A stretch of 32,749 nucleotides of DNA, from the NCBI GenBank assembly GCA_028824555.1, contig JAPPDJ010000116.1:1-32749 (forward strand), written 5' to 3'. The notes below the pieces were generated by a model, which was not told where the DNA came from, did not search any database, and worked only from the letters and a program-made list of their open reading frames with translations. Of the stretch, positions 1-32,749 are shown one piece after another. Both the position numbers and the translations under genes were made by a program. Position 1 is the first letter of the stretch; the number at the start of each line of letters is the position of its first letter. This DNA is from Gammaproteobacteria bacterium. GTDB taxonomy: Bacteria > Pseudomonadota > Gammaproteobacteria > Pseudomonadales > Azotimanducaceae.

Positions 1-1
1 C

Positions 2-73
2 AGCCGTTCCTTGCGAGCGCTGTCGATCGGCTTCGTCGCGTTGGGCGCGTGGGCCGTTCGAGCCCGCCATTAG
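2..73 (+). CDS. possible C-terminal fragment of an unidentified protein cut by the window edge
   Basis: An open frame enters from the left edge and stops at TAG 71-73. It gives 23 residues with a short hydrophobic stretch (SIGFVALGAWAV) followed by a basic tail, which would suit the end of a membrane protein. The fragment is too short to identify. It could equally be a chance open frame, because no start is visible and GC-rich DNA often lacks stops. Confidence 0.2.
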   Translation, partial: SRSLRALSIGFVALGAWAVRARH

Positions 74-111
74 CCAGGAATGCCCCATTGCGGACGACGA
101 TCCACTCATGT

Positions 112-163
112 GCCAGCAGTTCGCGCCAGCGAACTGCCGACGCGCCCGCAAGGGCGCGCTAGC
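112..163 (-). repeat. family A palindromic repeat, partial copy left of the IS element
   Basis: Read on the minus strand from 163, it begins GCTAGCGCGCCC, forms a stem with a GCAA-type loop (GCGCCC-GCAA-GGGCGC on the plus strand), then carries a GGCAGTTCG / CGAACTGC stem-loop. The same modules recur at 1187, 6381, 13991, 14250 and 15200. It points in the opposite direction to the copy at 1187, so the two are head to head with GCTAGC at the centre. Confidence 0.8.
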
Positions 164-1186
164 TGTGACCTTCCAGTAGGTTGTTCATCCGAGCCACTTG
201 CCCGAAGCTAGGTGTTTTGGGCAACTGGCCACAGGAGTGAACTCGGATGAACGTGCACAAGAATGCCCGCCTGACGCCGAAAGGTCGAGAGATTCTGGTT
301 CGGCGGATCGAGGAGGAGGGTCTGCGCGTCGCGGAGGCCGCGCAGGCGGCCGGAGTCAGCGAGCGCACGGCGTACAAGTGGCTGAAGCGCTTTCGCGAGG
401 AGGGCGTGGCGGGACTGGGTGACCGCTCGTCGCGCCCGCATGGGTGCCCGCACGAGACCGACGGCGGTCGCCGGGCCGAGATCGAGTCGCTGCGGCGCCG
501 GCGGCTGACGTACCGGGAGATCGCCGAGCGCGTCGGCGTCGGCACGGGCACCGTGTCGCGCGTCCTGCGCCGGGCCGGCCTGAACCGTCTGCCGCTGCTC
601 GATCCGCCGCCGCCCGTGCAGCGCTACGTCTGGGACCGACCCGGCGACATGCTGCACCTCGACATCAAGCGGCTCGGACGCTTTCGCCGCCCTGGCCACC
701 GCGTCACCGGCAACCGCCGGGTCGACTCGCGCAAGGCGGGCTGGGAGTACGTCCACGTCGCGATCGACGACGCGTCCCGGGTCGCCTTCGCAACCATCGC
801 CGACGACCAGGACGCCAACAGCGCCTGCCAGGCGCTGCTCGCCGCCGTCCGCCGCTACCGCGACCTCGGCGTCACCTTCCGCCGCGTCATGACCGACAAC
901 GGCTCCTGCTACGTCTCCCGCCGCTTCGCCACGCTTTGCCGGCGCCTGAGGCTCCGCCACGTGCGCACCCGCCCCTACACGCCCCGCACCAACGGCAAGG
1001 CCGAGCGCTTCATCCAGACCGCCCTGCGCGAGTGGGCCTACGCCCGCGCCTACGACGACTCCCATGTCCGCGCCCGGCGCCTGCCCGAGTGGCTCCACCG
1101 CTACAACTGGCACCGACCCCATGCCAGCCTCGGCTACAGACCCCCCATGGAGACCCTCAAACTGAACAACCTGGTGGCTGTACACA
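164..1186 (+). mobile_element. intact IS481-family insertion sequence (1023 bp)
   Basis: The ends are imperfect inverted repeats. The left end starts TGTGACCTTCCAGTAGG at 164 and the right end, read inwards from 1186, starts TGTGTACAGCCACCAGG; both continue into TTGTTCA. GCTAGC lies immediately outside each end (158-163 and 1187-1192), a 6-bp target duplication. IS481 of Bordetella is known to duplicate NCTAGN, so the match is good. One full-length transposase gene fills the element. Ends, duplication and open frame are all intact, which suggests a fairly recent insertion that may still be functional. Confidence 0.9.
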
Positions 1187-1191
1187 GCTAG
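247..1191 (+). CDS. IS481-family transposase
   Basis: This 314-residue protein would catalyse DDE-type cut and strand transfer of the surrounding element. An N-terminal helix-turn-helix region (about residues 10-110, including EAAQAAGVSERTAYKWLKRF) is followed by an integrase core. Candidate catalytic residues are D139 (HLDIK), D217 (MTDNGS) and E253 (GKAERF), giving the DD35E spacing of the family. The C-terminal W-R-P-H-x-S-L-G-Y motif (HRPHASLGYRPP) is typical of IS481 and IS3 relatives. An AGGAG lies 10 nt before the ATG. The stop codon TAG (1189-1191) falls just outside the right inverted repeat, inside the duplicated target site, so termination depends on the CTAG in the target. Confidence 0.95.
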   Translation: MNVHKNARLTPKGREILVRRIEEEGLRVAEAAQAAGVSERTAYKWLKRFREEGVAGLGDRSSRPHGCPHETDGGRRAEIESLRRRRLTYREIAERVGVGTGTVSRVLRRAGLNRLPLLDPPPPVQRYVWDRPGDMLHLDIKRLGRFRRPGHRVTGNRRVDSRKAGWEYVHVAIDDASRVAFATIADDQDANSACQALLAAVRRYRDLGVTFRRVMTDNGSCYVSRRFATLCRRLRLRHVRTRPYTPRTNGKAERFIQTALREWAYARAYDDSHVRARRLPEWLHRYNWHRPHASLGYRPPMETLKLNNLVAVHS

Positions 1192-1302
1192 CGCGCTCTA
1201 CGAGCGCGTCGGCAGTTGCTCCGCAACTGCTGGCCTACGGGTTCGCTTACGCTCACCCTCCGGCTAGGAGCCAGCGCCGTTTTCTACGGCGCAGCCTCCT
1301 AG
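1187..1302 (+). repeat. family A palindromic repeat, full copy right of the IS element
   Basis: Three hairpin modules follow in order. The first is GCGCTC-TAC-GAGCGC (about 1193-1208). The second is GGCAGTTGC-TCC-GCAACTGC (about 1210-1230). The third is CTAGGAG...CTCCTAG (about 1264-1302), with an inner GCCGT/ACGGC stem. The same order and spacing recur at 6381-6482 and 15200-15317. The right edge contains the stop codon of yhdP (complement of 1299-1301). Confidence 0.85.
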
Positions 1303-4300
1303 CGGGCTGAGGTTTCCATTAAAGCAGCATCGACGGGTGCAGACATCGGTTCCTCAGTGGCTTCGGGCGCGGCGGTGCCTTCGATGTCCTCGGCGAATAT
1401 GGAGACGAAATCCACTTCCGGCTCGTCGTAGGTGCCGCCGATGCGGTACTTGCCGCTGGTGAGTCGGCTGAGCGGCTCGCGCAGAAGCTGGCCGCCAACC
1501 AGCACGCCCACCGCACCGGCAGGGTTCGCGAGGGCGATGAAGGCTGCATACCAAGGCAGGCTTTGGTGCAAGGGGAGCGTGACGATCATCTCGTTGTCGA
1601 GCTCGCCGGTGTCGAGATCGACCGTGCCGTTGATGCGAAAGCTCGAACCCGTGCCGGCGATGCTCGCTGGCTCCTCGAAGTGGGCAAGCCCGTCGTCGAG
1701 GGCGAGCTGCATGCGCACCTCATCGAAGCCGATGCCCTCGCCGAAGACGTCCGAGAAGTCGAGGTTGAGGCGCTTGGCAATGGTCCAGAAGTTGACCAGG
1801 CTCATGATGCGCGTGGCACCGGAACCGGTATCGACATCCACGAAGCGGCCGCTGTCGAGATCGAGCCTGGCGTCTCCGGAAAGGTGGGCGAGATTGAACA
1901 TGAGCGGCGAGCCGGGCCACGACAGCCGCCCCTGCATGGCGAACGACTCGCTCTCAACGCTCGGCGCGAAGTCCCACTGCGGCAGCACCTCGGCGACATT
2001 GCCGGCGCCAACGACCCCGACGAACTCCGTCGTGTTGCTCGCCCGCGACCAATGCAGCGGCTCCGTCACTTCCACCTCGAGGCCCCGCACCTCGGCCGAG
2101 AGGTCCACCAGCGAAACACCCTCGGCGCTGCTGCGCAGGTTGAAGCGCCAACTGCCGTAGTCGTCCTCTCCCACGTGGACGCTTTGGATGTTGACATCGG
2201 CATCTGGCAGGTCGTCCATGACGGCCACCGTGAGCGGGTCGGATTCGTCCTCCTCTTCGCCGGCCGGCAGACGAATCGATGCCAGGTTCACTTGCCAGGG
2301 GGCATTGCCGGTGCGGGCAAAGGTCCCCTCTGCCTCATCCGACCGCAGCGTGAACGTCGACTCGCTGCCGATGGTTTGGCCGGAAACCACCACGTCGTCG
2401 AGCGCGAACTGGCCGAGGTCCAGCCGCGCAAGACGCAGTTCCCTCGCCTCCCAGTCCGGCAGCGCGGCAATCGCCTCCGCCGCGAAGGGCACGGCCCCCA
2501 GTGAGCCTTGAAGGATGACGCGGTCGGCGGTGGCGTCCGCGATGGGTGCCGGGGCGCCTATGCCCAGCGCGCCACGCAGCAGTCCGTCGTCGACGACATG
2601 CAGCCAGCCAGAGAGGGCAAGATCGTGGCCGCCGGCCGTGGCCGTGGATGCTGCCTCACCGGCCGCTTCGCTCGCCGCGGGGTCATTCGCATAGCGCAAG
2701 TTGACGGCGCGGTAGCCGTCGAGGAGTTGTGCAGTCAAATGCAGTTCCCGCGCCGTCTCCGCTGACTTGCCAAGCGGCGCCGGCAAGTCCAGCGCAACGC
2801 CCTTAAGGTCGCTCCGCACCGTCAGTTCGGGTGCCCTGCCGGCCTCGGGGAAGGCGGTAAACGTGGCATCGAAGCCGAACTCGCCCACCACGACCGGCGG
2901 CGGCTCGACTTCGAGCAGTGCCGCCGCATCTCGAACGGTGGCTGCGCCCCGCACGTCGAAGCGGATGGCGTGGTCGCCCCCATCGCCTTCGGTCTCGCTG
3001 GCGACGACCATCGTCACCGGCTTGCCGAACAGCTCTCCCGCAAGGCCGTCGGCGCGGGCAACATCGGGCAGACGCAGCGAGACATGCCCCACCATGTCAT
3101 CGAAGGCAAGGCCAAGGCTGCCAAGGTTGACGTCCGTGCCCATGAGGTCCAGCTCGATGTCCAAGGCTTGTTCGATCGGCGAGGAACCTGGCACTGGCTC
3201 ACCGAGCGGTATGGCGAGCGAGGCCATTACGGCGACGTTGCCGGTCGCGCTCCACTCGTCGTGCAGGAAGTCAGGGCGGTGCCGCTCCGGCATGGCGCGC
3301 AGGAACGCGAGCAGTTCGTCGGCGTCGTGCTCGGCGGCGAAACGAACCCGGACGAGGTCGCCCGACGCAGGCACGCGTACATCCGCCGACTTCAGCCGCG
3401 CACCGAACACCGTCGCATCGCCCTGCACCACGACGCCGCCCGGCGTGATGGTGACGCGTCCATCGAAGTCTCGCGCTTCGGGCCATTCCGGGTCATACGC
3501 GACGGTCGCGTCCTGCACGCCCGCCCGTAGTTCAAACCGACGCGAGAGCAAGCCGTGAACCGGTCGGGCACGGCTGTGCCACAGCAACCGGCCATTGTGC
3601 AGCACGCCGCCACCGACGGCGCTCCGCAGCCAGCTGCGTGTCGCCGCCGGCAGCTTGCGAGGGATGTAGGAGAAGGCCGATGCCACATCGGCGCGATCGA
3701 TGACTCCTTCAATCAGCACCCGCGTCTCGCCCTCGCTGCCATCGTGGGCAAGGGCAAAGCCACCCCGGGCCTGCACATCGGCGGTGGCGGCTTCGATGCC
3801 CGATCCGCGCAAATGCAGATGGCCGCCTCTCACCCAAAAGGTGAGTTCGCCCACCGCGCGCTGCAGGCGCCAGGAGCCCGCAAAATGGTCCGTGAAGCCG
3901 ATTTCGAGGCCATCGCGCGCTCGCACCGCGACACGTGCCGCACCCTCTTCCACCACACCGACCAGACGGCCGTCCGCGCCAGCCACCGCTGGTGCGCCAC
4001 GGTAGCCGGCCAAGCTAAGGTCCTCCGCCTGCGCCATCCAGGCAACGTTGCCGTCGGTGGCCAAGCGAGCCCGCACCGCGCGCAGGCGCCCTGTGGGTGC
4101 AGGTCCTCGCAGCCATGCCGCGGCAGCGTGCGGGCCGAGGATCAGCGCGCCCATGCGTGCCAACTCGGCAAGGTTCAGTTCCGGGCTCCAGATGTCGATC
4201 CCGTCGCCATCGATGGCAAAGCCACCGCCGAGCGCAAGCGACTGGTTGCCGATAGTCACGCGCATCTGATCGATGCGGCCCCGCCGGTGCTCGCCTTCGC

Positions 4301-5096
4301 CTCCGGAAACGCTCCACGCCGACAGTTGCGCGGTTAGGTCCAGGGCCCCGCCCGGGGTTTTCGCATCGCTCACATCTAGGCGAAGGCGCGCCTGCCCCGA
4401 GCCCTCGTCCCGGCGCCAAGTGCCGATGGCGTTGATCTCGGCATCCCCCGCCAGCGACATTGCCTCGGTGGCCAAGCGGGAGGCGATCAGGCGACCATGG
4501 CCATCGCCGCCGCTCCTCACCTCCCCTTCCAGCAACAGGCCGCAACTGTCGCAGGCACCCGGCGGCGTCAACGTCAACGACAGCAGATGGCGGTTGTTGT
4601 AGTTGCTGCCGAGCCAAGCGAGCCGCCCGAGTTCCTGCACGTGCCCCGCCTCAAACATACGCAGGCGCAACGTCACCTTGACCGCATCGCTGTACGCCGC
4701 AAGGGTGGCAAAGTCGAAGTCGAGCGGCTGCGTGACTCCCCGCAAGCGCCAGCCCAGCCCGTGGCGTTCGAAATCGACGGTGCCGTCCGCCACCGCAAGG
4801 TGACGGGCGACGACGCGGTTTCGCCAAAGGCTCTCCAAGATATCTAGCTCGAAGCGCACGTCGTGGAGTTCGCCCGACGCAAAGCGAATGTGGCGCACCG
4901 CAAAGCCCGGGTTGATGCCGTGCCATCGCCCTTCGATGCCGTGCACCTCGGCGCCGACGTCTTCGAGCCACCCATTGAGTTCCGGCTCGAAGGCCGGCAG
5001 CAAGGACACGGCGGCGCGACCAGCAAGCTGCGTCAGCGCCAGCAACACGGCCACGACCGTCGCCGTGGCGGCAAAGGATGCCAGCGTCCACTTCAT
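1299..5096 (-). CDS. yhdP: YhdP-family AsmA-like envelope lipid-transport protein
   Basis: Starting at the ATG at 5096 the protein has 1265 residues, close to E. coli YhdP (1266). The N-terminus carries a single membrane anchor (about residues 5-30, with VAVLLALTQLAG), and the rest is a very long periplasmic beta-rich domain (DUF3971 and AsmA-like C-terminal regions; note LPWYAAFIALANPAG near the end). YhdP, TamB and YdbH are redundant inner-membrane-anchored proteins thought to move phospholipids to the outer membrane. The start overlaps the rng stop as ATGA (5096-5093), indicating translational coupling. The open frame continues upstream to 5375, but that extension lies inside rng and is not used. 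The stop codon lies at the edge of a family A repeat. Confidence 0.93.
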   Translation of the reverse strand: MKWTLASFAATATVVAVLLALTQLAGRAAVSLLPAFEPELNGWLEDVGAEVHGIEGRWHGINPGFAVRHIRFASGELHDVRFELDILESLWRNRVVARHLAVADGTVDFERHGLGWRLRGVTQPLDFDFATLAAYSDAVKVTLRLRMFEAGHVQELGRLAWLGSNYNNRHLLSLTLTPPGACDSCGLLLEGEVRSGGDGHGRLIASRLATEAMSLAGDAEINAIGTWRRDEGSGQARLRLDVSDAKTPGGALDLTAQLSAWSVSGGEGEHRRGRIDQMRVTIGNQSLALGGGFAIDGDGIDIWSPELNLAELARMGALILGPHAAAAWLRGPAPTGRLRAVRARLATDGNVAWMAQAEDLSLAGYRGAPAVAGADGRLVGVVEEGAARVAVRARDGLEIGFTDHFAGSWRLQRAVGELTFWVRGGHLHLRGSGIEAATADVQARGGFALAHDGSEGETRVLIEGVIDRADVASAFSYIPRKLPAATRSWLRSAVGGGVLHNGRLLWHSRARPVHGLLSRRFELRAGVQDATVAYDPEWPEARDFDGRVTITPGGVVVQGDATVFGARLKSADVRVPASGDLVRVRFAAEHDADELLAFLRAMPERHRPDFLHDEWSATGNVAVMASLAIPLGEPVPGSSPIEQALDIELDLMGTDVNLGSLGLAFDDMVGHVSLRLPDVARADGLAGELFGKPVTMVVASETEGDGGDHAIRFDVRGAATVRDAAALLEVEPPPVVVGEFGFDATFTAFPEAGRAPELTVRSDLKGVALDLPAPLGKSAETARELHLTAQLLDGYRAVNLRYANDPAASEAAGEAASTATAGGHDLALSGWLHVVDDGLLRGALGIGAPAPIADATADRVILQGSLGAVPFAAEAIAALPDWEARELRLARLDLGQFALDDVVVSGQTIGSESTFTLRSDEAEGTFARTGNAPWQVNLASIRLPAGEEEDESDPLTVAVMDDLPDADVNIQSVHVGEDDYGSWRFNLRSSAEGVSLVDLSAEVRGLEVEVTEPLHWSRASNTTEFVGVVGAGNVAEVLPQWDFAPSVESESFAMQGRLSWPGSPLMFNLAHLSGDARLDLDSGRFVDVDTGSGATRIMSLVNFWTIAKRLNLDFSDVFGEGIGFDEVRMQLALDDGLAHFEEPASIAGTGSSFRINGTVDLDTGELDNEMIVTLPLHQSLPWYAAFIALANPAGAVGVLVGGQLLREPLSRLTSGKYRIGGTYDEPEVDFVSIFAEDIEGTAAPEATEEPMSAPVDAALMETSAR

Positions 5097-6358
5097 GGCG
5101 CCGCCCCGCCGACGGCGGTGTCGGCGCGCCTTCGGCCCTTGCCGCGACAGACCGGACAACGCCGCTCGAGCTGCTCGGCGAGGCTGGGGCCGCTGCGGCG
5201 GCGACTTAGCTCGACCAATCCCAAGGGCGACACGCCCGAGACGCGAGTCGCGGCAGGGTCGTCTGCCAGGCCCGCGCGCAATGCGTCCAGCACTTCTCGC
5301 CGGTGCCTGCGGCTCGGCATCTCGACGAAGTCGATGACGACGATGCCGCCGACGTTGCGCCGTCGCAGCTCGCACGGCAACGCCTCGGCCGCCTCGCGAT
5401 TGACGCGCGCCACGTCGTCATCGCCGGCCACGGCAAAGGCGCCGGAGTTGACGTCCACCGTGGTCATCGCCTCGGTGGCTTCGATGACGAGATGACCGCC
5501 GCAGGGCAGCGCCACGCGGGGATTGAGCGCCGCGTCGATAGCGCGCTCAACGCCGGCGGACTCAAACAGCGATGGCGGACCCTCATGCAGGGCAAGGCGG
5601 GAGACGAGTTCCGGGGCGTGTTGGCGCATGTACCGTTGGATTTGCCCAAACGTGCTTGGTTCGTTCACCGCCACTGCACCTTCGTTCGGCGCCAGATCGC
5701 GCACTGCCCGGAGCGGCAGGGGCAGATCTTGATGCAGCACTTCACCGACGCGGACACGGCCGCGCGCCTCCTCCACGTCAGCCCAAAGCGACAGCAGATG
5801 TCCGAGCTCCGCCTCGATGGCGTCCCCTCCTGCGCCCTGGGCGGCGCTGCGGATGATGCATCCGTGGGACGTGCCGAGGGACTCGCGTGCCCTTTGCGTC
5901 AGGGCCCTGAGGCGCCCTTGTTCGGTGGCATCGCCGATGCGCTGGGAAATCGCCACCCGGTCCTGACTCGGAAGAATCGCCAAGTGCCGCCCTGGCAGGG
6001 TCGGCCGCATGGACAGGCGCGCGCCCTTGTCCCGCACAGGGTCGCGGATCACCTGCACCAGCACGTGCTCGCCGACGTGCAGCGCATCGGCAATGGCGCG
6101 GCCCGCGATTGGGGTCTCGCGCACATGCAGCATGCCGGGCCTTTCGAGCCCCAGTTCCACAAACGCCGCCTTGAGGCCTGGAACCACCCGCCGCACGCGG
6201 CCGCGACGAATGCTGCCGACGAGACTCGCCGCGTCGGCTCGCTCGATCTGCACCTCGACCACCGCTTCGCCGGGCCCGTCTCTACCATTGCCGGCCCCTT
6301 GCAGGAGCGCGACCCGTGCGTCACACCCGCGGTCCTCGATCAAGAGCCGCCCGGTCAC
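5093..6358 (-). CDS. rng: ribonuclease G/E family endoribonuclease, short form
   Basis: From the GTG at 6358 the product has 421 residues. Family features in order: an S1-like RNA-binding segment (about 45-85, with GRVRRVVPGLKAAFVELG), an RNase H/DNase I-like catalytic region with metal-binding D302 (VDVNSGA) and D343 (VVIDFVEM), and the zinc-link motif CPVC at 401-404. E. coli RNase G is 489 residues. This protein stops 17 residues after the zinc link, so the C-terminal small domain involved in dimer packing looks absent. The family processes rRNA and decays mRNA in the cytoplasm. The GTG start fits the family N-terminus (TGRLLIED); longer upstream frames run through a repeat and maf. A repeat separates it from maf. 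Confidence 0.9.
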   Translation of the reverse strand: MTGRLLIEDRGCDARVALLQGAGNGRDGPGEAVVEVQIERADAASLVGSIRRGRVRRVVPGLKAAFVELGLERPGMLHVRETPIAGRAIADALHVGEHVLVQVIRDPVRDKGARLSMRPTLPGRHLAILPSQDRVAISQRIGDATEQGRLRALTQRARESLGTSHGCIIRSAAQGAGGDAIEAELGHLLSLWADVEEARGRVRVGEVLHQDLPLPLRAVRDLAPNEGAVAVNEPSTFGQIQRYMRQHAPELVSRLALHEGPPSLFESAGVERAIDAALNPRVALPCGGHLVIEATEAMTTVDVNSGAFAVAGDDDVARVNREAAEALPCELRRRNVGGIVVIDFVEMPSRRHRREVLDALRAGLADDPAATRVSGVSPLGLVELSRRRSGPSLAEQLERRCPVCRGKGRRRADTAVGGAAP

Positions 6359-6380
6359 TCGCCCTGGCCCTGCAACTGAC

Positions 6381-6482
6381 GAGCGCTTCGGCAGTTGCTT
6401 CGCAACTGCGGGCCGCAGGGTTCGCGTGCGCTCACGACTCCAGCTTCGAGCCCGCGCCGTTTCTACGGCGCTGCCTCCTCGC
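6381..6482 (+). repeat. family A palindromic repeat between rng and maf
   Basis: This is a diverged full-length copy: GGCAGTTGC-TTC-GCAACTGC at about 6390-6408, a TTCGC-x-TGCGCTCAC middle segment, and GCGCCGTTTCTACGGCGC followed by CCTCC at about 6454-6480. The terminal CTAG has been lost. It lies in the only non-overlapping junction between mreC and yhdP, and its right part (6432-6482) is the coding sequence of the maf C-terminus. Confidence 0.8.
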
Positions 6483-7088
6483 GCCGCGAAAACGCCAGGT
6501 TTCCACGCCGAGTTCGGTGAGCAGCCGTTCGAGTTCGTCGAGCGGCAGTCCGACGACGGCGCTCGGGCTGCCCTCGATGGCGCGCACGAAGATCGCGCCC
6601 AATCCTTGCAGGCCGTAGCCACCGGCCTTGTCACGCGGCTCGCCGGTAGCCCAGTAGGCTGACATCTCGGCTTCAGGCACGTCGCGCAATGTCACGTGAG
6701 CTTCCGCCAAAGCTGTTCGGGACCGTTCCCCGGCAACCACCGCGACGCCAGTGAGCACCCGATGGCAACCGCCGGCGAGGGCGCGGAACATGGTGAGGAA
6801 GTCGTCCCGACCGGTAGGCTTGCCAAAGACATCGCCACTCGACGACACGACGACGGTGTCAGCGCCCACCACCACGACCCGACGATCGTCCTGGGCGGAG
6901 CACGCAGCCTCGCCGGCCACCGCACGGGCCTTGCCGAGCGCGAGCCGCAGCACGAGATCGCTGGGGGTCTCCCCGGGATGGGGCGACTCGTCGATATTCG
7001 CCGGCGAGATGCGAAAGTCGAATCCCGCCTGCCGCATCAGGTCTCGCCGGCGGGCCGAGGCGGAGGCAAGCACGATGTGCGTCTTCAT
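6432..7088 (-). CDS. maf: Maf-family nucleoside triphosphate pyrophosphatase with repeat-encoded tail
   Basis: A 218-residue protein from the ATG at 7088. It shows the Maf signature LASASARRRDLM (7-18), the ExP-type segment DESPHPGETP (33-42) and catalytic GADTVV with D77. Maf proteins hydrolyse non-canonical or excess nucleoside triphosphates to monophosphate and pyrophosphate; the position after mreBCD matches YhdE, which prefers dTTP and UTP. The start overlaps the mreD stop as ATGA (7088-7085). Typical proteins have about 195-200 residues. The last 16 residues here (about 203-218, arginine-rich) are translated from the family A repeat, so the native stop appears to have been replaced by readthrough into the repeat. 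Confidence 0.93.
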   Translation of the reverse strand: MKTHIVLASASARRRDLMRQAGFDFRISPANIDESPHPGETPSDLVLRLALGKARAVAGEAACSAQDDRRVVVVGADTVVVSSSGDVFGKPTGRDDFLTMFRALAGGCHRVLTGVAVVAGERSRTALAEAHVTLRDVPEAEMSAYWATGEPRDKAGGYGLQGLGAIFVRAIEGSPSAVVGLPLDELERLLTELGVETWRFRGARRQRRRNGAGSKLES

Positions 7089-7579
7089 CGCACCGGGAAC
7101 CGTCGTCGCAAGGCCGCAAGCGCCAGCGCCAAGAGCGGGAACAAGAGCGCAGTGACGCCAGGCGCGGCGAGGAACCACAGCGACGGCGTGGTGCCGAGCG
7201 CAAGCACCCGCGCCACCTCCCGCACGAGGGCTGCCAGGAGCAGTACCACCAAGGCGACGCCAGCCCGCTGCAGCACCGAGTAGAGACGAATGCGCTCGTG
7301 CAGGACATGGCCGCTGAAAACGGCTCCGGCCATGCAAGCGCCGTTGAGGCCCAGCGGGTCGCCAACGAGGACATCGACCACGAAACCAAGCAGCCAAGCC
7401 TCTACCAGCCCCGTCCGGTCGGAGGCGGCAAAGCTCCAATAGAACAACACGGCGACGATCCAGTCGGGGCGGAGGTGGCCGGCCCAGTCGGGAACCGAGG
7501 CGGGAAGATGCATCACGCTCGCCAGCATGGCGACTAGCAAAGTCGCGAAGATCAGCCAGCCGCCGCGGCGCGGACTCAT
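7085..7579 (-). CDS. mreD: rod shape-determining protein MreD
   Basis: A 164-residue hydrophobic protein with about five predicted membrane segments (for example around residues 8-25, 41-55, 60-72, 100-125 and 133-155). MreD is an inner-membrane component of the elongasome that links MreC to lateral-wall peptidoglycan synthesis. GLVEAWLLGFVVDVLVGDPLGLNG fits the MreD core where glycine and aspartate lie between membrane helices. It overlaps mreC upstream and maf downstream by 4 bp each, so the three are translationally coupled. Confidence 0.92.
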   Translation of the reverse strand: MSPRRGGWLIFATLLVAMLASVMHLPASVPDWAGHLRPDWIVAVLFYWSFAASDRTGLVEAWLLGFVVDVLVGDPLGLNGACMAGAVFSGHVLHERIRLYSVLQRAGVALVVLLLAALVREVARVLALGTTPSLWFLAAPGVTALLFPLLALALAALRRRFPVR

Positions 7580-8358
7580 GCGTCGCCCTCACGCACCACC
7601 AGCACGTGACGGGAACGGTCGAGGGCCGCGCTCGGCATCGCCTCCACCCGGGCAAAGTCGTCGCCGGGGTCGCGCACCACCGACTGCACGATGCCCACGG
7701 GATAGCCGAATGGAAAGCGTCCACCGAGACCGGAACTCACGAGCAGGTCGCCCGGAACGATGTCGGATGCAATGGGCACGCTCTCGAGCGTCAGGCGGTC
7801 GAACGCGCCGGTGCCGGCGGCGATGGAGCGCAGGTTGCTGCGATTAACGTGCACCGGCACCGCATGCGTGGTGTCGGAAATCAGCAGCACCCTGCTCGTG
7901 CTGGCCGCCGACTGCACCACCTGCCCGAATAATCCGCCGGAATCCACCACCGCCTGCCCTGTGCTGACGGAATCGCCGAGCCCCTTGTCGATCACCACCT
8001 CGTGCCGGGCGGGATTGGGCAGGATGGCGATGATCTCCGCCACCAGCACTCCCTCGGGCAGGCTTTCCGTAGAGCCAAGCAATGCTCGCAGACGGTCGTT
8101 TTCCGCCACAAGGCCCTGGTAGAGGCCCGCGGTTCGCCGGAGTTCAACGAGTTCCGTCTCGAGCCGTTCGACGTCGCCGCGCAATCGAGCATGGGTGGAG
8201 AACAGCCGATCCAGGCGGCTCCCCAAAAGGTAGGGGGACTCGGCAACGTAGTAGAGGGGGGAGACTCCAGCGGTCAGTGCGCCGCGCAAGGGCTTCAGGG
8301 TGGTTGTGCCACCGTCCACCGCGACCAGCGCGCCCGAAGCGACGCAAAGCCCGGCCAA
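7576..8358 (-). CDS. mreC: rod shape-determining protein MreC (start uncertain)
   Basis: A bitopic elongasome scaffold: N-terminal membrane segment, a coiled coil (about residues 55-90, with RLRGDVERLETELVELRR) and a periplasmic double beta-barrel (about 100-258). The coordinates use the TTG at 8358 (260 residues). No ribosome site precedes that TTG, and the frame is open upstream, encoding a basic KSLFVRRSISGY stretch that resembles normal MreC N-termini. The true start may therefore lie near 8391-8400 and use a rare codon such as CTG, ATT or ATC, since no ATG or GTG is in frame there. The stop overlaps the mreD ATG by 4 bp. Confidence 0.88.
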   Translation of the reverse strand: MAGLCVASGALVAVDGGTTTLKPLRGALTAGVSPLYYVAESPYLLGSRLDRLFSTHARLRGDVERLETELVELRRTAGLYQGLVAENDRLRALLGSTESLPEGVLVAEIIAILPNPARHEVVIDKGLGDSVSTGQAVVDSGGLFGQVVQSAASTSRVLLISDTTHAVPVHVNRSNLRSIAAGTGAFDRLTLESVPIASDIVPGDLLVSSGLGGRFPFGYPVGIVQSVVRDPGDDFARVEAMPSAALDRSRHVLVVREGDA

Positions 8359-8480
8359 GACGTAGCCGGAAATGCTTCTGCGAACAAACAGGCTCTTGAT
8401 GGCAACACCCGGCTTGGGATGGTTAACGGAACGCTGAGCGAGGGATCGAGGGCGCCTCCGGCTTGGGCTGCGTTTGGAGT

Positions 8481-9779
<1,299 letters not shown>

Positions 9780-10061
9780 ATGGATTCGGAGACGGTAGAA
9801 AAGCTGCTACGGCTGTCCGCGCTCGAGCTCGACGAGGACGGGCGGGCGCGGCTGCTCCGCGACTTGGGCCGGATCGTTGCACTCATCGACGAGATGCAAT
9901 CGGTCGACACCGAGGGAGTGGCGCCTTTGGCGCATCCGCTCGATGCCGTGCAGCCGCTCAGACCCGACCGAGCCGACCCCAACGTCGACCGGGCGACGCT
10001 GCAGCAAGGTGCTCCCGCCACGCGGGACGGTCTCTACCTGGTGCCGCGCGTTGTCGAATAG
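9780..10061 (+). CDS. gatC: aspartyl/glutamyl-tRNA amidotransferase subunit C
   Basis: 93 residues from the ATG at 9780. The pattern VEKLLRLSALELDEDGRARLLRDLG and the central PLAHPLD segment are typical of GatC, the small subunit that wraps around and stabilises GatA-GatB. The complex converts misacylated Glu-tRNA(Gln) and/or Asp-tRNA(Asn) to the correct amide form. gatA starts one base after its stop, so the three gat genes form one operon. Confidence 0.93.
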   Translation: MDSETVEKLLRLSALELDEDGRARLLRDLGRIVALIDEMQSVDTEGVAPLAHPLDAVQPLRPDRADPNVDRATLQQGAPATRDGLYLVPRVVE

Positions 10062-10062
10062 C

Positions 10063-11526
10063 ATGGCAGGCGATGCGTTCGCCACGCTTTCCGAGCTTCG
10101 CACGGAGCTGGCCGCGCGGCGAGTTGGCGCGGTGGAACTGGCAGAGGCGTGTCTGGACCGAATCGCCGCCGAGGCGCATCTGAACGCTTTCGTCTCGACG
10201 TGCCCCGAACGCGCCTTGGCCCGTGCCAAGGCCGCCGACCGCCGCATCGCCAAGGAAGGACAGACGGCGCTCGTCGGCCTCCCCTTCGCGCACAAGGACA
10301 TCTTCTGTGTGCAAGGGCTTCCCACCACCTGCGCCTCCAACATGCTGGCGAACTTCGTCGCCCCCTACGACGCCACCGTTGCGGCACGAATGGACGCCGC
10401 CGGTGCCGTGCTCGTGGGCAAGACCAACATGGACGAGTTCGCGATGGGCTCGTCGAGCCAGACAGGACATCTCGGCTCGGTGCGAAATCCGTGGGACACG
10501 GGCCGTGTCGCTGGCGGCTCCTCCGGCGGCTCGGCGGCGGCGGTGGCCGCAGGACTCGTGCCCGGCGCCACCGGCACCGACACCGGCGGTTCCATCCGCC
10601 AGCCAGCGGCCTTTTGCGGCATATCCGGCCTCAAGCCCACCTACGGCCGGGTGTCGCGCTACGGCATGATCGCGTTTGCTTCGAGCCTCGATCAGGGAGG
10701 CCCGATGGCGCGCACGGCCGAGGACTTGCGCCTCCTGCTCGCCTGCATGGAGGGGCGCGACCCGCGCGATTCCACCAGCGCCGAGGTGCCGCCTACCGCT
10801 CGCGACGCCAAGCCGCGCCCCTTGCGCATAGGCATCCCCGGCGAGTATTGGGATGCGCTCGGCACCGACATGGGCACCGCACTCGATGCCGCACGCCGCG
10901 CCATCGAAGGACTAGGGCACCAGCTAGCCGCTGTGTCTCTGCCCCACACCCGCGCCGCGGTGGCGTCCTACTACGTCGTCTCCAGTGCAGAAGCCTCGAC
11001 CAATCTCTCGCGCTACGACGGTGTGCGCTACGGCCACCGCGCAAGCGCGCCGAAGGACCTCGAAGACCTCTACCGCCGCAGCCGCAGCGAGGGTTTCGGC
11101 GATGAAGTGAAGCGGCGCATCCTCACCGGTGCGTATACCTTGTCGGTGGGCTACTACGACGCCTACTATCAGAAGGCACAGCGAGTGCGGCGACTCATCC
11201 GGCAGGACTTCCTCGACGCATTCGCGTCAGTGGACGCAATCCTCGGCCCGGTGACGCCGACGCCGGCCTTCGAACAGGGCACCATGCAAGCGGACCCCAC
11301 AGACATGTACCGCCAAGATGCGTTCACGGTGCCGGCTAGCCTCGCCGGGCTACCGGCGCTTTCCGTGCCCTGCGGCCAGGTCGAGGGCCTGCCCGTAGGC
11401 ATGCAACTCATCGGGCCGCACTTCGCCGAAGACCGACTGCTGGCCCTCGGCGAGGCATGGCAACGCGAAACCGACTGGCACATGCTGCGTCCAAGGGAAT
11501 CCCGTGCAGCCCCGGAGGCGACCTAA
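10063..11526 (+). CDS. gatA: aspartyl/glutamyl-tRNA amidotransferase subunit A
   Basis: 487 residues from the ATG at 10063. This amidase-signature subunit releases ammonia from glutamine for transamidation. The Lys-cisSer-Ser triad is visible as K78 (FAHKD), S153 (GGSSGGS) and S177 (DTGGSIRQPA), with the family spacing of 24 between the two serines. Length is normal. gatB starts on the base following the stop codon (TAA at 11524-11526), indicating tight coupling. Confidence 0.97.
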   Translation: MAGDAFATLSELRTELAARRVGAVELAEACLDRIAAEAHLNAFVSTCPERALARAKAADRRIAKEGQTALVGLPFAHKDIFCVQGLPTTCASNMLANFVAPYDATVAARMDAAGAVLVGKTNMDEFAMGSSSQTGHLGSVRNPWDTGRVAGGSSGGSAAAVAAGLVPGATGTDTGGSIRQPAAFCGISGLKPTYGRVSRYGMIAFASSLDQGGPMARTAEDLRLLLACMEGRDPRDSTSAEVPPTARDAKPRPLRIGIPGEYWDALGTDMGTALDAARRAIEGLGHQLAAVSLPHTRAAVASYYVVSSAEASTNLSRYDGVRYGHRASAPKDLEDLYRRSRSEGFGDEVKRRILTGAYTLSVGYYDAYYQKAQRVRRLIRQDFLDAFASVDAILGPVTPTPAFEQGTMQADPTDMYRQDAFTVPASLAGLPALSVPCGQVEGLPVGMQLIGPHFAEDRLLALGEAWQRETDWHMLRPRESRAAPEAT

Positions 11527-12969
<1,443 letters not shown>

Positions 12970-13066
12970 AGCCGCCGCGCTAGCGGCACCATCGGGAAAC
13001 GCACGCTGCCACCAACGCGCCCTCCAGCCGTTCCCTGCCGCACCGAAATCCGCCACCATCGACGCA

Positions 13067-13942
13067 ATGAACGCCACCGACCTCCTTGCACTCCTCTTGG
13101 CCGCGGGCCTCGGTCTCGCTGGGGGCAGCTTTGTCAATGTGGCCGCGCGGCGGCTGCCGATCCTCCTCGCCCGGCGCTGGCGGAACGAGGCGCTGGCAAC
13201 GCTGCACATCGAGCCCAAGACCACGCCGCCCTTCAACCTGGCTCGACCACGCTCCCACTGCCCGTCATGCAACGCGCCCATCCGCGTGCGTCACAACGTC
13301 CCCGTGGTCGGCTGGCTACTGCTGCGCGGGCGCTGCGCCGACTGTGGAACGTCGATTCCGGCACGCTACCCGCTGGTGGAACTCGCGGGGCTCGCAGTTG
13401 CGCTCGCCACCACCGCCGTTTGGGGATTCACCGCCCTCGCGCTCCTGCACAGCGTCTTCCTGCTCGCCCTCCTCACTGCCGCCCTGATCGATTGCGACAC
13501 CCGCCTGCTGCCCGATGAAATCACCCTGCCGCTGCTTTGGCTCGGCCTCGGCTGCGCGTGGACATTCCCCGAGCGCCCTGCCCTCCCCGATGCCGCAATC
13601 GGCGCCGCCACCGGCTACCTCGTGCTGTGGGGCATCTACCATGCCTTCCGCCTCGTCACCGGCAAGGAAGGCATGGGCCACGGCGACTTCAAGATGCTGG
13701 CCGCGCTCGGCGCTTGGTTCGGTTGGCAAGCGCTGCCGGCAATCGTTCTCATCGCCTCGCTGACCGGCCTCGCCTTCGCCTTGGCACGAAGGCTGCGGCA
13801 CGGCCCGCCGCCCACCGGCGACCCCATGGCCGCAGCAATGGCCTTCGGCCCGTTTCTTGCCATCGGCGGCTGCGTTACGCTGTTTCTCCATGACTGGATC
13901 GTCCATGCAACGCTGTTCCGAGGAACCCTCCTCGCGCCATAG
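13067..13942 (+). CDS. pilD: prepilin leader peptidase / N-methyltransferase
   Basis: A 291-residue multi-membrane aspartic protease that cuts type IV prepilin-like leaders and methylates the new N-terminus at the inner membrane. The N-terminus has the GSFVNVAARRLP signature. A zinc-binding cytoplasmic loop carries C65, C68, C90 and C93. The two catalytic aspartate motifs are IDCDTRLLPDE (141-151) and GHGDFK (204-209, D207). It is followed by coaE and yacG as in pseudomonads, but the usual upstream pilB and pilC are replaced by gatCAB, so its substrates must be encoded elsewhere. Confidence 0.95.
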   Translation: MNATDLLALLLAAGLGLAGGSFVNVAARRLPILLARRWRNEALATLHIEPKTTPPFNLARPRSHCPSCNAPIRVRHNVPVVGWLLLRGRCADCGTSIPARYPLVELAGLAVALATTAVWGFTALALLHSVFLLALLTAALIDCDTRLLPDEITLPLLWLGLGCAWTFPERPALPDAAIGAATGYLVLWGIYHAFRLVTGKEGMGHGDFKMLAALGAWFGWQALPAIVLIASLTGLAFALARRLRHGPPPTGDPMAAAMAFGPFLAIGGCVTLFLHDWIVHATLFRGTLLAP

Positions 13943-13990
13943 CAACCTGTCGGAACTCGCCGGGGTGCCAAGAGGCGGCGTCCCGTCCCG

Positions 13991-14031
13991 GCGCGCCCTG
14001 ACGGGCGCGTCGGCAGTTGCTGCGCAACTGC
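13991..14031 (+). repeat. family A palindromic repeat, short copy
   Basis: Contains GCGCGCCC-TGAC-GGGCGCG followed by CGGCAGTTGC-TGC-GCAACTGC. The third hairpin module of the full-length copies is absent. Confidence 0.8.
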
Positions 14032-14039
14032 TTCCGTCC

Positions 14040-14062
14040 GGCGCATTCAAGACGGGCGGGGA
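14040..14062 (+). repeat. family B unit, first direct copy
   Basis: A 23-bp sequence beginning GGCGCATTCAAGACGGGC recurs exactly at 14196-14218. Here it runs into a GGGGC-...-GCCCC hairpin (GGGGACAAGCCCCGCCCC); at 14196 the following sequence has diverged. Confidence 0.8.
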
Positions 14063-14138
14063 CAAGCCCCGCCCCTACGAGGCTCGTGCCGAATCCACCG
14101 GTGCGTTTCAACGCGGACGGCGGTGGGTTCGCGCCTTC

Positions 14139-14169
14139 GGAGGGAGGGCGTCTCGCCCTCCATCGCGCC
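14139..14169 (+). repeat. family C half element
   Basis: This 31-bp stretch (GGAGGGAGGGCGTCTCGCC at its start, ATCGCGCC at its end) is identical to the reverse complement of the right arm at 27247-27277. A GCGC-rich module follows, as at 27230-27250, but no second arm is present. Confidence 0.85.
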
Positions 14170-14195
14170 GCAAGGCGCGCAATCCGGGGACGGTT

Positions 14196-14218
14196 GGCGC
14201 ATTCAAGACGGGCGGGGA
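14196..14218 (+). repeat. family B unit, second direct copy
   Basis: An exact repeat of 14040-14062, 156 bp downstream in the same orientation. It is followed by a CCTTGCCCCTACGGGCG tail. Confidence 0.8.
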
Positions 14219-14249
14219 GCCTTGCCCCTACGGGCGATGCGAACATGGC

Positions 14250-14301
14250 GGCCAGCAGTTCGCGCAGCGAACTGCCAACGCGCCCGCAAGGGTGCGCTAG
14301 C
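14250..14301 (-). repeat. family A palindromic repeat, inverted short copy
   Basis: On the minus strand it reads GCTAGCGCACCC, then a stem with the GCGCCC-GCAA-GGGTGC module, then GGCAGTTCG-CTG-CGCGAACTGCTGGCC. It is closely similar to the copy at 112-163 and carries the same terminal GCTAGC that served as IS481 target there. Confidence 0.8.
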
Positions 14302-14320
14302 ACCGACCAACGGAGACATC

Positions 14321-14920
14321 TTGGCCAGCTACGTAGTAGGCATTGCCGGCGGCATCGGCAGCGGCAAAACCGCGGTTTCCGATCGCTTCGCCGGACACGG
14401 CATCGTCGTGGTGGATGCGGATGTCGCGTCCCGCGACGTGGTGCGCCCTGGCGAACCGGGTCTCGCGGCCATCGCCGAGCGCTACGGCGGCGCCGTCATC
14501 AACGGCAACGGCGAACTCAACCGGGCAGCCCTGCGCGAGCGCATCTTCCGCGACAGCGATGAGCGCCGCTGGGTGGAGCGGCTGCTGCATCCCGCCATCA
14601 ACCGTCTCATCGCCGAGCGCCTCGCCGCCGCCACGTCGCCCTACGCACTGCTGGTGAACCCCCTCATGCGGGCCCGCGACGCCCGTGCCCACCGCATCCT
14701 CGTGGTGGACGTGTCAGAAGAGGTGCAGGTTGCACGCACCATCGCCAGAGACAGCGTGGACGAAGAGCAGGCGCGAGCCATCATCGCCAGCCAACTTCCC
14801 CGCAGCGAGCGACTCGCTTTCGCCGACGACGTGATCGTCAACGACGGCACCGTCGACGAACTCGACGGCCCCGTCAAGAATCTGCACGCCCAGTATCTGG
14901 AGCTCGCCAATGGCGCATGA
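14321..14920 (+). CDS. coaE: dephospho-CoA kinase
   Basis: 199 residues from a TTG at 14321; GGAG (14312-14315) lies 5 nt upstream and the product then begins with the normal [16 protein letters not shown]. The P-loop is GGIGSGKT (about residues 10-17), followed by [12 protein letters not shown]. It catalyses the last step of coenzyme A synthesis. A longer open frame reaches back through the repeats but would add non-homologous residues. It overlaps yacG by 11 bp. The LID region ([26 protein letters not shown]) and the RD pair ([15 protein letters not shown]) look intact. Confidence 0.94.
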
Positions 14921-15137
14921 CACGGCCCGCATCGTCGTCTGCCCAACTTGCTCGAAGCCGGTCAAGTGGACGCCAGCCAACCCGTTCCGGCCATTCTGCT
15001 CGGAACGTTGCCGACTGATCGACTTCGGCGCCTGGGCCAGCGAAAGCCACGTCATCCCCGGCGACCCGGTCTATGACGACATCGACTCCGAAGACCTCGA
15101 GCGGCAGCGCGGCGATCTCGGAGACGATTTCGCTTGA
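14910..15137 (+). CDS. yacG: DNA gyrase inhibitor YacG, zinc protein
   Basis: 75 residues. The zinc site is C11-x2-C14 and C30-x3-C34 (VVCPTC ... [17 protein letters not shown]), the exact YacG pattern, followed by an acidic tail. In E. coli YacG binds GyrB and inhibits gyrase. The start overlaps the end of coaE by 11 bp, and the coaE-yacG order is the usual one. Confidence 0.94.
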
Positions 15138-15176
15138 CCCGCAAGGGCGCTCAGCCGAACGCAAGGCAAGACTGCC

Positions 15177-17699
15177 ATGCACCGAACGCTCCCAACCGAT
15201 AGCGCGCCCTATCGGGCGCGTTGGCAGTTCGCTACGCGAACTGCTGGCCTTCGTGCTCGCATTCGCTCGCAGCTACGGCTAGGAGCCACCGCCGTTTCTA
15301 CGGCAGAGGCTCCTAGCGTCGCAAGACATCGCCCTTCTGACGCCGCCGCCCCGGCACGCCTATCGCGCTCCCCGAAACTGCTGGCTCTTCTCCTGCAATG
15401 CCTTGTGCCGGCGGTGCTCGCCAGCGAAGGCGACTTGGCAGCGGCGCTGTGGTCGCACGATCCCGGCCGCGGCGTCTGCGGAGGCTACTCGGCCAAGCCG
15501 CTTGCGAGTCCTGACGCGCCCTTGCGCGAACAAGCCACGGTTGCCACGGCAGCCAGCCTCTCTCGCCTCGGCCTCTTGACCACTCTGCGCGGCAATGTGC
15601 TCGTTCGTCAGGGAGGCCGAGAACTGCGCGCACCAGCCCTCACCCTCGACGAGGAGGCACAGACTGCCCGCGCCGAGGGGGTCGCGGAGCTGCGCGACGC
15701 GGCCCTCCACCTGCGCGGCAAGAACCTCGAACTCGCCATGCGGGACGACTCCGCCTCCCTCGAACAAGCCGAGTTCGTCATGCTTGAGAGCCAGATGCGC
15801 GGCACCGCCGACAGTCTCGAGAAGCAAGGTGCCGGGCTCAGGCTCACCAACACCTCCCTCACCGGCTGCCCGCCCGGCCACGACGGCTGGATGATCCGCG
15901 CCGACCGCATCGAGATCGACCAAGACGAGACCTTCGCCACCGCCACGGACGCCCAGGTGCGCGTCGGTGGCATGCCCGTGTTCCGAGCGCCCTATCTGCG
16001 CTTCCCCGTCAGCGAGAGGCGCGTCTCTGGATTCCTCTTTCCCGAACTCAGCCACGGCGGCGTCAGCGGCATCGAAGTGGGCCTCCCCTACTATCTCAAC
16101 CTCGCGCCCAACTACGACGCAACGCTCATCCCGCGCCTGATGACCCGCCGCGGCACCGGCATCGACGGCGAATTCCGCCACAAGGCCCCGGGCAGCGACA
16201 CCGAGGTGCGCACCGCCTGGCTCGGCAACGACGAGCAGTACAACGGCGTGCTCTCACGCCGCGACTGGCTGCGCGCCGGCAACGAAGGCGTGACGAGCTT
16301 CGACCCAGCCGATCGTTGGCTCACCAGACTTGACCATCAAGGACAATTCGGTGCCTTCAGCACGCTCGTCAACTACGCCAAGGCGAGCGACCGCGACTAC
16401 CTCGCCGATTTCGGCTACGGCGCTGGCCCCGACCTCGAGTTCGCCAGCCAAGTGACCCTGCCGAGCCGCGCCGAGGCGCGCTACCGCCGCGGTGGCTGGG
16501 ACGCACGAGTCTGGGCCCAGAGCTTCCAGCCCCTCACGGAACGGCCAGCGCCCTGGCGCCGCCTACCCGAAGCAAACGTGGTGTATCGCGGCCAGTTGGC
16601 CGGCCCATTGGAATGGTCGCTGGCGAGCGTCTGGTCCTGGTTCGACCGCGACGATGCCGACCTCGCCGCGCCGTCTCTCGCCGGCCGTCGCCTGCACGTC
16701 GAACCCGGCGCCCGGTTGCGGCTCGCCCGCCCGTTCGGATTCTTGACCCTGGGCGCTGCCTACCGCTACACCGAGTGGGACCTCGATCACGCCCGCCGCG
16801 ACGCCACGCCGCACCGCGCCCTCGCCCGCGCCCGCATCGACGGCGGCCTTTTCTTTGAGCGCCCGCTCGGCGATGGCTGGATACAGACCCTGGAACCGCG
16901 AGTCGCCTACTTCCGCCAGGAATACGCCGAACAGGACCATCTGCCGAGGTTCGACGCCGCCGCTCTCACCTTCGGCTACGACCAACTGTTCCGCACCGAC
17001 CGCTTCGCGGGCCTGGACCGCATCGGCGATGCGCATCACGTTTCCGCCGGGGTGGTAAGTCGCATGCTCCAGGCCGAACGCGGCGTCGAGCGCCTCGTCG
17101 CCCGCGTCGGCGCCATCGCTTGGCTCGATGACCGCCGTGTGACGCTGAACGGCAAACCCGGCGCAAACGAAACCCGCCCCGCCGCCTTCGCCGGCGACAT
17201 GACCGGCCACATCGGCCCCGTGCGCATCACCGGCACCGCTGCCTGGGACACCGACGGCCGCCGCCTCGACGAAGCTGGCCTCGTTGCCATGACCCGCTCC
17301 GAGTCCGGCCGGATCATGAGTTTCGGCTATCGCCGCCGCGCCGCCATCGACGTGGACCAGACCGACATCGGCATCTACGCCCCCGTCACCCATCGCCTCA
17401 GCATCTTCGGCCGATGGAACCATGACTGGCAAAACGGTCAAATGGTGGAAGGATTCGCCGGCTTTGGCTGGCGCGGCTGCTGCGTCGAAGTGAAACTGCT
17501 GTGGCGGCGCTTGATCGACGCCCCAAGACACCCATCCTTCGGCAACGCGGGAAACCCCCTCCAAGCCACCGGAGCCCCCGATGCAACGCCAGAAGACCGA
17601 GTGATGCTCCAAGTGTCCTTGAGCGGCCTCGCCGGCTTCGGCCGCCGCATAGAGTCGCACTTGGAACGCGGCGTCCGAGGCTACCGCCGCACGCCATAG
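15177..17699 (+). CDS. lptD: LPS-assembly outer-membrane protein LptD with repeat-encoded N-terminal extension
   Basis: An 840-residue outer-membrane beta-barrel that, with LptE, inserts lipopolysaccharide into the outer leaflet. The OstA-like periplasmic domain (about 120-250) includes LTGCPPGHDGWMI; the barrel follows with GFLFPELSHGGVSGIEVGLP and LIPRLMTRRGTGIDGE. The four disulfide cysteines appear conserved: C101, C231 and the C-terminal pair C768-C769. The signal-peptide core (KLLALLLQCLVPAVLA) lies unusually far in, at about 67-82. Residues 8-47 are encoded by a family A repeat. No ATG, GTG or TTG occurs in frame between the repeat and the signal core, so the ATG at 15177, before the repeat, is the only standard start. 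Confidence 0.93.
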   Translation: MHRTLPTDSAPYRARWQFATRTAGLRARIRSQLRLGATAVSTAEAPSVARHRPSDAAAPARLSRSPKLLALLLQCLVPAVLASEGDLAAALWSHDPGRGVCGGYSAKPLASPDAPLREQATVATAASLSRLGLLTTLRGNVLVRQGGRELRAPALTLDEEAQTARAEGVAELRDAALHLRGKNLELAMRDDSASLEQAEFVMLESQMRGTADSLEKQGAGLRLTNTSLTGCPPGHDGWMIRADRIEIDQDETFATATDAQVRVGGMPVFRAPYLRFPVSERRVSGFLFPELSHGGVSGIEVGLPYYLNLAPNYDATLIPRLMTRRGTGIDGEFRHKAPGSDTEVRTAWLGNDEQYNGVLSRRDWLRAGNEGVTSFDPADRWLTRLDHQGQFGAFSTLVNYAKASDRDYLADFGYGAGPDLEFASQVTLPSRAEARYRRGGWDARVWAQSFQPLTERPAPWRRLPEANVVYRGQLAGPLEWSLASVWSWFDRDDADLAAPSLAGRRLHVEPGARLRLARPFGFLTLGAAYRYTEWDLDHARRDATPHRALARARIDGGLFFERPLGDGWIQTLEPRVAYFRQEYAEQDHLPRFDAAALTFGYDQLFRTDRFAGLDRIGDAHHVSAGVVSRMLQAERGVERLVARVGAIAWLDDRRVTLNGKPGANETRPAAFAGDMTGHIGPVRITGTAAWDTDGRRLDEAGLVAMTRSESGRIMSFGYRRRAAIDVDQTDIGIYAPVTHRLSIFGRWNHDWQNGQMVEGFAGFGWRGCCVEVKLLWRRLIDAPRHPSFGNAGNPLQATGAPDATPEDRVMLQVSLSGLAGFGRRIESHLERGVRGYRRTP
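15200..15317 (+). repeat. family A palindromic repeat inside the lptD reading frame
   Basis: A full-length copy: GCGCGCCC-TATC-GGGCGCG, GGCAGTTCG-CTA-CGCGAACTGC, a TTCGCTCGC middle segment, then CTAGGAGCC (about 15279-15287) paired with GGCTCCTAG (about 15308-15316) around an inner GCCGT/ACGGC stem. It is open in the lptD frame along its whole length. Confidence 0.88.
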
Positions 17700-17787
17700 G
17701 GAAGTGCCTTAAGTGCCTTCCCCAAGAACGACCTAGCCTTACCTCCCAGTCCACAACCCGGTAACCTTCCCCATTCGGAGACAAGCG

Positions 17788-19137
17788 GTGAGCAACTTGC
17801 ACAAGCACCTAACAAGCAACGCGCTTTGGCGGAACCGCCCCTTGGCAACTCTGGCGCTCGCGGCGGCCCTCAGCATCGCCGCGCCCGCCTGGCCCGCGCA
17901 GGTGTGCGTCGAGGGCATTGCCGCCATCGTCAACGAGGATGTGGTGCTCGCCAGCGAAGTGGCGCGTCGCCTTGCCCTCTTCGAGGAACGGATGCGCGCC
18001 CAAGGGCAGGACGAACTGCCGGAACGCGACGCCATCCTCAGCCAAATCCTTGAGCAACTCGTCATGGAGAATCTGCAGTTGCAGGAGGCCAAGGCGCGCG
18101 GCGTCGAAATCGAGGACGAGGCCCTCACCGACTCAGTGCAGGCGTACTCCGAGCAGCAAGGGCTTACGCTCGACCAGTTCCGCGAGCAGCTAGCCGCCAG
18201 CGGCATGAGCTATCGCGAGTTCCGCGACGAAGTGCGCCGGGAACTCACCCTGCAGCGCGTGCAGCAAAACGTCGTCAACCGCCGCATCTACCTCACCGAG
18301 CAAGACGTGGAATCGCTCATCGCCTCGCCCTTCTTCCGCGACTACATCTCCGACGAATACCGCATCGGCCACATCCTGCTGCAAGTGAGCCAGAACGCCA
18401 CGCCAGAGGCGGCCCTCGAAGCCACCCGCACAGCCGACGACATCGTGCGCCAGTTGCGCGAAGGCGCAGACTTCGCCCGCATGGCCGTCGAACATTCCGC
18501 CGCCAGCACCGCCCTCGAAGGCGGCGACCTCGGCTGGCGCAAGGCAAGCCAGATTCCGGGTTTGTTTGCCGAAGCGGTCCTTGCCCTCGAAGTCGGCGAG
18601 ACCGCCGACCCGGTGCGCGCCTCGTCCGGCTTCCACATCGTGCAACTCGTGGCCAAGCGCGGCGCATCGCAAAGGCGCGAACAGCAAACCCTCGCCCGCC
18701 ACATCCTGCTCAAGCCCTCCACCATCCGCTCCGAGGAGCAAACCGTCGAAGCGATCTGGGACCTCCACGCCCGCATCGTCGCCGGGGAGGACTTCGCCGA
18801 CCTCGCCCGCGAACACTCCAACGATCCCGGCAGCGCCCTCGCCGGCGGCGAACTGGGCTGGGCACCAGCCACCAACTACGTCGATCGCTTCCGCGAAGTG
18901 CTCGATGGCAGCCAGCTCGGCGACCTGTCCGAACCCTTCCAGACCGAACACGGCTGGCACATCCTCGAAGTGCTGGGCCGTCGCGAGGAGGACATGAGCA
19001 AGGAAGCCCGCACCGACATCGCCGCCCGCGTGCTGCACCAGCGCCGCTTCGAGGAAAAGCTGCAAGAGTGGCAATCGGAACTGCGCGACGAAGCCTTCGT
19101 GAAGACCATGGGTGGCTGCGGCGAAACCGCCGGTTGA
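17788..19137 (+). CDS. surA: periplasmic chaperone / peptidyl-prolyl isomerase SurA
   Basis: 449 residues from a GTG at 17788, with GGAGACAAGCG upstream as ribosome site. A signal peptide (about residues 15-37, ending APAWPA) precedes the SurA N-terminal chaperone domain (VEGIAAIVNEDVVLASEV). Two parvulin domains follow (about 190-290 and 300-400; each shows HILL and a GGDLGW or GGELGW motif). SurA escorts outer-membrane proteins such as LptD to the BAM complex, so its position next to lptD is functionally sensible. The stop overlaps the ksgA start as TTGA. Confidence 0.96.
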   Translation: MSNLHKHLTSNALWRNRPLATLALAAALSIAAPAWPAQVCVEGIAAIVNEDVVLASEVARRLALFEERMRAQGQDELPERDAILSQILEQLVMENLQLQEAKARGVEIEDEALTDSVQAYSEQQGLTLDQFREQLAASGMSYREFRDEVRRELTLQRVQQNVVNRRIYLTEQDVESLIASPFFRDYISDEYRIGHILLQVSQNATPEAALEATRTADDIVRQLREGADFARMAVEHSAASTALEGGDLGWRKASQIPGLFAEAVLALEVGETADPVRASSGFHIVQLVAKRGASQRREQQTLARHILLKPSTIRSEEQTVEAIWDLHARIVAGEDFADLAREHSNDPGSALAGGELGWAPATNYVDRFREVLDGSQLGDLSEPFQTEHGWHILEVLGRREEDMSKEARTDIAARVLHQRRFEEKLQEWQSELRDEAFVKTMGGCGETAG

Positions 19138-19967
19138 GCGATCCCCCTCGCCCACGACGGCTGAGGCCCCGCAAGCGCTTCGGCCAACACTTCTTGGTCG
19201 ATCAAGGGGTTGTGGAGCAGATTTTCCAAGCGCTCAGCCTCGCCCAAGACGACCACGTGATCGAGGTGGGCCCCGGCCACGGCGCCCTCACCGCACGACT
19301 GCTCAGCGAAGCCGCCAGCGTTGCCGCCATCGAGGTCGACCGCGACCTGGCGGCCCGCCTCACCACCCGATTCCCCGCATTGCAGCTTGAGGTTGCAGAC
19401 GTCCTCCGCACGGACTTGGCCGAGTTCGCCCACCGCACGCGAGGCCAAGCCCGCCACACCCGCATAGTCGGCAACCTCCCGTACAACATAGCCACCCCCC
19501 TCCTCGGCCAGCTATTCGGCTTGGCCAACTCGCCAAGTGGCACAGCCCCCAACCGCATCACCGACATCCACGTGATGCTCCAGCGCGAAGTGGCCGACCG
19601 CCTCAACGCTCGCCTCGGCAGCGCAGACTACGGCCGCCTAACCGTGATGGCCCAATACCACTGCCAAATCGAACGCCTGTTCGACGTTCATCCCACCAGC
19701 TTCCGACCCGCCCCGAAGGTGCGCTCCGCCTTCGTGCGCCTCCGCCCCCGGCCCAACCAACCCAACTGCGACTTGGGCGCCCTCTCGCAAGTGCTCCGGA
19801 CAGCATTCTCCAAGCGCCGCAAGACCATCGCCAACGCGCTCGCCCCCCTCGATCTGGACCTCCCTGCCCTAGGCCTCGAACCAACCCTCCGGCCACAAGA
19901 ACTGTCCGTGGACGACTACGTGGAACTGGCCCGTCAATTGGCCCCGCCTGGCTCAACTGCGCGGTGA
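19134..19967 (+). CDS. ksgA: 16S rRNA dimethyladenosine transferase KsgA/RsmA
   Basis: 277 residues from a TTG at 19134 that overlaps the surA stop (TTGA). Family motifs: RKRFGQHFLVDQ (13-24), the SAM-binding EVGPGHGALT (44-53), acidic IEVDRD (66-71) and catalytic NLPYN (114-118). It dimethylates the two adjacent adenosines near the 3-prime end of 16S rRNA during small-subunit maturation. An ATG at 19068 is in frame but lies inside surA and is less likely. pdxA, which lies between surA and ksgA in E. coli, is absent. The normal downstream partner apaG has been displaced by 3.4 kb. Confidence 0.95.
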   Translation: MSDPPRPRRLRPRKRFGQHFLVDQGVVEQIFQALSLAQDDHVIEVGPGHGALTARLLSEAASVAAIEVDRDLAARLTTRFPALQLEVADVLRTDLAEFAHRTRGQARHTRIVGNLPYNIATPLLGQLFGLANSPSGTAPNRITDIHVMLQREVADRLNARLGSADYGRLTVMAQYHCQIERLFDVHPTSFRPAPKVRSAFVRLRPRPNQPNCDLGALSQVLRTAFSKRRKTIANALAPLDLDLPALGLEPTLRPQELSVDDYVELARQLAPPGSTAR

Positions 19968-20287
19968 GCTCACTGACACGAGCACGCTAAATCTCGGCGG
20001 GAAGGAGGTCACGTGCAGCTTCGAACTGCCCGCAAAGGCCTCGGTTCCGACCGTCCACGAGAGGGTCGCCATGATTGCGCAAAATGGCGTTCCCACGTTT
20101 GTTCCCACACGCACAACCGACTCCAACCACGCCAAGAACCTGCATTTTCTCCAATGTCAGTAACAAAGCCCGCCCTGACGAGTGTTCCGATTCTGTTCAG
20201 CCATTCGTTCCCACAATTCAACGCGGGATACCCGGACTTTTTCCAACATATGCGCGCGGTTGCGTCAGCGAGACGCCATATGTTGTG
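19968..20287 (+). promoter_or_regulatory. leader region between ksgA and the surface-protein gene
   Basis: About 320 bp that probably holds the promoter and leader of the next gene. It is visibly less GC-rich than the neighbouring operons. AAGGAGG (20002-20008) stands 4 nt before a GTG at 20013, which opens a 172-codon frame overlapping the surface-protein gene in another frame; I do not accept that frame as a gene. A 9-bp inverted repeat sits at 20244-20285. No convincing -35/-10 pair was found. Confidence 0.4.
20244..20285 (+). promoter_or_regulatory. inverted repeat at the start of the surface-protein gene
   Basis: CAACATATG (20244-20252) and CATATGTTG (20277-20285) are exact reverse complements separated by 24 nt. 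In RNA this would form a hairpin whose right arm ends on the first of several candidate GTG starts. It could be an operator or a translation-controlling hairpin; nothing proves either. Confidence 0.4.
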
Positions 20288-22030
20288 GTGGAGGCCAAAC
20301 ACGCTCCCGTGGTGGTCGCGTGCCTCTTTGCGGGGGTTGGCGCTTGGGGGGGCGTGTTCGTGCAGGAAGCGGGCGATGCCCCGACCTACGCGGCAGAACT
20401 GTTCGGTGCAGGCTCCGACGCACTCAAGGCAGACTACCCGACCTGCGCGGACGCTGCGTCCGCGGTTGGAAGCCCGAAAGCAACTTGCGACGTGGACGGT
20501 ACGGCCGGAGTCAGCGAAGCTGAAGCCATGAGCACTACCGAAAAGAGCAAACCATGGGTAAGGCTCCACTTCACGACTGATGCCGGCATCGCCGGCGGTA
20601 CTGCGGGCGTCGACGTCGTTCCTACAGCCGCGGTTTCGGACGCCAATGTCACGGCTACGTCGCAAGGCACGGTGAAGTTCTCCCTCTCGGAGGGCGCACA
20701 GTTCGCAGATACTGTTTCCTCCAACGACCTCATGATCTCGACGACCCCGGCTGCGAATGCCACCGCTTCCGTGCAGGAAGGTGGCAATGCCGGCGACTCC
20801 AGCGTGACGTTCCTTTTGGCCTTCACCGACGCAATTACCGACAACTCTACATTCACCTTTGTCCTTCCACGGCTGCAGAACCTATCGGCCCTCGCGAATC
20901 CCTCGAAGAAGGTTACGGTGTCAACCACGACTCGTGCGACGGCCGGCACCGGATTCCCGACCGGTGGGGTGCAGTACTACTGTCGCACCGCGGTAGTGCC
21001 TGCGGATGGCACGGACACGGACGAAGCCGCTGCCGACGCCTGCGACGACAGCAAGAGGTACGGGGAAGGCGGCATTGCACCTGCCAAAATCGTCGCCATG
21101 AGTGCGGACGCCGTGGCATTGAGCAAGCCTGCCAACCGACTTGGTGATGCAAGCGTGCGGATCGACATCGACGACCGCGGGCATCTCGTCAAGAACACAG
21201 CCAGGCTCTCCGGCCTACCCAATCCGCACAACCCCAACACCTTCTACGTCGGTGAGGATGCGGCTGCCCAGCTCGCGAGCATGATGCTCAGCGTCAAGAC
21301 CGAGGACGACGGCGCACCAATTCTGCAAACGAGCGGAGACATCGTCGATTACGGGCTTGCAGGCGTATTGAACGTCACGGTGAGCACGAGCGCGATGTTC
21401 GGCGAGGACGACCGCATCTTCGTCAATTGGAACGACAAGGGCGGCTGGTGGGAAGGTCGCACAATCGACAACGGTGAGAGCTTGACCGTCAGCGCCGACA
21501 TGGCGACGTTTGATGGACTGTCCATCGACTCGGACGACCGGGCGGAGCGGCCCATCGGCGTGTACTACATTCCAGGCGGCAAGATGGACCTGCAGCATGG
21601 CACGGTCATCACGACCACGGCGACGGTGAACTACACGCCCAATACGGCCAAGGACGAAGATGCAAGAGAGGCGAAGGTAGAACTGCGCTTCCAAGGTGTC
21701 GCCGGAGCCGTCAAGGCATACGCCATCCCACACTCGGGCGCCATCGACAAGGCCAACCTCCGCGTTCGATGCGAAGCTGCGGCTGGCTGTCGTGTGTTCC
21801 TGGAATGCTGGGACGACATGGGCATGAGGAACTTCGGCGAAGCAGGCATGATCGCCGGCAGCGCATTGATGAAGTGGAATGCGATGGAGATCGAGGACGT
21901 GATTGGTGTGTCAGAGCCAACCTCGCGCCACTCCTGTCGCGTCCTCTCCGTCGGTAGTGTGTCGGTGCAGCAACTCACCCGCGACGGCAACTCCGGCACG
22001 CTGGTGAACAACACTCACGTCGAAATGTGA
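20288..22030 (+). CDS. secreted cysteine-containing surface protein of unknown family
   Basis: I do not recognise the family. The frame is open from 20075; starting at the GTG at 20288 gives 580 residues with a signal-like N-terminus (EAKHAPVVVACLFAGVGAWG). GTG codons at 20285, 20309 and 20312 are alternatives. The mature part is rich in Thr, Ala, Val and Asp, beta-sheet-like, with few lysines and exactly eight cysteines, four of them close together near the C-terminus (RCEAAAGCRVFLEC ... HSC), suggesting disulfide-bonded export. No catalytic motif, LPXTG or lipobox is visible in this frame. A strong terminator follows, so it is a single-gene unit. An S-layer-like or adhesin role is only a guess. 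Confidence 0.7.
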   Translation: MEAKHAPVVVACLFAGVGAWGGVFVQEAGDAPTYAAELFGAGSDALKADYPTCADAASAVGSPKATCDVDGTAGVSEAEAMSTTEKSKPWVRLHFTTDAGIAGGTAGVDVVPTAAVSDANVTATSQGTVKFSLSEGAQFADTVSSNDLMISTTPAANATASVQEGGNAGDSSVTFLLAFTDAITDNSTFTFVLPRLQNLSALANPSKKVTVSTTTRATAGTGFPTGGVQYYCRTAVVPADGTDTDEAAADACDDSKRYGEGGIAPAKIVAMSADAVALSKPANRLGDASVRIDIDDRGHLVKNTARLSGLPNPHNPNTFYVGEDAAAQLASMMLSVKTEDDGAPILQTSGDIVDYGLAGVLNVTVSTSAMFGEDDRIFVNWNDKGGWWEGRTIDNGESLTVSADMATFDGLSIDSDDRAERPIGVYYIPGGKMDLQHGTVITTTATVNYTPNTAKDEDAREAKVELRFQGVAGAVKAYAIPHSGAIDKANLRVRCEAAAGCRVFLECWDDMGMRNFGEAGMIAGSALMKWNAMEIEDVIGVSEPTSRHSCRVLSVGSVSVQQLTRDGNSGTLVNNTHVEM

Positions 22031-22080
22031 TCGCAACCCGCCGAGCCTGACCCGTCCCGGTCAACTCGGTCCTCCTACAA

Positions 22081-22111
22081 GCCCGGCTCCGCAAGGAGCC
22101 GGGCTCTTTTT
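22081..22111 (+). terminator. rho-independent terminator of the surface-protein gene
   Basis: A perfect 10-bp GC-rich stem GCCCGGCTCC / GGAGCCGGGC (22081-22090 and 22095-22104) with a stable GCAA tetraloop is followed by TCTTTTT. It lies 50 bp after the stop codon. This is the clearest terminator in the window and suggests high expression of the upstream gene. Confidence 0.95.
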
Positions 22112-22117
22112 ATCCTT

Positions 22118-22193
22118 CCGATCCCGCCACACACTTCTTCCGTCCTGAACCCCCGATCCACCCCCCGATCCCGCCACACACTTTTTCCGTCCT
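22118..22193 (+). repeat. 29-bp direct repeat, 47-bp period
   Basis: The sequence starting CCGATCCCGCCACACACTT occurs at 22118-22146 and 22165-22193 with one C/T difference, separated by an 18-bp C-rich spacer that includes a partial CCGATCCA copy. It is non-coding and lies directly after the terminator. Confidence 0.85.
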
Positions 22194-22310
22194 ACACGCC
22201 GTGGGACATCTCCCAATCAGCGCCTCGACAGAGGCGAAAACCCAGCCTTACATGTGCACTCACGAAGCGTCGATTTCCTACGCAAACATGGCGATTTGCT
22301 GACTTTTTTC

Positions 22311-22329
22311 TGTGCCGGAACTGGGCACA
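22311..22329. promoter_or_regulatory. possible operator: TGTGCC-N7-GGCACA inverted repeat
   Basis: A perfect 6-bp inverted repeat with a 7-nt centre, 45 bp before the coiled-coil gene. Size and symmetry suit a dimeric regulator site. TTGACA at about 22346-22351 is too close to the start codon to be its -35 box. No regulator gene lies nearby. Confidence 0.35.
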
Positions 22330-22373
22330 ATCCTCTCGCCGTCAATTGACAAACACGAACGCGGAAGAGGATC

Positions 22374-23075
22374 ATGCCCCAGCAGCCAAGCGCCGCCGCG
22401 GTCTTGAACGACCTAGGCGCGGAGAAGGAAGAAATGGAAATCAGAGAGATGTTCGAGACCCTGCGCGCCGACATGGCGGCCTCGGAGGAGCGCACGAGCG
22501 AGCGTTTCCAGGAGGTCCGGAATGAGATCGTGGCGTCAGAGCAGCGCACCGGCGCCACGATTGCAGCCGTGGCGCGGCGCACGGACGAGCGCCTTCAGGA
22601 GGTCCGGGATGAGATCGCCGCCGTGGAGCAGCGCACGAACGAGCGCTTCCAGGAGGTCCGGAATGAGATCGTCGCGTCGGAGCAGCGCACCGGCGCCACG
22701 ATTGCAGCCGTGGCGCGGCGCACGGACGAGCGCTTTCAGGAGGTCCGGGATGAGATCGCCGCCTCGGAGCAGCGCACCGGCGCCACGATTGCAGCCGTGG
22801 AGCAGCGCACCGGCGCCACGACTGCAGCCGTGGAGCAGCGCACCGGCGCCTCGCTCGAAGCCGTGGAACAGCGCACAAATGAGCGCTTTCAGGAAGTGCG
22901 AGAGGACATCAGGGAAGTCCGCGCGCATGTTGACACGAGTGCCGCAGACCTGCGTGAGGAAATCCGTGCCAACCGCCTCTTCAAGAACAGCCGCCTCGGC
23001 CTCGCCGTGGCGATCGTCGTCGGCACTGCGGTGGTCGGCACCTTCGTCCTACAGCTCTTGGACGCCATCTTCTGA
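22374..23075 (+). CDS. tail-anchored repeat coiled-coil protein
   Basis: 233 residues. After a short N-terminus, residues 22-185 are nearly continuous charged coiled coil built from repeated blocks of the types EQRTGATIAAV and RTDERFQEVRDEIA. The block length is 11 residues in places (33-bp DNA periods at 22767, 22800 and 22833) and 47 residues (141 bp) between 22539 and 22680, so hendecad packing is likely. The C-terminus ends in a hydrophobic segment (about 208-230, GLAVAIVVGTAVVGTFVLQLL) and almost nothing after it, indicating a tail anchor. The layout resembles the DUF1640/CCDC90 (MCUR1-like) group and Borrelia Bdr proteins; homology is not proven. The GGAAGAGG upstream is a fair ribosome site. 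Function unknown. Confidence 0.85.
   Translation: MPQQPSAAAVLNDLGAEKEEMEIREMFETLRADMAASEERTSERFQEVRNEIVASEQRTGATIAAVARRTDERLQEVRDEIAAVEQRTNERFQEVRNEIVASEQRTGATIAAVARRTDERFQEVRDEIAASEQRTGATIAAVEQRTGATTAAVEQRTGASLEAVEQRTNERFQEVREDIREVRAHVDTSAADLREEIRANRLFKNSRLGLAVAIVVGTAVVGTFVLQLLDAIF
22536..22868 (+). repeat. in-frame coding tandem repeats (141-, 87- and 33-bp spacing)
   Basis: Copies of GAGCAGCGCACCGGCGCC begin at 22539, 22680, 22767, 22800 and 22833. All spacings are multiples of 3 and the last two are exactly 33 bp. Near-identity of the copies at DNA level suggests recent expansion by slippage or unequal crossing-over. Confidence 0.9.
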
Positions 23076-23385
23076 ACCTGCCATGCATTGGCGAAGCCGA
23101 ACTTCACCACGTCATCCAACCAGCCCAGCCAAGGCCGCGTCACCCCTTCGATAGAGCGACTTTCGCCCCGTGCTTGGCCGGTCGCAGCAGCCCCCCTTTT
23201 CGCCATATCGTTCTCCACGCAGCCCGACTGTTGTGTCGGAAAGGGAACGTGGGCTCGGGGGTGAGATGGTGGATTCCGTCCAGGTGGCTCCATCTGGCGA
23301 TAGGCTATGCGGGTCTCGCCCGCGTCAAGTGCATTTGGGTCGTCACGGACGCCGAGGCAGGGACATCAGCGGAGGATGAGCGGCT
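23076..23385. other. intergenic region before apaG, no gene seen
   Basis: 310 bp without a convincing open frame or RNA gene. It contains a small GCGGG-TCTCG-CCCGC hairpin at 23309-23323 without a T-tract. GGAGG at about 23370 precedes apaG. A new promoter for apaGH would be needed here, because the terminator at 22081 isolates them from ksgA transcription; none could be assigned. Confidence 0.5.
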
Positions 23386-23754
23386 ATGAGCGAGATTGCG
23401 ATTCATGTGGAGACGGCCTACATCGAACGGGAGTCCGATCCCGCGAACGGGCGCCACTTGTTCGCGTACACCATCACCATCGCGCATCGTGGGGGCGAGC
23501 CGGCGCAGTTGATGAATCGCTATTGGCTCATTACCGACGGCAACGGCAAGCGCGAGGAGGTGCGTGGTCCTGGGGTGGTGGGCAAGCAGCCGAGGCTGGA
23601 GGCCGGGCAGGCGTTTCGCTACACCAGCGGCTGCATTCTGGAGACGCCGGTGGGGGTCATGGAGGGGCACTACGAGTTCCACACGGACGATGGCGAGGTG
23701 TTCGAGGCGCCCATCGCGGCCTTCACGCTGGCCGTGCCGAACGTGGTGCAGTAG
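23386..23754 (+). CDS. apaG: ApaG protein (FN3-like / DUF525)
   Basis: 122 residues, the normal length. The family pattern is clear: RHLFAYTITIAHRGGEPAQLMNRYW... then GPGVVGKQPRLEAGQAFRYTSG with the GxGxxGxxP-type loop, and GVMEGHYEF. ApaG is a small cytoplasmic beta-sandwich of uncertain role, almost always beside apaH and ksgA. apaH begins 3 bp after its stop. Confidence 0.95.
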   Translation: MSEIAIHVETAYIERESDPANGRHLFAYTITIAHRGGEPAQLMNRYWLITDGNGKREEVRGPGVVGKQPRLEAGQAFRYTSGCILETPVGVMEGHYEFHTDDGEVFEAPIAAFTLAVPNVVQ

Positions 23755-23757
23755 GGC

Positions 23758-24570
23758 GTGGCGACCTATGTGGTCGGCGACATCCAGGGGTGCTTCCAGA
23801 GCCTCAAGCGCTTGCTCCATCTGGTGCGGTTCAACCGGCAGAGCGATCGGCTCTGGTGCGTGGGGGATCTCGTCAATCGTGGCGCCGGCAACCTCGCCAC
23901 GCTGCGCTTCGTTCGCGACTTGGGCGAGCGCGCCACGTGCGTGCTCGGCAACCACGACCTGCACCTCTTGGCCATCGTCTTCGGCGGCCACGAACCTCGC
24001 CGGAGCGACACGCTGGACGATGTGCTGAACGCGCCGGACTGCATGGAGCTCTGCCATTGGTTGCGCTCGCTGCCGTTGCTGGTGCGGGCGGAGGACGTGA
24101 CGATGGTGCATGCGGGAGTTCCGCACGTTTGGAGCCTCGGGGAGGCTTGCGAGCTGGCCGAGGAAGTCGAGGCCGCGATCCGCGGCCCGCGTTACGAGAG
24201 CTTCTTCGAGCGCATGTACGGGGACATTCCAGACACTTGGGACGATGCACTCGCGGGCATGGAACGCCTGCGTGCCATCACGAATTACCTGACGCGAATG
24301 CGATTCGTGGACCCGGGCGGGCGGATGGACTTCGACTTCAAGGGGGTTCCCGCCGAGGTGCCGCCGGGAGGGAGCTTTGCGCCGTGGTTTCGCTACCCGA
24401 CCCAGGTACCGGGGCGGCTGCTGTTTGGGCACTGGGCCGCCCTCGACGGCGAAGCGGGTAGCGACAACTTCATCGGCCTTGATACGGGATGCGTTTGGGG
24501 CAGGACCATGACGGCCTATCGGCTGGAGGATGGCAGGCGGTTCTCCGTCGAGTGCGGCAACGCGGCGTGA
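23758..24570 (+). CDS. apaH: diadenosine tetraphosphatase (symmetrical)
   Basis: 270 residues from a GTG at 23758. It carries the metallophosphatase motifs GDIQG (7-11), GDLVNRG (36-42) and GNHD (64-67), and later a conserved histidine in MVHAGV and FGHWA. It splits Ap4A into two ADP and can also decap Np4N-capped RNAs. It is translationally coupled to apaG. Confidence 0.96.
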   Translation: MATYVVGDIQGCFQSLKRLLHLVRFNRQSDRLWCVGDLVNRGAGNLATLRFVRDLGERATCVLGNHDLHLLAIVFGGHEPRRSDTLDDVLNAPDCMELCHWLRSLPLLVRAEDVTMVHAGVPHVWSLGEACELAEEVEAAIRGPRYESFFERMYGDIPDTWDDALAGMERLRAITNYLTRMRFVDPGGRMDFDFKGVPAEVPPGGSFAPWFRYPTQVPGRLLFGHWAALDGEAGSDNFIGLDTGCVWGRTMTAYRLEDGRRFSVECGNAA

Positions 24571-24674
24571 CCCGTCTGGGGGTGCGTTCTTCGGGAAAGC
24601 GGACCTCTAGTGCCACAAGGACGGGATGGCGTGGCATTCTTTCGCGCTCCCGCAAGCTGATGTCGTGAGCCCCC

Positions 24675-26075
24675 ATGAAGAACGTGATCCTGCTCATCAC
24701 CGACACGTTTCGCTATGACAACCTGGCCAATCATGCGACGCGCCCCGTGCGCACGCCGTGCCTCGATGCATTTGCCGAATCCCGCGCCACGTCCATCGAG
24801 GGCTTCTACACCGCCAGCTTTCCCACCATTCCGCACCGCACGGACGTCGCCACCGGGGTGCTCGGCTGGCCGCACTATCCGTGGCAACCCATCTCGCGCA
24901 GCGGGCCGAACCACATTGCCGGCAGCCTCGGCGCGCAGGGCTATGCCACGCAGCTCATCTGCGATTGCCCGCATTTGTTCAACAGCCGCTTCCAGCACGC
25001 CTTCGATGCCGCCTTTCAGCACCGGGGGCAGGAGGGCGACAAGCACCTGCTGCAACTCAATCGCCCCATTCAGGAAACCGTGCCGCCCGCCAAGGTGCGC
25101 ACGAGGCCGGCGTGGCGGGGCGCGAATCTCACAGACCTGCATCGCTGGATGAACCGCTACTTCGAGTCGGAGGAGGACACCTTCGCCGCTCGCACCGCCG
25201 CCACCGCCACCCGCTGGCTGGAGGAGAACCACGCCGGCACGCCGTTCTTCCTGTGGGTGGACTTCTTCGACCCCCACGAGCCTTGGGACCCGCCCGAATA
25301 CCTGGTGCGGCGCTACCAGCCGGACTACGACGGCGAGCCCATGCTGCACTGCAACTACGGCCCGGCCACGGACTACACGCCAGACGAACTGACGAACCTC
25401 TGGGCGCACTACGCGGCCGAGTCGGAGATGGTGGATCGCCACTTGGGGCGCGTGCTGCAGAAGATCGACGACCTGATGCTGTGGGACGACACCATCGTCA
25501 TCGTCACCAGCGACCACGGCACCAGCCTCGGCGAGCACAACCGCACCGGCAAGAGCAACATCAGCGACCACGACGACCGCTACTGGCCCATCTATCCCGA
25601 GGTGGGGCACGTTCCGTTCCTGATCGGCGGGGGCGATGTGCCGGCGGGCGCGAGCCTCAATCTCCTCGCCCAGCCTCAGGACATCCTGCCGACCATCGCC
25701 GAGTTCGCCGGCTTCGACAGCACCATGCCCAAGCCCGTGGAAGGCAAGAGCTTCGCCGGCGCGGTGCGACACGGCGGCGGAGGGCACCGCGAGATGGCGG
25801 TGACCGCTGGCTTCGTGCGCCCGGGCGACGACGGCCGCTGCCCGCCCACATCCGTCACCCCCTTCGCCGCAACCGAGAACTGGGGCTATGCACCGTGTGG
25901 GGCGGAAGGGGAGCCAGAACTCTACAACCTGGCCCAAGACCCAAACGCCGCGACGAATGTCGCTGGCGATCATCCCTCGGAACTCGCCGAAATGGCGGAA
26001 CGCTTCGACGGTTTCATGGCCGACGCCGGCGTGCCGGAGTCGGTTCGCCAGTGCTGGGCGGCGAAACCCTCGTAG
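24675..26075 (+). CDS. sulfatase / alkaline-phosphatase superfamily hydrolase with a threonine nucleophile
   Basis: 466 residues, no signal peptide. Metal-site motifs: D10 in LLITDTFRYDN, D199 and H201 in VDFFDPHEPW, D280 and H281 in IVTSDHGTSLGEH. The nucleophile motif C/S-x-P-x-R of formylglycine sulfatases is replaced by T51-I-P-H-R55, followed by TDVATG. Thr51 cannot be matured to formylglycine by the known Cys- or Ser-type systems; threonine nucleophiles occur in phosphodiesterase and phosphoethanolamine-transferase members of the superfamily. It may thus act on a phosphoester, or be a sulfatase with an unusual mechanism. The next gene starts 11 bp after its stop, with the ribosome site overlapping the stop codon. 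Confidence 0.9.
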   Translation: MKNVILLITDTFRYDNLANHATRPVRTPCLDAFAESRATSIEGFYTASFPTIPHRTDVATGVLGWPHYPWQPISRSGPNHIAGSLGAQGYATQLICDCPHLFNSRFQHAFDAAFQHRGQEGDKHLLQLNRPIQETVPPAKVRTRPAWRGANLTDLHRWMNRYFESEEDTFAARTAATATRWLEENHAGTPFFLWVDFFDPHEPWDPPEYLVRRYQPDYDGEPMLHCNYGPATDYTPDELTNLWAHYAAESEMVDRHLGRVLQKIDDLMLWDDTIVIVTSDHGTSLGEHNRTGKSNISDHDDRYWPIYPEVGHVPFLIGGGDVPAGASLNLLAQPQDILPTIAEFAGFDSTMPKPVEGKSFAGAVRHGGGGHREMAVTAGFVRPGDDGRCPPTSVTPFAATENWGYAPCGAEGEPELYNLAQDPNAATNVAGDHPSELAEMAERFDGFMADAGVPESVRQCWAAKPS

Positions 26076-26086
26076 GAGAAGACGAC

Positions 26087-27157
26087 ATGGCACGACGCCC
26101 CGCGAGAAAGAGGAAGCTGCGCTACGGCTTCATCGGCGCCGGTGGCATCGCAGGAGCACACCTGCGCGAGCTTGCCAAGCGCGACGACGTGGAGGTGGTG
26201 GCGATGGCCGACATCTCTGAGGAGGCCATTGCGCGGCACAGGGAGCGCTTTGGCATCGCGTCCGGGTATGAGGACTACAGCGAGATGCTGGCGGCCGAGG
26301 AGCTGGATGCGGTGTCGGTCTGCACGCCCAACAAGCTGCACGAGCAACCCACCATCGATGCCTTGAAGGCCGGCTGCCACGTGCTGTGCGAGAAGCCGCT
26401 CGCGGACAGTGCCGAGGCGGGCGAGCGAATGGTGGCGGCGGCCAGGGAAGCCGGGCGCAAGCTCGTGATCGGCTTTCAGTATCGCTACAACGCCCGCACC
26501 CAGTTCCTGCGCAAAGCCGCGGACGGCCGGCAGTTCGGCAACATCCTCTATGCCAGCGTGAAGGCGCTCAGGCGGCGCGGGATTCCCAACTGGGGCGTGT
26601 TTGGGCGCAAAGAGATGCAGGGCGGCGGGCCGCTCATCGACATCGGCGTGCACGTGCTGGAGATGACCCACTACACGATGGGCTCGCCCGTGCCGGTAAG
26701 CGCCTGCGCGGACATGTTCACCTACATCGGCAACAAGCCCTCGAACCGCATCGAGTCGGCATGGAAGGGCTGGGACCATCGCACCTACAACGTCGAGGAC
26801 CTTGCGGTAGGCCGCATCCGGTTCGAAAGCGGTGCAGTGGCGCATATAGAGGCAGCATTCGCGGCCCATATTGCGGGCGATGAGTGGAACTTCACCCTGA
26901 TGGGCGACAAGGGCGGCGCGACGTGGGACCCGCCGCAGATCTTCCGCGACGAACACGGCCACATGGTGAACAAGACGCCGGCCTGGCTTGCCGAGAAGCA
27001 ACAACCGATGTTCCAGAGCAAGATGTTCAACTTCGTGGAGCACTGCCTCTACGACCGCCCGACATTGGCACCGGGGGAGGATGGCCTCGCGGTGCAGCGG
27101 ATGTTGGATGCGCTGTATCGGTCGGCAGAGAAGGGTGGCGGGGAGGTCGCGGTCTAG
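26087..27157 (+). CDS. Gfo/Idh/MocA-family NAD(P)-dependent oxidoreductase
   Basis: 356 residues from the ATG at 26087, with AGGAG 8 nt upstream. The N-terminal Rossmann fold shows GFIGAGGIAGAHL (14-26); the EKP motif is at 102-104; the C-terminal domain has GGGPLIDIGVHVLEM with D185 and H189 as likely catalytic residues. The family oxidises or reduces sugars, inositols and related polyols. Pairing with the upstream hydrolase suggests a two-step use of an esterified sugar or polyol, but the substrate cannot be inferred. The C-terminal MFNFVEHCLYDRPTLAPGEDGLAVQRMLDALY is typical of the family. Confidence 0.93.
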   Translation: MARRPARKRKLRYGFIGAGGIAGAHLRELAKRDDVEVVAMADISEEAIARHRERFGIASGYEDYSEMLAAEELDAVSVCTPNKLHEQPTIDALKAGCHVLCEKPLADSAEAGERMVAAAREAGRKLVIGFQYRYNARTQFLRKAADGRQFGNILYASVKALRRRGIPNWGVFGRKEMQGGGPLIDIGVHVLEMTHYTMGSPVPVSACADMFTYIGNKPSNRIESAWKGWDHRTYNVEDLAVGRIRFESGAVAHIEAAFAAHIAGDEWNFTLMGDKGGATWDPPQIFRDEHGHMVNKTPAWLAEKQQPMFQSKMFNFVEHCLYDRPTLAPGEDGLAVQRMLDALYRSAEKGGGEVAV

Positions 27158-27164
27158 AGCTGTC

Positions 27165-27277
27165 GGAGGGAAGGGCGTCTCGCCCTCCATCGCGCCGTCA
27201 AGCCGCGCCGACCGCCCGCTGCAGCGGCAAGATGCGCGCCCTTGCGGGCGCGATGGAGGGCGAGACGCCCTCCCTCC
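27165..27277. repeat. family C long inverted repeat (113 bp)
   Basis: The left arm 27165-27196 and right arm 27247-27277 are reverse complements over about 31 bp, differing by one extra A in the left arm (GGAGGGAAGGGCG versus GGAGGGAGGGCG). The inner part holds a GCGCGCCC-TTGC-GGGCGCG module like that of family A. The element starts 8 bp after the oxidoreductase stop and separates it from the convergent coiled-coil gene. Whether it terminates transcription is unknown; there is no T-tract. Confidence 0.9.
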
Positions 27278-27365
27278 AGAGACCCCCAATTGACGCCCGC
27301 GACAAGAGTACCTTGGGGGCGTGGGCACGCCTAAAGACGCCCGTATCGAACTACGGAGGGGTGGA

Positions 27366-28112
27366 CTAGAGGTTGATGTCGGGGCTGGCGGGTTGCGGGG
27401 AAGGGCTGCGACGGCCGGACTCGAGGTTCAGGATTCTGGAGTTGGTGCTTGCGCGCCAACGGTCTATGGCGGCCACGGCCTCCTCGTTCTTGGCCACGCG
27501 CTGTTCAACGCGGGTGGCGAGGCCCGCGGCGACGTTGGCTTTGTCCACCAGGTCGCGGTTGTTGGCCACTAGGCGGTTCATTTGCAGGTCGATGGCCGTG
27601 AGGCGGTCGGCTATGTCTTGCTGCCGGGAAATGGCGGTGTCGTGGCGCGAGACGGCACTCTTGACCGTGTCCATGTCCGCCAAGGCCGCAGCGAGGTTCT
27701 TGTCGAGGTTCGCGAGGGCGGCTTGGTTGTCCTCGATCCAGCTCTTGTTGCGCTTGTTGGAAACGTCCCATAGCTTGCGGATTTCGGATTCCCAGAAGCT
27801 GATCTGCTCGTTGGTTCCTTCCTCCGAGGCGGAGAGGGATTCGTCGGTGAGCCGCAGGCGCTCCTCCAAGGCGGCGATGCGTCGGGATGCCTGCTCAAGG
27901 GTGGATTTCGTCGCACGCAACTCCTCGTGCTGCGTGACGAGAAAGTAGCCGCCACCGGCAACGGCCACGAGCGCGGCCACCAGCGCCACCGAAACCAGCA
28001 CCGAGGAGCCTCGCCCACCGCCGCCGCCACCGCGTCGCGAACCACGTTGATACGGCCGCCCCTCGCTGGGATTGGCCGCGATCAGCCCTGCCTCCGAGTC
28101 GCCCTCCGCCAC
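27366..28112 (-). CDS. membrane-anchored coiled-coil protein of unknown function
   Basis: 248 residues from a GTG at 28112 with AAGGAG just upstream. A basic glycine-rich stretch (residues 20-36, RGSRRGGGGGGRGSS) precedes one membrane segment (37-59). A long periplasmic helical or coiled-coil region follows (about 60-225), with heptad-like LEERLRLTDESLSASEE and VKSAVSRHDTAISRQQDIADRL. The C-terminus is Ser/Pro-rich. No enzyme motif is visible. It may be a structural or scaffold protein; I do not recognise the family. Confidence 0.8.
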   Translation of the reverse strand: MAEGDSEAGLIAANPSEGRPYQRGSRRGGGGGGRGSSVLVSVALVAALVAVAGGGYFLVTQHEELRATKSTLEQASRRIAALEERLRLTDESLSASEEGTNEQISFWESEIRKLWDVSNKRNKSWIEDNQAALANLDKNLAAALADMDTVKSAVSRHDTAISRQQDIADRLTAIDLQMNRLVANNRDLVDKANVAAGLATRVEQRVAKNEEAVAAIDRWRASTNSRILNLESGRRSPSPQPASPDINL

Positions 28113-28154
28113 GCGCTCTCCTTGTCGCTCCCTGCCTTGCCCTACCTACCAAAC

Positions 28155-28197
28155 GTCAAAAGACATCCCCGGCGCCGGCGAGTCCGCCGGCGCCGGG
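28155..28197 (-). terminator. rho-independent terminator after the PuuD-like gene
   Basis: A perfect 13-bp GC stem (28168-28180 and 28185-28197) with loop AGTC. Read on the minus strand it is followed after a few bases by TCTTTT. It lies 24 bp past the stop of the 28221-28874 gene and ends that transcript before the coiled-coil gene. Confidence 0.85.
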
Positions 28198-28220
28198 ATC
28201 GAGCCGATGCTTGCCTTGCG

Positions 28221-28874
28221 TCAAAGCCCAGCGACGACTCCCATGACCGCCGTCAGGATGACGCTGGAAGTGATCACGCCACGCACGGTGGTGATCGGGC
28301 CCATCTTGCCGAACAGCGCGTTCGCCTCGATGGCGGCAACGATGATGATGCCGATCCACATGCCCATGCTGGTTAGGTCGCTGGTGCCCAAGGCATAGCC
28401 CCCGCCGTGCGACACCATGAAGAACGCCATCGGCAAGGAAAACAGCGTGTTGGTGCGCGACGCGAGCAGCGCCTTCGCCGCCGCGGCCGCCTGGTTGGGG
28501 TCCGCCTCGCCGCCATCCCGCACCGACTCGTTCGAGGCGATGACGATCTTCTGGTTCGGCCATATCACCAGCCACACGTTCAGGAACATGACGGTGCCGA
28601 GCAATGCGCCAAGCAGAATGCCCACCGACAGCCCTGCCATGATGTAGATCACCAGGATGACACCGGTGAGGAACGTCATCATTGCCGCCCATCGGAACCA
28701 CCAAAGCGCGCTCGGAACGAGCTTGGTGAACGCGTCCACCTTGGCTTCGTCCGACGCCGCCGCCATGTAGCCGCCCTGAACGAAATTGAAGTAGTAAAGC
28801 AATCCGATCCAGGCAATGCCGAACACGACATGCCCCCAACGGAACAGAAACTGGATGAGGTCCATGATTTCCAC
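28221..28874 (-). CDS. urate-oxidase N-terminal-like (PuuD-type) membrane protein
   Basis: 217 residues from a GTG at 28874; GGGGAG lies 7 nt upstream, favouring it over the ATG three codons later. There are about five membrane segments (about 7-28, 60-80, 83-105, 145-163, 171-189, with a last one near 198-216). H15, H156 and the WPNQK motif (105-109) match the Urate_ox_N (PF06181-like) membrane domain as I know it. Bacterial PuuD adds a C-terminal cytochrome c domain; here it is absent, with no CxxCH, so urate oxidation is not assured. No purine catabolic genes lie nearby. Confidence 0.65.
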   Translation of the reverse strand: MEIMDLIQFLFRWGHVVFGIAWIGLLYYFNFVQGGYMAAASDEAKVDAFTKLVPSALWWFRWAAMMTFLTGVILVIYIMAGLSVGILLGALLGTVMFLNVWLVIWPNQKIVIASNESVRDGGEADPNQAAAAAKALLASRTNTLFSLPMAFFMVSHGGGYALGTSDLTSMGMWIGIIIVAAIEANALFGKMGPITTVRGVITSSVILTAVMGVVAGL

Positions 28875-28934
28875 TATGTGTCTCCCCTTCGTTTGCGCTC
28901 CTGCCGGCCCCCTTAATCAGGGGCCTATCGAACG

Positions 28935-28960
28935 GCGCAGGGGGGCAAGCCCCGCACCCA
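28935..28960. repeat. family B-like hairpin
   Basis: GGCGCAGGGGGGCAAGCCCC followed by GCACCC forms a GGGGC-AA-GCCCC hairpin like the segment after 14055. Confidence 0.6.
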
Positions 28961-29098
28961 CAAACCACAGCGTTCCAAGGCCCGGAAACCCCGGAAAACC
29001 GCTTCGATCATAGCGCGTTTCGCGGGGGGTTGGACGAGGTTCGGCGCTTGCGCCGCGGAAAGTGCGCGGGAGCGCCGTTCGGGCGTCACCGCGGCCCA

Positions 29099-29204
29099 CT
29101 TGGAGGGAAGGCATTCTGCCTTCCCTATACGCCGACAGGCGTTTTCGACAACGGACGGCGCGCCTGACGGCGCGCAGGGGAAGGCAGAATGCCTTCCCTC
29201 CAAG
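29099..29204. repeat. perfect long inverted repeat, family C relative (106 bp)
   Basis: Two 27-bp arms (29099-29125 and 29178-29204; CTTGGAGGGAAGGCATTCTG at the outer end) are exact reverse complements. The interior holds a GGCGCGCC-TGA-CGGCGCGC module (about 29156-29175) matching the family A and C central module. It ends 24 bp from the stop of the truncated AMP-binding gene. The shape is that of a MITE-like or mobile hairpin element. Confidence 0.92.
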
Positions 29205-29228
29205 ACAGCGACGCCACGGCGTATGGGG

Positions 29229-30152
29229 TTAGGCGGGTGGTGTCACCTCAATCAACTCAATGGGGGCGTGGCGGGCGAGCGCCACGGTTGCTTCGGTGCC
29301 CCATGCGGTAGTCGAGTAGATGCGGCGGATGCTGGTTAGGTCGTAGGGAGAACCGAGGCGTTCCGCTTCATCCAAGGCTTCGATCGCCGCGGCCCCGCCC
29401 GGCTGTCGCCCCAGCACGATGTCGGTGGCTGCGCGGTCTTCCGCTTCCGCCCATAGTCTGTGCGGTTCCACGATGGGTTGGCGGATGGTGGCTACACTGT
29501 CGCCGTGTGCCAGCGGGGCGAGTATGCCGAGGGCGAGTTGGGCGGAGTCGGATAGAGGGCCCACTACCAACGTGAGGCGATCTTCGCCGCCCTCATCCGC
29601 ACCGGTCGCGTAGGCTTCGTTGCCCCAATCCAGGAGGCTCGACGCTTGCCCTTCCGGCTCCATGCGCGCGGCCGGGTCGTGGCCCGTGATGCATTGCTCG
29701 AAGTCGAGCGAGAAGTCGAGCAACGCTTCGGTGCCGTCGTCCACCTGCACCCAGAGGCGCACGGCCGGGAGGCGGTCCCTAACCTCCCAAAGCCGCGCCG
29801 CGTAGCTGCCGTGAAAGACGACGGCTTCCGCCCGCGCCTCGATGAGGCGGCTGACGAGGTCGTCGGAACGAAATCGCGAAGCGACAGTCAAAGGCGTCGC
29901 ACCGGCCTTGAAGGCGGCGAACAATGCCTCCACATACTCCACAGAGTCTTGCAGGTAAAACGCGATGCTGGTGCCGGGACCAAGGCCGTGCGCGTGCAGC
30001 AGGCTGGTGACGCAGGCTGCACGGCGCTCGAAGTCGCGCCAGAGGCGCTCGGTGTCGCCGCAGGCGATTGCAGTGCGGCGGCGCAGGCGGTCGGCGTGCC
30101 CCTCCCAGCGGCTCGCGATATCGCTGGCGAAGGAGCTGTCGGCAGGGCTCAT
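29229..30152 (-). CDS. degenerate acyl-CoA synthetase / AMP-binding relative
   Basis: 307 residues from the ATG at 30152; longer starts at 30233 and 30248 are possible. The N-terminal part (about 1-180) follows acyl-CoA synthetases (LRRRTAIACGDTERLWRDFE; SIAFYLQDSVEYVEALFAAFKAGATPL). The expected P-loop (T-S/G-G-T-T-G-x-P-K) is missing: VVGPLSDSAQLALGI appears where the loop and the next segment should be, as if about 60 residues were removed in frame. The protein ends after SIRRIYSTTAWG, before the A8-A10 region, so adenylation activity is unlikely. There are no internal stops. It could be a decaying gene or a non-catalytic derivative. Confidence 0.65.
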   Translation of the reverse strand: MSPADSSFASDIASRWEGHADRLRRRTAIACGDTERLWRDFERRAACVTSLLHAHGLGPGTSIAFYLQDSVEYVEALFAAFKAGATPLTVASRFRSDDLVSRLIEARAEAVVFHGSYAARLWEVRDRLPAVRLWVQVDDGTEALLDFSLDFEQCITGHDPAARMEPEGQASSLLDWGNEAYATGADEGGEDRLTLVVGPLSDSAQLALGILAPLAHGDSVATIRQPIVEPHRLWAEAEDRAATDIVLGRQPGGAAAIEALDEAERLGSPYDLTSIRRIYSTTAWGTEATVALARHAPIELIEVTPPA

Positions 30153-30263
30153 TTGGGTCTCGTCGGCACCGAAGCGCGGATGATGCCACGGCGGGTGGCG
30201 GCGTTGCCCGCCGGCGTTGGTCAAATCCGCCATGTAGTGAATCGGCACGGCCCGCCTCGAGGC

Positions 30264-30293
30264 TTGGAAACGGAGTTTTTTCGCTCATATAAA
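30264..30293 (+). promoter_or_regulatory. possible sigma-70 promoter
   Basis: TTGGAA (30264-30269) and TATAAA (30288-30293) are separated by 18 nt, in an AT-rich patch that stands out here. It would transcribe the small membrane protein gene at 30413 with a leader of about 110 nt. Confidence 0.35.
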
Positions 30294-30412
30294 CAGCGAC
30301 TTGCATCAGAATCCGGTAGACGCGCGCGATGCATGGCACGGGAATTGGAACCAACGCGTCTGAAAGCACGACTTACCGTTCACGCACCATCGGGAAACAT
30401 CAGGATCGGATC

Positions 30413-30724
30413 ATGTTCAGGCTGTCTCGCTTGCGCTCCCCAAGGGCGACGTTCGCGGCCTTCGCGATGCTCGCCGCCGTCATGCTCGGCTTCGGTACGC
30501 TCGCCGAACTCTCGCTCGCCCACACGCCCGCCTTCGTGGCCGTGGAGGCGGAGGACGCCGAGAGCGATTCTGAAGATGCGTCGCGCGAACTCGTGGTCTG
30601 TCCGGATGATGAGTCTTGGCCGGCTCGTTCCGTCCCGGACTTGAGCCCAGCGCGGCCCAGCGGCGGATTCCGCCCCATCGCGGCCAAGGCACCGGCGCCG
30701 AAGCGCACGCAAACCCGGGCTTAA
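30413..30724 (+). CDS. small single-pass membrane protein, unknown
   Basis: 103 residues from the ATG at 30413 (AGGA 7 nt upstream). A basic N-terminus (RLSRLRSPR) precedes one hydrophobic segment (about 11-34), then an acidic stretch (EAEDAESDSEDASRE) and a Pro/Ala/Lys-rich tail. It could be a signal anchor or a secreted peptide. It is followed by the PspC-domain gene after 42 bp, probably in one transcript. No family recognised. Confidence 0.6.
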   Translation: MFRLSRLRSPRATFAAFAMLAAVMLGFGTLAELSLAHTPAFVAVEAEDAESDSEDASRELVVCPDDESWPARSVPDLSPARPSGGFRPIAAKAPAPKRTQTRA

Positions 30725-30766
30725 CGCCACGGCAAACACGTGGATACAACGGGAGGAGAAGCAAAC

Positions 30767-30970
30767 ATGCGAGATCAACTAGAGCGCCTGCGCGGCAGCT
30801 TGGTGCGAGACCGTCGGGGATGGATCGGCGGGGTTTGCGCAGGCCTCGCCAACTTCATCAACGTCGATCCCACCTTCGTCCGCATCGGCGTGCTGGTGGC
30901 CGCCATCTTCTTCCCCAAGATCGTCATCGCCTCTTACATCATCGCCTGGCTGTTGCTCGACAAGCGCTAA
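30767..30970 (+). CDS. PspC-domain membrane protein
   Basis: 67 residues with GGAGGAG close upstream of the ATG at 30767. The PspC signature is nearly complete: WIGGVCAGLANFINVDPTFVRIGVLV, followed by a membrane segment ending IIAWLLLDKR. PspC domains act in the phage-shock envelope-stress response, but stand-alone PspC proteins exist without a psp operon, and no pspA, pspB or pspF is in the window. Confidence 0.9.
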   Translation: MRDQLERLRGSLVRDRRGWIGGVCAGLANFINVDPTFVRIGVLVAAIFFPKIVIASYIIAWLLLDKR

Positions 30971-31062
30971 AAAGGGCAAAGATGCCCTCTCCCACCAGAT
31001 GAAGCCCGTCTCGTCCAAGAGAAGGCATACTCTCTGCACTTTGCAGGCCGAGGGGATCTGGC

Positions 31063-32631
31063 ATGAGGCGCGTCATTTCCATACTGCTCGCAGCCGCCTG
31101 GCTCGTGCCGTCTGCGGTGGGCGCGGAGCTTGCCGGGCTTGGCGCCATCAGCTTCCCCACCTCGGCCACAGGGGCGGCGCAGGAGCGCTTTCTGCGCGGA
31201 GTGACCATCCTGCACAGCTTCGGCTGGAAGCAGGCGCGGCTGGAGTTCCAGGCGGCGCAGGAACTGGACCCCGACTTCGCCATGGCCTATTGGGGCGAGT
31301 CGCTTTGCTACAACCATCCGCTCATCAGCGAGCAGGACCGGGACACGCCGAGGGAAATCCTCGCGCGACTTGGGGAAACGCCGGAAGCCCGCCTCGCAAG
31401 GGCACCGACCGCGCGCGAGAGGGGTTTCCTGAGTGCGGTGGAGGTGCTCTTCTTCGGCGAGGGTGACACGCGCGCCCGGCGGCAGGCGCATATGGAACAG
31501 ATGCAGCGCTTGCATGAGGCCTTTCCCCAGGATGACGAGGTGGCCGCCTTCTATGCGCTGTCGCTCTTGATGTCGGCCGGACCGGCAGGCGAGGCGGAGC
31601 GCAGCAATGTGCTGGCGGGCGCCATCGCCCTCGAACTGCTGGCGCGAAACCCCAACCACCCCGGCGCCGCGCACTACACCATCCATGCCTTCGACGACCC
31701 GGTTCACGCTCCCCTTGCGCTACCAGCCGCCCGCGTCTTCGCCGGCATTGCCGAGAAGGTCTCGCACGCACGCCACATGCCTTCGCACATCTTCATCCAG
31801 CGCGGCATGTGGGACCTCGTCTCCTCCTCCAACCAGTCTGCCTATGAGGCTGCCGTCGATCTCTGGGAGCCGGGCGACAGCCTCGGCGACATGGTGCACT
31901 CACTCGACTGGGGACAATATGGCGACCTCCAGCGTGGCGACTACGAGCGCGCTGCGCTCTGGATCGAGCGGATGGAGGGAATCCGCGAGCGGGCCGGCGA
32001 TCACCCTTTCGCCAGTGCCATCCTGCCGCAGGTGAGGGCACGCATGGCGATCGAGCGCGAAGCCTGGGACCCGCAGCCGGTCACGGAGGATTCCCACGCG
32101 ACCGAGCTATTGGCCACGGGGCTTGGCGCCGCGCAGACGGGAGACTTGGCGCTCGCTGAAGAGGCGGCGGAGGAACTGGCCCAGAGGGCGGAGAAGGCGC
32201 GGTCCGACGACACAGACCGCTCCTACTACGCCCAGAGCGGCAAGCCGCTCGACATCATGGCCAAGGAAGTGGCAGGAATGCTGGCCATCGCCCGGGGCGA
32301 GACCGATGCCGGGCTTGCGCTGCTCGCCGAAGGCGTCGCCATCGCCGAGTCGATGCGTCCGCCCAACGGCGCACCGAACCCCTTGAAGCCCGTCCACGAA
32401 CTCCACGGCGAAGCGCTGCTGGCCGCCGACAAGCCAGCGGAAGCGCTCAAAGCCTTTGAAGCCTCGCTGCTGCGCACGCCGAACCGCCCCCTATCCCTGC
32501 GCGGCCTTGCGCGCGCCCACGCCGCGTTGGGCGAGGAAGCGCAGGCGAGCGCGATTTACGAACACCTCCGCGAAGGTTGGAACGGCCGGCAAGTCGCTTG
32601 GCGAACGGAAGCGGAAAGCTACACACCTTGA
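31063..32631 (+). CDS. secreted tetratricopeptide-repeat protein
   Basis: 522 residues with a signal peptide (MRRVISILLAAAWLVPSAVG, cleavage after about residue 20). TPR-like helices occur throughout: FLRGVTILHSFGWKQARLEFQAAQELDPDFAMAYWG at 43-78, a middle region NPNHPGAAHYTIHAFDDP with histidines conserved in this protein group, and a final pair at about 450-510 (GEALLAADKPAEALKAFEASL, LRGLARAHAALGEEAQASAIY). Probably a periplasmic scaffold; substrate unknown. It stands alone after the PspC gene. Confidence 0.85.
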   Translation: MRRVISILLAAAWLVPSAVGAELAGLGAISFPTSATGAAQERFLRGVTILHSFGWKQARLEFQAAQELDPDFAMAYWGESLCYNHPLISEQDRDTPREILARLGETPEARLARAPTARERGFLSAVEVLFFGEGDTRARRQAHMEQMQRLHEAFPQDDEVAAFYALSLLMSAGPAGEAERSNVLAGAIALELLARNPNHPGAAHYTIHAFDDPVHAPLALPAARVFAGIAEKVSHARHMPSHIFIQRGMWDLVSSSNQSAYEAAVDLWEPGDSLGDMVHSLDWGQYGDLQRGDYERAALWIERMEGIRERAGDHPFASAILPQVRARMAIEREAWDPQPVTEDSHATELLATGLGAAQTGDLALAEEAAEELAQRAEKARSDDTDRSYYAQSGKPLDIMAKEVAGMLAIARGETDAGLALLAEGVAIAESMRPPNGAPNPLKPVHELHGEALLAADKPAEALKAFEASLLRTPNRPLSLRGLARAHAALGEEAQASAIYEHLREGWNGRQVAWRTEAESYTP

Positions 32632-32702
32632 CGCGCCTCCGAGCGCTGGAAAGGACGCGGCCTCGCACCCCCAACAACGGTGGTGGCGCGCACTGTCCTG
32701 TC

Positions 32703-32749
32703 ACTCCCCCCTCGCGGGGGAGTCGAGAAAAGCGTCCCCGCTTTTCTCG
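32703..32749. repeat. tandem perfect hairpins at the window end
   Basis: Hairpin 1 pairs ACTCCCCC (32703-32710) with GGGGGAGT (32716-32723). Hairpin 2 pairs CGAGAAAAGCG (32724-32734) with CGCTTTTCTCG (32739-32749) around TCCC. They abut directly. The second could end the TPR transcript, but it may also be part of a longer repeat cut by the window edge. Confidence 0.75.

Follow-up and report, generated by a model that had tools for sequence, protein, structure and literature searches.

In an uncultured gammaproteobacterium of the Azotimanducaceae, a palindromic repeat appears to have been inserted into the essential gene lptD, downstream of an ATG that was already there and ahead of the signal-peptide hydrophobic core, with this ATG (position 15177) being used as start codon and the repeat providing most of the signal-peptide n-region, a reading to which we assign a probability of roughly 0.7. 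Positions given without a locus label refer to the window, i.e., the complete stretch of 32,749 nucleotides that was analysed (contig JAPPDJ010000116.1 of assembly GCA_028824555.1). The proposed course of events begins with a dispersed, modular palindromic repeat, which would presumably have entered the start of lptD, probably after the split from the sister genome G014, and which would have left the gene usable because 38 open codons were added. The ribosome would initiate at ATG 15177 and read through the repeat, which would make up most of an arginine-rich n-region of 67 residues. Such a long basic n-region would be accepted by the Sec route, as passages in PMC2805444 describe for the long signal peptides of autotransporters, and signal peptidase should remove the repeat-coded part along with the signal peptide, so that mature LptD would be unchanged. 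The repeat family, the open frames and the sister comparisons underlying this proposal are directly visible in the DNA.

The gene was assigned by profile searches, in which its product matched PF04453 (E 1.4e-59, residues 379-729) and PF03968 (E 1.9e-6, residues 134-251). It is present as a single copy in the genome, comprises the LptD and LptD_N domains as well as a signal-peptide core, and is found in the gene order prepilin peptidase-coaE-yacG-lptD-surA. From the upstream stop to the signal-peptide core, the lptD frame contains no ATG, GTG or TTG apart from ATG 15177. The initial annotation had claimed that the repeat is open in the lptD frame upstream of the core and that no such codon lies between the two; both claims are borne out by the coordinates of ORF, repeat and core (Table 1), as the next in-frame standard starts follow 28, 31 and 38 codons beyond the repeat end and, thus, within or past the core. 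In-frame ATT, ATC and ATA are likewise absent between repeat and core; an in-frame ATT does occur as codon 29, located within the repeat, and with this codon as start the repeat DNA would be translated anyway. The 67 residues preceding the core contain 13 K/R and 3 D/E, and their best 13-residue hydropathy mean is 0.72 vs. 2.48 in the core. Cleavage presumably takes place at the core's end, a site which we assigned by the -3/-1 rule. The insert had been described as preceding a signal sequence; rather than standing apart from the latter, it lengthens the n-region of the signal peptide itself and should go at cleavage. Outside the inserted part, lptD is, judging from its substitutions relative to G014 over 15411-17699 (dN 0.039, dS 0.270, dN/dS ~0.14), under purifying selection.

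Table 1 Features of the lptD region and of repeat-bearing genes elsewhere in the same genome and in G003
Feature	Position	Strand	Remarks
yacG, 5' of lptD	14910..15137	+	Stop codon 39 nt before lptD ATG
lptD ORF	15177-17699	+	ATG start, 840 aa; LptD by PF04453 and PF03968
lptD ATG and first 9 codons (MHRTLPTDS)	15177..15203	+	
Palindromic repeat element	15200-15318	+	119 bp, three hairpins; TAGCG at either end
Extra DNA relative to apparently empty site in G014	15205-15318	+	114 bp = 38 codons = residues 10-47
Hairpin A of element	15201..15222	+	By fold
Hairpin B of element	15223..15245	+	By fold
Hairpin C of element	15278..15317	+	By fold
Remaining signal-peptide n-region (VARHRPSDAAAPARLSRSPK)	15319..15377	+	In-frame ATG/GTG/TTG absent
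Signal-peptide hydrophobic core LLALLLQCLVPAVLA	15378..15422	+	Residues 68-82, then SEGD (expected cleavage site); core by hydropathy
Mature LptD with LptD_N and LptD domains	15423..17699	+	By domain matches
rnc (RNase III domains)	L090:1000-1746	-	First about 20 residues and only standard start apparently from repeat
cpdA-like phosphoesterase gene	L008:645-1649	-	115-bp repeat insertion vs. G014
[2Fe-2S]/molybdopterin oxidoreductase ORF	L116:3-2240	-	Fer2, Fer2_2 and molybdopterin-binding domains; cut by locus end
G003 lptD, other palindromic repeat in signal-peptide n-region	L016:1282-1466		144 bp in frame

The inserted DNA codes for residues 10-47 of LptD (APYRARWQFATRTAGLRARIRSQLRLGATAVSTAEAPS) and belongs to a dispersed family. 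That the repeat is genuine and beyond chance is confirmed by at least 44 matches in its own genome to the query 15180-15340, including the query itself and a few short second matches (40 of 320 first-look candidates were scored). The same query gave 44 matches in G014 and 41 in the related genome G009. Altogether, the lptD repeat was matched in 11 of 16 genomes of the genus, eight of which, besides the three already named, have 1 to 34 matches, mostly short among the matches listed. With a variant copy as query, 56 matches were obtained, ten of them at places new relative to the first query. The first two hairpins are common to most listed copies and the third is variable; the reverse reading of the repeat carries ATGCGAGC in 13 of the 21 near-full-length copies. 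Of the extent initially proposed for the element (15200-15317), the start stands and the end has to be moved to 15318. The motif TAGCG is present at both element ends in the genome under study and once in G014, yet many listed copies themselves bear such ends.

The window also holds further repetitive DNA. The last residues of a Maf-like protein (minus-strand ORF 6432-7724) are encoded by a degenerate copy of the family (6380-6487); the ORF adjoins an RNase G-like gene (names by eye), and this repeat DNA is common to the genome under study and G014. About 306 bp with two repeat pieces (13994-14300), lying between the prepilin peptidase gene and coaE, are absent from G014. Direct repeats spaced 33, 54, 87 and 141 bp occur within about 460 bp (22451-22910), and for the surrounding segment 19933-23283 the G014 contig showed no counterpart at the applied threshold. 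Finally, an inverted repeat (29099-29204) with perfectly matching 27-bp arms, 52 nt apart, differs in sequence from the lptD element.

The lptD gene of G014 is 93% identical and shares the upstream ATG, with MHRMLPGYS-VAKRPP... vs. MHRTLPTDS in the genome under study. It displays TAGCGTCGCAA... once where the latter has TAGCG followed by 114 bp, and across and after this TAGCG junction 24 of 30 bases of the DNA beyond the insertion match. The net difference at the 5' end amounts to 102 bp, in frame (91 vs. 57 open codons). Additionally, QRRFLRRSLLA at the core of G014 LptD is encoded by a 32-bp piece that shares 97% identity with the right end of a family copy. Since G014 thus has a repeat fragment of its own nearby, an alignment with other gap costs paired G014 DNA with the right end of the other genome's repeat, leaving no empty site; hence, an empty site in G014 is likely but uncertain. 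Two later starts are possible in G014 lptD (ATG +3 codons, TTG +15 codons), so that the ancestral gene may have started elsewhere than at ATG 15177. The comparison of relatives at the lptD 5' end, which the initial annotation had called for, revealed in G014 no case of the same repeat with a conserved downstream start, although the G014 TTG could serve.

The alternative that survives best is a repeat ancestral to both genomes, of which G014 would have lost most and kept the 32-bp right-end piece. The high identity of this piece to a family copy and the one alignment that pairs it with the element in the genome under study speak for this scenario. The piece lies, however, downstream of the DNA that matches the sequence beyond the insertion, and therefore piece and repeat seem to be at different positions. 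Hence, we consider an ancestral repeat rather unlikely; the junction comparison likewise makes an lptD copy common to both genomes by descent less likely than separate events.

An insertion into the n-region, as favoured here, gains from what is seen in other relatives. The lptD 5' end is visible in 15 of the 16 genus genomes, including the one under study (the G009 contig starts inside the gene), and in four of these 15 repeat DNA is found in frame there, namely in the genome under study, G014, G003 and G002; the remaining 11 were inspected only visually. G003 lptD possesses 144 bp more than that of G010, inserted between a common TTG and the core, and the source repeat gave 46 matches in G003, itself included. 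In G002, a third repeat accounts for 25 additional residues that directly follow the signal peptide, beyond the expected cleavage site; 15 other matches to the insert DNA were found in this genome, of which 13 measure 24-31 bp and two 58-62 bp. For the G003/G002 group, TTG was assumed to be the lptD start. Visual inspection of surA, a control gene on the same loci, showed no repeat at its start in the frames covered, with G004 and G002 not assessable. As to the DNA further upstream, lptD follows yacG in the genome under study and in G014 (14910-15177), and in several other genus genomes an opposite-strand phosphotransferase-like gene (by eye) is located upstream of lptD. A rearrangement near repeats is a possible cause of this differing upstream DNA.

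Several other genes of the same genome carry the repeat at their 5' end. In rnc of this genome and of G009, the one standard start upstream of the domain is an ATG inside the repeat (MRARRPAVRAANCQRAREGALGRLERRIGH...), and in G014 rnc part of the repeat is gone, RPAVRAANCQRARKGAL still following GTG codons in an unchanged frame. Judging from the reading frames, the repeat thus appears to supply the RNase III N-terminus. The 115-bp insertion in the cpdA-like gene is clean relative to G014, but the sister ATG is thereby out of frame and the sister frame is not kept; consequently, initiation must take place at an ATG within the repeat or at a GTG downstream of it. In a speE-like gene, the arrangement MAQKTR-[repeat]-AALRWSLASLLLPLFF contrasts with MVQRTRFGPPKSALRWSLAMLLL in G009; its n-region is 69 bp longer than in both sisters with the frame kept, and a TTG after the repeat represents an alternative start. 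The N-termini of CpdA and the speE-like protein are probably repeat-supplied as well. Standard starts are absent between repeat and conserved part in lptD and rnc; for cpdA and the speE-like gene, the repeat is followed within about three codons by a GTG or TTG.

A different situation is encountered in the [2Fe-2S]/molybdopterin oxidoreductase ORF. Its Fer2_2 domain contains 14 residues more than that of G014, within a stretch (PQQFAPANCRRARKGA) resembling the repeat-coded part of rnc; G009 reads QQFAPANCRRARK at the insertion place, close to a contig end. Moreover, the [2Fe-2S] and molybdopterin parts are joined in one open frame by repeat-like linkers in the genome under study and in G014, the linkers being different; in G008 and G004, by contrast, each part has its own gene and the two genes differ in frame. 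The fusion is common to the genome under study and G014, and the Fer2_2 loop is without counterpart in the latter. The repeat therefore seems to form a 14-residue loop in the [2Fe-2S] domain and to connect two oxidoreductase subunits as a fusion linker; among the cases found, this ORF comes closest to an insertion of the Rickettsia type and to a gene fusion brought about by a repeat.

Placement of the family relative to genes was assessed with a codon score trained on 11 long ORFs of the window. In a control with five gene stretches outside the training set (lptD of G014 and G013 as well as rnc, cpdA and the speE-like gene of the genome under study), 91 of 97 segments of 249 nt scored at least 0.15. 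In a first placement test with strict limits, both flanks were coding in one of 47 rows and in none of them in one frame, a test of little power in which short pieces were omitted and some repeat bounds were too short. The second test covered part of the family, i.e., 62 merged repeat stretches, 55 of them with 200 nt on either side; 60 open codons on either side were found for 22 frames, one of which scored at least 0.05 on both flanks. The latter lies in the [2Fe-2S]/molybdopterin gene, which also contains a second, short repeat stretch; the notion that no copy resides inside a coding frame was rejected on this account. Immediately downstream of 15 of the 62 stretches a well-scoring ORF is found (16 ORFs). 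Most scanned copies thus look intergenic on this score, and coding is not typical of the family, since only one of the 62 stretches has one long coding-like open frame across both flanks.

This mostly intergenic placement is also what lends some weight to a further alternative, according to which the repeat is leader DNA only, with lptD starting at a non-standard codon (e.g., CTG at the core) and the open frame having arisen by chance. One of the six orientation/phase choices of the lptD element is stop-free and two others are open up to the last two codons; across the 21 near-full-length copies, nine of 126 choices combine an open frame with a length divisible by three, so a chance fit is not negligible. 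Furthermore, the Shine-Dalgarno-like match upstream of ATG 15177, an AAGG, is weak. A CTG start, however, would result in a signal peptide without positive n-region, and in-frame ATT, ATC and ATA are lacking between repeat and core. At the same time, ATG and frame are the same in G014 despite different intervening DNA, rnc of two genomes shows no standard start between repeat and domain either, and the repeats in G002 lptD and in the Fer2_2 domain lie beyond the start region. We therefore regard the leader-DNA explanation as improbable. Of the two options named in the initial annotation, an arginine-rich pre-sequence is favoured by the G014 ATG without insertion, the 38 whole codons and the parallels in other genes and relatives, and a non-standard start is less favoured. 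Random insertion would usually break lptD; the observed case is of the kind expected to remain after selection acting on an essential gene. An assembly or base error, i.e., a real start codon downstream of the repeat or a mis-joined repeat copy, might be suspected in a genome of 182 contigs with several repeat copies at contig ends, but is highly improbable given that both flanks match one sister contig in conserved order, that among the matches listed no other one in this genome is >95% identical to the lptD copy, and that in-frame repeat DNA recurs at the lptD start in four genomes.

With the insertion into the n-region retained as preferred reading, the collected cases are best read as a wider habit, in which mostly intergenic repeats would sometimes be kept in frame by genes as N-termini, an in-domain loop and a fusion linker. 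Whether several unrelated palindromic repeat families provide a steady source of new coding sequence in this genus (n-regions and start codons of housekeeping and exported proteins, in-domain loops and fusion linkers), with the cleaved signal peptide as safe landing site, we would put at even odds; signal-peptide n-regions could absorb foreign codons because they are cut away. According to passages of a recent review (PMC10969869), the contribution of translated palindromic repeats to protein evolution is unexplored. Such repeats were known from Rickettsia, Wolbachia and an archaeon, and the present cases concern an uncultured gammaproteobacterial genus and include essential LptD and RNase III. 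In-frame repeats in these two proteins, with sister genomes at hand, would make tolerance testable. For annotation, they are a warning that start codons in repeat-rich genomes can be inside or before repeats. More generally, the apparent capture of repeats in genes illustrates how repetitive DNA may become protein.

Among known systems, REP/BIME elements are high-copy, hairpin-rich, mostly extragenic and modular. The present repeat is likewise all of these and differs by being about 119 bp long with three hairpins. A RAYT-driven REP system was rejected, as the genome has one Y1_Tnp (PF01797) match and no significant repeat copy is present in the 3.2-kb locus of this sole match. With the extended signal peptide region of autotransporters, around 10% of which, among those known, have signal sequences of >50 residues according to parts of PMC2805444, the LptD extension shares a long, positively charged n-region; in contrast, this extension is repeat-derived and is absent from the sister. 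In titles, abstract starts and passages of literature on palindromic repeats with signal peptides or in sponge symbionts, no repeat in a signal-peptide n-region was found, which is no proof of absence. Further comparable systems are MITEs such as QMITE1/2 of Coxiella burnetii and intragenic ERIC elements, small elements located chiefly between genes that occasionally provide the ends of proteins, e.g., the MITE-coded 33 C-terminal residues of EnhC in Coxiella (passages of PMC5896051 and PMC10969869). The present family resembles both in this respect, but here N-termini are concerned, including signal-peptide n-regions, and neither a transposase nor a target duplication is established.

Another comparison is offered by RPE and similar elements in Rickettsia, Wolbachia and Methanocaldococcus jannaschii, which the relevant passages describe as palindromic, 100-150 bp in size, present in many copies and in frame in housekeeping genes (PMC10969869, PMC5656822, PMC2996958). 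In-frame elements in Wolbachia and Methanocaldococcus as well as tandem palindromic coding repeats of membrane proteins are mentioned in parts of PMC2996958. The present repeat is also multi-copy, palindromic and of about the 100-150 bp size class, and it keeps the host frame open in lptD, rnc, the speE-like gene, the Fer2_2 loop and the subunit linker, though not in cpdA. In Rickettsia, nearly half of the first-reported palindromic elements were located inside ORFs, according to a passage in PMC10969869; in contrast, such a large in-gene share was not observed here (one of 62 stretches), and the clearest in-frame cases are N-termini. The comparison with Rickettsia RPEs drawn initially thus holds in effect, also for the mid-domain insertion in Fer2_2, but not for placement, as few scanned copies are inside genes. 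For that reason, the family is not filed with the RPEs and is likened to them by effect rather than by sequence; by analogy, the repeat can be said to function like an RPE in the genes that it affects.
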